A stretch of 64,000 nt of DNA, taken from NCBI GenBank assembly GCA_012729055.1, contig JAAYDW010000098.1, forward strand, positions 1 to 64,000, in the 5' to 3' direction. This DNA comes from Deltaproteobacteria bacterium (GTDB taxonomy: Bacteria > Desulfobacterota > Syntrophia > Syntrophales > Smithellaceae). The notes under the pieces were generated by a model, which searched no databases, was not told the origin of the DNA, and saw nothing but the letters and a program-made list of their open reading frames with translations. Positions 1 to 64,000 of the stretch are shown in pieces. Position 1 is the first letter of the stretch. Each line of letters opens with the position of its first letter. A program made the translations under genes and the position numbers.

Positions 1-67
1 AATCGATTCTTTCCATCAACAAAGGAGGTGAAACGGCAACCACGGCTTTACAATGATGCAATTTCGC

Positions 68-128
68 CAGGGGGTGGTACACTTTTCAATAACCACAAAT
101 GGTACAGTTTTAAATTACCATTGACAAG
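68..128. mobile_element. Possible insertion-sequence end remnant
   Basis: This non-coding stretch has two near-identical 11-base direct repeats, GGTACACTTTT at 76-86 and GGTACAGTTTT at 101-111, each followed by an AT-rich tract. It resembles the repeated sequence I remember flanking IS21-type transposition genes. No transposase gene is present in the window. The call rests on pattern memory only. Confidence 0.2.
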
Positions 129-236
129 CAGTTTGATGCACAGGGAATCTCCATTCCATTCCCGCAGAGAGATGTACATGTCTACGAACACAAATAGGCG
201 TTGCTCATATCCGGCAACGTGAGAGACCTCGCGTCG

Positions 237-535
237 TTATCTTCCCGCCGCGAGATCCGGCAACACCAGCGCAATGTCGGGAAAGGCAATCAACAAAACA
301 GTTGCCAGTATCAGAATGAGCAAGAACGGCAAGGTATGCCCGATGACCTCCAGATAGGGCCGGCGAAAAAACAGTTGCGCAGTAAAGATATCGCAGCCAA
401 ACGGCGGCGCGGCTGAATCAATGGCGGCCTGTAGAGTTCCCATAACACAGTAAATCGGGTCGACACCGGTGCCGACAGCATCCGGTTGGAAGACCGGGCC
501 GAGAAAAAAATGGAGGCAATCGGGTCCACCTTCCC
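237..535 (-). pseudogene. TRAP transporter large permease (DctM) C-terminal remnant, frameshifted
   Basis: Read on the minus strand, this stretch encodes the C-terminal fifth of a DctM-type TRAP permease. A DPIASIFF segment continues as LGPVFQPDAVGTGVDPI, then APPFGCDIFTA (the family's TPP-G-NLFVA region), and ends with a hydrophobic helix and FPDIALVLPDL. The first and second parts lie in different frames, and the shift falls at a run of seven A (504-510, plus strand). No start codon, upstream membrane segments or partner genes (dctP, dctQ) are present. A full DctM is about 430 residues and only about 95 are left. It is a dead fragment. Confidence 0.7.
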
Positions 536-628
536 TATTGCCTGGTTGACATTTCTGTCCGGTTGCGTGTATTTTAAGCCGTCAATTCACTGAAGCATCT
601 AAAAAAATCCGGCCGGGGGCACTGCATT

Positions 629-988
629 ATGAGATTTTCTCTTCTTTTGTTTGTGCTGTACAGAGTATTGAAGCGGGCGTCCCGGAAAAATGAAGCATTT
701 AAAAAGTATCTGGGATCCATTCATGCCGTGAAAATCCTGATCAAGACCGCCGACGGAAAAAGAGGCAGGCTTTTTATTTTTGACCGGGGAGACGTGCAAA
801 GCTTAGGCGGGGCCGATCACGCCTGTGACGCGGCGATTGTCTGGGCCGATGCCCGAACGGGATTTCAGGTGATGTCGTCGCGAAGCGATGCGAAGCAGTT
901 TGAGGCGGCCGCTCAGGGAAAAATGAGGCTCGACGGAATGGCCTATTTCGCACAATGGTTTAACGACGGAGTGAAACTTGTTCTCTAA
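629..988 (+). CDS. Small SCP2-like protein of unknown function
   Basis: This 119-residue protein begins with a short hydrophobic stretch (MRFSLLLFVLY). After that it shows the alternating pattern of a sterol-carrier-protein-2-like fold: LFIFDRGD near the middle, then a helix and a closing GKMRLDGMAYFAQWF segment, where SCP2 domains usually have a G-x-L/I-x-x-x-G turn. SCP2-like domains bind lipids or acyl-CoA, but no ligand can be assigned here. It lies 12 bases upstream of the thiamine-diphosphate enzyme, which has its own strong AAGGAGG site, so the two are probably co-transcribed. The family call is tentative. Confidence 0.45.
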   Translation: MRFSLLLFVLYRVLKRASRKNEAFKKYLGSIHAVKILIKTADGKRGRLFIFDRGDVQSLGGADHACDAAIVWADARTGFQVMSSRSDAKQFEAAAQGKMRLDGMAYFAQWFNDGVKLVL

Positions 989-1000
989 GGAGGAAAAGAC

Positions 1001-2668
1001 ATGGCCGTAATCAACGGCGGGCATCTGGTCGGCAAATATCTGAAGGAAGTGGAAAAAGTTGATGTCGTGTTCGGCATCTCCGGCGGACATATTGAGGCCA
1101 TGCTGGACGGTTTTACGCAATACGGCATCCGCGCCGTTGATGTGCGCCACGAACAGGCGGCGGCCATGATGGCGCATGCCTGGTCGGTTTACGCGGGAAA
1201 ACCCGGCGTCTGTTTCCTTACGGCGGGACCGGGCTTCGCCAACGGGCTTACGGGCATTGCCAACGCCTATCTGGACAACGCGCCGCTGGTCGTCCTGTGT
1301 GGAAGGCATCCGCTGCGCGACGATCTCAAAGGAGCGCTGCAGGAAATTCACCAGATGGGCATCGTCCGTCCGATCACCAAGTGGGCGGCCACCTGCTTCG
1401 ACATCCGGCGGATTCCCGAATATCTTTCACTGGCCTTTCGCTACGCCACGCAGGGAAGACCGGGGCCGGTGTTTGTGGAGCTGCCGCCGGATATTTTAAG
1501 CGTCGGCGTCGAGGAATCGCAGGTGACCATGCCCGCTCAGCCGGCGCGGCAATACCGCATGCATCCGGACGACCAGGATCTGCGGGCTGCGGCAGACCTG
1601 ATCAACAACGCCCGAAAGCCCCTCTTTCTGGGAGGCAGCGGCGTCGGATTGAGCTCCGCATCGGAGAGCCTGAAAAAGTTTATTGAAAAAACAGGCATTC
1701 CCTTCATACTCTTAAATTACGGACGGGGCGAACTGCCGGACGATCATCCCAACTCGGTGATGGAGATGGGCAATCTGGGGCTTATGTTCGGCATCGGCCA
1801 GACGGATGTGATTGTCGCCGCCGGCCTGCGTTTCAACTGGACGCTGCAGTCGGGGCAGCTGATTCCGCCGTCGGTAAAACTGGTGCGCATCGATATCGAT
1901 CCGCATGAACTTGACCGCAACTGCCGCGCAACGGTCGGCCTGGCCGGCGATATCGCTTCCGTCCTGGAGCAGCTGACCGCTCAGGTGAGGGAAAACAACC
2001 ACAGCGGCTGGTCCGAAACGCTCAAAGCGGCCGGCCGGTCGGTGCTGGACTATGAACTGCGGATGCGCGAGACGCCGTCTCGGCCCATTCATCCGGTGCG
2101 TCTGGTCGCGCAGATACAAAAGTTTGTCGGCGAAAACGCGATCTATGTTGCAGACGGCGGCGACACCAGCTACTTCGGCCTGGGATTTTCCACGCGCGAG
2201 AAGCAGGGCGTCATCGCCACATCCGCCGGGCTTTTCGGATGCCTGGGAACCGGCCTGCCCTTTGGCATGGCGGCCAAACTGGCGCGGCCGGAAAAGAAAG
2301 TGCTGGTGCTCAGCGGCGACGGATCGTTCGGATTCAACGCGATGGAGTTCGATACGATGGTCCGTCACGACATTCCGCTGGTGTGCGTGATCAACAACGA
2401 TTGCGCCTGGGGAATGATCAAGCACAGCCAGGAGCTTTCTCTGGGCTGCGACCGCCTGGCCTGCGCCGAGCTGGGCGTGATTCATTATGAAAAGGTCGCC
2501 GAAGCCCTGGGCGGGCACGGCGAGTTTGTAACGAAAGACGAAGAAATACTTCCGGCGCTCACGAGGGCCTTTGCTTCCGGCAAACCCGCCTGCATCAACG
2601 TGATGACCGATCCGAAGGCGACCAGCCCCGCGACGCCGCTCTTTTACCAGTCGCTCAAGATGGAGTGA
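1001..2668 (+). CDS. Thiamine-diphosphate-dependent enzyme, acetolactate synthase / oxalyl-CoA decarboxylase superfamily
   Basis: A 555-residue protein with the three-domain POX/ALS architecture. The N-terminal PYR domain carries the cofactor-activating glutamate (E51 in VRHEQ) and the GPGFANGLTGIANA segment. A central Rossmann-like domain lies around residues 190-330. The C-terminal PP domain has the metal/diphosphate motif GDGSFGFN (439-446) ending in NN (465-466). Such enzymes cleave or join C-C bonds next to a carbonyl. Candidate activities are acetolactate synthase, oxalyl-CoA decarboxylase and 2-hydroxyacyl-CoA lyase. No ilvN-type regulatory subunit or ilvC follows, which argues against a biosynthetic acetolactate synthase. 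The next gene, a zinc dehydrogenase, starts within a few bases, suggesting sequential steps. Confidence 0.8.
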   Translation: MAVINGGHLVGKYLKEVEKVDVVFGISGGHIEAMLDGFTQYGIRAVDVRHEQAAAMMAHAWSVYAGKPGVCFLTAGPGFANGLTGIANAYLDNAPLVVLCGRHPLRDDLKGALQEIHQMGIVRPITKWAATCFDIRRIPEYLSLAFRYATQGRPGPVFVELPPDILSVGVEESQVTMPAQPARQYRMHPDDQDLRAAADLINNARKPLFLGGSGVGLSSASESLKKFIEKTGIPFILLNYGRGELPDDHPNSVMEMGNLGLMFGIGQTDVIVAAGLRFNWTLQSGQLIPPSVKLVRIDIDPHELDRNCRATVGLAGDIASVLEQLTAQVRENNHSGWSETLKAAGRSVLDYELRMRETPSRPIHPVRLVAQIQKFVGENAIYVADGGDTSYFGLGFSTREKQGVIATSAGLFGCLGTGLPFGMAAKLARPEKKVLVLSGDGSFGFNAMEFDTMVRHDIPLVCVINNDCAWGMIKHSQELSLGCDRLACAELGVIHYEKVAEALGGHGEFVTKDEEILPALTRAFASGKPACINVMTDPKATSPATPLFYQSLKME

Positions 2669-2673
2669 CGGCA

Positions 2674-3891
2674 ATGAAAGCCCTTCTGCTGGATGTCAGT
2701 CTGCGGCGTTACGTCCTCCTGCGGGCGCTGCGGCCGCTCAGCGCCAAATTCTGCTATCGCGGCCCTTTTTCCGCCATCCGGCTTGCGGACATTTCCGAGC
2801 CGGCTCTTCCCTCTCCCGAGTGGGTGAAGATCAGGACAAGGTTATGCGGCTTCTGCGGCAGCGACCTCAATCTGATTTTGATGAAGGATTCCCCCACGCC
2901 GATGCCTTTCACGTCTTTTCCCTGCGTTCCGGGGCATGAGTTTTGCGGCGATGTGGTGGAAACGGGCGGGGAGGTGACCGCCTGCCGTCAAGGCGACCGA
3001 GTGACGGTTATTCCCTCGCTGGGCTGTCAGGCGCGGGGAATCGCGCCGCTGTGCCCCAGTTGCGCTGACGGCAATCCGGGCAACTGTGAAAATTTTGCCG
3101 AAGGAAAGTTTGCGCCCGGAATGTTCATCGGCATCTGCAAGGATGTCAACGGCGCGTTTGCCGAATATGCCGTGGCGCATCAAAGCCAGGTCTGCCGTGT
3201 GCCGGAAGCTGTTTCCCCGGAAGCGGCGACCCTTACCGAGCCGCTCGCGGTCGGCCTTCAGGCGGTGCTGGATAACCGGCCAGGCGACAGCGACCGGATT
3301 CTGGTCATCGGCGGAGGCGTTATCGGCACGATGATCGTCAAGGCCATCCGGGGCCTGGATATTGCCTGCGACATCACCGTCATGGAGCCGGCGCCTTTTG
3401 CCGCCGCCTATGTAAAATCATCCGGCGCCGACCGGACGTTTTCGGCCGGCATTCTGGATGCTGCCTGCGCGGCTGCCGGCGGCCGCTCCTACAAGCCCGC
3501 TCTGGGCGATCCTGTCGTGATGGGCGGATTTCATCGCATTTACGATACGGTCGGGCACGCGCGAACCCTGAACCGCTCTCTGCGCGCCCTTGCAGCAAAA
3601 GGAACGCTTTCCGTTCTCGGCATCGGCCCGGCCGTGAAACTGGATCTGACGCCTCTGTGGCTCAAACTGCAGACGATCAGGGGGTGCTACGGTTATCGGT
3701 TCAATGAAACGTCGCGCGGACGCAGGCAGGCGTTCGAGATCGCCCTGGAGATGATCGCTGAGAAAAAGGTTCGCGTCGATGACATGATCACGCACACCTT
3801 CCCGATAGAACGCTACCGCGAGATGATCGATCTCAACCTGCACAAAAACGCCGGCCGGGCCATGAAGACAGCCGTCAGGTTCACCATTTGA
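2674..3891 (+). CDS. Zinc-dependent medium-chain dehydrogenase
   Basis: This 405-residue protein is of the zinc alcohol dehydrogenase (MDR) type. The catalytic-zinc ligands are C61 in CGSD and the GHE motif at 87-89. A structural-zinc-like cysteine group follows (CPSCADGNPGNC). The NAD(P) fold begins with VIGGGVIGTM. I chose the ATG at 2674 rather than an in-frame GTG at 2665, because only the ATG lies clear of the preceding stop codon. The N-terminus is slightly long for the family. It directly follows the thiamine-diphosphate enzyme and may oxidise or reduce its product. The substrate is unknown; benzyl-alcohol-, threonine- or hydroxyacyl-CoA-dehydrogenase-like roles are all possible. Confidence 0.8.
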   Translation: MKALLLDVSLRRYVLLRALRPLSAKFCYRGPFSAIRLADISEPALPSPEWVKIRTRLCGFCGSDLNLILMKDSPTPMPFTSFPCVPGHEFCGDVVETGGEVTACRQGDRVTVIPSLGCQARGIAPLCPSCADGNPGNCENFAEGKFAPGMFIGICKDVNGAFAEYAVAHQSQVCRVPEAVSPEAATLTEPLAVGLQAVLDNRPGDSDRILVIGGGVIGTMIVKAIRGLDIACDITVMEPAPFAAAYVKSSGADRTFSAGILDAACAAAGGRSYKPALGDPVVMGGFHRIYDTVGHARTLNRSLRALAAKGTLSVLGIGPAVKLDLTPLWLKLQTIRGCYGYRFNETSRGRRQAFEIALEMIAEKKVRVDDMITHTFPIERYREMIDLNLHKNAGRAMKTAVRFTI

Positions 3892-3924
3892 AGTAAACCA
3901 CTTTAATTTCCAAAGGAGCCTTCC

Positions 3925-4854
3925 ATGAAAGAAAAGAAAGCCGCGCGGGCGGAGATGGAAAAATTGATGGCGGAGCTGGCGCAAACGCTGTGGGAGCAAA
4001 ATGCGCAAACCTCGGCCGGCCCGAAAAAAGCAGAAAATAAAATGAGCAAAGCGAAAACGACGTTCCAGGGATCGGCGGAAGAAGCCGCCCGGCTGGCGCA
4101 GGAGGTGATGTATGACGCCTGGGAAACGAACAGCAAAAGCCGGAGAATAAAAATGGCGAAAAGAGCGCTCTCCATCGATCCCGACTGTGCCGACGCCTGG
4201 TCTCTTCTGGCGGATGACGCGGCTAAGTCGCTTGATCAGGCCATCGACTATTATGAAAAAGGCATGAATGCGGGCCGGCGCTCACTGGGTGAAAAGAAAT
4301 TCAAGCAATATGAAGGCGGGTTCTGGGGTTTCCTGGACACCCGCCCCTATATGCGGGCGCGCGCCGGACTCATGATGTGCCTGTGGCTGGCGGGCAACGG
4401 CGACGCAGCCATCGGTCACGCGAAGGACATGCTCAAGCTTGATCCGAATGATCATCAGGGAATCCGCTACCGGTTGATCTCCTATCTTGCCGCTTTGGGG
4501 CGCTATGATGAATTGGGCACGGTGATGAAGGGCAGCTTCAAAAATGACGGGGCAACCGAGTGGCTTTACGCGCGCGCATTGCTTTCGTTTGTGAAGAAAG
4601 GCGATACAGACGCCTCAAGGCGCGAACTGCAACGGGCCTTGCAGGTCAACAAATATGTACCCGCTCATTTGACGGGCGGAAAAGCGGTTCCCCAAAGGTT
4701 GCCGGACACAATCACCTGGGGCGGGGAGGATGAAGCATCCTGTTATGCCTCCGAGAATATCGACGCATGGAAAAAAGTACCGGGCGCCCTGGATTGGCTT
4801 AAAACGCAGAGCAAGCGGAAAAATACGCCAAAGGGAAAATCCGGCGGGAAATAA
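3925..4854 (+). CDS. Tetratricopeptide-repeat protein, ST7-like
   Basis: The product is 309 residues. The first 40 are charged and probably coiled. A helical repeat region then contains TPR-type helices (AKRALSIDPDCADAWSLLADD, then a second set around KDMLKLDPNDHQGIRYRL). The order of repeats and the EGGFWGFLDTRPYMRA segment between them recall the ST7 family of TPR proteins. The tail is lysine-rich. No catalytic motif is seen, so a scaffold role is likely. It has a good ribosome site (AAAGGAG) and follows the dehydrogenase by 33 bases. Confidence 0.6.
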   Translation: MKEKKAARAEMEKLMAELAQTLWEQNAQTSAGPKKAENKMSKAKTTFQGSAEEAARLAQEVMYDAWETNSKSRRIKMAKRALSIDPDCADAWSLLADDAAKSLDQAIDYYEKGMNAGRRSLGEKKFKQYEGGFWGFLDTRPYMRARAGLMMCLWLAGNGDAAIGHAKDMLKLDPNDHQGIRYRLISYLAALGRYDELGTVMKGSFKNDGATEWLYARALLSFVKKGDTDASRRELQRALQVNKYVPAHLTGGKAVPQRLPDTITWGGEDEASCYASENIDAWKKVPGALDWLKTQSKRKNTPKGKSGGK

Positions 4855-5152
4855 ATCCGGCTGGAAGGGGAATCCATCAGCATGGAATTGGTCGCCCGCC
4901 GGGCGTCTGCCGGCCTGTGCCTGTTGCGCCGGGCGACAGACCGGATAGTGACCTCGCGTGCGCGGGACGGAATGGTGATTATCCGGCCATCTCAGTGTGT
5001 CAGAAACGGCCTTGCCATAAAATACATTGCCAATACAGCAGGATTGCATTAATAATTCATTCGGTATTTCATCAATACGGATGATCCGTTCCGCAGCGCC
5101 TTTTTTGCAGAAATCACTGAGGCTCCGGCGGAAGAACGGACGCGGAGGAACC

Positions 5153-6829
5153 ATGACAAAACAGATTTTAAGTCAGGACGTCAAAAACCAGTTCGACGCC
5201 ATGCGCGATTTGCTGGGGGCCGCCCTGGCGCTCGCACAAAAAAGTTCCGATACGGAAGCGGCCAAAATCGTCCGGGACAGGCTTGCGCACCTGCAGTCTC
5301 CCGCCTTGTTTGTGATCATCGGCGAGGTGAAGTCGGGAAAAAGCAGTTTTGTCAATGCGCTTCTGGGCGAAGACGTCTGCGACGTTGCGCCGGATCCCTG
5401 TACGGCCTGCATTCAGGAACTGGTTTATGCGGATGAACGCTCCAGAACGGATCTCGGCCTCCAGTGGGAAAGGATCGGTCTTCCCAGGGAAGTTCTGCGG
5501 GAAATCACCATCGTCGATACGCCGGGCACCAATTCGGTCATCCGCAACCATCAAACGATTACCGAAAATTATATTCCGTTAAGCGACCTGGTTGTCTTTG
5601 TCTTTCCGGCCAAGAATCCGCACACCGGTTCATCCTGGGATCTCCTGGCACTGATCCGCAGGGACTGGCACCGCAAGACCGTGTTTGTGCTGCAGCAGTC
5701 CGATCTGGCAACAAAGCGCGAGCTGGCCGTCAACATGGAACGGGTTGCCCAGTATGCGCGGGAAAGGAATGTGCAGGATCCGGTCGTGTTTGCCGTTTCG
5801 GCCAAGCGGGAAGCGGAGGGGGCGTCCGACAGCGGGTTTATGGAATTCCGCGATTTTCTGCGAAAGACCGTGGAAACCGGGGAAGTCTGGCGGATGAAGG
5901 TAGAAGGCGCCCGTGACACAGCCGGCAGGATCGCCCGCGGCGTCATCGAGCGCCTCAGCGCCGCTCAGGATGCGTTGGCGGAGGATCGAATCTTTTATGA
6001 CGACCTCATGAGCCGCGTTAAAGCCAGGCGCGACAAAGCCGATTCTCTCCGGCGCCTGGCCGTGGACAGCCTGTGCGTCTCCTACGACCGGCTGGCATCC
6101 GGCCTGGAAACGGATTTTACGGAGGGCTTGAGCGTGGGGACCATTTTGCGCCGGGCCATTCCCCTGGTGCGCGACAAGGACATCAAGACCTGGCTTGCGG
6201 AAATTCAATCTGACTTTGAAAGCAAATCGAAAACGGAAATTGACGCGGAATCCTCGCGGGTGTCGAAAGACATCGCCGGTGAAATGATGTCCATGTTTAC
6301 AGAGCTCACAGAAGCTATTGCGCGGCGCCGCAACGACGCCCGGCCGGGCATTTCGGCGAAAGACACGGACCGGGTGGAGATTCTTGCCGGCCTGCAGCGC
6401 CAGTTGCAGGAGCTGCGCGTTTCCGACATCGTCAGCGACAAAGCCATTCAGGGCTCCGACATCGGCAAGCTGTCGCTGGCCGGCGGCGGTCTGGCCGCTT
6501 TCGGCGCCGTCATCGCCCTGGCGACAAAGATGGTGGCCTTTGATATTACCGGCGGCATCCTCGCGCTGGCCGGCGCCGGTTTGATCGCCGTGACGCTGAT
6601 CTGGAAGCGTTCCAGTCTTTTATCCGAAGTGTCGCAAAAGCTGCGGAAGTCCCGCGAGGAGTTTCGGAACCGGCTGGATAAGGAAATTAGCCGGATTTTT
6701 GAAAACCTGTTTGTGGAAATTGAACATTGTCTGAAAGAGCCTCTTTCCCGGCTGGAAGAAGAGACGCAACGTCTGGAGTCTCTTCTTGGAGAGGCCCGGC
6801 GCGTGAATGAAATGGCGCAAAAAATCTAA
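5153..6829 (+). CDS. Bacterial dynamin-like GTPase
   Basis: This 558-residue protein has a dynamin-type GTPase domain at its N-terminus. The P-loop is GEVKSGKS (57-64), a conserved threonine lies in the PCTACI segment, and the DTPG motif is at 122-125. A QQSD element replaces the usual NKxD. Long alpha-helical stalk segments follow. Two adjacent hydrophobic stretches at about 439-483 could form a membrane hairpin, and the C-terminus is coiled. Bacterial dynamin-like proteins bind and remodel membranes using GTP. I start at ATG 5153 because it has GGAGGAACC just upstream; an in-frame start 42 codons earlier lacks one. Bacterial dynamins often occur as pairs, but this one stands alone. Confidence 0.8.
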   Translation: MTKQILSQDVKNQFDAMRDLLGAALALAQKSSDTEAAKIVRDRLAHLQSPALFVIIGEVKSGKSSFVNALLGEDVCDVAPDPCTACIQELVYADERSRTDLGLQWERIGLPREVLREITIVDTPGTNSVIRNHQTITENYIPLSDLVVFVFPAKNPHTGSSWDLLALIRRDWHRKTVFVLQQSDLATKRELAVNMERVAQYARERNVQDPVVFAVSAKREAEGASDSGFMEFRDFLRKTVETGEVWRMKVEGARDTAGRIARGVIERLSAAQDALAEDRIFYDDLMSRVKARRDKADSLRRLAVDSLCVSYDRLASGLETDFTEGLSVGTILRRAIPLVRDKDIKTWLAEIQSDFESKSKTEIDAESSRVSKDIAGEMMSMFTELTEAIARRRNDARPGISAKDTDRVEILAGLQRQLQELRVSDIVSDKAIQGSDIGKLSLAGGGLAAFGAVIALATKMVAFDITGGILALAGAGLIAVTLIWKRSSLLSEVSQKLRKSREEFRNRLDKEISRIFENLFVEIEHCLKEPLSRLEEETQRLESLLGEARRVNEMAQKI

Positions 6830-6946
6830 TGCCGCCCGGCTGAACGCGGCAGGCCGGAGGGGCAACTCCTTGCCGACGACAGCAGGATTGACCGTTTGCT
6901 GAAGATGAGAGAGTCGGATCGGCGTTTTTTTGTCCGGATGTTTTTG

Positions 6947-6969
6947 AAATGATCATTTTATGATATCAT
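6947..6969. promoter_or_regulatory. Two adjacent perfect palindromes, possible operator
   Basis: AAATGATCATTT (6947-6958) and ATGATATCAT (6960-6969) are perfect palindromes one base apart. They lie about 75 bases upstream of the metallo-beta-lactamase-fold gene. The region is AT-rich and could overlap a promoter. No regulator gene is adjacent. Confidence 0.35.
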
Positions 6970-7042
6970 CAATTAAATTGTGACTAAGCGCCGGTTTTTC
7001 CGGCGACGACAGGAAACAGCAACCCGATGTGAGGAACGGCCG

Positions 7043-7954
7043 ATGCAGATGCAGGCGAAAGGACAGATCAGCAAACAGATCAGCGCTATTCCAAATTCCT
7101 GGTACCCCGTTTACGTCGTGCGGGGAAAAGAAAAGACGATGATGGTCGATTCCGGAATGAGTCTTCTCGGCCCCCGTTATCTGGCGTCGCTTGGCGAGGT
7201 GATCGGCGACCCGCAACGGCTGGATTATCTCTTCCTCACCCATTCCCATTACGATCATGTCGGCGCGGCTTCCTATCTGAAGCGCCGCATTCCCGGCATG
7301 AAGATCGGCGCCCACGAGCGCCTCGGCGCGCTTTTGCAAAAGCAGTCGGTGCTGGAGATGATGAACCGGCTCAGCGGCAATCATGTCGAGCTTTTCAAAT
7401 ACAATAAAACCGGCGAAGATCTGGCGCTTGCCGCCTTCGAGCCGGAGATCCTTCTCCGGGAGGGAGACGAATTCGATCTGGGCGGCCTGACCTGCCGGGT
7501 GTATGAAACGCCGGGCCATACCCGGGATTCGCTCTCCTTTTTTATTCCGGAACTGAAGGCCCTTTTCCCCAGCGAAGCCGGCGGCGTGCTCCAGGGAAAA
7601 ACAGGGTCGCTGATGCAGGTGGAGTTTCTGTCTTCCTACGAAGACTACATCGCGTCGCTTAAGCGACTGATTGCTCTGGAGCCGGAAATGATCTGCCTCG
7701 CGCACGGCTGGGTGCTGACGGAGGACGACGCGGGAAAATTTCTGGCGCGATCGCTTGCGGAAACCTTCAAATACCGTGAGCTCATTGAAAGTTATCTTGA
7801 CGCCGCCGGCGGCGACGTCGAAAAGGCGACGCTCGACATGGCCCATGCGGAATACAACGTCAAGGGAGGGATTTTCCAGGAGCGGGTTGCCTACGTCACG
7901 AATCTGGGCGCCCAGGTGCGCCACATTGCCCGATTGCGAGCCGCCGCAGGGTGA
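7043..7954 (+). CDS. Metallo-beta-lactamase-fold hydrolase
   Basis: A 303-residue member of the metallo-beta-lactamase superfamily. The metal-binding motif THSHYDHVG includes H67, H69, D71 and H72. Further ligands are ETPGHTRDS (His near 160), a region around FPSEAGG where the family normally has a bridging aspartate, and a late AHGW histidine. The SEAGG sequence suggests glutamate in place of that aspartate. I prefer ATG 7043, preceded by GAGGAACG, over an upstream GTG at 6980. The C-terminal helical domain (about 230-303) resembles that of glyoxalase-II-like or quorum-quenching hydrolases. The substrate is unknown. Confidence 0.75.
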   Translation: MQMQAKGQISKQISAIPNSWYPVYVVRGKEKTMMVDSGMSLLGPRYLASLGEVIGDPQRLDYLFLTHSHYDHVGAASYLKRRIPGMKIGAHERLGALLQKQSVLEMMNRLSGNHVELFKYNKTGEDLALAAFEPEILLREGDEFDLGGLTCRVYETPGHTRDSLSFFIPELKALFPSEAGGVLQGKTGSLMQVEFLSSYEDYIASLKRLIALEPEMICLAHGWVLTEDDAGKFLARSLAETFKYRELIESYLDAAGGDVEKATLDMAHAEYNVKGGIFQERVAYVTNLGAQVRHIARLRAAAG

Positions 7955-8020
7955 CGGACGCCCCGCAAACGCAGGCCGGTGGAAAGACCGATCCGGCGCT
8001 TCCGGCCGGGAAATAAGAAA

Positions 8021-8040
8021 GAGACGCCCGGGGGCGCCTC
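8021..8040 (-). terminator. Intrinsic terminator of the FATP-type synthetase gene
   Basis: On the minus strand, GAGGCGCC...GGGCGTCTC forms a GC-rich stem with one mismatch, followed by a T-rich TTTCTTATTT tract. It lies just after the stop codon of the minus-strand synthetase and between convergent genes. Confidence 0.6.
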
Positions 8041-8054
8041 CGGAATATTCGGTT

Positions 8055-9887
8055 TTAAAACTTGTATTCTCTCTCCTGAATGCTGCGATAGATATCTTCG
8101 GTTAACGGGACGTAGGTTTCGTTTTCCGGCAGCAGTACGTGGAGGTCGTTTTTGACCTGCGCCGGGTCGTATCCCTGATTCTTCAGAGCGGTTTTCTTGA
8201 TTTTGTGCGTGGCGGTCCATTCAAAATCGGGCACGAAGCGGACAAACAGCGGGACGGCGTATTTCGGGAGCCCCGCCCGCAGATGGGCGGCGAGCGTGGA
8301 AATGTCGGGCGGCGTGTTTTCGTCCCGGACGATCGCCGCCATGCCCGCCTTGCCGTCGCTGCCCGGCAGGGTGATGCCGTATACCGCGGACGAGGCGACG
8401 CCGGGGAAGGTGTCGAGGGCCTTTTCCACCTCCTGGGTGGCCACGTTTTCACCTTTCCAGCGGAAGGTGTCCCCCAGACGGTCGGCGAACTGCGCGTGGC
8501 GGAATCCCATATTCCGAAGCAGGTCGCCGGTGTTGAACCACATGTCCCCTTTCCTGAAGACGTCGCGGAAGATTTTCTCTTCCGTTTTTTTCTTGTCCGA
8601 GTAGCCGGCGAAGGGCGTTTTTTCGGAAATTTCCATGATCAAAAGGCCGGTTTCGCCGCGGCCTACTTTTTTCATGAACCCCTGCGCTTGGCGGACGGGG
8701 ACCTCGTTTTCGCTGTCGTACGCCACGAGCGCAAACGGCGTCACACTGGTGCCGACGCTGTAGTCGATGTTGAAGAGGTTGGTGAAAACGCCTACGCCTT
8801 CGGCCGCGCCGTAAAATTCGTAAATCTTCTTAATGCCGAAGCGCTTCTTGAATGCCATCCAGATATCGGGACGCAGACCGTTGCCGACGATGTATTTGAG
8901 CGTCGTCTGATGATCGTCCGGTTTGGCGGGTACGGCCATGAGGTAGCGGCAGACCTCTCCCACGTAAACGAAATGGGTCGCCCGGAATTGCCGGACGTCA
9001 TCCAGAAACTTGCTGGCGCTGAATTTTCGGCGCAGGGCCACCGCGGCGCCGCTGTACAGGGCCGGCGGCCAGCCGACGGTGATGGCGTTGGTATGGAAAA
9101 AGGGCAGGGGGATGTAAATGGTGTCGGTCGGCTTGACGGGCATGACGACTTTGCCGAACCAGAACATTGCCGAGACTGCCCGCTTGTTGATGATGACCGC
9201 CGCCTTGGGAAGTCCGCCGGTGGTTCCGGACGTGTAAACATAAGCCACGGGGTCTTTCAGCATCACACTGGGCGTGGTCGACGGATTCTCAATGCTTTTG
9301 CAGGCGAGTTCGCTGGTGATGTCGGTGATGTCTTTGGGGGAGATGGCGCCCGAGTCCCGCACCAGGCAGAGCGTCGAGCGGGAAAGATCGATGCCGGAGC
9401 GCGCTTCGGAAAAAAATTCATAGCATTCCTCGCCGATGATCACGACCTTGCCGCGGTTGAGATTGAAGCTGTGGATCAGGGATTCGCCGCGTTGGTTGGT
9501 GTTGATGAGCGACGCAATCGCGCCGACCTTGGAGCAGCCGCAGTAGGCGGCGAGCAGTTCGGGGCGGTTTTCAAAGCACAGGGTGACCACATCGCCGCGG
9601 ACAACGCCTTTGGTGATCAGGAAATGGGCAAAACGGTTGGCTCTTTCATTGAGCTCGCGATAGGTCAGCGATCCGTCGGGTGATTTGACGGCTGGACGGT
9701 CCGGGTAGCGGCGGGCGCTTTTTTCCAGTTCCAGACCCCAGGAGTTGGTCCGGTTGCCGCCGATGCTGCGCAGGCCCTTCGCGACGGTGAACACCATGGA
9801 CGGCAGACGCCACGAAATCTGTAAAAGTTTGATGAGAAATTCGGATGTGCTGATGGTCGCGGGAACTTTTAAAGACGGTGTGTTCAT
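8055..9887 (-). CDS. Long-chain acyl-CoA synthetase, FATP/FadD6-like
   Basis: The 610-residue protein is an adenylate-forming enzyme. Its phosphate-binding loop is YTSGTTGGLPKAA, followed by FYGAAEG, a TGDLLRNMGF hinge region and GDTFRWKGENVAT. The last is the FATP-type version of the usual GRxKD-GGENI segment. The overall order and the N-terminal helix match long-chain and very-long-chain acyl-CoA synthetases (FATP type), which couple fatty-acid uptake to CoA activation. The start has AGGAGC upstream. It lies 15 bases downstream of a small exported protein on the same strand, so the two probably form an operon. Confidence 0.85.
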   Translation of the reverse strand: MNTPSLKVPATISTSEFLIKLLQISWRLPSMVFTVAKGLRSIGGNRTNSWGLELEKSARRYPDRPAVKSPDGSLTYRELNERANRFAHFLITKGVVRGDVVTLCFENRPELLAAYCGCSKVGAIASLINTNQRGESLIHSFNLNRGKVVIIGEECYEFFSEARSGIDLSRSTLCLVRDSGAISPKDITDITSELACKSIENPSTTPSVMLKDPVAYVYTSGTTGGLPKAAVIINKRAVSAMFWFGKVVMPVKPTDTIYIPLPFFHTNAITVGWPPALYSGAAVALRRKFSASKFLDDVRQFRATHFVYVGEVCRYLMAVPAKPDDHQTTLKYIVGNGLRPDIWMAFKKRFGIKKIYEFYGAAEGVGVFTNLFNIDYSVGTSVTPFALVAYDSENEVPVRQAQGFMKKVGRGETGLLIMEISEKTPFAGYSDKKKTEEKIFRDVFRKGDMWFNTGDLLRNMGFRHAQFADRLGDTFRWKGENVATQEVEKALDTFPGVASSAVYGITLPGSDGKAGMAAIVRDENTPPDISTLAAHLRAGLPKYAVPLFVRFVPDFEWTATHKIKKTALKNQGYDPAQVKNDLHVLLPENETYVPLTEDIYRSIQEREYKF

Positions 9888-9902
9888 GATTCTTGCTCCT
9901 TC

Positions 9903-10367
9903 TTACTTTATTTCTTCCGACGGGCAGGCTTCCTTATAAATGGGGTGCCAGAGGCTGCCCCGGTTGATCCGGAGCCATGGGGAACGCGGGTCGCCTGCTT
10001 CATGGAGAATGTTTCTTTCATTGTCGAGATAGACGTAGCGGGTAAAGCGGATCAGATATTCCGCGCAGTCGATTTCACAGAGAATTTCAATGGAGTTGAA
10101 GCGGCCGGCCGGCCGGCGGACGTCTTCGAGGTACTGCCGGATGTGTTTCCGGTATTTGCTTTTCTGCGACGGGGCGATTTTGATCCAGATCGCTTCGATA
10201 TCCGGAGCGGGCGACTGCCGTCGGGCTCGGTCGGCAAAAACCGCGTCGCGGTGCCTGGTATAGCCGGCGAGATGCCAGTTGGCGGTCACTTTTTCCGCGA
10301 AAAGCGCAGCGGGCAGAAGCAGGATCAGACAGACGTAAAAAAAGAAGACGGCCTTTCTTCCGGTCAT
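9903..10367 (-). CDS. Small exported protein, surface-adhesin E-like
   Basis: This 154-residue protein begins with a clear signal peptide (lysine/arginine, a hydrophobic core FFFYVCLILLLPAALF, then cleavage near AEK). The mature part has a tryptophan near the start, an ILCEIDC segment and a late EACP cysteine. This spacing resembles the surface-adhesin protein E family, whose two cysteines form a disulfide. The start was taken at the ATG before the signal peptide, although the frame stays open further upstream. The role is unknown; its position before the FATP-type synthetase suggests a link to envelope or lipid uptake. Confidence 0.6.
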   Translation of the reverse strand: MTGRKAVFFFYVCLILLLPAALFAEKVTANWHLAGYTRHRDAVFADRARRQSPAPDIEAIWIKIAPSQKSKYRKHIRQYLEDVRRPAGRFNSIEILCEIDCAEYLIRFTRYVYLDNERNILHEAGDPRSPWLRINRGSLWHPIYKEACPSEEIK

Positions 10368-10575
10368 TTTTTTTGATTTCCTTCCTGTTGACGTGACGGT
10401 ATACTCTAGCGCAAATTGAGAAGAATTTGAAGAACGGAAATTAGCGGAAATCCGGGCGGCCGGCCGGGCCGTGCGTAAAAAAAGTTGCAATTGAACGGAA
10501 TTCATTTTAATTTCAAAGAAAAGACGTTTTGAATTCATCAAGCGAACGAAAAGACAAACGATTAAAGGAGCGGTT

Positions 10576-11400
10576 ATGTGGGAATACACGGACAAGGTTA
10601 AAGACCATTTTTTGAATCCGCGCAATGTCGGCGAGATTGAAAATCCGGACGGCGTCGCCGAAGTCGGATCGATGGCCTGCGGAGACGCGCTGAAACTGAC
10701 GTTCAAGCTCGATGAGCAAAAACGCATCGCGGACGCCAGGTTCAAAACCTTCGGCTGCGCCAGCGCGATTGCCTCGTCTTCCGCGCTCACTGAAATGATC
10801 AAGGGCCTGACGGTCGATGAAGCATTGAAAATTACCAACCAGGACATTGCCAGGTATCTGGGCGGTCTGCCGGACGAAAAGATGCACTGCTCGGTTTTGG
10901 GCAAACAGGCGCTGGAAAAGGCGGTGGAGAATTACCGCGGCGCTCCGTCGCCGGAAGCGGGCGCCCGGATCATCTGCGAATGCTTCGGCGTGACCGACAA
11001 GGAGATTGAGCGGGCGATCCGCGAAAACCATCTGGCCACCGTGGAAGACGTAACCAACTACACCAAGGCCGGCGGCGGCTGCGGAAACTGCCACGAGGCC
11101 ATCGCGCAGATTCTCGAGCGGGTGAAGGCGGAGCCGAAGGTCCAGGCTGCGCCGCGGCTCACCAATCTTCAGAAAATCCGCCTCATCGAAGAAACGATCG
11201 AACGCGAAATCCGCCCGTCGTTGAGAAAGGACGGCGGCGATCTCGACATCATCGACATCATCGGCAACCGCGTGCTGGTGGCAACCCGCGGCGCGTGCGC
11301 GACCTGCAAGGCGGCCGACATCACGCTCAAGCATTTCGTCGAGCATCGTCTGAAGGAAATGGTGTCTCCCGACATCACGGTAGAGGAGGTGTCGCAATGA
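10576..11400 (+). CDS. nifU: NifU, Fe-S cluster assembly scaffold
   Basis: This 274-residue protein has the full three-part NifU layout. The N-terminal IscU-like scaffold has ACGD, FGCASAIASSSA and MHCSVLG cysteines. The central BFD-type [2Fe-2S] domain has CECFGV and CGNC. The C-terminal NifU domain has the cluster-binding CATC motif. It assembles Fe-S clusters with sulfur from NifS and passes them to target proteins. The stop overlaps the start of nifS (ATGA), indicating translational coupling. No nitrogenase genes are nearby, so this pair probably serves general Fe-S assembly. Confidence 0.93.
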   Translation: MWEYTDKVKDHFLNPRNVGEIENPDGVAEVGSMACGDALKLTFKLDEQKRIADARFKTFGCASAIASSSALTEMIKGLTVDEALKITNQDIARYLGGLPDEKMHCSVLGKQALEKAVENYRGAPSPEAGARIICECFGVTDKEIERAIRENHLATVEDVTNYTKAGGGCGNCHEAIAQILERVKAEPKVQAAPRLTNLQKIRLIEETIEREIRPSLRKDGGDLDIIDIIGNRVLVATRGACATCKAADITLKHFVEHRLKEMVSPDITVEEVSQ

Positions 11401-12578
11401 AGACGATTTATCTGGATAACAATGCAACGACGCGTGTCGCCGACGAAGTGCTGGAGGCCATGCTTCCCTACTTTACGCAGCTTTACGGCAATCCGTCCAG
11501 CATGCATTCGTTCGGCGGCCAGGTGGGACAGAGTATCCGCGAAGCGCGCGCCCAGGCGGCGGCGCTCATCGGCGCCGCGCCCGAGGAAATCGTTTTTACG
11601 AGCTGCGGAACGGAAAGCGACAACGCGGCGATCCGCAGCGCCCTTCAGACGCGGCCCGATAAAAAGCACATCATCATCAGCCGCGTCGAACATCCGGCGG
11701 TGCGCGCCCTGTGTTCCCATCTGAGCCTTCAGGGATACAAGGTGACGGAGCTTCCCGTGGACAAAAACGGGCTTGTCGATCTGGAAAATCTGGAAAACCA
11801 GCTGACGCCGGATACCGCCGTCGTCAGCCTGATGTGGGGCAACAACGAAACCGGCGTGCTTTTCCCCGTGGAGGCGGCGGCCCGCCTGACCCATGAAAAG
11901 GGCATTCTCTTCCATACGGACGCCGTGCAGGCTGTCGGAAAAATTCCCATCAACATGGCGAACAATCAAATCGACATGCTCTCTCTTTCCGGCCACAAGC
12001 TGCATGCGCCCAAGGGCGTCGGCGTTCTTTACGTCCGGCGCGGAACGAAATTTTCCCCGTATCTGATCGGCGGCCATCAGGAAAGCGAAAGGCGCGGCGG
12101 CACGGAAAACACGGCCGGCATCATCGGACTGGGCCGGGCCTGCGAGCTCGCGGCCGCGAACATGGAAAAGGAAAACACCGACGTTCGGCGGTTTCGGGAC
12201 AAACTCGAACGGGAGCTGCTGAAGAGCATTCCGCAGAGCCGCGTCAACGGCGACACTGAAAATCGTCTGCCCAACACAACCAACATCAGCTTTGAGTACG
12301 TGGAAGGGGAGGCCATTTTGCTGCTCATGAATGAGCTGGGCATCTGCGCTTCGTCCGGTTCGGCCTGCACGTCGGGATCGCTGCAGCCGTCGCATGTTCT
12401 CCGGGCGATGGGAGTGCCGTTCACCATGGCGCACGGATCGATCCGCTTCAGTCTCAGCGTGTACAACACGGAAGCGGAAGTGGATTTTGTCATTCAAAAA
12501 ATGCCGGAGATCATCGAGCGTCTGCGCGCGATGTCGCCGTTCTGGAAAGAGGCGGGACAATCCTGCAGCGTCCAGTAA
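11397..12578 (+). CDS. nifS: Cysteine desulfurase NifS
   Basis: A 393-residue class V aminotransferase-fold enzyme that takes sulfur from cysteine to give alanine and an enzyme persulfide. The N-terminus (YLDNNATT), the pyridoxal-phosphate lysine K201 in SGHKLHAPKG and the catalytic loop SSGSACTSGS with C324 all match NifS/IscS. The short loop after the cysteine and the pairing with NifU favour NifS. The start ATG at 11397 overlaps the nifU stop; a longer open frame upstream lies inside nifU. A stem-loop follows about 30 bases after the stop. Confidence 0.93.
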   Translation: MKTIYLDNNATTRVADEVLEAMLPYFTQLYGNPSSMHSFGGQVGQSIREARAQAAALIGAAPEEIVFTSCGTESDNAAIRSALQTRPDKKHIIISRVEHPAVRALCSHLSLQGYKVTELPVDKNGLVDLENLENQLTPDTAVVSLMWGNNETGVLFPVEAAARLTHEKGILFHTDAVQAVGKIPINMANNQIDMLSLSGHKLHAPKGVGVLYVRRGTKFSPYLIGGHQESERRGGTENTAGIIGLGRACELAAANMEKENTDVRRFRDKLERELLKSIPQSRVNGDTENRLPNTTNISFEYVEGEAILLLMNELGICASSGSACTSGSLQPSHVLRAMGVPFTMAHGSIRFSLSVYNTEAEVDFVIQKMPEIIERLRAMSPFWKEAGQSCSVQ

Positions 12579-12610
12579 GTTCGGAAAAAGACCGGTCAGC
12601 GGGCGGCCGG

Positions 12611-12643
12611 AAAGCCCCGACGGTCGGCGCAGGCGGGCTTTTG
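12611..12643 (+). terminator. Intrinsic terminator after nifUS
   Basis: AAAGCCC (12611-12617) pairs with GGGCTTT (12635-12641), with a partly paired loop. A short TTTGG and later TTTTA follow. This is a moderately convincing rho-independent terminator. Confidence 0.5.
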
Positions 12644-12755
12644 GCCGTTTTACGGCGCAGCATTATTTATGATAAAAAAAGATGGATTTTTTTTGAAATT
12701 AGAGATAGCTTTTCGAAACCGTTTTCCAAAAATACAATTTTTAAAGGGGTGACCA

Positions 12756-13025
12756 ATGAACAGAGCAGAATTGATCGAAGAAGTAGCAAAAGCAACATGC
12801 ACCAAGAAAGAGGCCGATGCGGCGGTTACTGCGACATTGGCCGCAATCCAGAAAGCTCTCAAAAAGGGCGACACTGTGACGTTGGTGGGATTCGGCACCT
12901 TCTCCGTGAGCAAGAGAAAAGCTCGCAAAGGCAGAAACCCCCAGACGGGCGAAGCGATCAAAATCGCCGCCAAGAAAGTTCCGGTTTTCAAAGCCGGAAA
13001 AGGATTGAAGGATGCGGTAAAGTAA
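12756..13025 (+). CDS. HU-family DNA-binding protein
   Basis: An 89-residue histone-like protein of the HU/IHF family that bends and compacts DNA as a dimer. The N-terminal helices ([13 protein letters not shown]), the GFGTFSV turn and the DNA-gripping arm with [12 protein letters not shown] are all present, and the C-terminus ends in the usual [11 protein letters not shown]. The length matches the family. It has an AAAGGGG ribosome site and an AT-rich upstream region, and it is followed by a strong terminator, so it is a single-gene unit. Confidence 0.95.
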
Positions 13026-13041
13026 GTCATCATTTTAACCA

Positions 13042-13089
13042 GCGATAAAAGAGCCGCCCGACCAACAGCCGGAGCGGCTTTTTTATCGC
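13042..13089 (+). terminator. Strong intrinsic terminator of the HU gene
   Basis: A 16-base-pair stem (GCGATAAAAGAGCCGC with GCGGCTTTTTTATCGC, one G-T pair) closes a loop of about 16 bases. The T-run lies inside the 3' arm. It sits 17 bases after the HU stop codon. Confidence 0.9.
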
Positions 13090-13302
13090 GGATTTTCTCT
13101 TTTCCGGGCCTTGCTCTGCCGCGGTTGGCCGAAGCGGCAAACATCCAAAAACACTTCCAAAAAACAGTTGCTTTACCCTGTAAATAAAATTAAGGATATT
13201 CCGCATTCAGGTGTCTGAAACCGCGTATCGGCAAATCCTTTTGTCATTTCCGCGTCGCGGCGCCGGTGCCGGAAAATTCCGAAAAAATGTTTGAAGGTAA
13301 TT

Positions 13303-13656
13303 ATGGAAATCAAGTTTAAAATCTGGCTGGAAAAGGACGGACATGCCTTGTTTGGCGAGGGACGCGACCGGCTGCTGAAGGCAATCGATGAATGTCATGG
13401 CCTCTACGGCGCGGCCAAGCAGTTGAAAATGTCCTACCGCGCAGCCTGGGGCAAAATTAAATTGACGGAAGAACGCATCGGCAAACGCGTTGTTGAAGTG
13501 GGGGAAGACAAGAAAATGCGCCTGACGGAAGACGCGCGAAAACTTCTGGCCGAGTTTGAGAAGCTGGAAAAAGACGTCGATGCGTTTATTCAGGCGCGCA
13601 GTTCCCCATTTGTGGTGCTTAAGGATCAGACCGCGGAAAGCAAAGAAAAAAAATGA
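13303..13656 (+). CDS. ModE-type N-terminal domain transcription regulator
   Basis: This 117-residue protein matches the DNA-binding half of ModE. A winged helix has the segment AIDECHGLYGAAKQLKMSYR followed by AWGKIKLTEERIG. The molybdate-binding TOBE domains of full ModE are missing, so it cannot sense molybdate in the usual way. ATG 13303 is preferred over an upstream in-frame TTG. It sits directly before the molybdoenzyme operon and is a candidate regulator of it, or of molybdate transport genes elsewhere. Confidence 0.75.
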   Translation: MEIKFKIWLEKDGHALFGEGRDRLLKAIDECHGLYGAAKQLKMSYRAAWGKIKLTEERIGKRVVEVGEDKKMRLTEDARKLLAEFEKLEKDVDAFIQARSSPFVVLKDQTAESKEKK

Positions 13657-13752
13657 GAATTGCGCGAAAATCCCGCCTGTTTTTATACCGCTATGTTCTG
13701 CCGGGCATATGCTTGGAGATGCATAACTACCTGAAATAATTAAAATATTCTC

Positions 13753-13780
13753 TTGACAATCCTTTGAAATCCTTTATGCT
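13753..13780 (+). promoter_or_regulatory. Sigma70-type promoter of the molybdoenzyme operon
   Basis: A perfect -35 (TTGACA, 13753-13758), a 16-base spacer and a good -10 (TATGCT, 13775-13780) predict transcription from about 13787. That leaves a leader of about 140 bases before the ATG at 13927. The leader contains a perfect small hairpin, GTTCAG-AGTGG-CTGAAC, near 13850. Confidence 0.75.
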
Positions 13781-13926
13781 AAACCTAACAGGACGGACGG
13801 CGTCATGTGGCGCAAGCTGTCGGACAGGAAGATTTCGAGTGTCGGATGATGTTCAGAGTGGCTGAACGGCCGGAAGACCTGGAAAGAATATTTTGTCGGT
13901 TCCATTTGTATAAGGAGGTAGTTTCA

Positions 13927-16503
13927 ATGGAAGAGAAGTTCTCAATGAAAAGAAGAAGTTTTTTGAAGCTGGCGGGAGCCGCCGGTGTCGCCACCGCGAT
14001 GACGGCTTTTCCCTTCAGGAATATGCGGGCGGCCTGGGCCTTTGGGGATCATCCCCAGGAGAAAATGCCCTACCGCATCACCAAGAGAGTTCCGCAGGTT
14101 TGCGCGCGGGCCTGTGAAGCGGACTGCGCCTACAATGTTGTGGTCGGCGTTGATCCAGCCACCGGTCTTGAAAGGGCCCTGACCCTGGAAGGCCGTCCGG
14201 AAGATCCCGTTTCCAACGGAAAATTCTGCATCAAAGGCATGGGGTTTGTTGATTCGATGTACGATCCGGACCGCTTGATGGTTTCTCTGAAGAGGACCAA
14301 CAAGACGAAGGGAACCGATGTGGATCCCGGCTGGATTATCATGAAGACGGAAGATGCGGTCAACGAAATCATCGCCAAGATGAAAACCTACAAACCGGAA
14401 GAAATTCTGATGGCCTCGCCGGGCGACCCCTACACCAACCGCCTGTGTCAGTCCATCGGCTGCACCCGGAGCGATCAGCGGACGGAATGTTTCGGCACCC
14501 ATTACTACATCAACTGCCTGACGCTCACCAATCCGCCCAACAAGTTTTATTCCAGCTGCTACACGCCGAGCCATCATGTATGCGGTTATGATTACGATAC
14601 CTGCAAGTACCAGGTCTGGTTCGGATTCGACTCTTTTTCCAAGTGCGGTAAAGCGGGCATGCTCAATCATTGGGCGGCCGGAAAAAGAAACGGAGGCAAG
14701 ATTGTCATGTTCAACCCGGTCCGCACTCCCATGACGGACAATTTTGCCAGTGAGTATTACGCGATCAAACCGGGAACGGACCTGGCCGTTGCGCTCGCCA
14801 TGATCAACGTGATTGTGTCCGGCAAAAAGTACAACAAGGAATTCATGTCCAAATATTCGGATGGAGCGGCTCTGGTTGACGCGGAAAAACAGACGCATCT
14901 GAAAACAGCAGACGGCATGTTTCTGGCCTGGTCCGTAAAAAACAAAAAAGCCGAACCCATCGACGATTGCAATGATCCGGCGTTCAGCGGCACTTTTACA
15001 GTGACGGTCGACGGACGGAAAATCAAGGCCAAGCCGGTTCTGCAGCTGATGGCCGAGGCAACGAAGACCTACACGCCCCAGTGGGCCGCGAAGATCAGCG
15101 AGGTTCCGGCCAAGGCCATCGGCAAGATTGCCCGCGATTTTGCGGCTGCCGCGCCCTACGCGATGATTCCTACGTACAAGCGCGATGCGGCGGGTCCCAA
15201 CTACGCCAACAGCTGGCGGCTCCGCCACGCCATCCAGATTCTGAACTCCCTGGCCGGTTCGATCGACCATGAAGGCGGCGTGCTCCTGCTGCACGACGTC
15301 AAGATTCCCTGGATCGATGAAATTGCGCCGCCCGCGCTGCCTTATCCTGAGCAGCCGTCCCAACCGGTGGACTTCCGCAATGAATTTCCGGTCACCGATG
15401 ACATTTACCGGAAGAAAGATTTTTCAGCGCCCGGTCATTACGGCATGGTGGGTTGGGGACTCTACAAAACAAACCGCGCAAAGGTTGCCTTCTTCCGGAA
15501 CCCGCACCGCGGACTGTTTGCCATGATTCATTCGCAGATGTTCGAGGCCGCCTCTCAGAAACTGGAACTCGTCGTGGACTGGAACCTCTATCTGGACGAC
15601 CTGGGCTATTTCTGCGACTACGTCGTGCCGGCGCCCCATCAGTTTGAAGAGGGCAAAATGGACTTGCGTCTCTACTATCCGAAATATCCCTGCATCGTCG
15701 GCGGTTCGCCGGTGCAAAAAGCGCCGGGAGACCAGATCGGCTGGGGCGGTTTCGCCATGAAGATCGGTCTGGCCATGGCGCCGAAATACTGGACAACGGA
15801 CGGCAGCGGCGATCCGGCGAAGAAGATTCCGACAAATATGGGCGATGTCGCGGTCAAAAAGGCGGGTATTGCCGACAGCGCCGCCGATTTCATGAAGAAG
15901 GGCGGTTTTTGGATCGACAAAAAAGCCTATCAGAACTACAAGCAGATCGAGCAGATCGGCTACGGCAAGCCCAGAGGCAGGGTGAAGATGTACATCAACG
16001 AATTTGCCGAAGTCGGCCACAGCCCGCTGCCCGTCTGGCATGCCCGCTGGCATGAAACCACGGGAGACTTCAAGTTCTCGCTGCTTATCACCCGGGCGCC
16101 CTGGCATATGCATGCCGACCCCAACTTCATCAACAACCCCGTTCTCAAGGAAGTGACGGTCCGCAACTACATGGATACGGTGTGGATCAATCCCGAGGCG
16201 GCGGCAAAGCTGGGTCTCAAGGAAGGCGACGCCGTCATCCTCGCGAACGATCCGACCTACATGAAAGATCTGCCCCGGCCGCAGAAAGCCAAGGTGCATC
16301 TGACGAAGCGCATGACCAGAAACGACTGCGTCCTGTTGTTCCACGGCATCGGACACCGGGCCAAGAACCTGAAGGTGGCGGCCAATTTCGGTTACCGCGA
16401 CGGTGATTTGATTCCGCAGAAGGATCCGTCCATGTTAAAGAAGTTCGATCCAACCGGAATGGGGTGGGTTGAAGATGTTTATGTCAGCATTAAGAAGATG
16501 TAG
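13927..16503 (+). CDS. Molybdopterin oxidoreductase, catalytic subunit, Tat-exported (DMSO reductase family)
   Basis: This 858-residue protein has a twin-arginine signal (KRRSFLKLAG, R9-R10), so it is exported folded to the periplasm. A [4Fe-4S] site follows: C59, C63, C67 and C101, spaced C-x3-C-x3-C-x33-C. The candidate molybdenum ligand is C219 in SHHVCGYDY. The C-terminal third contains the guanine-dinucleotide-binding domain, with VWINPEAAAKLGLKEGD typical of it. I cannot name the substrate; polysulfide, thiosulfate, tetrathionate and arsenate reductase-like enzymes share this layout. ATG 13927 with AAGGAGG upstream is chosen over a 40-codon longer frame that would bury the Tat signal. 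Its electron-transfer subunit and chaperone follow. Confidence 0.85.
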   Translation: MEEKFSMKRRSFLKLAGAAGVATAMTAFPFRNMRAAWAFGDHPQEKMPYRITKRVPQVCARACEADCAYNVVVGVDPATGLERALTLEGRPEDPVSNGKFCIKGMGFVDSMYDPDRLMVSLKRTNKTKGTDVDPGWIIMKTEDAVNEIIAKMKTYKPEEILMASPGDPYTNRLCQSIGCTRSDQRTECFGTHYYINCLTLTNPPNKFYSSCYTPSHHVCGYDYDTCKYQVWFGFDSFSKCGKAGMLNHWAAGKRNGGKIVMFNPVRTPMTDNFASEYYAIKPGTDLAVALAMINVIVSGKKYNKEFMSKYSDGAALVDAEKQTHLKTADGMFLAWSVKNKKAEPIDDCNDPAFSGTFTVTVDGRKIKAKPVLQLMAEATKTYTPQWAAKISEVPAKAIGKIARDFAAAAPYAMIPTYKRDAAGPNYANSWRLRHAIQILNSLAGSIDHEGGVLLLHDVKIPWIDEIAPPALPYPEQPSQPVDFRNEFPVTDDIYRKKDFSAPGHYGMVGWGLYKTNRAKVAFFRNPHRGLFAMIHSQMFEAASQKLELVVDWNLYLDDLGYFCDYVVPAPHQFEEGKMDLRLYYPKYPCIVGGSPVQKAPGDQIGWGGFAMKIGLAMAPKYWTTDGSGDPAKKIPTNMGDVAVKKAGIADSAADFMKKGGFWIDKKAYQNYKQIEQIGYGKPRGRVKMYINEFAEVGHSPLPVWHARWHETTGDFKFSLLITRAPWHMHADPNFINNPVLKEVTVRNYMDTVWINPEAAAKLGLKEGDAVILANDPTYMKDLPRPQKAKVHLTKRMTRNDCVLLFHGIGHRAKNLKVAANFGYRDGDLIPQKDPSMLKKFDPTGMGWVEDVYVSIKKM

Positions 16504-16515
16504 TGAGGTGACGAA

Positions 16516-17220
16516 ATGAAAAAATATGCTATTTTACTGGATGATACATTCTGCACGGGCTGCAACTCCTGCGCTTACCGGTGCATCCAGGAGTTCAGAT
16601 ATCACGATCAGGCCTCCAAGGGCCTGTTCAGAACCTTTGTCCAAATCAATGACGACGGCCTTTATCAGAAGCGCTGCATGCATTGCCTGGAGCCGGACTG
16701 CGTTGAAAACTGTCCGGTGAAGGCGCTCACCAAGTCGGAATACGGTCCGGTTCTCTACGATGCTCAGAAGTGCATCGGCTGCCAGACCTGCGTCCGGGTG
16801 TGCAAGTTCCACGTTCCGCTGTTTGACGCGGATACAAAGAAGATCGTCAAGTGCAGCATGTGCGCGCACCGGATTGCTGACGACAAGAAGCCGGCCTGCG
16901 TGGAAATTTGCCCCACCGGAGCGCTGCAGTTCGGCGAATATGAAGCGATGAAGAAACTGGCTGCAAAATTGGCCAAAGAAAAGAAGCTCAAGCTCTACGG
17001 CTATGAGGAAAACGGCGGAACCCATCTCTTCGTTCTGGCCAAGGAAGATCCCACGACATTCGGCTATCCGAAGGTGGCGAAGAAAGCCCTCAAGGGCAAA
17101 GCCCTGCTGGATGGTGAACTCGGCGTGCCGGCTCTTGCGGCCCTGGCCGTTGTCGGCTTCAAGAAGTACAGTGAGAGAAGAACCCGTCTTGAGACGGAGA
17201 CAAAGAAAGAAAAAAAATAA
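16516..17220 (+). CDS. Four-cluster ferredoxin-like electron-transfer subunit
   Basis: A 234-residue protein with sixteen cysteines in four groups (CTGCNSCAYRC, CMHCLEPDCVENC, CIGCQTCVRVC and CSMC...CVEIC), enough for four [4Fe-4S] clusters, as in DmsB/PsrB/FdnH. It should carry electrons between the molybdenum subunit and the membrane. The last 40 residues include a hydrophobic stretch (GVPALAALAVVGF) followed by a charged tail, which may anchor or dock the subunit. It starts 12 bases after the catalytic subunit. No NrfD- or cytochrome b-type membrane subunit follows, which is unusual for this enzyme type. Confidence 0.87.
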   Translation: MKKYAILLDDTFCTGCNSCAYRCIQEFRYHDQASKGLFRTFVQINDDGLYQKRCMHCLEPDCVENCPVKALTKSEYGPVLYDAQKCIGCQTCVRVCKFHVPLFDADTKKIVKCSMCAHRIADDKKPACVEICPTGALQFGEYEAMKKLAAKLAKEKKLKLYGYEENGGTHLFVLAKEDPTTFGYPKVAKKALKGKALLDGELGVPALAALAVVGFKKYSERRTRLETETKKEKK

Positions 17221-17237
17221 CGTAACCGTGAACCGAA

Positions 17238-17267
17238 ATCCGGCGGCGCCTGCAGGCGCCGCCGGAT
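17238..17267 (+). other. Perfect 13-base-pair stem-loop between the ferredoxin subunit and torD
   Basis: ATCCGGCGGCGCC (17238-17250) pairs perfectly with GGCGCCGCCGGAT (17255-17267) around a TGCA loop. There is no T-run after it, so it is more likely an mRNA-stability or expression-ratio element than a full terminator. Confidence 0.6.
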
Positions 17268-17325
17268 CATTTGCCGGATTTGTCGGTTATTGGACAAGCC
17301 GGCAGAAATTTGTTAGGGTAATTTT

Positions 17326-18006
17326 ATGGACAACTCAAAAACAACAACACCCCGGACCGGACCGGACGACCGCCTGATCGCTTTGCAGGCGAGAGCGGTG
17401 CTTTTCAACCTCCTGGCGCAGGCGTTCAACTATCCGGATCAACTCCTCGTGGAAAAACTGGCCTCGGGAGAATTCACTGCAACACTGGATGAATCGCTCG
17501 GCATCCTCCAGCCGGAAGGCGTGTGGACCGATCGGCTTGCTCTTCTGGAAGGAAAATACACGGCATCCGGCCAGAACGCGGAAAATCTGCTTCTGGAGCT
17601 GGAAAAAGACTATACCCGGCTGTTTTTTTCGTCAAAACCCCGCCTGGTTTATCTTTTCGAATCCGTTTACAAGGAAGGGAAACTGCTCCAGGAATCGACC
17701 TTTGAGATCGCAAGGCTTTATTACGAAGCGGGATTGAATATGGTGGACGATTTCAAACTGCCGCCCGATCACATTGCAGTAGAGTTTGAATTTATGGCCT
17801 ATCTGTGCTTCAACGAGCTTGCGGCCGTGAAGAAAGGAAACCGGGAAAACGAGACGCTGGCGCAGAAGCTCCAGAAAGAAACGCTGGAAAAGCATCTCAC
17901 GAATTTCGGACTCGCGTTGGCGGAAAAGGTCGTCGCCCATGCAGCGACGGATTTTTATAAGATCATGGCGGCCATCGCTGCCTCCATCCTCGCCGGCGGC
18001 CGTTAG
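17326..18006 (+). CDS. TorD-family molybdoenzyme chaperone
   Basis: This 226-residue all-helical protein resembles TorD/DmsD (redox enzyme maturation proteins). Family features are FNLLAQAFNYP near the start, EKDYTRLFF, then the diagnostic central segment PPDHIAVEFEFMAYLC (family E-P-x-D-H-x-x-x-E-x-x-x-M). Such chaperones bind the Tat signal of their partner and hold back export until the molybdenum cofactor is inserted. The gene lies 105 bases after the ferredoxin subunit, across a stem-loop, and its partner is almost certainly the Tat-bearing subunit upstream. Confidence 0.85.
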   Translation: MDNSKTTTPRTGPDDRLIALQARAVLFNLLAQAFNYPDQLLVEKLASGEFTATLDESLGILQPEGVWTDRLALLEGKYTASGQNAENLLLELEKDYTRLFFSSKPRLVYLFESVYKEGKLLQESTFEIARLYYEAGLNMVDDFKLPPDHIAVEFEFMAYLCFNELAAVKKGNRENETLAQKLQKETLEKHLTNFGLALAEKVVAHAATDFYKIMAAIAASILAGGR

Positions 18007-18036
18007 AGAAAAGCGGCAACGCCTGCACGACATATA

Positions 18037-18079
18037 AAAGCGGCCGCGGACGGTTGGTTAAACCGCCAGCGGCCGCTTT
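18037..18079. terminator. Bidirectional terminator between torD and an acyl-CoA synthetase gene
   Basis: AAAGCGGCCGC (18037-18047) and GCGGCCGCTTT (18069-18079) form an 11-base-pair stem, with a smaller GGTT/AACC stem inside. A's lead in and T's follow on both strands, fitting convergent genes. Confidence 0.8.
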
Positions 18080-18108
18080 GCTTTTCGGGAAACGAATTAC
18101 GACGACGC

Positions 18109-19917
18109 TTACTGGTAGAGCGCCTCGATCGAATCCTTCAGCTTGTCAAGAACGACCTTGCGCTTGAGCTTCATCGTCTGCGTCAGCATGCCGTTGTCCA
18201 GGCTGAACGGTTCGGCGAGCACAAGGAACTTTTTCGGAATCTCATAGCCGCCGAATTTCCCCTGCAGATGGCTCGTGATCGTTTGGCCGATCATCTCGGC
18301 GACCTCCGGGCGCGCCGCCAGGGCTTTGGGTTCGGTTGGCAGGCCTTTTGACTTCGCCCACCCGGCCAGCACATCGAAATCAGGAACAACAATGCAGATG
18401 TTGAAGGGGCGGTTGAAGCCGTAAATCACCGCCTGCTGAACATAGGGGATGAGGCAGATTTCTTCCTCCAGCGAAACGGGGAAACAGAACTTTCCGTTTT
18501 CGAGTTTGTACTGCTCCTTGATGCGCCCGGTGATGAAGAGATAGCCGTCCTTGTCCAGGCGGCCGCGGTCGCCGGTGCGGAAACCGCCGTCGGGCGTCAT
18601 GGCCGCCGCCGTATCCTCCGGACGATTGTGATATCCCTTCATCACATTGGGGCCGTAAACGATGATTTCACCGTCCGTGGCGCCTTCTTCCACGACGGAA
18701 GAATCGATCACGATGCTTATCTTGTCGATGGCCCGGCCGACGCTGCCTAACCGATAGGCAAAAGACGCGTTCATGGTCGCAGCCGGCGAGGTTTCCGTAA
18801 GTCCGTAGCAGTCGTAAACGGGCAGGCCGATGTCGAAGAAGAAGTGACCGATTTCCGGATTCATCGCGGCGCTGCCGGTCATGGCGCCCATCACCCGGCC
18901 GCCCAGCTTTTCCCGGATTTTCGAAAAGACGATTTTATCCGCGATTTTGAATTTGAGATTGGTGAAAAAATCGGACCGGCCCTGGGCGGCCAGTTCCCGC
19001 CTTTTCTTGCCGGCTTCCACGCCCATGACGAACAGCTTCTTGGGCAGCCCCCCCTCCTTGTTCATCTTGGCCCAGAGGCCGTCGTAGATGCGGTTGAAGA
19101 CGCGGGGGACGGCAACCAGGAAGGTGGGCCTGACTTTCACGATATCATCGACGATCGTGGAGGGGCTTTCCGCCAGGCCCATTGCGCCGCCCAGACGGAT
19201 GATGGCAAACAGTTCGCCGGTCTGGCCGAAGGAATGCGCCCAGGGCAAAATAGCGAGCGTGAGAGCGTCTCTGCCGTCGTTTTTCTTCAGTTCGGGGTAC
19301 ATCTTCTGGCCGGCTATGGAGTTGCTGGTGAAATTGCCGTGGGACAGAAGCACGCCCTTGGGATTGCCGGTGGTTCCCGACGTGTAAATGAGTTCGGCGA
19401 TGTCGTCCGCCTGCGGACTCCGCGGCAGAACGGGGGAAGCGGCGCCCTTCTTCTCCAGCGCGGCCATGGAGTTGTCTCCCTCGGCGTCGATGACAAAAAT
19501 ATGTTGGAGCGTCGGAATCTCCGCGGGGAAATGTTTTATTTTTTCGTAGATCTCCGGCTTGGAGACAAAGAGAACCTTGATCTGGCTGTCGGTGACGATG
19601 TACTTCCAGATTTGAACGAGCTCCGCCTCGTACATGGGCACAAAGCGGGCGATCCGGCCCCACGTGGCAAACGCCGCCACCACCCACTCCAGGCGGTTGT
19701 TGGCAATGATGCCGACGGCGTCTCCTTCACTGACACCGAGCAGCGCCAGGCCCGAACGGAGATGATCGATGCGGGTGTTGACTTCCCGGCGCGTCGCCCA
19801 CTCAAAAACGCCGTCTTTGTTTTTTGTGCCGATAAGATTTCTGTCGGCATACTTGTCCAGACTCTCCTGCCACCAGTCGATCAGGTTGTCCGGCTTCTCG
19901 AGTTGAAACGCATGCAT
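18109..19917 (-). CDS. Long-chain acyl-CoA synthetase, AMP-forming
   Basis: The 602-residue adenylate-forming enzyme has YTSGTTGNPKGV (phosphate loop), YGLTETSPA, a TGDRGRLDKDGYLFITGR hinge and the KLENGKFCFPVSLEEE segment of the LACS/FAA subgroup. This subgroup has LENGKF where shorter acyl-CoA synthetases have GGENI. It joins fatty acid, ATP and CoA to acyl-CoA, AMP and diphosphate. The start is set at the ATG with GGAGGA directly upstream; an open frame runs 55 codons further but lacks a ribosome site. The gene stands alone. Its substrate is probably a medium- or long-chain acid. Confidence 0.87.
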   Translation of the reverse strand: MHAFQLEKPDNLIDWWQESLDKYADRNLIGTKNKDGVFEWATRREVNTRIDHLRSGLALLGVSEGDAVGIIANNRLEWVVAAFATWGRIARFVPMYEAELVQIWKYIVTDSQIKVLFVSKPEIYEKIKHFPAEIPTLQHIFVIDAEGDNSMAALEKKGAASPVLPRSPQADDIAELIYTSGTTGNPKGVLLSHGNFTSNSIAGQKMYPELKKNDGRDALTLAILPWAHSFGQTGELFAIIRLGGAMGLAESPSTIVDDIVKVRPTFLVAVPRVFNRIYDGLWAKMNKEGGLPKKLFVMGVEAGKKRRELAAQGRSDFFTNLKFKIADKIVFSKIREKLGGRVMGAMTGSAAMNPEIGHFFFDIGLPVYDCYGLTETSPAATMNASFAYRLGSVGRAIDKISIVIDSSVVEEGATDGEIIVYGPNVMKGYHNRPEDTAAAMTPDGGFRTGDRGRLDKDGYLFITGRIKEQYKLENGKFCFPVSLEEEICLIPYVQQAVIYGFNRPFNICIVVPDFDVLAGWAKSKGLPTEPKALAARPEVAEMIGQTITSHLQGKFGGYEIPKKFLVLAEPFSLDNGMLTQTMKLKRKVVLDKLKDSIEALYQ

Positions 19918-20219
19918 AAAAAATCCTCCTTCTTTTGCAAAAGAACGCGGTCTCCCTTTTTTTCTGCCTGACGCCAACTCCGTTTCTCCTATAAAGGATT
20001 TTCCGTTCAAACACAATTCAAAATGTGACCAGTGGTTACAAAAAGGCGCGGCGGCGCCCGGACCGGGCCGTCGGGCGAGCAAACGGACTGTTTTACGGAG
20101 ATGTTGCCGTCGTCGAAAAATCTTTTCGGGCTAAAAGGTTTTGAAATATTTCGTTGCACGGAAGTCCGAACAACGTGGCTAAAAGACAAGATAGACAATT
20201 TGACAAAGCGGTTCTTTCA

Positions 20220-20385
20220 GGCGGTGTGGAAACTCGGCATTATTGGCGTTACGGTCGATTTTCAGGTCGGGGCGGAAGAGATTGCCTGCATCTACGAGGA
20301 GTCCGACACCGCATCAAGGGCGGCGAAAATATTTCGCCGCGGGCCGTTGAGGAGGTGCTCTACGCTCATCCGACGAAAATCAGGA
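20220..20385 (+). pseudogene. Remnant of an acyl-CoA ligase C-terminal region
   Basis: Two frames together recall the hinge and C-terminal domain of a class I acyl-CoA ligase. The first reads VWKLGIIGV, where ligases have W-x-TGDIGV. The second reads CLHLRG then IKGGENISPRAVEEVLYAHP, almost exactly the conserved GGENI-P-VE-L-HP block. No adenylation loop or start lies upstream. It sits in a gap (19918-20439) that otherwise holds only the SDR terminator; I recognise nothing at 19918-20219. Confidence 0.55.
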
Positions 20386-20389
20386 AAAC

Positions 20390-20415
20390 CCCCGTCCGGA
20401 GAAATCCGGGCGGGG
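20390..20415 (-). terminator. Terminator of the SDR gene
   Basis: An 11-base-pair GC-rich hairpin (CCCCGTCCGGA with TCCGGGCGGGG on the plus strand) is closed by a 4-base loop. On the minus strand GTTTTCC follows. It lies 25 bases past the SDR stop codon. Confidence 0.65.
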
Positions 20416-20439
20416 TGCTTTCTTCCGAAGTCCATCCGT

Positions 20440-21240
20440 TTAAGCGCCTTCACGGAACAGCGACGTTCTTCCTCCGTCCACCACCAGATCGTGGCAGTTC
20501 ACGAAGCTGCCTTCGTCGGAGGCCAGAAAGAGCGCGCCGTAGGCAATGTCTTTATCCAGACCGGCGCGGGGCAGGGGCGTGGCCTTGGCCAGACTCTGTT
20601 TGAGTTTTTCCATTTTGCGGGCGTTTTGTTCATCGGACAGTTTGCCGGCCGCCTGCGAGCCGCCCCAGAAGATCGGCGTCGCGATTGCGCCGGGGGAAAT
20701 GCTGTTCACGCGGATGCCGAAGGGACCCAGTTCGACACCGGCGAGCCGCGTGATATGCGTGACCGCCGCCTTGGCGGCCGTGTAGAGATAGCCGCCCTGA
20801 TTCATGCGGATCGCCGCCACGCTGGAGTTGTTGATAATGCAGCCCGCGCCCTGGGCTTTCATGACGGGAGCCGCATGCTTCATGCCGAACACCACCGCGC
20901 CCAAAAGCAGGTTCATGCTGTAAGTGAAATCTTCCGGCGTCACGGTTTCCAGCGTGCCGCGATCCGGACCGCCCGCGTTGTTGAACAGACAATCCAGCCG
21001 GCCGAAGCGGGCGACGGCCAGATCGATGAGCGCCTTGATGTCCGCTTCAATGGTGACGTCCGTTTTTTGATAGAGGACGTTTTCGCCCAGACGTTTGGCG
21101 ATGGCCGCGCCTTTTTCTTCCGAACGGCCGGCGATGATCACTTTCGCGCCTTCGGCGGCAAACACTTCCGCGGTGGCTTCGCCGATGCCGCTCGTTCCGC
21201 CGGTGATCACGGTCACTTTGTTTTCCAGTCTCCTGCTCAT
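20440..21240 (-). CDS. Short-chain dehydrogenase/reductase
   Basis: This 266-residue classical SDR has the NAD(P) motif TGGTSGIG, NNAG, catalytic serine in INNSSVAA and YTAAK as Y-x-x-x-K. The sequence after the active site (NSISPGAIATPI) and the C-terminal VVDGGRTS fit the FabG/3-hydroxyacyl-CoA dehydrogenase-like group. A likely role is oxidising or reducing a hydroxy/oxo acyl or cyclic compound. ATG 21240 is chosen because GGAG lies 7 bases before it; a second ATG two codons upstream is too close to that site. Confidence 0.82.
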   Translation of the reverse strand: MSRRLENKVTVITGGTSGIGEATAEVFAAEGAKVIIAGRSEEKGAAIAKRLGENVLYQKTDVTIEADIKALIDLAVARFGRLDCLFNNAGGPDRGTLETVTPEDFTYSMNLLLGAVVFGMKHAAPVMKAQGAGCIINNSSVAAIRMNQGGYLYTAAKAAVTHITRLAGVELGPFGIRVNSISPGAIATPIFWGGSQAAGKLSDEQNARKMEKLKQSLAKATPLPRAGLDKDIAYGALFLASDEGSFVNCHDLVVDGGRTSLFREGA

Positions 21241-21462
21241 ATGCATACTCCTTACATTGGAATTTTTGGTTCAGCAAATACCACGATGGATAGTATTCCG
21301 CGCGCCCGTTGTCAAATCAAATATCGCACCGGGACGAAAAAAGCGCCTGCGTCACGCCGGACATCGGAAGGATGTGCCTTTTTATTTTGGTGTAATCGAC
21401 GATTTCCTTTATGCCGGGTTTGTGGTATGGATCGTCCAGTTCTGTTTCATAAAGGAGCCTTT

Positions 21463-22086
21463 ATGAATGCACCGGAATTGACCCAGCAGGCCCTCGGTAT
21501 CCTGCGTTCGCCCGACCGCTTCGAATGGTACGTCATTCCCCTCCTGGCGTTCGTGGTTTATATTTACACCAACGAAATCAGCAAGAAAAACTGGAAGGGT
21601 GTTGCCGCAGGGCTTTCCCTGTACCTTGTTCACTGGTTTTACGAAATCGCAAACGCCCTCATTCAGTTCGGCAGCGGCCACGCCCTCTGGACGGTTCCGG
21701 CCGGCACCGCCTTTTTGATTCTGATCGGCGTCGGCATCGAACTGAGCCTGATGTTTTCCGTCGCCGGCCTGGTCATGTCGAAAGTGCTCCCGGAGGATCG
21801 TCACCTGAAAATCTGCGGCGTCAACAACCGCCTGTTTTTCGCGGTGGTCAACGCCGCCCTGTTTTCCGTCATCGAAATTTTTCTGGCCCGGACGCCCGTG
21901 TTCCACTGGGTCTATCCGTGGTGGGGCGCCCTTCCGGTGTTTGTCACCGTCTACATTCCGTTTTTTGGAGTTTCCTTCCTGTGCTACGACTGGAAACCGA
22001 AGGCGCAGATCGCGCTCATCGGCGCGCTGTTTGTCGTGGATGTCCTGATGATGGTCGTCTTTGCGGGCATCCTGAAATGGATATGA
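21463..22086 (+). CDS. Integral membrane protein of unknown function
   Basis: The 207-residue product has about six hydrophobic segments, starting with FEWYVIPLLAFVVYIYTNEI. It has scattered charged residues in the loops (KVLPEDRHLK) and ends in VVDVLMMVVFAGILKWI. It starts with AAAGGAG at good spacing. No transporter signature, heme ligand pattern or known family is recognisable to me. It lies between the divergent SDR gene and a cupin regulator. Confidence 0.65.
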   Translation: MNAPELTQQALGILRSPDRFEWYVIPLLAFVVYIYTNEISKKNWKGVAAGLSLYLVHWFYEIANALIQFGSGHALWTVPAGTAFLILIGVGIELSLMFSVAGLVMSKVLPEDRHLKICGVNNRLFFAVVNAALFSVIEIFLARTPVFHWVYPWWGALPVFVTVYIPFFGVSFLCYDWKPKAQIALIGALFVVDVLMMVVFAGILKWI

Positions 22087-22224
22087 TTTATCGAAAAGGT
22101 GAAGTTAAAATTCGGAAGACTGTCTGAAGCGCAGAAAAGTTAGACGAGCGGCCCGGCAGGAGAAAGGACAGCCGTCGGGTTGGGCCGGGCAAAAAAGAAT
22201 TTATGCTAGGTGGGAAAGGTCAGC

Positions 22225-22776
22225 ATGGCAAAGGCAAAAAAAGAAGAGAAGACATCATTCGGCCGGCGTATCCGGTCGTACCGGGAGAGCCGGAAAATGA
22301 GCCTCCGGGATCTGGCGCATGAAACAGGATATCCCGCCGATCTTCTGGAGCAGGTGGAAAAGGACGAGACCACGCCGCCCGTGGCGCTGGTGCTGCAGTT
22401 GAGCCGGACGCTCGAGATAGGCGCCAAAGCGTTCAGCGCGACGGAAAGCAAAAAAGCCTCCACCCGGGTCAAAAGCCAGAAGATCCGGGCCGGCTCCTAC
22501 GCGTACAAGCAACTGACGCGGCCAGGTTCCAACAAGCATCTGGGCGCCTACCTCGTTTCCGTTCCCGCCAATACGGAGCATGAAGGCGTTGCCTATCATC
22601 ATGACGGCGAGGAATTCATTTATGTGCTCCGAGGAAAACTGTCGATCAAGGTCGGACGGAACACTTCCGTGCTGGGACGCGGCGAGTGCATCCATTTCAA
22701 TTCGGCGCTGCATCACGCGTTGAGCAATCCTTCCGACGAGAAAACGGAACTGCTGGTGGTGCTCTACAATCCTTAG
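22225..22776 (+). CDS. XRE-family regulator with C-terminal cupin domain
   Basis: A 183-residue protein with two parts. A lambda-repressor-like helix-turn-helix spans about residues 10-65 (RIRSYRESRKMSLRDLAHETGY). A cupin barrel follows, with the metal-binding-like YHHDGEEFIYVLRGKL and the later HFNSALHHAL. This XRE-cupin layout is typical of regulators that sense a small molecule in the cupin pocket, such as PuuR-like proteins. The acyl-CoA dehydrogenase gene begins 16 bases downstream, so it probably controls fatty- or aromatic-acid breakdown genes including that one. Confidence 0.85.
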   Translation: MAKAKKEEKTSFGRRIRSYRESRKMSLRDLAHETGYPADLLEQVEKDETTPPVALVLQLSRTLEIGAKAFSATESKKASTRVKSQKIRAGSYAYKQLTRPGSNKHLGAYLVSVPANTEHEGVAYHHDGEEFIYVLRGKLSIKVGRNTSVLGRGECIHFNSALHHALSNPSDEKTELLVVLYNP

Positions 22777-22792
22777 AAAAGGCGCGGCGACA

Positions 22793-23953
22793 ATGGCATT
22801 CGAAATATCAAACGAGCAGGAAATGATCCGGCTGATGGCCCGGGATTTTGCAAAAAAGGAACTGGAACCGATGGCGGCCCGCTGGGATAAAGAGGGAACC
22901 TTTCCGGCGGACGCGGTGAAAAAAATGGGAGCGCTGGGACTTTTGGGCATGATGGTCCCACCCGAGCAGGGCGGATCCGGCGCAGGCGCGGTGGCCTATT
23001 CGCTCGCGCTGCAGGAGATCGCCGCGGCGTGCGCCTCCTGCGCCGTCACCATGTCCGTGGCCAATCTCTCCACCGAGCCGCTTTTGAAGTTCGGCACGAA
23101 AGTCCAAAAGGACAAGTGGCTTGCGGATCTGGCCGAGGGCTCCCTCTTGGGCGCGTTTGCGCTCACGGAGCCGGGCGCCGGATCCGATCCCGGATCGATG
23201 ACGACCCGGGCGGTTCTGAAGAAAGACAAGTACGTCGTGAACGGCGCCAAGGTGTTCATCACGCACGGCCAGTATGCCGACATCATCAACCTGATTGTCC
23301 GGACCGGGCAGGAAAAGGGAACCCGGGGGCTTTCCGCCTTCATTGTGGAAAAAGGCACGCCCGGGTTTACCGTCGGCGCGAGGGAGGACAAGATGGGGCT
23401 GCGCGCCTCCAACACCGTCGAGCTGATTTTCGAGGACTGTGAAATTCCCGCCGGAAATCTGCTGGGCAATCCCGGCGAAGGCTTTAAAGTGGCCATGATG
23501 GCTCTCGACAGCGGGCGGATCGGCATCGCCTCGCAGGCGGTGGGCATCGCGCGGGCCTGTCTTGCGGAAGCGGTGTCCTACACGGGGCAGCGCCGCCAGT
23601 TCGGCAAAACGATCGATTCGTTCGAGGCGATCCGCTTCATGATCGCAAACGCCGCGACGAAAATCGAAGCCGCTTCATGGCTCACGCTGGCGGCGGCCGA
23701 CCGCAAGGATCGGGGGCTTCGGTTCACCAAGGAAGCCTCGATGGCCAAGCTGTTCGCTTCGGAAACCGCCAACGCGGCCGCCTACATGGCGCTGCAGGTG
23801 CACGGCGGCTACGGCTACACCAGGGACTACAAGGTCGAACGCCTCTACCGCGATGCGCGCGCCACGACGATTTATGAAGGCACGTCGGAAATCCAGCGCA
23901 TCGTCATCGCCCGGGAAGTGATCAGCGAACAGGGAAGCGCTTCCCCGTCTTAA
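22793..23953 (+). CDS. Acyl-CoA dehydrogenase
   Basis: A 386-residue FAD enzyme of the short/branched-chain acyl-CoA dehydrogenase type, which makes the trans-2-enoyl-CoA. Visible family signatures are FALTEPGAGSDPGS (FAD/substrate loop), QFGKTIDSFEAIRF, VHGGYGYTRDY and IYEGTSEIQR with the likely catalytic base E362. The length is typical. It follows the XRE-cupin regulator by 16 bases. Substrate length is not readable from sequence. Electrons would pass to electron-transfer flavoprotein, encoded elsewhere. Confidence 0.9.
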   Translation: MAFEISNEQEMIRLMARDFAKKELEPMAARWDKEGTFPADAVKKMGALGLLGMMVPPEQGGSGAGAVAYSLALQEIAAACASCAVTMSVANLSTEPLLKFGTKVQKDKWLADLAEGSLLGAFALTEPGAGSDPGSMTTRAVLKKDKYVVNGAKVFITHGQYADIINLIVRTGQEKGTRGLSAFIVEKGTPGFTVGAREDKMGLRASNTVELIFEDCEIPAGNLLGNPGEGFKVAMMALDSGRIGIASQAVGIARACLAEAVSYTGQRRQFGKTIDSFEAIRFMIANAATKIEAASWLTLAAADRKDRGLRFTKEASMAKLFASETANAAAYMALQVHGGYGYTRDYKVERLYRDARATTIYEGTSEIQRIVIAREVISEQGSASPS

Positions 23954-23988
23954 GAGAAAAAAAGAAATAAAAAAGATTGGTGAAAAGA

Positions 23989-24029
23989 GCGGGGAACACC
24001 GCCCTCCGTGAGGGTGGGATGCTCCCCGC
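23989..24029. terminator. Terminator between convergent acyl-CoA dehydrogenase genes
   Basis: GCGGGGA (23989-23995) pairs with TCCCCGC (24023-24029), and an inner CCCT/AGGG stem forms as well. A CTCTTTTC tract follows on the minus strand, so it serves that strand best. Confidence 0.6.
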
Positions 24030-24040
24030 CGGATAAAGAA

Positions 24041-25183
24041 TTACCGGGATTGCAGCGTGCGTCCGATAGTCATGATTTCCGCTTCCTTCGTTCCTTCGTA
24101 AAGCTCCAGAATTTTCGCATCGCGGTACCACTTCTGCACGGGATATTCGTCAATGTAGCCGTAGCCGCCGTGCAGTTCGACGGCGTAGTTGGCGCAAAAC
24201 ACGGCGGTCTGTCCGCCGTAGAATTTTGCCATCGCGGCGAGCGTGTAGTCGGGTTTGCCCTCGTCGATCAGCCAGGCCGCTTTGTAAACCAGGCCGCGCA
24301 GCGCTTCGATGCGGATGGCCATTTCGGTCAGCTTCATCTGCGTCATCTGGTAAGCCCCCAGCGGAGCGCCGAAGGCGGTTCGCTCCTTGACGTACTTGAC
24401 GCTGGTGTCCAGGCACGCTTCGGAAAGCCCCAGCGCCTGGGCGGAAACCATGACCCGGGTTATGTCAAAAAAATGCATGAGCTGACGGAACCCGTTTCCT
24501 TCCTTGCCGACCAGATTGGCCTGCGGAACGCGGACGTCTTCCAGCGCGATTTCCGCCGTGTCGCTGGCGCGGATGCCCATCTTGCCGTGAATCTTGTTGC
24601 GGGTGATGCCCTTGGCGTCCGCCGGAACGATGATCAGAGAGAAGCTTGAGTGCTTCTTGGCTTCCGGTTGGGTGATGCACTGCGCGACCATGAAATCGCA
24701 CACCGTGCCGTTGGTGATGAACATTTTATTGCCGTTGATCACGTAGTCGCTTGCGTCCTTGACCGCGCGGGTCTTGTAACCCGCGACGTCCGTTCCGGCG
24801 TTGGGTTCGGTATAAGCGCCGGCGCTGACTTTTTCCCCCGAGCAGATCGGCGGCAGATAGGTTTCCTTCTGCTCCTTCGTTCCGTAGTTGAGAATGGATT
24901 CGCAGCCGAAGCCGGAGGCGACCACGTTGAGACTGATGCCCATATCCACCTTGGAGATTTCCTCCGTGATGATGGCATTTCCCAGAATGCCGGCGCCGGG
25001 GCCGCCGTATTCTTCGGGAATCCAGGCGCCGACCAGGCCGTTGGCGGCCGCTTTCTTCCGGATTTCCGGCGTGTATTTTTCATGTTCATCGCATTCGCGC
25101 GAAACCGGCGCGATTTCCGCCACGGCAAACTTATAGGCCATCTCCTTCAACATTTTCATCTCTTCCGAGAGCTCAAAATCCAT
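24041..25183 (-). CDS. Acyl-CoA dehydrogenase (second copy, distinct subgroup)
   Basis: A 380-residue acyl-CoA dehydrogenase with AYTEPNAGTDVAG, MGIRASDTAEI, ELHGGYGYIDEYPVQKWYRDAK and LYEGTKEAEIMTIGR, including the candidate base E363. The YEGTKEAEIMTIGR ending differs from the usual YEGTSEIQR of the neighbouring copy. I associate it with the anaerobic subgroup that includes cyclohexane- and cyclohexene-carboxyl-CoA dehydrogenases, though this is from memory. The gene follows the 3-hydroxyacyl-CoA dehydrogenase on the same strand after 56 bases, so they form a two-gene beta-oxidation unit. Confidence 0.87.
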   Translation of the reverse strand: MDFELSEEMKMLKEMAYKFAVAEIAPVSRECDEHEKYTPEIRKKAAANGLVGAWIPEEYGGPGAGILGNAIITEEISKVDMGISLNVVASGFGCESILNYGTKEQKETYLPPICSGEKVSAGAYTEPNAGTDVAGYKTRAVKDASDYVINGNKMFITNGTVCDFMVAQCITQPEAKKHSSFSLIIVPADAKGITRNKIHGKMGIRASDTAEIALEDVRVPQANLVGKEGNGFRQLMHFFDITRVMVSAQALGLSEACLDTSVKYVKERTAFGAPLGAYQMTQMKLTEMAIRIEALRGLVYKAAWLIDEGKPDYTLAAMAKFYGGQTAVFCANYAVELHGGYGYIDEYPVQKWYRDAKILELYEGTKEAEIMTIGRTLQSR

Positions 25184-25239
25184 ATCCGTATCTCCTTCCT
25201 TTGGTCAGTCAATGGTTGTCCGGATCTCCAGGCGCAAGC

Positions 25240-26094
25240 TTATTTGCCGTAGTCGTAAACGCCCCGGCCGGTTTTGCGGCCGAAATTGCCGGCGCGCACG
25301 AGTTTGCGCAGAATCGGCGCAGGACGGTATTTGTCGCCCAGCTCCCGGTGCAGCCCCTCGATCACGCGCAGCAGCGTTTCATTGCCGACGAGGTCGGCAA
25401 GCGCCAGCGGTCCGATCGGATGATTGCAGCCCAGGACCATGCCCTTGTCGATGTCCTCGGCCGAGGCCAGCCCTTCATCCAGGACGAAGAAGGCTTCGTT
25501 GAGCATGGTGCACAGAATGCGATTGACGACAAACGCCGGCGCCTCCTTGACGGTGATGACGTCCTTGCCGATCCTTTTGCCCCAGGCGCGCGCGGCGTCG
25601 AGCGTTTCATCGGAAGTCTGGTGGCCGCGGATGATCTCCAGAAGACGCATCACCGGAACGGGATTGAAGAAGTGCGTGCCGATGAAGCGGTCGGGCCTGC
25701 CGGTCACGGCGGCCATCTCCGTAATGCTCAGGCCGGACGTGTTGGTGAAAAACAGGCAGTGCGGGGGGACAATCGTTTCCAGTTCGGCGTACACTTTTTT
25801 CTTGACGTCCATCACTTCAATCACGACCTCGACGACGACGTCCGCGTCGGCGGCGGCTTCCTTGATGTCCAGCGTCGGATGAAGGCGCTCCAGAATCGCA
25901 TTCATCTGCTGGGAAGAAATTTTGCCTTTTTCGGCGTCGCGGGAAAGATTTTTCCGGATCGTGTTCATTCCGCCGTCGACGAATCTCTGCTCGATGTCGC
26001 GCAATGCGACTTCATAACCTGCCTGTGCGCAAACCTGCGCAATGCCGTTGCCCATCAGGCCCGCTCCCAGAACACAAATCTTCTTGATTTCCAT
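25240..26094 (-). CDS. 3-hydroxyacyl-CoA (3-hydroxybutyryl-CoA) dehydrogenase
   Basis: This 284-residue protein is of the Hbd/PaaH type, oxidising (3S)-hydroxyacyl-CoA with NAD. The nucleotide-binding motif is [12 protein letters not shown] at the start. The catalytic histidine lies in [11 protein letters not shown], and [10 protein letters not shown] begins the C-terminal helical domain that ends in GRGVYDYGK. The length of about 282 residues matches the single-domain enzymes. The start is set at the ATG with AAGGAG upstream; the frame stays open further but the Rossmann fold begins exactly here. An acyl-CoA dehydrogenase lies immediately downstream. Confidence 0.93.
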
Positions 26095-26380
26095 GGTGAG
26101 ATCTCCTTGTGGTTGCTGGTTGAAAAAAAAAGTGGGTGGCGCCGTTTTCCTCCGGTTGGACGGTATGTGCAATGAAATGTGAGATATCAGGATCGGGCGG
26201 CTTTCGTCAAGGGGAAAACACATTCCGCCTCCGGAAGACAAGACAATGACAAGACTCCGTCTCCTGTTGTTTAATGGCGCATGCCTGAGCGGGAAAACAC
26301 ACGGTTCGGGGCGGATTATCCGGAACAGGATCTGAATCCTTTCTCTTGGCCCCCGCTGCGAAATTTCAGAGGAGGAAAGC

Positions 26381-27772
26381 ATGCGTCCGATTGATGAAAT
26401 TCTGGAAGCGAAAAGTGTTGCGGTTATCGGGGCGTCGCGGGATCAGGAAAAGCCGGGCGCGCAGTTGTTGAAGGTGCTGGGCGAGGTCGGCTTTGCCGGC
26501 CGGATCGCGGGAGTGAATCCGTCAGGCGGCGACGTCTTCGGCGTTCCCCTGTATCCGAGCGTGCGGGAGGTGCCCTTCGATGTCGACCTGGCGGTTTTGC
26601 TGATTCCGCCGAAACGGGTGCCGGAGGCGCTTCGGGACTGCGCCCGCAAAGGCGTCAAGGGAGCGGTCATTTCCGCCGAAGGTTTTGCGGAAACCGGGCC
26701 GCAGGGGGCCTCTTACCAGGAGGAGGTAAAAACGATTCTGAAATCGTCGGGCATCAGGGGCTTCGGACCCAATACGCTGGGGCTCGTCAACACCCGCAGC
26801 AAGCTCACGACCTCTTATTACGCGACGCCGCAGATGCTGGAGCCGGGCGCAATCGGCTTTGCCGCCCAGTCCGGCATTTTTGTGGGGGCGCTTCTGCGCT
26901 ACTTGAGTTCGCTCGAGGGCATGCATCTTTCCAAGGGCATCGGCCTGGGCAACAAGGTGGACGTCAATGAATCGGACGCGCTTTCCTACCTGGCGCGAGA
27001 CGAGCAGACGAAAATCATCGGCATGTATCTGGAAGACGTCAAGGACGGTCGGGCGTTTGCCGCCCGCCTGGAAGAGGCGGTTCGGGAAAAACCGGTGCTG
27101 CTCATCAAAAGCGGACGCACACCGGCGGGGGCCAGCGCGTCTGCGTCGCATACGGCCAGTCTGGCCGTGGCGGACGCGGTGTTTGACGGCGTGGCGCGTC
27201 AGACAGGCGCCATCCGCCTCGAGACGATCGATGAATTCATCCGCACGCTGCGGGGATTTTTAAATTTGCCGCTGCCGCAGGGGGACCGCCTGGCGTACGT
27301 CACGTACAGCGGCGCGCAGGCGATCATGAGCATCGACGAAACGGCGGCCTTGGGCATGCAGGTGGCCCGGTTGCACTCGGGGACGCTGGAACGGATCGGC
27401 TCCGTGATCGCGACCGCGTCCAAGATGAAAAACCCGATCGATATTTTTCCCGACTGGCTGGCGTCCGGCTACGAGAAGACCGCCACCGAGGTGCTCAGGG
27501 CGCTGCTTGACGACGCAGGCGTGGACGGCGTCGTTTTTATCTCCTTTGCCGAAAAGAATCCGGAGGTCTATGTCTCCCTCGCCGACGTCGTCAAATCGGA
27601 TGGACGCAAGCCCGTGTTTGTGTCGCTTTTGGGGGATGCAGCGGACAAAACGCTCTGCGAGCGCGTTTTGAATGCCGGCGGTGTTCCCTGTTTCGATTAT
27701 CCGGAGCAGGCAGTACGCGTTTTTGCCCGCATGCGGCATTACGCGCGGGTGAGGGAAAACCGCAGGCGTTGA
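26381..27772 (+). CDS. NDP-forming acyl-CoA synthetase, alpha-subunit-like
   Basis: A 463-residue protein with the CoA-binding fold ([15 protein letters not shown]), a central succinyl-CoA-ligase-like region with [10 protein letters not shown] and FAAQSG, and the phospho-histidine site H257 in SASHTASLA. This corresponds to the alpha subunit of ADP-forming acetyl-CoA synthetase (ACD). The ATP-grasp beta part is neither fused nor encoded next door. Such enzymes make ATP from acyl-CoA, useful in syntrophic metabolism, but need a beta partner. A second similar orphan lies at 45561. Confidence 0.8.
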
Positions 27773-27935
27773 AGACCCGCAGGCCGCGCTTTGGGCGCGG
27801 TTCCAAACGGGATTATTTCAACGGTATTTTTTTCTCGTTTATTGACGGATGCGAAAAAGTATGAGATGTTTTTCTCGCTTGGCCCCCTGGACCGGCCGGG
27901 CGGCAAACAGAAGGCGGTAGGACGACGGAGTAAAC

Positions 27936-28847
27936 ATGACACATCGGTTTTTGAAACGAGCCCTGATTTTCATTCTGTGTGCGGGAATGCTCGTGTTTTC
28001 CACTGCGACGGGATTTTCCAAACCGCCCGGGAAAAAGGCCTCTTTGCGAAAGCCGGCGGCCGCAAAATTGCAGAAGGCGCCCCAAAAACTGATTTTACGC
28101 TCCGCCTCGGTGCTGGTCGAAGATCAGAAGACCGGCGAACGCCTCATCCAAAAGCAGGCCGCGGCCGTTGTGCCGATCGCTTCCATCACGAAGTTGATGA
28201 CCGCCATGGTGGTTCTCGATGCGGGCCAGGTGCTTGAGGAGAGGATTTCCATTGAGGCCGCGGATATCGACCGTCTGCTGCACAGCCGCTCCCACCTGCC
28301 GGTGGGAACCCGCCTCACGCGGAAAGACGCGCTTTTGATTGCCCTCATGGCATCGGAAAACCGCTCCGCCCATGCGCTGGGCCGGACCTATCCCGGCGGC
28401 TACACGGCCTGCGTCGCCGCGATGAACGCCAAGGCCCGGGCGCTGGGATTGCGTGAGACGCGTTTCTCCGATACGACCGGTCTGTCGAGCGGCAATGTTT
28501 CTTCGGCGCGGGATCTGGTCCGCCTGGTGGACGCGGCGTATTCGTACCGGCCGATCCGGCAGTTTACCACCTGCCGGAAAACAACGATTGTTTCCGGATG
28601 CCGCGTCCTGATCTTTTCCAACACCAACCGTCTCATTCAGAATCCTCGCTGGGAAATCGGTCTGTCCAAAACCGGGTATACGGACGAAGCGGGCCGCTGC
28701 CTGGTGATGCAGGCGCACATGGCGAAGCGTCCTGTGCTCATTATTCTCCTCGATTCGCAGGGCAAACTGACGCGCGTCGGTGACGCGAACCGGATCAAAA
28801 AGTGGCTTGAGGCGTCAACATCCGCGTCGTCCGCCCGCAGAGGCTGA
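27936..28847 (+). CDS. D-alanyl-D-alanine endopeptidase/carboxypeptidase (PBP7-like, S11)
   Basis: This 303-residue serine peptidase is exported by an N-terminal signal (LIFILCAGMLVFSTATGF). It has the three S11 motifs: S83-x-x-K86 in SITK, S140-E-N142, and K245-T-G in LSKTGYTDEAG. The lack of a long C-terminal amphipathic domain favours a PBP7/PbpG-like endopeptidase that trims peptidoglycan cross-links in the periplasm. A lysine- and alanine-rich linker sits between signal and domain. It appears to be a single gene. Confidence 0.9.
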   Translation: MTHRFLKRALIFILCAGMLVFSTATGFSKPPGKKASLRKPAAAKLQKAPQKLILRSASVLVEDQKTGERLIQKQAAAVVPIASITKLMTAMVVLDAGQVLEERISIEAADIDRLLHSRSHLPVGTRLTRKDALLIALMASENRSAHALGRTYPGGYTACVAAMNAKARALGLRETRFSDTTGLSSGNVSSARDLVRLVDAAYSYRPIRQFTTCRKTTIVSGCRVLIFSNTNRLIQNPRWEIGLSKTGYTDEAGRCLVMQAHMAKRPVLIILLDSQGKLTRVGDANRIKKWLEASTSASSARRG

Positions 28848-28991
28848 TAATTTCCCCGTCCGGTTGACGAACGTTCGTTCTTTTTTTCTTTCAGTCGTAT
28901 CCTGATCTTTATTGACTACCGGTTATTAATTTGCTAAGTGACTAGCAGTTTTTTCAGGTATGTGCCAATATTCAATGAAGGGCCATTTGAC

Positions 28992-29642
28992 GTGATTGAT
29001 CTGCACACGCATTCAATTTTCAGCGACGGCGAACTGATTCCTTCCGAATCGGCGCAGCGGGCCTGCACGGCCGGCTATGAGACCATCGCCATCACGGATC
29101 ACGCCGATTATTCCAATATCGATTTTATGCTGCCGCGGATCATCGAAGCCTGCGCAAGAATCACCTGCAAGGGAAGAATCCGTGTGTTGCCCGGCGTGGA
29201 GCTCACGCATGTCGATCCGTCCGATATCGAACCGCTCGCTTTACAGGCCAGGGCGCTGGGGGCGAAAATTGTCGTGGTGCACGGCGAAACAATCGTCGAG
29301 CCGGTTCTGCCCGGCACGAACCGCGCCGCCATCGCGGCGGGCGTCGATATCCTGGCCCATCCGGGGCTCATCACAAAAGAAGAAGCCATGCTTGCCGCGC
29401 AAAAAGGCGTGCTTCTCGAAATCACCACCCGCCGGGGCCACAGCTTCACCAATGGTCATGTCGCGTCGATCGCCAGAGTTTGCGGGGCATCGCTGGTGAT
29501 CAACAACGACGCTCATGCGCCCGGCGATTATGTCGGCCGTCTTCTGGCGCTGCGCATCGCCCGGGGAGCGGGTCTGTCCGACGAAGAAATCGCCGCCGCC
29601 CTGGAAAATTCCCGAAAGCTAATCCAGAGGATCTGTGTGTGA
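28992..29642 (+). CDS. PHP-domain metal-dependent phosphoesterase
   Basis: This 216-residue PHP protein carries metal-ligand motifs in the usual order: DLHTHSIFSDGE at the very start, AITDHAD, a PGVELTH segment, VVVHGE, ILAHPGL, and VINNDAHAPGD. Members hydrolyse phosphate esters (histidinol phosphate, nucleoside 3',5'-bisphosphate) or act as nucleases. I choose GTG 28992, with GAAGGG upstream and the PHP motif directly after; the frame is open from another GTG at 28938. Its stop overlaps the start of the glycosyltransferase, so a role in the same pathway is likely. Confidence 0.75.
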   Translation: MIDLHTHSIFSDGELIPSESAQRACTAGYETIAITDHADYSNIDFMLPRIIEACARITCKGRIRVLPGVELTHVDPSDIEPLALQARALGAKIVVVHGETIVEPVLPGTNRAAIAAGVDILAHPGLITKEEAMLAAQKGVLLEITTRRGHSFTNGHVASIARVCGASLVINNDAHAPGDYVGRLLALRIARGAGLSDEEIAAALENSRKLIQRICV

Positions 29643-30901
29643 AAAAGAGTTCCAGCCGAACACCGTTGCGAATCTGCCTGCTGACGTACCGGGGCAATCC
29701 CACATCCGGCGGGCAGGGCGTTTATATTAAACACTTGAGCAAGGCGCTGGCGGACGAGGGGCACCGCGTGGATGTCATCTCCGGCCCGCCGTATCCGCGC
29801 CTGGACGACAACGTCCGGCTGATCCGTCTGCCCAGTCTGGACCTGTACTCGCCCGATCATCTCTTCCGTCCGGAAAAAGCCGGCGCGCTTTTGAATCCGC
29901 TCAACATGTACGAATTCCTGAACGTCTGCACGGGAGGCTTTCCGGAACCCTACACCTTCGGAGAGCGGGCTTACGCCTATTTGAAAAAGCATCGCGACGC
30001 GTACGACATCGTTCATGACAACCAGTGCCTGTCCTACGGCATCGGCAGACTGGCCAAAAAGGTCCTGCCGACCCTCGTGACGATCCATCATCCGATCACC
30101 GTCGATCGCCAGGAGGAATACAACGTGGCCAAAACGCTGCGCCAGAAATACCGCGTGTTCCGCTGGTATGCCTTCATCAATATGCAGCTCAAGGTAGCCA
30201 GACAGTTTTCCCACATCATCACGGTGTCGGAGTTCACCAGAAAAGACATTGCCCGCGAGTTTTCGCTCGACGAGCAGCGTTTCCGCGTCGTCCACAACGG
30301 CGTCAACAACGAATTTTTTTATCCCAAGCAAAACGGGCCGCGGCCGGAGAATGCGCTGATCGTCACCAATAGCGCCGATACGCCGCTCAAGGGGCTGAGT
30401 TTCCTCCTGGAGGCGGTGGCCCGGATCCGCCGGACGCGGCCGATCCGGCTGACGGTGATCGGCCAGCCCAAGAAGAACGGCATCATTGAGAATCTGGTGG
30501 CGAGCCTCGGCGTGTCCGACATTGTGCACTTCACGGGACGCATCGCCAATGAGGAATTCGCCGATTACTACGCGAAGTCCACGATCGCCGTCGTTCCGTC
30601 GCTTTACGAGGGATTCGGCATTCCCGCCGCCGAAGCGATGGCCAGCGGCGTGCCGCTCGTTTCCACGTCCGGCGGCGCGCTGGCGGAAGTCGTCGGAGAC
30701 GCGGGAATCGTCGTGCCGCCCGCCGACGCAGAGGCGCTCGCCCTGGCCATCACGCGGCTGCTCGATTCGCCCGAGGAAAGGAAAAAATACATTCAGGCGG
30801 GGCTGGCCCGCGTCCATTCGGAATTCAGTTGGAAAAAGGCCGCCCAGGAGACGGTCAAAGTGTACCGCGAGGCCATCGATGATTACCGTCGACATTCCTG
30901 A
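29639..30901 (+). CDS. Glycosyltransferase family 4
   Basis: A 420-residue GT-B glycosyltransferase. The N-terminal glycine-rich loop is NPTSGGQGVYIKHL, the acceptor-side domain spans the first half, and the donor-nucleotide motif PSLYEGFGIPAAEAMASG (E-x7-E) lies in the second. It would move a sugar from a nucleotide sugar to an unknown acceptor in the cytoplasm. The start is a GTG overlapping the PHP stop (GTGA) with AGAGGA upstream. It is followed by a methyltransferase that overlaps its end by 23 bases, showing tight coupling. Confidence 0.85.
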   Translation: MKKSSSRTPLRICLLTYRGNPTSGGQGVYIKHLSKALADEGHRVDVISGPPYPRLDDNVRLIRLPSLDLYSPDHLFRPEKAGALLNPLNMYEFLNVCTGGFPEPYTFGERAYAYLKKHRDAYDIVHDNQCLSYGIGRLAKKVLPTLVTIHHPITVDRQEEYNVAKTLRQKYRVFRWYAFINMQLKVARQFSHIITVSEFTRKDIAREFSLDEQRFRVVHNGVNNEFFYPKQNGPRPENALIVTNSADTPLKGLSFLLEAVARIRRTRPIRLTVIGQPKKNGIIENLVASLGVSDIVHFTGRIANEEFADYYAKSTIAVVPSLYEGFGIPAAEAMASGVPLVSTSGGALAEVVGDAGIVVPPADAEALALAITRLLDSPEERKKYIQAGLARVHSEFSWKKAAQETVKVYREAIDDYRRHS

Positions 30902-31580
30902 TCTGAAATTGAAGCCGGGCTCGGCCGTTCTCGACGCGGGGTGCGGCAGCGGACGGCATCTGCGCGCGCTGGCGAAGCTGCCGGGGCTGACCGTCACAGG
31001 CGTGGACCGCAACGCCAAGGATGTGGCCGAAGCGATCCGGGCGCTGGGAGAAATGCCGGACGCCCGGTCTCGCGATGTTTCCGTGATTTGCGGCGACATC
31101 ACGAAGCTGCCGTATGCCGACGGGTCTTTCGATTGCGTGATCTGTTCGGAAGTCCTCGAACACATTCCGGAGCATGAAAAGGCGCTGGGCGAACTGGTCC
31201 GCGTTTTGAAACCGAAGGGAATTCTGGCGGTGAGCGTTCCCCGGTATTTCTCGGAGCGCATCTGCTGGATGATCTCTTCCGCCTATTCCACGGACGAAGG
31301 GGGCCACATCCGCATCTACAAAAAAAAGCATCTGGAAAGGATGCTGACGAGCCGGGGCCTGCGCTGCTTTAAGGTCAACTACAAACATGCCCTGCATGCG
31401 CCGTACTGGTGGCTGAAATGCCTGGTCGGCATCAAGAATGAAGCAAACGTTTTCGTGCGGCTTTATCACAAATTTCTGGTCTGGGATATGTTTTCGAAGC
31501 CCAGGGCGGTGCGGGTTCTGGAGGAAGCGTTGAATCCGCTCATCGGCAAAAGTATCGTGTTTTATCTTAAAAAAGGTTGA
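30879..31580 (+). CDS. Class I SAM-dependent methyltransferase
   Basis: The 233-residue protein has the SAM-binding motif VLDAGCGSGRHL and then GDITKLPYADGSFDCVICSEVLEHIPEHEKAL, the classic type-11 methyltransferase block. A C-terminal region with tryptophan and aromatic residues (YWWLKCLVGI) probably forms the acceptor site. It overlaps the glycosyltransferase gene by 23 bases and sits 4 bases before the next gene. The acceptor is unknown but is probably a glycolipid or sugar made by this cluster. Confidence 0.82.
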   Translation: MITVDIPDLKLKPGSAVLDAGCGSGRHLRALAKLPGLTVTGVDRNAKDVAEAIRALGEMPDARSRDVSVICGDITKLPYADGSFDCVICSEVLEHIPEHEKALGELVRVLKPKGILAVSVPRYFSERICWMISSAYSTDEGGHIRIYKKKHLERMLTSRGLRCFKVNYKHALHAPYWWLKCLVGIKNEANVFVRLYHKFLVWDMFSKPRAVRVLEEALNPLIGKSIVFYLKKG

Positions 31581-31584
31581 TATC

Positions 31585-32616
31585 ATGGAACTGAATGTAT
31601 CATTTGGCGATGCCGTCAAACCCGTCGACGTGGAAAAGGTCGCCGACTTTATCGCTTCCGTGCAGAAGGACAACGGCGAGATTCCCTGGTCGCAGGGCGG
31701 CAAGACGGATCCCTGGGATCACATCGAAAGCGCCATGGGGCTCGGCGTCGCCGGGTATTACCGGCAGGCCCGGCGCGCCTATGAGTGGCTTGCGGCCGCG
31801 CAGCTTGCCGACGGCAGCTGGTGGTCGGAAACGAAAGACGGCGCCGTCATCAACACCACGAAGGAAAGCAATTTTGCCGCCTATGTCGCCGTGGGGGTTT
31901 ATCACCACTACCTTCTCACGGGGGACCGGGCGTTTCTCAAAGACATGTGGCCGATGGTGTTGCGCGGCATCACCTACGCCGTCGCTCTGCAGGCGCCGCA
32001 GGGTGAAATCTACTGGGCCAGAAATAAAGACGGCGCGGTGGACAAGATGGCGCTGCTCACGGGATGCAGTTCCATTTACATGAGCCTCAAGTGCGCGCTT
32101 GCGATCGCCGAAGCGCTGGGGATTAAAAAGCCGGCCTGGCAGAAAGCAAAGGAGCAGCTGGGCGACGCCCTCTGCAACCGGCCCGATCTGTTCAATATGA
32201 TCAAGTCCCGTTTTTCCATGGACTGGTATTATCCGATTTTGTGCGGAGCGGTCCGCGGTGACGAGGCCAGGAAACGGATCGATCACCTGTGGGACAGGTT
32301 TGTCGTTCCCGACTGGGGGGTGCGCTGCGTGAGCGACCGGCCCTGGGTGACGATGGCCGAAACCTCGGAATTTGTCCTGACGCTTTCCGCCATGGAAGAC
32401 GACACGCGCGCCAGGGCCGTCTTCAGCTGGCTTGGCGACAAGCGCTATGCCGACGGCTCTTACTGGATGGGCGTAACGTTTCCGGACAGCGTCATCTGGC
32501 CGGAAGAAAAGACAAGCTGGACGGCGGCGGCGGTTCTTCTGGCCTGGGATGCCGTCAATCGGGCGACTCCGGCGGCGGATCTCTTTCACCACCGCCGCTG
32601 GGAGGCGCGGCCGTAA
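31585..32616 (+). CDS. Alpha/alpha-toroid protein, terpenoid-cyclase-like fold
   Basis: The product is 343 residues with repeated helix-hairpin elements. Each carries the QxxDGSW-like pattern of prenyltransferase/squalene-cyclase repeats (VQKDNGEIPW, AQLADGSWW, and late DKRYADGSYWMG). The catalytic DXDD of cyclases is not seen. It may be a glycan- or lipid-binding or hydrolysing toroid protein rather than a cyclase. It begins 4 bases after the methyltransferase and is clearly part of the same unit. A terminator-like hairpin follows. Confidence 0.6.
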   Translation: MELNVSFGDAVKPVDVEKVADFIASVQKDNGEIPWSQGGKTDPWDHIESAMGLGVAGYYRQARRAYEWLAAAQLADGSWWSETKDGAVINTTKESNFAAYVAVGVYHHYLLTGDRAFLKDMWPMVLRGITYAVALQAPQGEIYWARNKDGAVDKMALLTGCSSIYMSLKCALAIAEALGIKKPAWQKAKEQLGDALCNRPDLFNMIKSRFSMDWYYPILCGAVRGDEARKRIDHLWDRFVVPDWGVRCVSDRPWVTMAETSEFVLTLSAMEDDTRARAVFSWLGDKRYADGSYWMGVTFPDSVIWPEEKTSWTAAAVLLAWDAVNRATPAADLFHHRRWEARP

Positions 32617-32658
32617 CGCTTTCCGGCTTCTCGAATTTTAAATAACAATTGCAATACG

Positions 32659-32692
32659 GAGACGTTGCCCGCAACGTCTCTCCTGTTTTTTA
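32659..32692 (+). terminator. Intrinsic terminator or attenuator after the toroid gene
   Basis: A perfect 10-base-pair stem (GAGACGTTGC with GCAACGTCTC, 2-base loop CC) is followed by TCCTGTTTTTT. It sits just before the acyltransferase gene and may reduce read-through within the cluster. Confidence 0.8.
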
Positions 32693-32704
32693 GGGAAGGT
32701 AAGC

Positions 32705-33427
32705 GTGATACACGATCATCGTCCATATTATCTCAAGCGTCTGAGCCACGCTTTTGAACAGTGGTACGCCAATCATTTTCTGGCGCCCCAGTGCGAACAT
32801 TTCGGCAGGCATCTGGTCTTCATGAAGCCCTGGGGCGTGGAGATTTACGGCAGTCCCGTCTCCATCGGCGACTACACTACGCTCATCGCCACCATGGACC
32901 GGCGCATCCGGCTCACGTCCTGGATCGCCAACGGGAAATCGGGAAAAGTCGAGATCGGCCGGCACTGCCTCATCTGTCCGGGCACCCGGATCCAGGCGGC
33001 CACCGCCATCACCATCGGAGACGACTGCATGATGGCGCAAAACGTCTGCATCACCGACGCGGACTGGCATGATCTGTACGACCGCAGCGTGGCCATCGGG
33101 CAAACCCGGGAGGTGGTCATCGCCAACAACGTGTGGATCGGCGACAGCGCCATGGTCTGCAAGGGCGTGCATATCGGGGAAAACGCCGTGATCGGCGCCG
33201 GGTCCATCGTGGTGAAGGACATCCCCGCCAACGCCATCGCCGCCGGCAATCCCGCCGGAGTCGTCCGCTACCTCGATCCGACGCGGCCCGTTCGGTCCCG
33301 GTCGCAGTGGATGTCCGACCCAAAGAAAATGAATGAATACTTCGACGCCGTTGAACGGATCATGCGGGAAAAAAACTCACTTTTCGGGTGGATCCGATCG
33401 ATCCTCTTCCCGCGCAAAGGAGATTGA
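32705..33427 (+). CDS. Left-handed-beta-helix acyltransferase (hexapeptide family)
   Basis: This 240-residue protein shows hexapeptide repeats: IYGSPVSIGDYTTLI, IGRHCLICPGTRIQAATAITIGDDCMMAQNVCITD, then VIANNVWIGDSAMVCKGVHIGENAVIGAGSIVVKDIPANAIAAGNPAGVVR. This end is typical of sugar O-acetyltransferases. The catalytic histidine would be the one in ADWHDLYD. It likely transfers an acetyl or other acyl group to a sugar. It begins with GTG after GGGAAGG. The radical SAM gene starts 2 bases after its stop codon. Confidence 0.85.
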   Translation: MIHDHRPYYLKRLSHAFEQWYANHFLAPQCEHFGRHLVFMKPWGVEIYGSPVSIGDYTTLIATMDRRIRLTSWIANGKSGKVEIGRHCLICPGTRIQAATAITIGDDCMMAQNVCITDADWHDLYDRSVAIGQTREVVIANNVWIGDSAMVCKGVHIGENAVIGAGSIVVKDIPANAIAAGNPAGVVRYLDPTRPVRSRSQWMSDPKKMNEYFDAVERIMREKNSLFGWIRSILFPRKGD

Positions 33428-33428
33428 A

Positions 33429-35000
33429 ATGCGCGTTGCGATTATTGCCGCTCCCTATCCTCTGGAAGAATACCCCTCTCCGCCGCTGGGCATTTCCTAC
33501 GTGGCCGCCGCCTTCGAAGCGGCCGGAGCCGAGGTCCGGATTTTCGACTACATCATCTCCGGCTACTCAAAGGAAAAGCTGTCCCGGCAGCTTGCGGAGT
33601 TCCGCCCCGATGCGGTGGGCGCCGGCTCTGTTACCATGAACTTCTACGACGCCCAGCGCATTTTGCGCGACGCGAAAAGCATCGATCCGGATCTGCTCAC
33701 GATGATGGGCGGACCGCACGTGTCGTTTACGGTCGAGGAAACGCTCTGCACCTTTCCGGAGATCGACGTCATTTTCATCGGCGAGGCGGACGATACCATT
33801 CGTGAGTTTGCTCCGCTCCTCGGGTGCCGCGATCAGTGGCAACGTATCCGGGGCATCGCGTTTCGCGACGGTGAAGATATCGTCAACAACGGCCGGCGGG
33901 ACTTCATTGCGGACGTGGACCGCATTCCGCTGCCGGCCCGAAAACTGCTGCCCATTTCGCGGTACCGCGCGTTCGGCTTTCCGGTCAGCATGATCACCGG
34001 CCGCGGCTGTCCCCACGGCTGCATCTTCTGCCTGGGACGGAAAATGGTGGGCGCAAAGGTACGCCGCCGAAGGGCGGCGCTGGTGCTCGACGAAATGGAG
34101 CAGATCCTGGCGCTGGGCTTTGACCGCATCAACATCGCAGACGATCTTTTCGCCTCGGATACGGCCCGGGTGAAGGAGATCTGCAACGGCATCCGCGAGC
34201 GGGGCCTGAAATTCGTCTGGAGCGCCTTTGCCCGCGTCGATACCGTCAATCAGGAAATGTTCGACGCCATGGCCGCCGCCGGCTGCGACAGCATCAGTTT
34301 CGGCGTGGAATCGGGTTCGCCGGAAATGCTCAAAAGGGTCCGCAAAGGCATCACGCTGGAGCAGGCCAGGACCGCCGTCGGCATGTGCCGGCAGGCGGGC
34401 ATGCTGCCGCACGCCTCTTTCATGGTCGGCCTGCCGGGGGAGACGCCCGAGACGATGCAGTGCACCGACGATTTTGCCCGCAGTCTGAAGATCCTTTACG
34501 GGTATCATTATCTGGCGCCTTTTCCCGGAACGACGCTCGCCGAAAAAGTAGAAAACTACGATCTGGAGATTCTGACCCGCGACTGGTCCAAGTACGACGC
34601 CAACGACGCCATCGTCAGGACGGCGGCCCTCTCGCCCCAGAACATCCGGGACTTCGTGGCCCTCTACGACCGGGAGATGAACGGCGACTGGCAGAAGGTT
34701 CTGGACAACTACAAAACGGGCCGCAATACGCCCTATGACGATTTGCGCGTGGAGGGCCACTACCGGATGAACATTACGTTTGCCATCCTTAAGGAGGATC
34801 TGGTTGAGAAACTGGGATTTATCGACGCGCGGGAGCTCTGCGGGCGGCAAGCCTCGCCGGCCGCCCTCTTTTGCGAGCGCATGAAAAACGCCATTGCCGC
34901 CGATCCGCGCCTCGTTGAAAACACCGTCAACGATTTTATTTCCCGCGGCTATATCCGGGCCGAAGAAAGCGAAAAGGGCTTGACCTGGCGCTGGGTGTAA
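33429..35000 (+). CDS. B12-binding-domain radical SAM enzyme
   Basis: The product is 523 residues. The N-terminal domain (about 1-130) has a cobalamin-binding Rossmann-like fold with PPLGISYVAAAFEAAG but no DxHxxG motif, as in many class B radical SAM methylases. The radical SAM cluster is C194, C198 and C201 in CPHGCIFC, followed by INIADDLF and VESGSPEMLKRVRKG. Enzymes of this BchE-like group methylate unactivated carbons or rearrange ring systems. It is separated from the acyltransferase by one base. The product is unknown; it may modify a lipid or sugar made by the cluster. Confidence 0.85.
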   Translation: MRVAIIAAPYPLEEYPSPPLGISYVAAAFEAAGAEVRIFDYIISGYSKEKLSRQLAEFRPDAVGAGSVTMNFYDAQRILRDAKSIDPDLLTMMGGPHVSFTVEETLCTFPEIDVIFIGEADDTIREFAPLLGCRDQWQRIRGIAFRDGEDIVNNGRRDFIADVDRIPLPARKLLPISRYRAFGFPVSMITGRGCPHGCIFCLGRKMVGAKVRRRRAALVLDEMEQILALGFDRINIADDLFASDTARVKEICNGIRERGLKFVWSAFARVDTVNQEMFDAMAAAGCDSISFGVESGSPEMLKRVRKGITLEQARTAVGMCRQAGMLPHASFMVGLPGETPETMQCTDDFARSLKILYGYHYLAPFPGTTLAEKVENYDLEILTRDWSKYDANDAIVRTAALSPQNIRDFVALYDREMNGDWQKVLDNYKTGRNTPYDDLRVEGHYRMNITFAILKEDLVEKLGFIDARELCGRQASPAALFCERMKNAIAADPRLVENTVNDFISRGYIRAEESEKGLTWRWV

Positions 35001-35304
35001 CGGAGGGAGAGCGCCTGGAAGAAGGGATAAAGCTGGGCGCTCATTTTCCCGGAAAATTGAGGCCGGCCGCCTTGGTGTTCACAAACCATTGACAGGGTCC
35101 GGAGTGTTTCCTGTGCTTTCGCTTTGCCATCAGGGCATTCATGGATTTTCCCACGGACTGCGAGGATTTCTGGGGCAGCCTGCAGGGTAAGCTGAAAGAA
35201 GGTAACGCCCGGCAAGAAATCCGCCGCTATAACTGCGGTGGGAGGCGTCCGGGGCGCCGGGAACGATGCGCCGGAGAGCAAATGATTGTTTGTGCGTTTC
35301 AGGA
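35001..35304. other. Intergenic region with a weak terminator, no gene recognised
   Basis: GAGCGCC (35009-35015) can pair with GGCGCTC (35036-35042), followed by ATTTT, which may end the radical SAM transcript. The rest of the gap, before the convergent methyltransferase, has short open frames but none with a start site or recognisable motif. Confidence 0.45.
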
Positions 35305-35940
35305 TTATCCCTGAGCACCAAACTTCCTAAGGACGCCCAGCGATTTGAAAAGCGGCCGAGCCTCGTAGCGTCCGCATGCCGCGGCCTGCTGATAAACCCG
35401 GTAGGGCGCCTGGCCGCCGTCTTTCGGATCGGGAAAGATGTCGTGGAAGACGAGGTAGCCATCGGGCAGGACATGCTCCGCCCAGAGCCGGTAGTCCGAC
35501 AAGACGGATTCGTAGGCATGGCTGCCGTCGATGAACAAAAGCCCCAGCCGCGTGGACCAGGCTTTGCCGATGACGTCCGACCGCCCGATGACGGGGATGA
35601 CGATATTTTCCAGATCAAAGTCGGAAAGCGTTTTGCGAAACAGCCGCAGTGTATCGATTTTTCCCGTTTCCCGGTCCAGCAAATCCGGATCAAAGTACTC
35701 CTGCCCCGGCTGCTGCTCCTCGGAGCCGGTATGATGGTCGATGGAGTACAGGACCGCCCCGTTTTCCCGGCAGGCCGAGCCCAGAAAAACCGCCGATTTT
35801 CCGCAGTAGCTCCCGATTTCCAGACACGGCCCCAGCCGTCCGGCTTCCAGGGCCAGGTCGTACAGGCGACGAGCTTCACTTTCGTCTAAAAAACCTTTGA
35901 TTTCAGATACTCTTGCTAAATCAATCTTCACGGAATCCAT
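35305..35940 (-). CDS. SAM-dependent methyltransferase, class I (Methyltransf_24-like)
   Basis: About 211 residues with a class I methyltransferase core: PCLEIGSYCGKSAVFLG (SAM loop), YSIDHHTG, then LLFIDGSHAYESVLSDYRLW and LVFHDIFPD, a family pattern seen in CmcI- and macrocin-O-methyltransferase-like enzymes. These use a metal-bound aspartate near the active site. The start is uncertain; ATG 35940 fits the start of the conserved region, but frames open to 35988. The gene is convergent with the radical SAM gene and may modify the same product. Confidence 0.75.
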   Translation of the reverse strand: MDSVKIDLARVSEIKGFLDESEARRLYDLALEAGRLGPCLEIGSYCGKSAVFLGSACRENGAVLYSIDHHTGSEEQQPGQEYFDPDLLDRETGKIDTLRLFRKTLSDFDLENIVIPVIGRSDVIGKAWSTRLGLLFIDGSHAYESVLSDYRLWAEHVLPDGYLVFHDIFPDPKDGGQAPYRVYQQAAACGRYEARPLFKSLGVLRKFGAQG

Positions 35941-36039
35941 CCTGCCCATAGAATGCATTCTCATAACCCGCCGCGCCGCAAAAAGCAATCGTCGGATGAC
36001 CGGAGGTTATTTTATTTTCGACGATTTTCTTCTTGCTGC

Positions 36040-36086
36040 TGACTATATGTAGTGGTATGATCCAATTCAACCCCAATATGTAGCGT
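36040..36086 (+). promoter_or_regulatory. Paired NrdR boxes upstream of nrdD
   Basis: Two 16-base elements, TGACTATATGTAGTGG (36040-36055, 12 of 16 match to ACACTATATATAGTGT) and CCCCAATATGTAGCGT (36071-36086, 11 of 16), lie 31 bases apart. That is the normal three-turn spacing for the ribonucleotide-reductase repressor NrdR. The nrdR gene itself is not in the window. Confidence 0.75.
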
Positions 36087-36146
36087 CTGTGGGGTACTGT
36101 GGATACCGACAACATTCCATCAGTCATTTCGGAAAAGGGGGATTTC

Positions 36147-38231
36147 ATGAACACGCGAATTCGCAAGCGGGACGGGCGTCTCGTCAAGTTCAACGCCGAA
36201 AAAATCACGAACGCCATCGCCAGGGCAGGCGCCGCGACGGAGGAGTTCGGCATAAAAGAGGCGCACAAGCTGACCATCAAGGTGCTGGGCCTTGCGAATC
36301 AGCTCTCGAACGGCAACATTCTCACCGTGGAGGAAGTTCAGGATATCGTCGAGGAAGTGCTGTTGCAGTCTCCCTACCGCAAAACCGCCAAGGCCTACAT
36401 CATCTACCGGGATCAGCATTCGCGCCTTCGGGAAATCACCAATACGATGGAAGTGGCCCTGGTCGACCAGTACCTGAAAAAGGCCGACTGGAAGGTCAAC
36501 GAGAACAGCAATATGGACTATTCGCTGCAGGGGCTCAACAACTACATTTCCTCGGAAGTGAGCAAGGTTTACTGGCTCAATGAAATCTACACGCCGGAAA
36601 TCCGCCGGGCGCACACGGACGGCGATTTTCATATCCACGATTTGAGCCTCCTGTCCGTTTACTGCGTCGGCTGGGATTTGTACGACCTGCTTTTGCAGGG
36701 CTTTCGCGGCGTGTCCGGCAAGGTGGAAAGCCGGCCCGCCAAGCACTTGAGAAGCGCGCTGGGGCAGGTGGTGAATTTCTTTTACACGCTCCAGGGCGAA
36801 GCGGCGGGCGCGCAGGCGTTTTCCAATTTCGACACGCTCCTTGCGCCCTTCATCCGTTACGACAAGCTGAGCATCCGGGAAATCAAGCAGGCGCTGCAAG
36901 AATTCATTTTCAACATCAACGTTCCCACGCGGGTCGGTTTTCAGACGCCCTTCACCAACGTGACGCTGGATCTGACGGTTCCCCGTTATTACGCGGACCA
37001 GCATGTCATCATCGGCGGCGAGCCCAAAGGGGAAACCTACCGCGAATTTCAGGAGGAGATGGATCTCTTCAACAAGGCCTTTCTGCAGGTCATGGCGGAA
37101 GGCGACGCGCGGGGACGGGTCTTTACTTTTCCCATTCCCACCTACAGCGTCACCAAAGATTTTGACTGGGACAATCCCAACATGACCGACCTGTGGGAGA
37201 TGACTGCGAAATACGGCGTGCCGTACTTTTCCAATTTCATCAATTCCGACATGAATCCCGAGGACGCGCGCAGCATGTGCTGCCGCCTGCGCATCGACAA
37301 CCGCCAGCTGCACATACGCGGCGGCGGTCTTTTCGGCTCGAATCCGCTGACCGGCTCCATCGGCGTGATCACCATCAATATGCCCCGGATCGGTTATCTG
37401 GCCAGGTCCCGGAAAGATTTCCTGGAGCGGTTGGGGAAGCTCATGGACACGGCCCGCGAAAGTCTGGAAACGAAGCGCAAGGTGCTGGAAAAATTCACGG
37501 ACGGTAATCTGTATCCCTATACGCGGTATTACCTGCGCAATGTGAAGGAGCGGTTCAACGAATACTGGAAGAATCATTTTTCCACCATCGGGCTGGTCGG
37601 GATGAACGAGGCTTGTCTGAATCTGTTCGGGAAGAACATCGCCTCGAAAGAAGGACAAGCCTTCGCCAAGACCACCCTGGATTACATGAGAAACCGCCTG
37701 ATTGCCTATCAGAAGGAAACGGGCAACAACTACAATCTGGAATCCACGCCGGCGGAGGGAACGTCCTACCGCCTGGCGCGCATCGACAAGGCGCGATTTC
37801 CGGATATTCTCACCGCCGCCGACAGCCAGTCCGGGAAGGCGGAACCTTACTATACCAATTCCACGCAGCTGCCCGTCAACTTTACCGACGATATCTTCGA
37901 GGCGCTGGATTTGCAAGACGACATCCAGACCCGCTACACCGGCGGAACGGTTTTCCACACGTTTGCCGGCGAACGCGTGGACGATCCTGCGGCCGTCAAG
38001 TCCCTCGTGCGGAAAATCTGCTCCACTTACCGTCTGCCTTACATGACCTTCACGCCGACCTTCAGCGTCTGCCCCTCGCACGGATACATCAAGGGTGAAG
38101 CGGAGCATTGTCCGACCTGCGCCTCGGAGTGCGAAGTGTATTCGCGGGTCGTGGGCTATCTGCGGCCGGTCAAGCAATGGAACAAGGGCAAGCAGCAGGA
38201 ATTCCGGTCCCGCCAGGTTTACCGGCTCTAG
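36147..38231 (+). CDS. nrdD: Anaerobic ribonucleoside-triphosphate reductase NrdD
   Basis: This 694-residue glycyl-radical enzyme reduces NTPs to dNTPs without oxygen. An N-terminal ATP-cone (about 1-95) with RIRKRDGRLVKFNAEKI senses ATP/dATP. The catalytic barrel has LGQVVNFFYTLQGEAAGAQAF. A C-terminal zinc-like segment (CPSHGY...CPTC) leads to the glycyl-radical site RVVGYLRP, with G670 the likely radical carrier. ATG 36147 is chosen after GGAAAAGGGG; the frame is open 16 codons further up. Its activase gene follows after about 60 bases. Confidence 0.94.
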   Translation: MNTRIRKRDGRLVKFNAEKITNAIARAGAATEEFGIKEAHKLTIKVLGLANQLSNGNILTVEEVQDIVEEVLLQSPYRKTAKAYIIYRDQHSRLREITNTMEVALVDQYLKKADWKVNENSNMDYSLQGLNNYISSEVSKVYWLNEIYTPEIRRAHTDGDFHIHDLSLLSVYCVGWDLYDLLLQGFRGVSGKVESRPAKHLRSALGQVVNFFYTLQGEAAGAQAFSNFDTLLAPFIRYDKLSIREIKQALQEFIFNINVPTRVGFQTPFTNVTLDLTVPRYYADQHVIIGGEPKGETYREFQEEMDLFNKAFLQVMAEGDARGRVFTFPIPTYSVTKDFDWDNPNMTDLWEMTAKYGVPYFSNFINSDMNPEDARSMCCRLRIDNRQLHIRGGGLFGSNPLTGSIGVITINMPRIGYLARSRKDFLERLGKLMDTARESLETKRKVLEKFTDGNLYPYTRYYLRNVKERFNEYWKNHFSTIGLVGMNEACLNLFGKNIASKEGQAFAKTTLDYMRNRLIAYQKETGNNYNLESTPAEGTSYRLARIDKARFPDILTAADSQSGKAEPYYTNSTQLPVNFTDDIFEALDLQDDIQTRYTGGTVFHTFAGERVDDPAAVKSLVRKICSTYRLPYMTFTPTFSVCPSHGYIKGEAEHCPTCASECEVYSRVVGYLRPVKQWNKGKQQEFRSRQVYRL

Positions 38232-38289
38232 CATCAGCAGCAGGACGGCCGTGAGCGGGAAGCGTGCGTTCTTCGGCAGAGAGGAAACC

Positions 38290-38979
38290 ATGAAAATCGG
38301 CGGTCTTGAGAAAGTATCCCTGATCGACTATCCCGGAGAAATCTGCGCCGTCGTGTTTACGCAGGGCTGTAATTTCCGCTGCCCCTACTGTCACAATCCC
38401 GAGCTCGTGGATCCGGAGCGCTACGGGCCGTGCCTGGCGGAAAAAGAGATCATCCGGTTTTTGTCGTCTAGGCGGGGGAAGCTCGACGCTGTGACGATCA
38501 CGGGCGGCGAACCGACGCTGCAAAAGGACCTTCCTTCCTTCGTCGGAAAAATCCGGAAAATGGGATTTGCGGTGAAACTCGATACGAACGGTTCGCTTCC
38601 GGAAGTCGTCGGCCGGCTGCTCGGGGAAAAGCTCATCGACTATATCGCCATGGACGTGAAGGCGCCGCTTGAAAAGTACGAAGCGGTAACCGGCGTTCCC
38701 CAGGCGGCACAGGCGGTTCGGGAAAGCATCCGGCTGATCCTGCGGTCGGACATTTCCCACGAATTTCGACTGACGCTCGTTCCGGGGCTTGTCGGTCCCG
38801 ACGACGTGCCGGCGGTCGCCCGGGAAATCGCCGGCGCCCGCCGCTTTGCGCTGCAGAAATTTCGGGCGGCCAAAACGCTCAACCGGATTTATCTTGACAA
38901 AGAAACCTATCCGGATGAGGTGTTCTTGAAAATTAAAGAAGCTTTGGAAAAGGATATTCCAACCGTAATTGTTCGCTAG
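38290..38979 (+). CDS. nrdG: Anaerobic ribonucleotide-reductase activating protein NrdG
   Basis: A 229-residue radical SAM activase with the cluster motif C27-x3-C31-x2-C34 in GCNFRCPYCHNP, ITGGEPTLQ as the SAM-binding motif and KLDTNGSLPE. It generates the glycyl radical on NrdD using SAM and a reduced [4Fe-4S] cluster. The size fits the pyruvate-formate-lyase-activase-like subgroup seen in anaerobes. The start ATG is preceded by GAGGAAACC. Cognate context with nrdD just upstream makes the assignment firm. Confidence 0.92.
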   Translation: MKIGGLEKVSLIDYPGEICAVVFTQGCNFRCPYCHNPELVDPERYGPCLAEKEIIRFLSSRRGKLDAVTITGGEPTLQKDLPSFVGKIRKMGFAVKLDTNGSLPEVVGRLLGEKLIDYIAMDVKAPLEKYEAVTGVPQAAQAVRESIRLILRSDISHEFRLTLVPGLVGPDDVPAVAREIAGARRFALQKFRAAKTLNRIYLDKETYPDEVFLKIKEALEKDIPTVIVR

Positions 38980-39000
38980 GAGCGGAAAACGGAAAAGGCC

Positions 39001-40584
39001 ATGGAAGAGAAAACGGAACAAAACGGGGATTCCATCAACGCGGATCATGTCCGGCGCCTGACCCGCATCGGCGTCGCGCTTTCCGCCGAGAAAGACATTG
39101 ATCGTCTGCTGGAAAAAATTCTGACGGAGGCGCGCATCATCACCGGGGCCGACGGCGGCACGCTGTACCTGATGTCGGAAAACGAAAAGGAACTGCTGTT
39201 TGCCTTTGTGCAAAACGAATCCCTGGGCGTGAACATGGGCGGCTCCGGCGACAAAATGACCTGGCCGCCGATTCCGCTTGCCGGTCCCGACGGCCGGCCC
39301 AATCACGCCAATGTATCCGCGCACGCGGCGCTGACCGGCGAGCCCATCACGATCGACGACGTTTACGATGCCCCCGGCTTTAACTTCGAGGGCCCCCGCG
39401 CTTTTGACAGGGCAAGCGGCTACCGGTCGCGGTCCATGCTGGTCGTTCCGATGCGCGATCACGCAGGCAACATCATCGGTGTTTTGCAGCTGCTGAACGC
39501 AACCGATCCGGCAACGCAAGCGATTCTGCCCTTTTCCGCCGCAGCGCAGGAACTGGCCTGGTCGCTTGCATCGCAGGCGGCGGTGGCGCTCACCAACAAT
39601 CGCCTCATTGCCGAACTGGAAAATCTGCTGGACGCGTTCATACAAACCATTGCCATCGCCATCGACGAAAAATCTCCGTATACGGGCGGCCATGTCCGCC
39701 GCGTGGCCGACCTGACCATGCGCATCGCCCGGAAAATCAACGAGGCGGCGGCGGGTCCTTTTGCCGCGATCCGTTTCTCCGACGATGAACTGCGCGAACT
39801 GCGCATGGCGGCCTGGCTCCATGACGTGGGCAAGATCACCACGCCGGAGCACATCGTCGATAAAGCGACAAAGCTGGAAAAGGTGTATGACCGGATCGAG
39901 GATGTGAAGATGCGTTTTGAACTGCTCAAAAGGGAGTATCAGCTTGCGATCGACATGGCCCGCAGCCATCCGGACGGGCGTTCGGCAGAAGAGGTCGAAC
40001 GGGAAATCGCGGCCCTCGACGAGGAATACCGTTTTCTTGCGCAGGTGAACAGCGCGGCGGAGGACCTCGGAGAAGACGCCGTGGCGCGGATCGAACGGAT
40101 CGCCCGGAGAACCTGGAAAAGCGCGACACATGCGCTGCCGCTTTTAACCGAAGATGAAATTTACAACCTGTGCATCCGTCATGGAACGCTCAACGACGAG
40201 GAAAGAAGCATCGTCAACAACCATGCGGCCGTGACCAGGAAAATGCTGGCGCGGCTGCCTTTCCCCAGAAAGTTGAAAAGGATTGCGGATTACGCCTCCG
40301 CCCATCATGAGAAGCTCGACGGCGGCGGCTACCCGCTGGGTCTCGGGGAACGCGACCTGCCGCTGCAGGCGCGCATCATCGCCCTGGCCGATATCTTCGA
40401 GGCGCTGACTGCGAAAGACCGGCCTTACAAGAGGGGCAAAACGCTTGGCGAGGCGCTCCGGATCATGGCCGGCATGGTGGAAGAAAAGCATATCGACGCG
40501 GATCTTTACGGCCTTTTCATCAAGGAGGGTATTTACCTCGACTACGCCCGCGAGGAGCTGGCGCCGCAGCAAATCGATGTGTGA
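39001..40584 (+). CDS. GAF and HD-GYP domain protein, c-di-GMP phosphodiesterase type
   Basis: A 527-residue protein. A GAF sensor domain covers about residues 20-190. An HD-GYP domain follows with GGHVRRVADLTM, H274-D275 in LHDVGKI, AHHEKLDGGGYPLGL (G443-Y444-P445) and ADIFEALTAKDRPY. This combination usually hydrolyses the second messenger c-di-GMP. An insertion of about 100 residues, rich in charged helices, lies between the HD motif and the second half of the domain (about 285-380). Canonical proteins such as RpfG have a much shorter link. It starts 21 bases after nrdG. Confidence 0.85.
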   Translation: MEEKTEQNGDSINADHVRRLTRIGVALSAEKDIDRLLEKILTEARIITGADGGTLYLMSENEKELLFAFVQNESLGVNMGGSGDKMTWPPIPLAGPDGRPNHANVSAHAALTGEPITIDDVYDAPGFNFEGPRAFDRASGYRSRSMLVVPMRDHAGNIIGVLQLLNATDPATQAILPFSAAAQELAWSLASQAAVALTNNRLIAELENLLDAFIQTIAIAIDEKSPYTGGHVRRVADLTMRIARKINEAAAGPFAAIRFSDDELRELRMAAWLHDVGKITTPEHIVDKATKLEKVYDRIEDVKMRFELLKREYQLAIDMARSHPDGRSAEEVEREIAALDEEYRFLAQVNSAAEDLGEDAVARIERIARRTWKSATHALPLLTEDEIYNLCIRHGTLNDEERSIVNNHAAVTRKMLARLPFPRKLKRIADYASAHHEKLDGGGYPLGLGERDLPLQARIIALADIFEALTAKDRPYKRGKTLGEALRIMAGMVEEKHIDADLYGLFIKEGIYLDYAREELAPQQIDV

Positions 40585-40715
40585 AGAAGAAGAAAATCCG
40601 TGCTCAGGGCCGGGCCCTATCGGTTTTTTTGTCGCAGACGGGCGGAGCCGCCCCTCCATCCGCCGCAAGAATATTTTTTCTTGATTTTATGAAACGGTAT
40701 GATATGTTTTCCCAA

Positions 40716-40764
40716 AGCGGTGATTTAAAGTAAATTGCTCCGCTCTATAAATGTGCTAAAGCAC
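40716..40764 (+). promoter_or_regulatory. SAM-II riboswitch aptamer upstream of metK
   Basis: Stem P1 is AGCGG (40716-40720) with CCGCT (40740-40744). The loop holds the conserved GGTGATTTAA and TTGC, and the 3' part ATAAATGT-GCTAAA follows. These conserved blocks match the SAM-II (SAM_alpha) pseudoknot. TTGC would pair with the GC and AA of GCTAA, and the bulged U contacts the ligand. The final GCTAAAGCAC (40755-40764) is also complementary to GTGCTTTGGC (40791-40800) inside the terminator. A SAM-bound aptamer hides GCTAAA and would let the terminator form. The position right before metK fits feedback control. Confidence 0.82.
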
Positions 40765-40785
40765 TGACATCAATCGTAAAAATTG

Positions 40786-40814
40786 AACCCGTGCTTTGGC
40801 GCGGGTTTTTTCTT
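40786..40814 (+). terminator. Riboswitch expression-platform terminator
   Basis: A 9-base-pair stem (AACCCGTGC with GCGCGGGTT, loop TTTG) is followed by TTTTCTTG, a good intrinsic terminator. Its left arm and loop overlap the anti-terminator target GTGCTTTGGC, so the two folds exclude each other. It ends about 35 bases before the metK ribosome site. Confidence 0.8.
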
Positions 40815-40846
40815 GCCCGCACAAATCATCCCGTAAGGAGAAAAAA

Positions 40847-42022
40847 ATGCAAATTTCGTCGGAAAGTGTGAAAGTGGGTCATCCGGATGTGGTGGCGGAT
40901 ATCATTGCCGCCAATATTATTGCCGCCATTCTCGATGAGGAAAAAAAGCAGAAAATGACGCTCGCCAACATGCCGCACTGCGGCATCGAAGTTTTTCTGG
41001 GAAAGGGCATTTGCGTGATCGGCGGCGAAGTGCGCTCGCGGGTCTATGTCGATATCGATAAAATCGCCAGAAATTCCGTTATCGAACTGGGGTACAACCA
41101 TGCGGCCGTCGGCCTCAACGGGCATCTGATGGGCGTTATGAACGCGATTATTCCCCAGTCCGAGGACATCAACCAGGGAACCAGCTGCCTTTTAAACAAG
41201 GACCGCGAAATCGGCGCGGGCGACCAGGGCATCATGTACGGTTACGCCTGCGACGAGACGCCGGAGCTTCTGCCCCTGCCGTATGTTCTGGTGAATAAAC
41301 TGATGCGGGCCTTCGAGTATAGCCAGGATCCGATCTTTGCTCCGGACGGAAAAGGCCAGGTCTCGGTCGACTACGACGTCAAAACGGGCAAGCCCCTGCG
41401 CGTGGCCAAAGTGCTCATGTCCAACGCCATCGATTACCGCTTCGTCAAGGGAGACAGGCTCAAAGTCCGGGACCGGGCCAAGAAGCTCGCCTTTGAATGT
41501 CTGAAAGACTGCGTGGACCGGAAAACGGAATTTCTGTTCAATCCGACGGGCGAATGGAACGCCATCAATTCGTGCAGCGCGGCGGATTCCGGCGTGACGG
41601 GCCGCAAGCTGGTGGTCCAGTTTTACGGCGGTTATCCCGGCGCGCAGCTGGGCGGCGGCGCGGTGGTCAACAAGACGCCGGAAAAAGTGGACTGCTCGGC
41701 GGCCTTCGGCGCCCGCTATGTGGCGAAAAACATCGTGGCGGCCGGGCTGGCCTCCAAATGCTCGGTGCAGCTCGCTTACGCTATCGGCATTGCCGAACCC
41801 TTTTCCATTTACGTCAATACATTCGGCACGGGTAAAGTCGCGGACGACCGGCTCGAAAAAGTCATCCAGGACTCTTTCGATCTCACGCCCGAAGGCATGA
41901 TTGAAAAATTCAATCTGCTCGACGGCGGCATCTACCGGAAAATTCCCCGGACGTTCTTCATGGACGACTACCGCTGGGAAAAGACGGACATGGCCAAAAT
42001 GCTGCGAAAAGCGGTGAAATAA
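40847..42022 (+). CDS. metK: S-adenosylmethionine synthetase, divergent form
   Basis: A 391-residue methionine adenosyltransferase that makes SAM from methionine and ATP. Clear family blocks are SESVKVGHPD, QSEDINQG, GAGDQGIMYGYACDET, DGKGQVSVDYD, TGRKLVVQFYGG, AARYVAKNIVAAGL-type and WEKTDMAKMLR. Several residues usually fixed for catalysis differ: GHPDK is GHPDV, and KDPSKVDRS is KTPEKVDCS, so an aspartate and an arginine are replaced. Divergent or specialised MetK is therefore possible. The start is ATG 40847 after AAGGAG. Control is by the SAM-II riboswitch upstream. A strong terminator follows. Confidence 0.85.
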   Translation: MQISSESVKVGHPDVVADIIAANIIAAILDEEKKQKMTLANMPHCGIEVFLGKGICVIGGEVRSRVYVDIDKIARNSVIELGYNHAAVGLNGHLMGVMNAIIPQSEDINQGTSCLLNKDREIGAGDQGIMYGYACDETPELLPLPYVLVNKLMRAFEYSQDPIFAPDGKGQVSVDYDVKTGKPLRVAKVLMSNAIDYRFVKGDRLKVRDRAKKLAFECLKDCVDRKTEFLFNPTGEWNAINSCSAADSGVTGRKLVVQFYGGYPGAQLGGGAVVNKTPEKVDCSAAFGARYVAKNIVAAGLASKCSVQLAYAIGIAEPFSIYVNTFGTGKVADDRLEKVIQDSFDLTPEGMIEKFNLLDGGIYRKIPRTFFMDDYRWEKTDMAKMLRKAVK

Positions 42023-42044
42023 AAAATTTTCTGATGCTTGATCA

Positions 42045-42084
42045 AAAGCCGAAGCGCTCATCTCCGGGCGGGCGCTTCGGCTTT
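42045..42084 (+). terminator. Intrinsic terminator of metK
   Basis: A 13-base-pair stem (AAAGCCGAAGCGC with GCGCTTCGGCTTT) closes a 14-base loop about 22 bases after the metK stop. Confidence 0.85.
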
Positions 42085-42158
42085 GCTTCCCGCCGGATTT
42101 CCACGGACGCCATAGAGACGACTGTAAATTGCGGTCGCCGGGAGAGGTTGGAAAAGCC

Positions 42159-43424
42159 ATGGAGAAAAGTTCCGGATCCACAAAATTCCGGCGGATCTCC
42201 GCCGCCGCCCTTCTGCTTTTCATTTTGCTTTTTCTCGGCCGGCCCGGCTCTGCGCAGGCCAAAGATACCATTGTCTTCATCCACGGTTTTCTGGGCTGGG
42301 GACGAACCGAAATGTTCGGTGTGAAATACTGGGGCGGCGCGGGCGAGGATTACGAAGCCCTCCTCAATGCGGCCGGGTTTCCGACGGTTTCCGTCGCCGT
42401 CGGGCCCGTGTCCTCCAACTGGGACCGGGCGGTGGAAGCCTACTATCAGTTGAAGGGCGGCTGCGTGGACTACGGGGCCGCGCACGCGAAAAAATACGGC
42501 CACGAGCGCTTCGGCCGCTGCTATGAAAAACCGCTTCTGCCCCGCTGGGACGACCGGCACAAGATTTCCATCATCGCCCACAGCCAGGGCGGGCAGACGG
42601 CCAGGGTTCTCATCCATCTGCTCGAATGCGGCAGTGAAGAGGAGCGGGCGGCAACCGGCGACAAAACGGCCGAAATCTTCAACGGAGGTCATCGTCGGGT
42701 CAAGAGTCTGACTACCTTGTCCACGCCGCACAACGGCACCACGCTCACCCGCGGCGCTTACGCGGTAACGTTCAACCTGGCCGAACAGATCATCACCGGC
42801 ATCGCGGGTCTGGTCGAGGGAAGCGATATGCTGTCCGACGTTTACGATTTCAAGCTCGATCAGTGGGGGCTGAAGAAACGGCCGGATGAAAACTTTTCCG
42901 CCTACAAGAAACGCGTCCGGCAATCGCCGATTCTGAAATCGCCCACCGCGCGGGACCTCGCCGTGTGGGATCTTTCTCCCGAGGGCGCCCGGGAACTGAA
43001 CGGCTGGGTCACCACGTCGCCGAACGTTTATTACTTTTCGCTTTCCACCGCCTCCACGGAAAGAGACGAATCTTCCGGCGACGAGCATCCCGTGGTCACC
43101 AATGCGCTCATTTTTCTGCCCGTGGCGGGCTGGATGGGGAGCTACAGCGATCCGCAATCCGGCCCGGGAAGGGTGGCGATCGACGACGCCTGGAAGAAAA
43201 ACGACTCGATCGTCAACACAGTCAGCATGAGAGCGCCCTCCGGTTCCGCCGTCCGCTTTTTTGACGGGAAGCCGCGCAAGGGGATCTGGCAGGATCTGGG
43301 AACCTGGACGACCTGGGACCACATGGACATCATCGGCCAGACAAGGATGTGGAATCTGCTTGACGGAAGAAACCCGAAGGATTTTTATCTTGAGCACGCG
43401 GCGCTTCTGGAGCGTCTGCCGTAA
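42159..43424 (+). CDS. Secreted lipase, family I.5-like (thermoalkalophilic Bacillus/Geobacillus type)
   Basis: This 421-residue alpha/beta-hydrolase has a signal peptide (AAALLLFILLFLG, then cleavage near GSAQA). It resembles thermophilic Bacillus lipases along its whole length: FIHGFLGWGRTEMFGVKYWGG, SSNWDRAVEAYYQLKGG, YDFKLDQWGLK and the nucleophile loop AHSQGGQTAR. The catalytic triad is S142, D349 (KNDSIVNTVSM) and H388 (WDHMDIIG). The zinc ligands of that family (an aspartate in SSNWD, two histidines in AHAKKYGHERFG, an aspartate in YDFKLDQ) are all present. Substrates are triacylglycerols or esters. A family usually found in Firmicutes suggests horizontal transfer. Confidence 0.87.
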   Translation: MEKSSGSTKFRRISAAALLLFILLFLGRPGSAQAKDTIVFIHGFLGWGRTEMFGVKYWGGAGEDYEALLNAAGFPTVSVAVGPVSSNWDRAVEAYYQLKGGCVDYGAAHAKKYGHERFGRCYEKPLLPRWDDRHKISIIAHSQGGQTARVLIHLLECGSEEERAATGDKTAEIFNGGHRRVKSLTTLSTPHNGTTLTRGAYAVTFNLAEQIITGIAGLVEGSDMLSDVYDFKLDQWGLKKRPDENFSAYKKRVRQSPILKSPTARDLAVWDLSPEGARELNGWVTTSPNVYYFSLSTASTERDESSGDEHPVVTNALIFLPVAGWMGSYSDPQSGPGRVAIDDAWKKNDSIVNTVSMRAPSGSAVRFFDGKPRKGIWQDLGTWTTWDHMDIIGQTRMWNLLDGRNPKDFYLEHAALLERLP

Positions 43425-43526
43425 GCGCGCAAAATGCAGTTTACGCTTGACGGAGGAGTAGAAGACATAATAAACAAACGCCTTGTTCCGCGGGAAGGGC
43501 GAAAATAAGGAAGACAGGAGAAAAGC

Positions 43527-44828
43527 GTGATTCCGAGATACTCAAGAGAAAAAATGACGGCGGTCTGGAGCCAGGAAAACAAGTACCGCAAATGGCTCGA
43601 TGTGGAAGTGGCGGCCTGCGAGGCGATGGTGAAGCTGGGCAAGGTGCCGGCCGCGGCGGTGGAAAACATCAAAGCCAAAGCGGTCATCAACGTGGACCGG
43701 ATCGATGAAATCGAAAAAGTCACCAAGCACGACGTGATTGCCTTTGTCTCCTCGCTTACCGAAGTCATCGGCGATGACGGCCGGTTCATCCACATGGGGC
43801 TGACGTCCTCGGATGTCCTGGACACGGCGCTTGCGGTTCAGCTCAGGGAAGCCTCCGGGATCCTGCTTGAGGATCTGGACGATCTGCTTGCGGTGTTGAA
43901 ACGGCGGGCCTTCGAGCATAAAAACACGCTTATGATCGGCCGGTCGCACGGCATTCACGCCGAGCCGATCACGTTCGGCCTGAAGCTGGCCTTGTGGTAT
44001 GCGGAAATCGCGCGCAACCGCACGCGGCTTCTGCGGGCCAGGGAAAGCGTCAGCACCGGGAAGATCGCGGGCGCGGTGGGCACGTTTGCTTTTGTCGAGC
44101 CGTTTGTGGAGGAATACGTCTGCAATAAACTGGGCCTTAAGCCGGCGCCCGTCTCGTCGCAGATCGTGCAGCGCGATCGCCACGCGGAATTCTTTGCCAC
44201 CCTGGCCATCATCGCTTCGTCGCTGGATAAATTTGCGCAGGAAATCCGCCTGCTCCAGCGAACGGAAGTGCGCGAGGCGGAAGAATACTTTTCGCCGGGG
44301 CAGAAGGGGTCGTCGGCCATGCCCCACAAGCGCAATCCGGTCCTTTCGGAAAACATCTCCGGCCTTGCGCGCCTGGTGCGCTCCTATGCGCTCGCAGCGC
44401 TGGAGGACGTCGCTCTGTGGCATGAGCGCGACATCAGCCATTCGTCCGTCGAACGCGTCATCGGACCGGACGCCACGATCGTTCTGGATTTCATGCTGGC
44501 GCGTTTTACGGGCCTGATGGACAAGCTGGTGGTTTATCCGGAGCGGATGCTGGCCAACCTCAACATGACGCACGGCGTGATTTTCTCGCAGATGGTCCTC
44601 CTGGCGCTCATTGAAAAAGGCACGTCGCGCGAAGACGCCTACGCCGTCGTCCAGAAAAACGCGATGGCCTCCTGGCAGGAGGGCATTGCGTTTCGAAAGC
44701 TTCTGGAGCAGGACGACATCGTGCAAAAGCATCTGGAGGCCCGCGAACTGGACGCGATTTTCAACGTCAACAATTTCCTGAAACATCTGGATCTGAGCTT
44801 CGAGCGGGTTTTCGGTTCCGACCGATAG
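43527..44828 (+). CDS. purB: Adenylosuccinate lyase
   Basis: A 433-residue fumarase/aspartase superfamily enzyme with two roles in purine synthesis: SAICAR to AICAR and adenylosuccinate to AMP, both releasing fumarate. The signature GQKGSSAMPHKRNP, the histidine-containing RSHGIHAEPITFG and the TSSDVLDTALA block fit PurB. A strong terminator ends the transcript. No other purine gene is in the window. Confidence 0.94.
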   Translation: MIPRYSREKMTAVWSQENKYRKWLDVEVAACEAMVKLGKVPAAAVENIKAKAVINVDRIDEIEKVTKHDVIAFVSSLTEVIGDDGRFIHMGLTSSDVLDTALAVQLREASGILLEDLDDLLAVLKRRAFEHKNTLMIGRSHGIHAEPITFGLKLALWYAEIARNRTRLLRARESVSTGKIAGAVGTFAFVEPFVEEYVCNKLGLKPAPVSSQIVQRDRHAEFFATLAIIASSLDKFAQEIRLLQRTEVREAEEYFSPGQKGSSAMPHKRNPVLSENISGLARLVRSYALAALEDVALWHERDISHSSVERVIGPDATIVLDFMLARFTGLMDKLVVYPERMLANLNMTHGVIFSQMVLLALIEKGTSREDAYAVVQKNAMASWQEGIAFRKLLEQDDIVQKHLEARELDAIFNVNNFLKHLDLSFERVFGSDR

Positions 44829-44845
44829 ATAAAAGCCGATCATGG

Positions 44846-44889
44846 CCCGGCGCTCCCGCGGTTGAAAGCGGAAGCGCCGGGTTTTTTTT
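44846..44889 (+). terminator. Intrinsic terminator of purB
   Basis: CCCGGCGCT pairs with AGCGCCGGG, with an inner CCGC/GCGG stem and a following run of eight T. Confidence 0.92.
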
Positions 44890-45047
44890 CGCGCTTGACC
44901 TGTCCGGCCAAGGCGTTTATGGTTTGACGGGCGTCCTGACGGAGAACCGGCCAGGACGATAATGAACCGGAGAAGAAACGCCCGAACGGGGGAATTCCCG
45001 CGGAAGCCGACACGAACAAATCGGCGGACGTTTCGGAGGAGGAGAAA

Positions 45048-45548
45048 ATGAAAGAGGTAAAGGTTATGAGCATCGCCGACGAGGCTGTGCGCAAAATCAA
45101 GAGAGGCGCTTTTTTAACGGTCAAGTCCGAAGCGGGGCAAAACACCATGACCGTCGGCTGGGCCACTTTCGGCTTCATCTGGCAAAAGCCGATCATGATG
45201 GTGGCGGTTCGCCCCACCCGCCATACCTTCGGAATCATCGAAAAGGCCGCGGACTTCACCGTGACCGTTCCGTCGGGCGACATGACCCGGGAAACCAATT
45301 TTTGCGGCACGAAATCCGGCCGCGACGTGAACAAGTTCGAAGCCTGCAGCCTGAAGATTGCAGACGGACAGAAGACCGTTTCGCCGATCATCGCCGTTCC
45401 GGGCGTTCATCTGGAATGCCGGATCGTCTTTAAGGCCGCCATGGATCCCGCTTTCCTGGACAAGGATTACGACCGGGCTCTGTATCCGCAAAAGGATTAC
45501 CACACGCTGTATTTCGGGGAGATTCTGTCCTGCTACGAAACAGAATAA
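45048..45548 (+). CDS. Flavin reductase / flavoredoxin-like protein
   Basis: This 166-residue flavin-binding protein matches the flavin-reductase-like (flavoredoxin) fold. Features are NTMTVGWATFGFIWQKP near the start, VAVRPTRHTFGIIEKAADFTVTVP, and a cysteine in NFCGTKSGRDVNKF, a pattern common in anaerobes. It probably binds FMN and moves electrons. ATG 45048 is chosen after GGAGGAG. The next gene starts 12 bases later, suggesting co-transcription. Confidence 0.8.
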   Translation: MKEVKVMSIADEAVRKIKRGAFLTVKSEAGQNTMTVGWATFGFIWQKPIMMVAVRPTRHTFGIIEKAADFTVTVPSGDMTRETNFCGTKSGRDVNKFEACSLKIADGQKTVSPIIAVPGVHLECRIVFKAAMDPAFLDKDYDRALYPQKDYHTLYFGEILSCYETE

Positions 45549-45560
45549 GGAGGAGGATCG

Positions 45561-46994
45561 ATGCCCCGCCGTCCGAAGCCGGATTTCGACCGGTTTTTTA
45601 AACCGGAAAGTATTGCCATCATCGGTGTTTCACGCGAGCCGGTGACGTTCGGGGGAACCAGTTTTCTCAAGCGCTATCTGGATGCCGGCTATGCCGGAAG
45701 GCTCTATCCGATAAATCCAAAGGCTCCGGAAACGCTGGGGATCAGGGCCTACCCGACGCTCGCTTCTCTGCCGGAAACGCCGGATCTGGTGATGATCGCG
45801 GTGCGCGCCGACGCGGTGCCTGCCGCGCTTGAAGAATGCGCAAGGCGCGGCGCGCGGCATATTCATGTGCTCACCGCCGGATTCGGCGAAACCCGGACCG
45901 AAGAAGGAAGGCAACTCGAAAGAAAATTGGCCGCCATCGCCCGCGAGCATCACCTGCTGGTCATCGGTCCCAATTGCATGGGGCCTTACTGTCCGTCCGT
46001 TCATCTTACGGCCTGGGGCGCGATTCCCGGGCGCGACGGCAGTCTCGGCGTGATTTCCCAAAGCGGCGGCATTACCCAGCGGTTTACGGAATACATTTCG
46101 TCCTTGGGCGTCGGCATCGGCAAGGCCGTCAGCATCGGCAATGCCTGTGTGCTGGACAGTCCGGACTTCCTCGAATACATGGCTGAGGATGAGGAGATCC
46201 GCCTGATTGCCGTCTATCTGGAAAGCATCGGCGACGGACGGCGCTTCTTCGATCTGGCCCGCGCGGCGACGCCCCACAAGCCTGTTATTCTGCTCAAGGG
46301 CGGCCAGTCCGCAAGCGGCGCGGAGACGGTGGAATCCCACACGGGGCGCCTGGCCGGAAATTCGAGGATGTGGGAGGCCTTTTTTGCGCAGACCGGCGTC
46401 GTGCCTGTTGCCGGCATGAATGAATGGGTCGACGCCTGCCTGGCGTTTTCGCTCTTGCCCTGGACCCGGGGCAAAGGCGTCCTGATCGTCGGCGGGGGCG
46501 GCGGCAACAGCGTGATATTTTCCGACACGTGCATTCGCGCCGGACTTTCCGTCCCGGCCCTGTCGGCGGCCGGGATGAAAAGAATCCGCCCCCTGGTTCC
46601 CGTGGCCGGCAGCATCGCCGGAAATCCGCTGGATTACTGGGCGGTCTTTCTTCAGCCGGAACTTCTTTTTGAAGTGCTCGACATGGCTTATGCGGAGCCG
46701 GAGATTTCGCTGGTCATCGTCGACCGCCTGATTCCGCGCATTGCCTTTCACAGTCCGGACATTTCCGACTCCGTTTCCGAGATTGCCGGTTTCATCAAGG
46801 CTCACCGCCTGGCCAAGCCGACCGTGTTTACCGTGGATTACGACGGGGGCGATCCAGATCTGATCGTGAAGGGATCGGCGCTCCGGAGCCGTTTTTGCGA
46901 AGCGGGCATTCCGGCGTTTCCGTCTTTTGAAAGAGCCGTCGGCGCCCTGGCGCGTTTTGCGAAATACTGCGCCGGCAATTCTGAAAAAAAATGA
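45561..46994 (+). CDS. NDP-forming acyl-CoA synthetase, alpha-subunit-like (second copy)
   Basis: A 477-residue protein with the CoA-binding domain (SIAIIGVSREPVTFGG), the GPNCMGPYCPS region, an ISQSGGI segment and the phosphohistidine H260 in ESHTGRLAG. It resembles the copy at 26381 in layout but clearly differs in sequence. It too has no beta (ATP-grasp) domain. It is flanked by a flavin reductase and an enoyl-CoA hydratase, so it may act on an acyl-CoA made by that pair. A scaffold or CoA-transferase-like role is possible without the partner. Confidence 0.78.
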   Translation: MPRRPKPDFDRFFKPESIAIIGVSREPVTFGGTSFLKRYLDAGYAGRLYPINPKAPETLGIRAYPTLASLPETPDLVMIAVRADAVPAALEECARRGARHIHVLTAGFGETRTEEGRQLERKLAAIAREHHLLVIGPNCMGPYCPSVHLTAWGAIPGRDGSLGVISQSGGITQRFTEYISSLGVGIGKAVSIGNACVLDSPDFLEYMAEDEEIRLIAVYLESIGDGRRFFDLARAATPHKPVILLKGGQSASGAETVESHTGRLAGNSRMWEAFFAQTGVVPVAGMNEWVDACLAFSLLPWTRGKGVLIVGGGGGNSVIFSDTCIRAGLSVPALSAAGMKRIRPLVPVAGSIAGNPLDYWAVFLQPELLFEVLDMAYAEPEISLVIVDRLIPRIAFHSPDISDSVSEIAGFIKAHRLAKPTVFTVDYDGGDPDLIVKGSALRSRFCEAGIPAFPSFERAVGALARFAKYCAGNSEKK

Positions 46995-47027
46995 TCAAAA
47001 AAAATTTGTCATAAGAAGGAGAAGAAC

Positions 47028-47816
47028 ATGTTCACGTATCACGACGTTTTGCTGGAAGTGAAAGAAAAGATCGCCACCGTGACCCTCAACCGGCCGAAGG
47101 CGAGAAACGCCTTCAACGCGGGAATTCTGCAGGGCCTGTACGAAGCGGCAAAGCACATTGTGGATGACCCGTCCGTCGGCGTGGTCATCCTGACCGGCGC
47201 GGGCGACCAGTCCTTTTGCGCGGGCATCGACCTGAAGATGGTCGCGGCGGGAGAAGACCTGGCGGGCGACAGAAAGCGCCACGACCGCTTCGGCCACATT
47301 CAGATTTACCGGGACTGCTTCACGGCTTACGAGAAGCTTCCTGTGCCGGTGATAGCGGCCGTAAACGGCTTTTGTTTCGGCGCGGGGCTGGAACTGGCGC
47401 TGGGCTGCGACATCCGTCTCGCGGACGAGTCGGCGCTCTTTTCCATTCCGGAAGTCCAGTTGGGCATCATTCCCGACGGCGGCGGCACGCAGCGTCTTCC
47501 CCGGGTTGTGGGCGTCGGCAAGGCCAAGGAGCTCATTTACACGGGGCGGCGGATCGACGCGCAGGAAGCCCTGCGGATCGGTCTGGTCGAGCATGTTTAT
47601 CCGAAATCCCGCCTGATGGAGGAGGCGCTCACGATGGCGCGGGAAATCGTTCAAAACGGAGAGCCGGTCATCGGCTGCAAGCGGGCGATCAACATTGCGA
47701 TGAACTACTCTTCCGATGTGGGCCTCTTGTTCGAATCGTCCACGCAGCAGGCGTATCTGCAGGCTTTTCAGCAGGGCGCCGGCCGGATGATCAAAAAGGT
47801 AAAAGATGAAAAATAG
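47028..47816 (+). CDS. Enoyl-CoA hydratase/isomerase
   Basis: The 262-residue crotonase-family protein has the oxyanion-hole segment SFCAGIDLKMV, the NGFCFGAGLELALGCDIRLAD block and IPEVQLGIIPDGGGTQRLP. Both catalytic glutamates of classic hydratases have counterparts (AGLELA and IPEVQ). It likely hydrates trans-2-enoyl-CoA in beta-oxidation. It lies 33 bases after the synthetase subunit with an AGAAGGAG site. The substrate range is unknown. Confidence 0.9.
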   Translation: MFTYHDVLLEVKEKIATVTLNRPKARNAFNAGILQGLYEAAKHIVDDPSVGVVILTGAGDQSFCAGIDLKMVAAGEDLAGDRKRHDRFGHIQIYRDCFTAYEKLPVPVIAAVNGFCFGAGLELALGCDIRLADESALFSIPEVQLGIIPDGGGTQRLPRVVGVGKAKELIYTGRRIDAQEALRIGLVEHVYPKSRLMEEALTMAREIVQNGEPVIGCKRAINIAMNYSSDVGLLFESSTQQAYLQAFQQGAGRMIKKVKDEK

Positions 47817-47890
47817 CGGCGCTGATTTCCGCCGGATAGAGGACTTCGGCCCGGCCGCCTGAGAAAGAATGTTCCGGCGACGGACAGGTC

Positions 47891-49879
47891 TTACGCCGTC
47901 CGGCCGATAGCCAGGCGCGCTTTTTCAATGCAGGCGATCAACTCCTGCATGTCCTTTTCTTCCACGAAAGGCGACATGACGAAAGACTTGAGGGCCAGCA
48001 CAGGTTCGCCGCAGGCCGCCGTCCGGTAATGGCTGGTGAGCGACAGGGCGAATCCCTCTTCCTGCTCCATCTGGCGGTGCAACTCGTCAAACAATTTCTG
48101 ATTGTAGGCATTGTTCCGCGCGAGGCTTTCGGCCGCCTGCGGATCGGTCAGTTCGTCGGAGAAAACCGCCTTGGCGTCCACGCCGTCCGGGTAAGCCCGA
48201 AAAAGCGTCACCGGTCCGTAGTTGTAGTCGTTCACCTGGCACATGGCCGGATGCTCGTCGAGACGCAGCCGCAGCACTTCGGCCATGGTGACCAGATGGC
48301 CCAGGAGCGCCCGGTAGCCTTCCTTGCCGAACAGTTTCAGATTCGCCAGGGCCGCCAGGACCGATCCGCCGGACCGCGACGTCTCCAGCGTGAAGACGCC
48401 GGGATGATAATGGCCGAACTGGAACAGGTAAGGCATCAGGCCGGTATCCCGGCTGATGCGGCCGAGATCGTCCTTGTTTTTGCACAAAACCATGCTCGAC
48501 ACGTAGGGGCCGAACCCCGTCTTGTGAAAATCAAGGCCCACGGAATCGGCGCGCCCCAGCGCGCTCATGTTGACCTGCGTATCCCACAGGCAGCGCAGGG
48601 CGCGGGCGTTGAATCCCAGCGGATTCGCGTCGAAGTCGTAATCATTGAAGACCGACCAGGCCCAGCCGATGACGGCGTCGGCATGAATGTGGGGCAGGTA
48701 GGGCAGGCGGTATTCCGCGGCCAGACGGTCGCGCAGGCCGGTGATGTACTGAAGGTTGTCGATGCCGAAGGCGTCGGTGGTGCCCATGGTGGCAATGATT
48801 GCGGCGATTTTTTCGCCGCGCTCCAGAATGCGCCGCAGGCCGTCTTCGAGTGCGGTAGGATCCATGGAATTGTCGGCGTCGGTCGGAATGGTGACGAGGT
48901 TGTCCGTTCCAATGCCCAGCCAGCCCAGCACATTGAGCTTGGCGTAGTGGGCGGCGGACGAGGCCACCAGCTTCAGCGGCTCGGAAACGCCGCGGCTGAA
49001 GGCGCCGGGACAGGCCTTTTCGACGCCGAGCTTGACGCCGTAAAGGATTGTGCCCGTGCCGCCGAAGGTGCAGAAGCCCGCGGCCTGGTCCGGATCGTAG
49101 CCGACCAGCGACGCGCACATGGCCGCCGTTTCGATTTCCGCCAGTCCGACGCGGTAGCTGTATTCATCCCAGATGATGTTCGGATTGTAGATGGCGCCGA
49201 AAAGATTGCCGATCACAGCCGGAATCGTCGTCGGGGGAACGACGTTTTCCTGCGTGTGCGGATGACTCCAGATGAAACCGCCCTGCATGTATTCGGCGAG
49301 GGCGGCGACGGTTTCGGCAACGCCCGACATACGTTCCGGAACCTGCTTTCTACGGGCCTGGCTGTAGTCGATCGGCTCACGCAGCCCCAGGTAGGGCCGT
49401 CCGGTTTTGAGACGGTCGATCTGCCCCAGTCCGTCGGCGACCGAAGCGATGAACGCTGCATCGGCGTCCGGCGAAGGAAAGGCAGCGCGCAGCAGAGGCA
49501 GAAGTTCATCGCAGGTTCTGCCCACGGCGGCCGGATGGCCGGCCGTCGGACGAACCCCGGTGGAAAAGTTGTCCAGCAGGCCGGAAAGTTCCAGCACCTG
49601 ACGGACGGCCGGGCCGGCCTGCGCCAGCCGCAACGGCAACAGCGTGTGCGACGGGCCGGACAATGAGCGGGACGCGGCCGTTTTCATCAGAAAGAGAAGC
49701 GAGCGGATGCCGGCGCTCGAGATGTACTGCAGACGGGAAAAATCGAGGACAACCTGGCGCCGGCTTTCCCGCACGAGGGCGCCGACGGCTTCTTCAAACG
49801 CCTTGGCCGAGGCGACGTCCAGCCGGCCGGCGCATTTTACCGTAATGCGGGTGGCTCGTGTTTCTACTGAAATGTCCAT
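47891..49879 (-). CDS. STAS domain fused to group II PLP-dependent decarboxylase
   Basis: The 662-residue protein joins two domains that I do not know as a usual pair. Residues 1-105 are a STAS domain of anti-sigma-factor-antagonist type (AGRLDVASAKAFEEAVGAL, then VLDFSRLQYISSAGIRSLL), with serines 54-55 at the normal phosphorylation site. Residues about 115-662 are a group II decarboxylase with HADAVIGWAW and the PLP lysine K453 in DFHKTGFG. Substrates of that family include glutamate, aspartate, tyrosine and diaminobutyrate. The single frame has its only good ribosome site (AAAGGAA) before the STAS part. It sits 52 bases after nadB. Confidence 0.85.
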   Translation of the reverse strand: MDISVETRATRITVKCAGRLDVASAKAFEEAVGALVRESRRQVVLDFSRLQYISSAGIRSLLFLMKTAASRSLSGPSHTLLPLRLAQAGPAVRQVLELSGLLDNFSTGVRPTAGHPAAVGRTCDELLPLLRAAFPSPDADAAFIASVADGLGQIDRLKTGRPYLGLREPIDYSQARRKQVPERMSGVAETVAALAEYMQGGFIWSHPHTQENVVPPTTIPAVIGNLFGAIYNPNIIWDEYSYRVGLAEIETAAMCASLVGYDPDQAAGFCTFGGTGTILYGVKLGVEKACPGAFSRGVSEPLKLVASSAAHYAKLNVLGWLGIGTDNLVTIPTDADNSMDPTALEDGLRRILERGEKIAAIIATMGTTDAFGIDNLQYITGLRDRLAAEYRLPYLPHIHADAVIGWAWSVFNDYDFDANPLGFNARALRCLWDTQVNMSALGRADSVGLDFHKTGFGPYVSSMVLCKNKDDLGRISRDTGLMPYLFQFGHYHPGVFTLETSRSGGSVLAALANLKLFGKEGYRALLGHLVTMAEVLRLRLDEHPAMCQVNDYNYGPVTLFRAYPDGVDAKAVFSDELTDPQAAESLARNNAYNQKLFDELHRQMEQEEGFALSLTSHYRTAACGEPVLALKSFVMSPFVEEKDMQELIACIEKARLAIGRTA

Positions 49880-49931
49880 GGCAGATTCCTTTCCGCGTGG
49901 AGTGTGGATTCAGAAAACAAGGAAACGGGAG

Positions 49932-51521
49932 TCAGTTCCTGATTAGAATAGTGTCTTTTAGAAAGGCGTCATCGATTTGGGGGTAATCCATGGTGTAGTG
50001 CAGGCCGCGGCTTTCCTTGCGCGCGCGAGCGCTCTGCACAATGAGTTTGGCGACGGTCGTGATGTTGCGCAGTTCGATCAGATCCTTGGTGACCCTGTAG
50101 TTCCAGTAGTATTCGTGGATTTCCTTCTGGATCATGGCGATGCGGCGCTCGGCGCGCTCCAGGCGCTTGTCCGAGCGGACGATGCCCACGTAGTTCCACA
50201 TGCAACGGCGAATTTCCTCCCAGTTGTTGGTGACCACGATGGTGTCGTCGCTTTCCGAGCTGTTCACCGGGTCCCACGGCCGGATGGGAACCGTGCTCAT
50301 CTCCGTTTGCCGAAACGATTTGGCGATTTTCGTGAAAACCCGGTGGGAAAAGACCAGGGCTTCCAGAAGCGAGTTGCTCGCCAGACGGTTTGCGCCGTGA
50401 AGCCCCGTACAGGAAACTTCGCCGCACGCAAACAGGTTGTCGATCGAGGTCTTGCCGTCGGCGTCCACCGCGACGCCGCCGCAGATGTAGTGCGCCGCCG
50501 GCGCGATGGGAATGGGCTGCTGGGCCATGTCGATGCCGTATTCCAGGCATTTGCCGTAGATGTTGGGAAAGCGGTCCATCAGAAAATCCCGGCTGCGGTG
50601 CGTGATGTCCAGAAGAACGTATTCGTCGCCGGAGCGCTTGATTTCCGTATCGATGGCCTTGGCCACGATATCGCGGGGCGCGAGGCTCTTCATCGGATGG
50701 TACTTTTCCATGAAGGTTTCGCCGTTCTTTAAGCGCAAAACGCCGCCTTCGCCCCGGACGGCTTCGCTGATCAGAAAGGCCTTGGCTTCCGGATGAAAAA
50801 GGCAGGTGGGGTGAAACTGGATGAATTCCATGTTGGAGATTTTCGCCCCCGCCCGGTAAGCCATGGCGATGCCGTCGCCCGTGGCGATGTCCGGATTGGT
50901 GGTGATGAGATAAACCTTGCCCGCGCCGCCGGTCGACAGGATCGTGTATTTGGCGCGATACGTGTGGATTTCGCCCCGGTTGATGTCGAGCACGTAGGCG
51001 CCCAGACAGTTGATGGTCCGGCCCTGGGCGTCTTTCTGCAGGATCAGATCGATGCCGATGTGGTTTTCGTAGATGGCGACGTTTTTCAGGCCGGCGACTT
51101 TATCGTGAAGCGCCCGCTCGATTTCACGGCCGGTGAGGTCCTTGGCATGCAGAACGCGGCGTTTATGGTGACCGCCTTCCTGTCCGAGATCGTACGCGTG
51201 AGGGGACTCTTCCGATTTGGTGAAATTGACGCCCCATTCCACAAGCTCCTGAATGCGCGGAGGCGCTTCGCGGACGACGAAGTTCACGACGTCCTTGTGG
51301 CAGAGGCCGGCGCCGCAGTCCAGCGTATCGGCGATATGCTCTTCAAAACTGTCGGTTTTGTCCGTCACCGCGGCAATGCCGCCCTGGGCGTAGTTGGTGT
51401 TGGATTCCGATTTTTCCTTTTTCGTGACGATGGCCACCGATCCGAGACGGGCGACCTTGATGGCCAGGCTTAAACCTGCTATTCCGCTGCCGATGATGAG
51501 AAAGTCCGTTTTGATTTCCAT
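49932..51521 (-). CDS. nadB: L-aspartate oxidase
   Basis: A 529-residue flavoprotein that oxidises aspartate to iminoaspartate, the first step of NAD synthesis. FAD binding is by IIGSGIAGLSLAIK. The family loop NTNYAQGGIAAVTD, the HHKRRVLHAKDLTGREIERAL block and the late GEVSCTGLHGANRLASNSLLEALVF all fit. It can use fumarate as acceptor in anaerobes. It is transcribed from a shared region with tsaD. nadA and nadC are not adjacent. The STAS-decarboxylase gene follows. Confidence 0.93.
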   Translation of the reverse strand: MEIKTDFLIIGSGIAGLSLAIKVARLGSVAIVTKKEKSESNTNYAQGGIAAVTDKTDSFEEHIADTLDCGAGLCHKDVVNFVVREAPPRIQELVEWGVNFTKSEESPHAYDLGQEGGHHKRRVLHAKDLTGREIERALHDKVAGLKNVAIYENHIGIDLILQKDAQGRTINCLGAYVLDINRGEIHTYRAKYTILSTGGAGKVYLITTNPDIATGDGIAMAYRAGAKISNMEFIQFHPTCLFHPEAKAFLISEAVRGEGGVLRLKNGETFMEKYHPMKSLAPRDIVAKAIDTEIKRSGDEYVLLDITHRSRDFLMDRFPNIYGKCLEYGIDMAQQPIPIAPAAHYICGGVAVDADGKTSIDNLFACGEVSCTGLHGANRLASNSLLEALVFSHRVFTKIAKSFRQTEMSTVPIRPWDPVNSSESDDTIVVTNNWEEIRRCMWNYVGIVRSDKRLERAERRIAMIQKEIHEYYWNYRVTKDLIELRNITTVAKLIVQSARARKESRGLHYTMDYPQIDDAFLKDTILIRN

Positions 51522-51559
51522 GGGTAAGAGTTCCGCTTCGCAAATGAGCCAAAAGTTTG

Positions 51560-51588
51560 TTTACAAATTCCGGAGGCTTTTATATAAG
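51560..51588 (+). promoter_or_regulatory. Probable promoter for tsaD
   Basis: TTTACA (51560-51565), a 17-base spacer and TATAAG (51583-51588) predict transcription from about 51595, 40 bases before the TTG start. The -10 shares bases with the divergent nadB promoter. Confidence 0.45.
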
Positions 51589-51608
51589 CGTTTTGAACGG
51601 TTTGTAAA
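51581..51608 (-). promoter_or_regulatory. Probable promoter for nadB
   Basis: On the minus strand TTTACA (51608-51603), a 16-base spacer and TATATA (51586-51581) precede nadB by about 55 bases. The two divergent promoters overlap at the palindromic TTATATAA. Confidence 0.45.
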
Positions 51609-51634
51609 GAAAATTATCATGAAAGGTTTAAATT

Positions 51635-52654
51635 TTGCTGGTTTTAGGCATCGAATCATCCTGCGATGAAACGGCGGCGGCAATTGTCTCGGACGGGAAG
51701 CTGCTTTCCAACATCATCGCTTCGCAAATCAAGGACCACAGCGCTTACGGCGGCGTGGTGCCGGAAATCGCCTCGCGCAAGCATCTGGAAGCCATCACCT
51801 ATGTGATCAGCCGGGCGCTGGCAGAGGCGGAGGTTTCGCTTGGCGAACTGGAGGGCATTGCGGTGACGAGAGGTCCCGGACTGATCGGATCGCTGCTGGT
51901 CGGCCTTTCCGCCGCCAAGGCGCTGGCCTACGGTCTGGGGTTGCCGTTTGTCGGCGTCAACCATCTGGAAGGCCATATCATGGCGTCCTTTCTATCGGAG
52001 CCCCGGCCGCAGTTTCCCTTTGCCGCGCTGGTTGTTTCCGGCGGGCATACGAACGTGTACCGGGTCGGAAATTACCACGATTTCCAACTGCTGGGCCAGA
52101 CGCGCGACGATGCGGCCGGAGAAGCTTTCGACAAGGCGGCCAAACTGCTCGACCTGGGCTATCCGGGCGGCGTCGTGATCGACAAGCTGGCCCAAAAGGG
52201 CAATCCGGCCGCGTATCCCTTTCCGCGGGCCATGAAGGATTCTCCGGATTTCAGCTTCAGCGGCTTGAAGACGTCGCTGCTCGTCATGCTGAAAAAGCGC
52301 GGTAAGCCCTTCGGTGAAGAGGAACTGCCGGACGTGGTGGCGAGCTACCAGGAGGCCATCATGGACGTCCTGGTGGAAAAAACCGTTCGGGCGGCCCGGG
52401 AAAACAACATCTCCCGGATCGTCGTCTGCGGCGGCGTCGCCGCCAACAGCCGCCTGCGGCTGCGTTTCGCCGACGCGGCGGCCGCAGCCGGCATGACCCT
52501 GTTCATTCCGCCCATGGTGTTGTGTACGGACAACGCCGCCATGATTGCGGCGCTGGGTGAAATCGTCCTCAAAAGCGGACGCCGGGATTCCCTGGCTTTA
52601 AACGCCGTTTCCCGCTGGCCGCTTGCAGCCGCTCCCGCAAGGGGAGAGGCTTAA
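51635..52654 (+). CDS. tsaD: tRNA N6-adenosine threonylcarbamoyltransferase TsaD
   Basis: This 339-residue ASKHA-fold protein transfers threonylcarbamoyl to A37 of ANN-decoding tRNAs. Key signs are IESSCDETAAAIV, the metal-binding VNHLEGHIMASFL (HxxxH) and VSGGHTNVYRV, plus VVCGGVAANSRLR and FIPPMVLCTDNAAMIA near the end. It starts with TTG, since no in-frame ATG exists and AAAGG lies upstream. KsgA follows 3 bases later. TsaB, TsaC and TsaE are not in the window. Confidence 0.93.
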   Translation: MLVLGIESSCDETAAAIVSDGKLLSNIIASQIKDHSAYGGVVPEIASRKHLEAITYVISRALAEAEVSLGELEGIAVTRGPGLIGSLLVGLSAAKALAYGLGLPFVGVNHLEGHIMASFLSEPRPQFPFAALVVSGGHTNVYRVGNYHDFQLLGQTRDDAAGEAFDKAAKLLDLGYPGGVVIDKLAQKGNPAAYPFPRAMKDSPDFSFSGLKTSLLVMLKKRGKPFGEEELPDVVASYQEAIMDVLVEKTVRAARENNISRIVVCGGVAANSRLRLRFADAAAAAGMTLFIPPMVLCTDNAAMIAALGEIVLKSGRRDSLALNAVSRWPLAAAPARGEA

Positions 52655-52657
52655 AGG

Positions 52658-53524
52658 GTGGAACTTGTGACGACTCCCCGAGACATTCTGCGGCGCTACG
52701 ACATCCGCCCAAGCAAAAAACTGAGCCAGTCTTTTCTCGTGGACGGCAATACGATTTCCAAAATTGCCGCCGCGGGCCGGATCTCGCCTGTGGATGTGGT
52801 CGTTGAAATCGGCGCGGGTATCGGTGTCATGACGCGGGATATCGCTTGTGCGGCCGGGCAGGTTATTGCCGTGGAACTTGACCCCCGGCTGGTGGAAATT
52901 CTTCAGGACCAGTTTGCGGGGGATGACCATGTGGAAATTATTGCCGGAGATATTTTAAAATTCGACTTCTCTTCCAAATCAAATCAATACAAGTCAAAAA
53001 TTAAAGTGATGGGTAATGTTCCCTACAACATTTCGAGTCCGGTTATTTTCCATTTGGTGGAGTCCCGCAAGGTCATCAGCGACTTTACCCTGATGCTGCA
53101 AAAGGAAGTGGTTGAAAGACTGATCTCATTGCCGGGCCATAAATCGTACGGCGTGCCTTCCGTTTTGCTGCAGATGTACGCGGAAGTGGAAAGGCTTTTC
53201 GATGTATCGGCAAACTGTTTTTATCCCAGGCCGAAAGTTGAGTCCGCCGTCATTTCCGGAACGTTTCGCAAACGCCCACTTTTTGAACTGGACGACGAAG
53301 CTTTTTTCCGGCGCCTGGTGAAAGCGTCGTTTGCGCAGCGGCGGAAAATGCTCTCCAATAATCTGAAAAGCGCGTCGTTATTGGAAGGCCTGACGCCTTC
53401 CCGTTTGGAAGACGCGCTTCGCGAAGCGGCGATCGACGGAAAGAGACGCGGCGAAACGCTTAGCCTGCAGGAATTCGCCCGCCTGGCCAATATCCTGAAA
53501 TATCGTTTGACTAACCCCCGCTGA
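52658..53524 (+). CDS. rsmA: 16S rRNA dimethyladenosine transferase KsgA/RsmA
   Basis: The 288-residue enzyme dimethylates A1518 and A1519 of 16S rRNA. It has the SAM loop VEIGAGIGVMT, KKLSQSFLVDGNTI at the N-terminus and NVPYNISSPV, the N-x-P-Y adenine-binding motif. The C-terminal region VKASFAQRRKMLSNNL is typical. The start is a GTG at 52658. A short gap of about 35 bases leads to miaB. Confidence 0.93.
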   Translation: MELVTTPRDILRRYDIRPSKKLSQSFLVDGNTISKIAAAGRISPVDVVVEIGAGIGVMTRDIACAAGQVIAVELDPRLVEILQDQFAGDDHVEIIAGDILKFDFSSKSNQYKSKIKVMGNVPYNISSPVIFHLVESRKVISDFTLMLQKEVVERLISLPGHKSYGVPSVLLQMYAEVERLFDVSANCFYPRPKVESAVISGTFRKRPLFELDDEAFFRRLVKASFAQRRKMLSNNLKSASLLEGLTPSRLEDALREAAIDGKRRGETLSLQEFARLANILKYRLTNPR

Positions 53525-53559
53525 CATATTAATACGCTCGGCAAAAGGCAAGCATTCGG

Positions 53560-54891
53560 ATGACCATGAAAACCCGTTACATATATATCGCAACCTTCGG
53601 CTGCCAGATGAACGTGCATGACTCGGAGCAGATGGCGGCGCTCCTGGAAGAGGAGGGCTACCGTCTGACGCAAGATTCCGCCCGGGCGGATGTGATTCTG
53701 TTCAACACCTGTTCCATCCGCGACAAAGCCGAGCAGAAGGCGTTTAGCGAATTGGGACGCCTGGTGAAACTCAAGGAGAAAAATCCCGGACTGCTCGTCG
53801 GTTTCGGCGGCTGCCTGGCGCAGCATCTGGGGGAGGGCGTTTACAAAAGAGAAAAGGCCGTGGACTTTGTCTTCGGAACCCATCATATTTCCAGGCTGCC
53901 GGAAATTCTCGCAGCGGTGACGAACGGGAAAAAGCGAGCCGTGGAAACCTGCTTCTTTTCAGAAATTCAATCGCTGGGCGTTTTCGCCCCTCCCGCGCCG
54001 GGGGAGCTTAGCGCGTTTGTCTCGATCATGCAGGGATGCGACAATTACTGCAGCTACTGCGTCGTGCCTTACCTGCGCGGCCCGGAGATGAGCCGGCCGC
54101 CGGAAGAGATCCTCGAAGAAATCCGGAAACTCGCCTGCTGCGGCGTGAAGGAAGTAACGCTTCTGGGCCAGAACGTCAATTCGTACGGCAAAAACCTTGC
54201 CGGCGGATGTAATTTCGTATCCCTGCTCAAGAGCATCGAGGCGATTCAGGGTCTGGAAAGAATTCGTTTCACCACGTCTCATCCCAAGGATCTGTCCGAC
54301 GATCTCATCGACTGTTTCAGAAGCCTTTCCAAACTGTGCGAGCATATTCATCTGCCGGTACAGTCCGGCTCCAACCGCGTTTTGAAAAGGATGAACCGGG
54401 GCTATTCGGTCGGGGAATACTGCGCGAAAGTGGAGCGTCTGCGGACCGTTTGCCCGTCCATCAGCATTACGTCCGACGTCATCGTCGGTTTTCCGGGGGA
54501 AACGGCAAAAGATTATCAAGAAACCGTTGACATGATGGAAAAAATCAGGTTTGATTCATTATTTTCGTTTAAGTATTCTGAACGAAAGGGAACGGCCGCC
54601 CGAACATTTAACGATCCGGTGCCGGAGGCGGAAAAGCAGCGCAGGCTCAAGGAATTGCAGGCGCTGCAGGACCGGCACACCCAGGAAAAAAACTCGGCGC
54701 TCGAAGGAAGCGTTCAGGAAGTGCTGGTGGAAGGCCCGAGCAAAAATTCCGACTCGGACATGACGGGACGGACGCGCGCCTGGAGAATCGTTAACTTTAA
54801 AGGCGGCCGGGAGCTCGCGGGTAAAAAGGTAAAGGTCGAGATCACACGCGGGTTTCTGCACTCGCTGCGGGGCAGGATGATAAATCGATAA
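53560..54891 (+). CDS. miaB: tRNA-2-methylthio-N6-dimethylallyladenosine synthase MiaB
   Basis: A 443-residue methylthiotransferase that adds a methylthio group at A37 of tRNA. The N-terminal UPF0004 domain has the three extra cysteines (TFGCQMN, NTCSIRDKAEQKA, GGCLAQ). The radical SAM motif C160-x3-C164-x2-C167 is in CDNYCSYC, followed by TSHPKDLSDDLI. A TRAM domain ends the protein. The early DKAEQKA and PYLRGPEMSRP favour MiaB over MtaB or RimO. It is followed 12 bases later by the bifunctional nuclease gene. Confidence 0.92.
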   Translation: MTMKTRYIYIATFGCQMNVHDSEQMAALLEEEGYRLTQDSARADVILFNTCSIRDKAEQKAFSELGRLVKLKEKNPGLLVGFGGCLAQHLGEGVYKREKAVDFVFGTHHISRLPEILAAVTNGKKRAVETCFFSEIQSLGVFAPPAPGELSAFVSIMQGCDNYCSYCVVPYLRGPEMSRPPEEILEEIRKLACCGVKEVTLLGQNVNSYGKNLAGGCNFVSLLKSIEAIQGLERIRFTTSHPKDLSDDLIDCFRSLSKLCEHIHLPVQSGSNRVLKRMNRGYSVGEYCAKVERLRTVCPSISITSDVIVGFPGETAKDYQETVDMMEKIRFDSLFSFKYSERKGTAARTFNDPVPEAEKQRRLKELQALQDRHTQEKNSALEGSVQEVLVEGPSKNSDSDMTGRTRAWRIVNFKGGRELAGKKVKVEITRGFLHSLRGRMINR

Positions 54892-54902
54892 GGAGGCCGG
54901 GG

Positions 54903-55403
54903 ATGCTGCTGGAGATGAAGGTGTCGGGATTGACCATTGATCCGATCACCAATACGCCCATCGTCATTTTGAAAGATCTGCAGGACAGCAAAGCCATTCC
55001 GATCTGGATCGGGTTGTTCGAAGCCAGCGCCATCGCGACGGAGCTTGAGCATGTCGTGTTTTCGCGGCCGATGACGCACGATCTCCTGTACGAATGCATC
55101 AAGGCGCTCGATGTGACGGTGAACCGGATTGAAATCGTCGATATTCGCAACAATACGTTTTTCGCCAACGTGTATCTGACGCGGGAGGGGCAGAGTTACG
55201 CCATCGACGCGCGTCCGAGCGATGCGATTGCGCTGGCGCTGCGCGCGCGGGCGTCGATTTTCGTGGAGGAAAGCGTCCTCGAAAAATCCCGCAACATCGA
55301 TTTCGGCATGAAGCTTTCCGATATCGACAAGTTTAAGGAAGACAAGATCAAGGAGTTTCTGGAAAATTTATCCGCGGAAGATTTCGGGAAGTACAAAATG
55401 TGA
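54903..55403 (+). CDS. Bifunctional nuclease family protein (DUF151)
   Basis: This 166-residue protein belongs to the BFN/DUF151 family. Conserved blocks are LKDLQDSKAIPIWIGLFEASAIA, RPMTHDLL and IDARPSDAIALALRARASIFVEESVL. Members are reported to have RNase/DNase activity, but their cell role is poorly known. The gene is packed between miaB and xerC, with spacings of 12 and 4 bases. The C-terminal UVR-like tail (DKFKEDKIKEFLENL) is common in the bacterial forms. Confidence 0.85.
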   Translation: MLLEMKVSGLTIDPITNTPIVILKDLQDSKAIPIWIGLFEASAIATELEHVVFSRPMTHDLLYECIKALDVTVNRIEIVDIRNNTFFANVYLTREGQSYAIDARPSDAIALALRARASIFVEESVLEKSRNIDFGMKLSDIDKFKEDKIKEFLENLSAEDFGKYKM

Positions 55404-55407
55404 CGAA

Positions 55408-56325
55408 ATGAAAAACCTGCTGGCGGATTTTCGAACATTTCTGGACGTCGAACGCAATGTGTCGGAACATACCCGCCGGGCCTATCTGACGGATATCGAG
55501 GAATTTAACGCCTTCCTGCACGGCAGGGAGAATCCGTCAGACGAGAAGACGCTCATCGCCGCCGGGACGGACGCCGTCCGGGCGTATCTGTCTTTCCTGT
55601 TCGGCCGGAAGCTGAAAAAGACGTCCATCAACCGCAAGGTGTCTTCTCTGCGGGCGTTTTACCGGTTTCTGCTGCGCGAAGGCGTTGTCAAAAACAATCC
55701 TGCCCAGGGGATCCGGACGCCGAAGACGGAAAAATACATACCGACGTTTTTGTCGGTGGATGAAGCATTTGCGCTGCTTGCCGCTTCAACGGCCGATGCC
55801 TCCGCAGCCGGACGGCGCGGCCGGGCGATGCTGGAGCTGTTCTACTCTTCCGGTCTCAGGCTGGCGGAGATGGCCGGCTTAAACGTGGAAGACGTTCATT
55901 TTGACGAAGCGCTGGTGAAGGTTCGCGGCAAGGGCAAAAAGGAAAGAATCGTTCCGGTGGGCAGGCCGGCGCTCGACGCGATCCGCGGCTATCTTTCCGC
56001 AACCGAAGCCTTGCGGAAAGAAAAGGGTATCGATCCTTTCCGCGGCGCGCTTTTCCTAAACAACCGCGGCGGGAGGATTACGACGCGGAGCATCGCCCGC
56101 CTGGTGGACGGGGCCGCGCTCCGAAGCGGCATCGGGCGCAAAATCAGTCCGCACGCGCTGCGGCACAGCTTCGCCACGCATCTCTTGTCGGCGGGGGCGG
56201 ATTTGCGGTCGATTCAGGAAATGCTCGGACACGAAAGTCTGTCCACGACGCAGAAGTACACGGCGGTGAACATCAACCGCCTGATGGAAGTTTATGACAA
56301 GGCCCATCCCCGGGCCAAAAGATAG
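55408..56325 (+). CDS. xerC: Tyrosine recombinase XerC
   Basis: The 305-residue site-specific recombinase has an N-terminal SAM-like DNA-binding domain ([27 protein letters not shown]). The C-terminal catalytic domain carries [10 protein letters not shown] (Arg I), [25 protein letters not shown] (His-Arg) and [15 protein letters not shown] with the nucleophile tyrosine. It resolves chromosome dimers at dif together with XerD, or alone as XerH/XerA types do. It leads the hslV-hslU pair, a common gene order. The dif site is not in the window. Confidence 0.9.
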
Positions 56326-56375
56326 CGCCTCGAAGCTGCAAACGATGCGCTGAGAGCCGCGAAACAGGAGCAGAC

Positions 56376-56951
56376 ATGCACATTAGAGGGACAACCATCC
56401 TGGCTATCAGGAAAGACGACAAAATCACCGTGGCCGGCGACGGCCAGGTGACGCTGGATACGACGATTCTGAAACACGGAGCGCGCAAGGTGCGGCGCCT
56501 TTACAACAATGAAGTCATTGTCGGATTTGCGGGAGCGACCGCCGACGCCTTTACGCTGTTCGACCGCTTCGACCAGAAGCTCGAACAGTACAACGGCAAC
56601 CTTCTGCGGGCGGCGGTGGAACTGACCAAGGACTGGCGCACCGACCGCGTGCTGCGGCACCTGGAAGCGCTGATGATTGCGGTGAGCCGCGATTACTCAC
56701 TGATTATTTCGGGCAACGGCGATGTCATCGAATCCGACGACGACGTCATGGCGATCGGTTCCGGCGGCGCTTTCGCGCAGGCGGCGGCGCGCGCGCTGGT
56801 CCGCCACAGTACGCTGTCCGCCACGGAAATCGCCCGGGAAGCCATGCGGATCGCGGCGGAAATCTGCATCTACACCAACGATCACATCACGATTGAGGAA
56901 ATCGACCTCAACGAGGAAACGCCGAAAGAAGGCAAGAAGAGCAAAAAATAA
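56376..56951 (+). CDS. hslV: ATP-dependent protease peptidase subunit HslV
   Basis: This 191-residue proteasome-like N-terminal-nucleophile peptidase starts [14 protein letters not shown], so processing would expose the catalytic threonine. [23 protein letters not shown] and [16 protein letters not shown] are family blocks. With HslU it forms a double-ring protease degrading unfolded or regulatory proteins. hslU follows 16 bases later. The acidic and lysine-rich C-terminus ([12 protein letters not shown]) is slightly longer than in E. coli. Confidence 0.96.
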
Positions 56952-56967
56952 GGAGCAAGTTCAAATT

Positions 56968-59266
<2,299 letters not shown>

Positions 59267-59284
59267 AAGAAGGAAGACGGACTC

Positions 59285-60475
59285 ATGAACGGAAAAAAAA
59301 TTATGGCGCTGGCCGATGCGAACATCATGAACACTTACCGGAGAGTGCCTATTGCGCTTGTCAAAGGCGAAGGCGCGCGGGTCTGGGACGCCGAGGACAG
59401 GGAGTACCTTGATTTTGTCGCCGGCATCGCCGTGTGCAATCTGGGGCATTCCCATCCGAAAGTGGTAAAGACGATCAAAAAGCAGGCCAAGGAGCTGATG
59501 CACGTCTCCAACCTGTATTATACGAAGCCGCAGGCGGACGTCGCGGCCTGGCTGGTCGCCCATTCCTTTGCGGACCGGGTCTTTTTCTGCAACAGCGGAG
59601 CGGAAGCCAACGAAGCCGCCATCAAGCTGGCGCGCAAGTATGCCCATGAAAAGATGGGCGAGGGCAGGTATGAACTGATCACCATGAAGGATTCCTTTCA
59701 CGGCCGGACGATGGCGACCATCACCGCCACGGGCCAGGAAAAATTCCAGTTCGGCTTTACGCCGCTTTTGGACGGTTTCACCTACGTGCCCTTCAACGAT
59801 CCCGGCGCGCTGGAGGCGGCCATCACACCCAAAACCTGCGGCGTGATGCTGGAGCCGATCCAGGGCGAGGGCGGGGTGATCATTCCCGACGCGGCCTATC
59901 TGGCCCGGGTGCGGGACATCTGCGACCGCCATCATATCCTGATGATCGTCGATGAAGTCCAGACCGGCGTCGGCCGGACGGGCAGGCTGTTCGCCTACGA
60001 ACACTCGGGAATCGAGCCCGACATCATGACGCTGGCCAAAGCCCTGGGCAACGGTTTCCCCGTGGGCGCAATGCTGGCGAAAGAGGAAATTGCCCGCGCG
60101 TTTGTTCCGGGCAATCATGCGTCCACCTTCGGCGGCAACCTGCTGGCGATGGCGGCGGTGAAAGCCACGCTCAAAGCGCTCCTGGAAGACGGCGTGCTGG
60201 ACAATTGCCGAAAAATAGGAGAGTATTTCCTTCTGAGGCTCCGGGAGCTGCAGGCGAAGCATCCCGTCATCACGGAGGTCCGGGGCAGGGGGCTCATGCT
60301 GGCCTGCTCGCTCGCGATTGAAGGCGCGGGCATTGTCGGGGCCTGTCAGGAACGGGGATTGCTCATTAACTGTACCGGCGGAAAGACGCTGCGCTTTGTT
60401 CCGCCGCTCATCGTCGATGCCGGTGACATCGACGATGCGATAGCCATTCTGGATTCGGTCATGGAGGGGACATGA
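59285..60475 (+). CDS. argD: Acetylornithine aminotransferase
   Basis: The 396-residue class III PLP aminotransferase makes N-acetylornithine from acetylglutamate semialdehyde. Family blocks are FCNSGAEANEAAIKLARK, SFHGRTMATITATGQ, IVDEVQTGVGRTG and the PLP-lysine region TLAKALGNGFPVGA. The stop overlaps the argF start (ATGA), so they are coupled. An ArgE or ArgJ is needed to release ornithine and is not in the window. Confidence 0.93.
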   Translation: MNGKKIMALADANIMNTYRRVPIALVKGEGARVWDAEDREYLDFVAGIAVCNLGHSHPKVVKTIKKQAKELMHVSNLYYTKPQADVAAWLVAHSFADRVFFCNSGAEANEAAIKLARKYAHEKMGEGRYELITMKDSFHGRTMATITATGQEKFQFGFTPLLDGFTYVPFNDPGALEAAITPKTCGVMLEPIQGEGGVIIPDAAYLARVRDICDRHHILMIVDEVQTGVGRTGRLFAYEHSGIEPDIMTLAKALGNGFPVGAMLAKEEIARAFVPGNHASTFGGNLLAMAAVKATLKALLEDGVLDNCRKIGEYFLLRLRELQAKHPVITEVRGRGLMLACSLAIEGAGIVGACQERGLLINCTGGKTLRFVPPLIVDAGDIDDAIAILDSVMEGT

Positions 60476-61365
60476 ATAAAGACTTGCTCGGTTTTGCAGG
60501 GATGACACCGGCGGATTTCCAGACCATCTGGCGCCGCGCCGCCCGGCTCAAGCAGTTGCTCAAAGAGGGCAGAGACCACGCGTCGCTGAAGGGAAAGACG
60601 CTGGGCATGATCTTCGACAAATCGTCCACCCGGACGAGGATTTCCTTCGAGGTCGGCATGTACCAGCTGGGCGGCATCGCCCTGTTCCTGAATTCGCGCG
60701 ACACGCAGATCGGACGGGGAGAGACGCTCGCCGATTCCGCCCGGATGATGTCCTGCTACTTAAACGGCATCATGATCCGCACCTTTGCCCAGGAAAGCGT
60801 CGAAGAACTTGCCCGCTATGCCGCCATTCCGGTCATCAACGGACTTACGGATCTTCTGCACCCCTGTCAGATTCTGGCGGACCTGTTTACCATTCAGGAA
60901 AAGAAAGGGTCTTACGAGGGCGTGCGGGTGGCCTATATCGGCGACGGCAACAATGTCGCCAACAGCTGGATTGAAGCGGCGACGCATCTGCCTTTCGAAC
61001 TGGCGCTGGCCTGTCCGGAAGGCTACGACCCCGACGCGCGGATTCTCGCGGCCGCCGGCGGCGTAAAGCTGTGCCGCGATCCGTTCGAAGCCGCGCGAAA
61101 CGCCGACGTGCTCTACACCGATGTCTGGACCAGCATGGGGCAGGAGGCCGAGTCTCAGGAAAGGATGAAGATTTTTAAAAATTATCAGATTAATCAGGCG
61201 CTGTTGGAAGCGGCGAAAAAAGACGCCATCGTGATGCATTGTCTGCCGGCGCACCGCGGCGAGGAAATCACCGCCGACGTCATCGACGGACCGCAGTCCG
61301 TCGTCGTCGAGGAAGCGGAAAACCGCCTGCACGTGCAAAAGGCTGTTTTGGAAATATTGCTCTAG
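60472..61365 (+). CDS. argF: Ornithine carbamoyltransferase
   Basis: A 297-residue transcarbamylase that makes citrulline from ornithine and carbamoyl phosphate. Carbamoyl-phosphate binding is by [10 protein letters not shown], and the ornithine site by [11 protein letters not shown]. The [16 protein letters not shown] block (HPxQ) is typical. A longer [13 protein letters not shown] segment fits. It overlaps argD and ends 14 bases before the argG GTG. Confidence 0.95.
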
Positions 61366-61379
61366 GAGGAAAAAATATC

Positions 61380-62594
61380 GTGGCAAATAAAATTAAAAAA
61401 GTTGTATTGGCGTATTCCGGCGGTCTGGACACTTCCGTCATCGTCCGCTGGTTGATCGAAACGTATAAATGCGAGGTGATCTGCTTCGCGGCCGACGTGG
61501 GACAAAAGGAAGAACTTTCCGGGCTGGAGGAAAAGGCCCTCAGCACCGGCGCCAGCAAAATCTACATCGACAACCTGCAGGAAGAATTCGCCCGCGACTT
61601 CGTCTTTCCGGCGCTGCGCGCCAACGCGATTTACGAAGGAACGTATCTGCTGGGCACGTCGCTGGCCCGGCCGCTCATTGCCAAGCGCCAGATTGAGATC
61701 GCTCATCTCGAAGGCGCGGATTCCGTATCGCACGGCGCCACCGGAAAGGGCAACGACCAGGTCCGATTTGAACTGACCTTCATCGCGCTCGATCCGTCCA
61801 TCAACATCATCGCCACCTGGCGCGACGAGCACTGGAAATTCAACTCCCGGGAATCGATGATGAACTATGCGAAGAAATACAAGATCCCCATCACGCTCAC
61901 CAAAGCCAAGCCCTACAGTTCCGACCGCAATCTGCTGCATATTTCGCACGAGGGCGGCATTCTGGAGGACACATGGGCGGAGCCGCCTGAGGATATTTTC
62001 GTGTTGACCCAGTCGCCTGAAGCGGCGCCGGACAAGCCGACGTACGTGGAAATCGATTTCAAGAAGGGCAATCCGGTGGCCGTGAACGGCAGGAAAATGT
62101 CGCCGGCCAAACTCATGGATTGTCTGAACGCCGTCGCCGGCCAGAACGGAATCGGCCGGGTGGATATGGTCGAAAACCGTTTTGTCGGCATGAAATCCCG
62201 CGGCGTTTACGAGACGCCCGGCGGAACGGTTCTCTGGGCGGCGCACCGCGCGGTCGAATCCATCACGATGGACCGCGAAGTCATGCTGATGCGCGATTCG
62301 CTCACGCCGAAGTACGCGCAGCTCGCGTATAACGGTTTCTGGTATTCGCCGGAGATGAAGACGCTGCAAACGTACATCGACGCGACGCAGGAAACCGTGA
62401 ACGGCACGGCGAGGCTGAAGTTGTACAAGGGCAACTGTATCGTCGTCGGACGCAAGTCGCCCGATTCCCTCTACAGCGAGGCGTTTGCGACCTTTGAAAA
62501 GGATCAGGTGTACAATCAGAAAGACGCGACCGGCTTCATTCGACTCAACGGTCTGCGCCTGCGGATTCAGAATATTCTGAAAAACAAAGCGTAA
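61380..62594 (+). CDS. argG: Argininosuccinate synthase
   Basis: This 404-residue ATP-pyrophosphatase joins citrulline and aspartate. The P-loop-like [15 protein letters not shown] near the start, [20 protein letters not shown] and [19 protein letters not shown] identify it. The start is a GTG at 61380 after AGGAGG; a frame extending further upstream lies within argF. argH follows after about 20 bases. Confidence 0.95.
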
Positions 62595-62615
62595 GCGCCG
62601 ACAAGGAGCGCTCTT

Positions 62616-64000
62616 ATGGCGGAAAACAAAAAACCCTGGTCGGGACGCTTCGGCGAGGCCACGGCCAAAAGTGTGGAGACCTTCACCTGTTCGCTGCATT
62701 ACGATTCGCGGCTGTATCGCTACGATATCGAGGGCTCCATTGCCCATGCCGCGATGCTGGCCGAATCGAAAATTCTTTCCCGGAAAGACGAGAAGGCGAT
62801 TGTCCGCGGGCTCAAGGGCATCCTCGGCGATATCGAGAAAGGGGTTTTGGCCTTCGATCCGGCCGATGAAGACATTCACATGGCCGTCGAAAAGGAGTTG
62901 ATCCGGCGCATCGGCCCTGCCGGCGGAAAACTGCATACCGCCCGCAGCCGCAACGATCAGATCGCCCTCGACGTCCGGCTTTATCTGCGCGCTGAAATCG
63001 ACGGCATCGTCGCGTTGCTGGGAGCTTTGCAAGGGAGGCTGGTGGAAACGGCCAAAAAGGAAATGCAAACCGTCATGCCCGGCTATACGCATCTGCAAAA
63101 AGCGCAGCCGGTGCTGCTGGCGCACTACCTGATGGCTTTTGCCGAAATGTTTTCCCGGGACGCCGGGCGGCTTGCCGATTGCCGGAAGCGGGTGAATGTG
63201 CTGCCGCTGGGAGCGGCGGCGCTGGCCGGAACGGGATTGCCGATCGACCGCCATTGCGCGGCCCGCCTGCTGGATTTTCCGCAGGTGAGCCGCAACAGCA
63301 TGGATACGGTGGCCGACCGGGACCATATCGCGGAATTTATCTTCGCCGCCGCGCTGGTTATGATGCACCTGAGCCGCTTTTGCGAGGATCTGGTTCTGTG
63401 GTCGTCCGACGAGTTCGGCTTTGCCGAAATCGCCGACGCCTATACTACCGGCAGCAGCATCATGCCGCAGAAAAAAAATCCGGACATCGCGGAGCTGATT
63501 CGTGGCAAGACGGCGCGGGTTTACGGCGATCTGGTCGCGCTCCTGACGCTGCTCAAGGGTCTTCCCATGACCTACAACCGCGACCTGCAGGAGGACAAGG
63601 AGCCTTTGTTCGACGCGGTGGATACGGTGAAGGACTGCCTTTCCATTTTTACGGAAATGCTTGCGCACACCGTGTTTAACGCACAGCGTATGCGCGCGGC
63701 GGCAGCGGGCGGGTTTTCCACCGCAACGGATATTGCAGAATATCTGGTTGAAAAAGGCGTTCCGTTCCGCCAGGCGCATGAAATTGTGGGAGGGATTGTC
63801 GCCTACTGCCTGCAAAGCCGCAGGACGCTCGAAGACCTGACGCTGGGCGAGTACCAGTCGTTCCACGCGGGATTCGACGAGGCGATCCTGTCCCGGATTT
63901 CGCCGGAAAATTCAGTGAACGCCCGACGGACTTACGGCGGCACGGCGCAGGCGGCCGTCCGGGAAAGGATACGGGAATTTGAGAAAAAACTCGGCAGGAA
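62616..64000 (+). CDS. argH: Argininosuccinate lyase, cut by window end
   Basis: The last step of arginine synthesis, releasing fumarate. The 461 visible residues include MVDRDH-like TVADRDHIAEF, the GSSIMPQKKNPD signature (from G279, with catalytic serines 280-281) and HTARSRNDQIALDVRLYL. The usual length is about 460-470, so only a few residues lie beyond the window. ATG 62616 has ACAAGGAG upstream. It closes the argB-D-F-G-H block. Confidence 0.95.
   Translation, partial: MAENKKPWSGRFGEATAKSVETFTCSLHYDSRLYRYDIEGSIAHAAMLAESKILSRKDEKAIVRGLKGILGDIEKGVLAFDPADEDIHMAVEKELIRRIGPAGGKLHTARSRNDQIALDVRLYLRAEIDGIVALLGALQGRLVETAKKEMQTVMPGYTHLQKAQPVLLAHYLMAFAEMFSRDAGRLADCRKRVNVLPLGAAALAGTGLPIDRHCAARLLDFPQVSRNSMDTVADRDHIAEFIFAAALVMMHLSRFCEDLVLWSSDEFGFAEIADAYTTGSSIMPQKKNPDIAELIRGKTARVYGDLVALLTLLKGLPMTYNRDLQEDKEPLFDAVDTVKDCLSIFTEMLAHTVFNAQRMRAAAAGGFSTATDIAEYLVEKGVPFRQAHEIVGGIVAYCLQSRRTLEDLTLGEYQSFHAGFDEAILSRISPENSVNARRTYGGTAQAAVRERIREFEKKLGR

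Follow-up and report, generated by a model that had tools for sequence, protein, structure and literature searches.

Results

A STAS domain and a PLP-decarboxylase in one polypeptide

A single gene in the 64,000-nt stretch of DNA analyzed here (hereafter the window) joins a STAS domain to a PLP-decarboxylase, and this pairing is real, inherited and rare. We propose that it represents an amino-acid decarboxylase, maybe one acting on an acidic substrate, that carries an RsbV-type phospho-switch in cis, a reading that we regard as evenly poised between right and wrong.

The gene (47891..49879, minus strand) starts with an ATG and encodes 662 residues in one open frame with no internal stop. As claimed in an earlier note on this DNA, that frame holds both a STAS domain and a complete decarboxylase, each scoring above its Pfam cut-off. 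A putative ribosome site, GGAAAGGA (49887..49894, minus strand), lies 7 nt 5' of the ATG, and the sole in-frame start codon of the linker, a GTG at residue 119, has no ribosome-site-like sequence. All on the minus strand, the N-terminal STAS domain (residues 1–110; 49550..49879) is followed by a linker (residues 111–140; 49460..49549), whose predicted model is of low confidence in parts (pLDDT below 50 at residues 111–119 and 137–140), and by the decarboxylase (residues 141–662; 47894..49459).

The earlier note had named a sequencing error as the condition under which the fusion would be spurious. An assembly or frameshift artefact merging two genes is ruled out by the existence of full-length counterparts in separate assemblies (drafts, mostly metagenome-assembled genomes (MAGs)), and we give it practically no credence. 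Indeed, a scan of genomes with short peptide patterns, which reaches close relatives only, yielded 32 related loci (L002–L033), seven of which (L002–L008) align with the window protein from residue 1 to residues 655–661, each in one open frame, with a full-length identity of 53–84%; a further full-length counterpart, L062, is described below. GC3 stays between 0.67 and 0.82 along the gene, and the single clade and the same-genus evidence of purifying selection on STAS domain, linker and decarboxylase, presented below, also speak against an artefact.

The STAS domain is of the RsbV type in the predicted model

Residues 5–108 match the Pfam STAS family (PF01740; E 7.7e-12, 45.4 bits, cut-off 22.6), and the same part matches PF13466 (37.1 bits, cut-off 29.2); with TIGR00377 (ant_ant_sig) it scores 46.3 bits, under the cut-off of 53.45. 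The structure look-up made for the whole protein spanned residues 139–662, and the STAS part was therefore folded and searched separately. The AlphaFold2 model of residues 1–111 displays the canonical STAS pattern (mean pLDDT 85.4). Its best PDB match is Bacillus subtilis RsbV taken from the RsbV/RsbW complex (6m36_B; Z 15.5, rmsd 1.6 over 98 residues), tied with the RsbV homologue TM1442 (1vc1; Z 15.0), and lower matches include RsfB (Z 13.6), SpoIIAA (13.0) and MlaB (11.6). RsbS (6jhk) has a Z of 10.3, 5 below RsbV. This Z ranking is not absolute, since the STAS domain of the transporter SLC26A11 reaches 13.3, and a family missing from the match list is not thereby excluded. Judged from the model, the domain is of the RsbV type and closer to RsbV than to RsbS, in agreement with the anti-sigma-antagonist assignment of the earlier note. 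The stressosome link suggested in that note finds no support in the same comparison, nor in the N-terminal position of the STAS domain, which is unlike that in RsbR.

S54–R59 (SSAGIR) is invariant in all nine fusions described below, and nowhere else in their STAS domain are six consecutive residues invariant. In the model, S54 and S55 (49715..49720, minus strand) are located at the start of a helix spanning residues 55–72. In SpoIIAA numbering, S54 presumably stands in place of Asp57 and S55 in place of Ser58, so that the second serine of SSAG, S55, is the likely phospho-acceptor; the candidate serine anticipated by the earlier note is thus intact.

We compared this motif with those of other STAS domains encoded in the fusion-bearing genomes. 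Among the STAS ORFs lying alongside an RsbW-like ORF (one that the RsbW-like kinase of genome G000 matches), eight of nine carry SSAG[LI]R and the ninth carries SSMGLR. The motif occurs in 2 of the 10 other STAS rows from these genomes, and hence in 10 of 19 rows overall; the two rows, L091 and L098, come from stretches of about 0.5 kb that contain no RsbW-like ORF and whose wider neighbours fall outside the stretch. STAS ORFs near other HATPase_c_2 matches (G015:C418 and G156:C373) have different motif letters, and stretch L087 and the G156:C186 stretch contributed no STAS row. None of the 13 control STAS domains, taken from 12 further stretches of the same genomes (L111–L122) and mostly belonging to larger proteins, carries SSAG[LI]R. 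DSSGLG, which we take to be the classical SpoIIAA form, is found in control L121 and in one domain of L122 (the SulP and MlaE labels given to some controls are our assumption, based on frame size). SSAG[LI]R fits the RsbV class but marks it loosely, and its presence is no proof of a kinase.

The enzyme is probably a group II decarboxylase

Residues 203–553 match Pfam Pyridoxal_deC (PF00282; E 4.6e-10, 39.2 bits, cut-off 27), and the best PDB match of the enzyme model is 4rj0_D (Z 40.1, rmsd 2.8 over 441 residues, model range 139–656). Since the PDB matches are general group II decarboxylases, they do not indicate the substrate. The HADAVIGWAW motif and K453 are present as the earlier note had claimed. 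H311 (48947..48949), D401 of HADAVIGWAW (48677..48679) and K453 (48521..48523), all on the minus strand, are invariant across a 28-row alignment (A1) that includes 20 stand-alone enzymes, and they are kept in eight of the nine fusions, the window protein included. K453, the PLP-binding lysine, aligns in a profile alignment with K392 of Enterococcus faecalis tyrosine decarboxylase, the residue replaced by alanine in the K392A entry 7cwz. H311 is the candidate PLP-stacking histidine, a role that we assume by reference to group II decarboxylases, and D401 is presumably the partner of the PLP pyridine nitrogen.

On this sequence evidence the protein is probably a group II PLP-dependent amino-acid decarboxylase. 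It has the fold and the PLP lysine of PanP, diaminobutyrate (DABA) decarboxylase, tyrosine decarboxylase and GAD/CSAD, but it scores far under the cut-offs of every named NCBIfam decarboxylase (equivalog) model: 76.9 bits against a cut-off of 606.1 for the closest one, PanP (TIGR03799), 74.3 against 900 for DABA decarboxylase and 47.1 against 905 for tyrosine decarboxylase.

The fusion is rare and forms one clade

Altogether, we found nine fusion proteins in eight genomes, five of which belong to the genus of the window. Within this genus the fusion is present in 5 of 20 genomes, some of them incomplete (G000, G004, G009, G013 and G015, the last four carrying L003, L002, L004 and L007, respectively). 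It was found in 5 of 99 relatives and in 5 of 155 genomes of the class (overlapping samples), and in 2 of 395 genomes sampled across the phylum, both from the window's genus. An overlapping sample drawn around genome G156 gave 2 of 394, one of them on the same contig as in G013; from a contig repeated between samples we infer that the genome carrying L006 lies in the window's phylum. In the phylum of a Riflebacteria MAG the fusion was detected in 1 of 39 genomes, that MAG carrying two copies, L008 and the ninth fusion, L062. In that of a Cloacimonadota MAG it was detected in 1 of 124, together with one 84-residue C-terminal fragment containing a stop. The earlier note had left room for the fusion being common and already characterized. 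It is rare in these genome samples, and a search of the open-licence PMC literature found no paper describing a STAS–PLP decarboxylase fusion.

The other 25 of the 32 related loci (L009–L033) begin at residues 117–126 of the window protein, to which they are 41–54% identical, and resemble stand-alone enzymes. Such enzymes, of about 550 residues, occur in Planctomycetota, Thiocystis, Methylococcus, Desulfobacterota and some archaea; they share H311, D401 and K453 with the fusion (20 of them in A1) and differ from it by the absence of a STAS domain. A profile built partly from the fusions detected no STAS domain in the open frames of any of the 25 loci (best E 0.27), and in three of them with long upstream open frames Pfam showed the decarboxylase alone.

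Decarboxylase residues place all nine fusions in a single clade in a tree of 37 rows (ultrafast bootstrap/SH-aLRT 99/98), and this clade is also recovered in a quick tree of 48 rows based on the same residues (SH-aLRT 99). The smaller tree was obtained by removing 11 rows (long or distant ones, as well as L015, identical to L067), and neither tree includes L030, its sequence being divided between two frames. The grouping of L008 with L062 is supported at just 68/57 in the 37-row tree. The single clade fits one fusion event and, as the stand-alone relatives have a full-length enzyme, the STAS domain was probably joined to an already complete decarboxylase.

Comparison of the window gene with the four other fusions of its genus gave dN/dS values of 0.12–0.17 for the STAS domain, 0.15–0.31 for the linker and 0.076–0.081 for the decarboxylase, a sign of purifying selection in the genus that extends over both domains and the linker. 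More distant pairs yield no usable ratios, as dS mostly exceeds 1 or is undefined. Between the window protein and the four more distant fusions, identity is 36–39% in the STAS domain and 61–64% in the decarboxylase, except for L062 (46%). The STAS domain has thus evolved faster than the enzyme and, with a loop after helix 2 that is longer than in RsbV proteins, it may have lost kinase binding.

Partner-switch genes are available in the fusion genomes

In the mechanism that we favor, the STAS domain would serve as a phospho-switch and docking handle on the decarboxylase. With S55 unphosphorylated, it would be able to bind an anti-sigma kinase resembling RsbW, whose gene lies at another place in the genome. 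That kinase would phosphorylate S55 and then release the domain, and a SpoIIE-type phosphatase would reset S55. Binding or phosphorylation of the STAS domain would alter the activity, the oligomer state or the location of the attached enzyme. We infer all four elements alike, i.e. S55 phosphorylation, the kinase responsible, the effect on enzyme output and the substrate.

All eight fusion genomes contain matches to HATPase_c_2, SpoIIE and other STAS families, although in G009 SpoIIE is represented by a single, partial match (31.3 bits). Moreover, in every one of them a HATPase_c_2 match has a STAS match no more than 75 nt away; G000 has an RsbV-like/RsbW-like pair at C37:31261-32002, of which the RsbW-like kinase occupies 31261-31641. 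These families are widespread and were counted in fusion genomes only, and their presence therefore shows only that partners are available, which is weak evidence for the switch. The earlier note had suggested looking for adjacent RsbT- or RsbW-like kinases: RsbW-like kinases and SpoIIE phosphatases do exist in the fusion genomes, but the ORFs called in 33 neighbourhoods include neither an RsbW-like one nor a STAS ORF besides the fusion, and no phosphatase gene was found next to the fusion in the loci examined. The window contig has no HATPase_c_2 or SpoIIE match, and its STAS match is the fusion's own. Only one fusion contig carries a HATPase_c_2 match (G009:C8:40898-41152), which scores under the cut-off and lies about 21 kb from the fusion.

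The surroundings of the gene vary. ORF clusters are common to the near-identical loci L002, L003 and L007 only, apart from a nadB-like cluster found in the window and, differently arranged, at L006. No common function emerged among 10 neighbour ORFs of four fusion loci, nor among 10 more (two from L004, the others from stand-alone loci). The neighbour ORFs come from a greedy rule that takes the longest frame; in L014 and L015 it preferred a frame on the wrong strand to the decarboxylase, and it may miss short or overlapping genes. Certain fusion contigs end too soon to show distant neighbours (that of L005 is 6.3 kb long).

The faster evolution of the STAS domain and the lack of a linked partner gene in the loci examined would also suit a non-phosphorylated scaffold, acting in oligomerisation, solubility or recruitment and keeping its serines for the fold, as STAS domains in other proteins act in protein interaction. 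We nevertheless consider a scaffold rather unlikely: the sole six-residue invariant run of the domain is exactly the phospho-acceptor loop, SSAG[LI]R is absent from the 13 controls even though some have the DSSG form, and the stand-alone enzymes do without a STAS domain.

A second Riflebacteria copy has lost catalytic residues

L062 consists of an open frame of 669 codons with SSAGIR intact, yet it differs at 26 of 87 positions where 28 family members all agree, the changes including K453R, H311S, Y312A and T367G/T368A/D369G. In a leave-one-out comparison the other members depart at 0–4 positions, except L029 at 17. With so many departures, K453R and H311S among them, L062 can hardly be catalytic. 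Its branch is long, and the dN/dS between L062 and L008 is 0.92 for the STAS domain and 0.65 for the decarboxylase. The sequence suggests either a STAS part able to persist after catalysis is lost or a copy in decay.

This copy gives some substance to a reversed flow of signal, in which the decarboxylase would sense an amino acid, the PLP state or pH and gate the capture of an RsbW-like kinase by the STAS domain, so that a stress or sigma-factor pathway would have this enzyme, or else an inactive copy, as its sensor. Besides the persistence of SSAGIR and of the open frame in L062, the RsbV type of the STAS domain agrees with this, RsbV-type domains being the class that captures the kinase. On the other hand, L062 is a single case that may be decaying, and H311, D401 and K453 persist in all eight remaining fusions, as if catalysis mattered; we hold the reversed flow to be unlikely. 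Less probable again, and in our view quite doubtful, is the specific version in which the decarboxylase is the metabolite sensor of a partner switch contained in one polypeptide and, in at least one lineage, a dead copy beside an active one titrates the anti-sigma kinase.

Relation to known partner switches

The proposed switch in cis combines a known switch with a known enzyme class in an arrangement that we did not find in print in the open-licence PMC literature. Compared with the single-domain proteins RsbV and SpoIIAA, the fusion shares the STAS fold (RsbV is the best match) and the phospho-acceptor loop; unlike in them, the STAS domain is attached to a metabolic enzyme, the loop after helix 2 is longer, and no kinase gene was found next to it. 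Most known partner switches act on sigma factors. As described in PMC8457831 and PMC6482189, a few act in trans on c-di-GMP enzymes: HsbA–HsbD and BgrV–BgrR, with STAS proteins, and SiaC–SiaD, with a STAS-like DUF1987 protein, control diguanylate cyclases. Two of them have opposite polarity, phosphorylated HsbA binding HsbD and unphosphorylated SiaC binding SiaD. What these systems share with our proposal for the fusion is an enzyme acted on by a STAS or STAS-like protein that is itself under phospho-regulation. All three consist of separate chains and involve an enzyme that makes c-di-GMP, whereas the fusion is one chain with a PLP decarboxylase.

If the fusion is switched as proposed, partner-switch machinery would exert direct phospho-control over amino-acid metabolism. 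The fusion would then offer a simple one-protein test of how STAS phosphorylation alters an enzyme, with the nearest stand-alone enzymes as natural switch-free controls.

Substrate, nadB and plasmid relatives

Upstream of the fusion, and separated from it by 52 nt, lies nadB (49932..51521, minus strand), identified by its score with NCBIfam L-aspartate oxidase (754.6 bits), which had led the earlier note to put forward aspartate as a candidate substrate. We retain nadB as a neighbour only and reject the idea of an operon devoted to aspartate: the gene preceding the fusion varies among loci, and panD is present in the genus. Indeed, no nadB homologue was called in six of the seven other fusion neighbourhoods surveyed (L062 was outside this survey), and in the seventh, L006, the nadB-like ORF is 2.7 kb from the fusion on the opposite strand.

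That the enzyme converts aspartate to beta-alanine as a PanP-like replacement for PanD, with nadB reflecting aspartate use, appears very improbable. Such replacements exist: Desulfovibrio vulgaris lacks panD and, as described in PMC10102598, its PLP-dependent aspartate decarboxylase DVU0867 carries out the PanD step. PanP is moreover the nearest named model, and the two-fusion Riflebacteria genome has no PanD match. Set against this, the PanP score of 76.9 bits is far below the cut-off, nadB is no conserved neighbour, and PanD is found in all five same-genus fusion genomes as well as in G155 and G156, though not in G157.

Neither the entire window nor the set of neighbour ORFs called in 33 regions gave a gadC match, leaving the fusion without the adjacent GadC-like antiporter of a GAD/GadC-type acid-resistance module. 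By contrast, distant relatives on plasmids can be paired with a GadC-like permease, their match to the window protein starting after the STAS part. Seven of them (31–38% identical to the window protein) were examined among the 15 matches listed of 237 records. In four of the five annotated stretches, from Plesiomonas, Polymorphobacter, Escherichia albertii and Sphingomonas, a GadC-like or amino-acid permease is directly downstream of the decarboxylase, and the decarboxylases of these pairs are 32–38% identical to the window protein over the matched part; the fifth, from Salinivibrio, has no permease after it, and the remaining two stretches bear no annotation. As permeases stand beside some distant relatives and none does in Salinivibrio, this is a weak hint, and an acidic amino-acid substrate is a modest guess. 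In the Sphingomonas stretch, the decarboxylase and the permease are each annotated in two pieces. Two of the decarboxylases from these plasmid pairs were placed in the 48-row tree, where they fall just outside the fusion and stand-alone clades.

The Riflebacteria MAG carries a second copy of the STAS-decarboxylase gene (L062:91-2097, on G157:C36), whose decarboxylase part bears the substitutions K453R, at the PLP-binding lysine, and H311S, at the candidate PLP-stacking histidine, along with 24 further changes, all of them at family-invariant positions. As judged from these replacements, the second copy is likely a pseudo-enzyme. The SSAGIR loop of its STAS domain is unaltered.

The reading of a stand-alone homologue from a Halobacteria MAG (L030:3669-5296) is divided between two frames, which could reflect a frameshift, an assembly error or decay; a C-terminal fragment of 84 residues with an internal TAG (L106, G1085:C84:8451-8702) is 64% identical to the Cloacimonadota fusion.

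Four PLP decarboxylases of a related group (L081, L082, L107 and L108) are plasmid-borne, each directly followed on its 3' side by a permease gene (GadC-like or amino-acid), and these pairs look like amino-acid decarboxylase/antiporter modules.

As regards gene neighbours, flavin-reductase-like, CoA-binding/succinyl-CoA-ligase-like and enoyl-CoA-hydratase-like genes lie in a row at 45048-47816 of the window, on the plus strand, opposite to that of the fusion gene. The fusion gene of locus L004 adjoins a gene on the opposite strand for a 968-aa WD40-repeat protein (L004:2863-5769).
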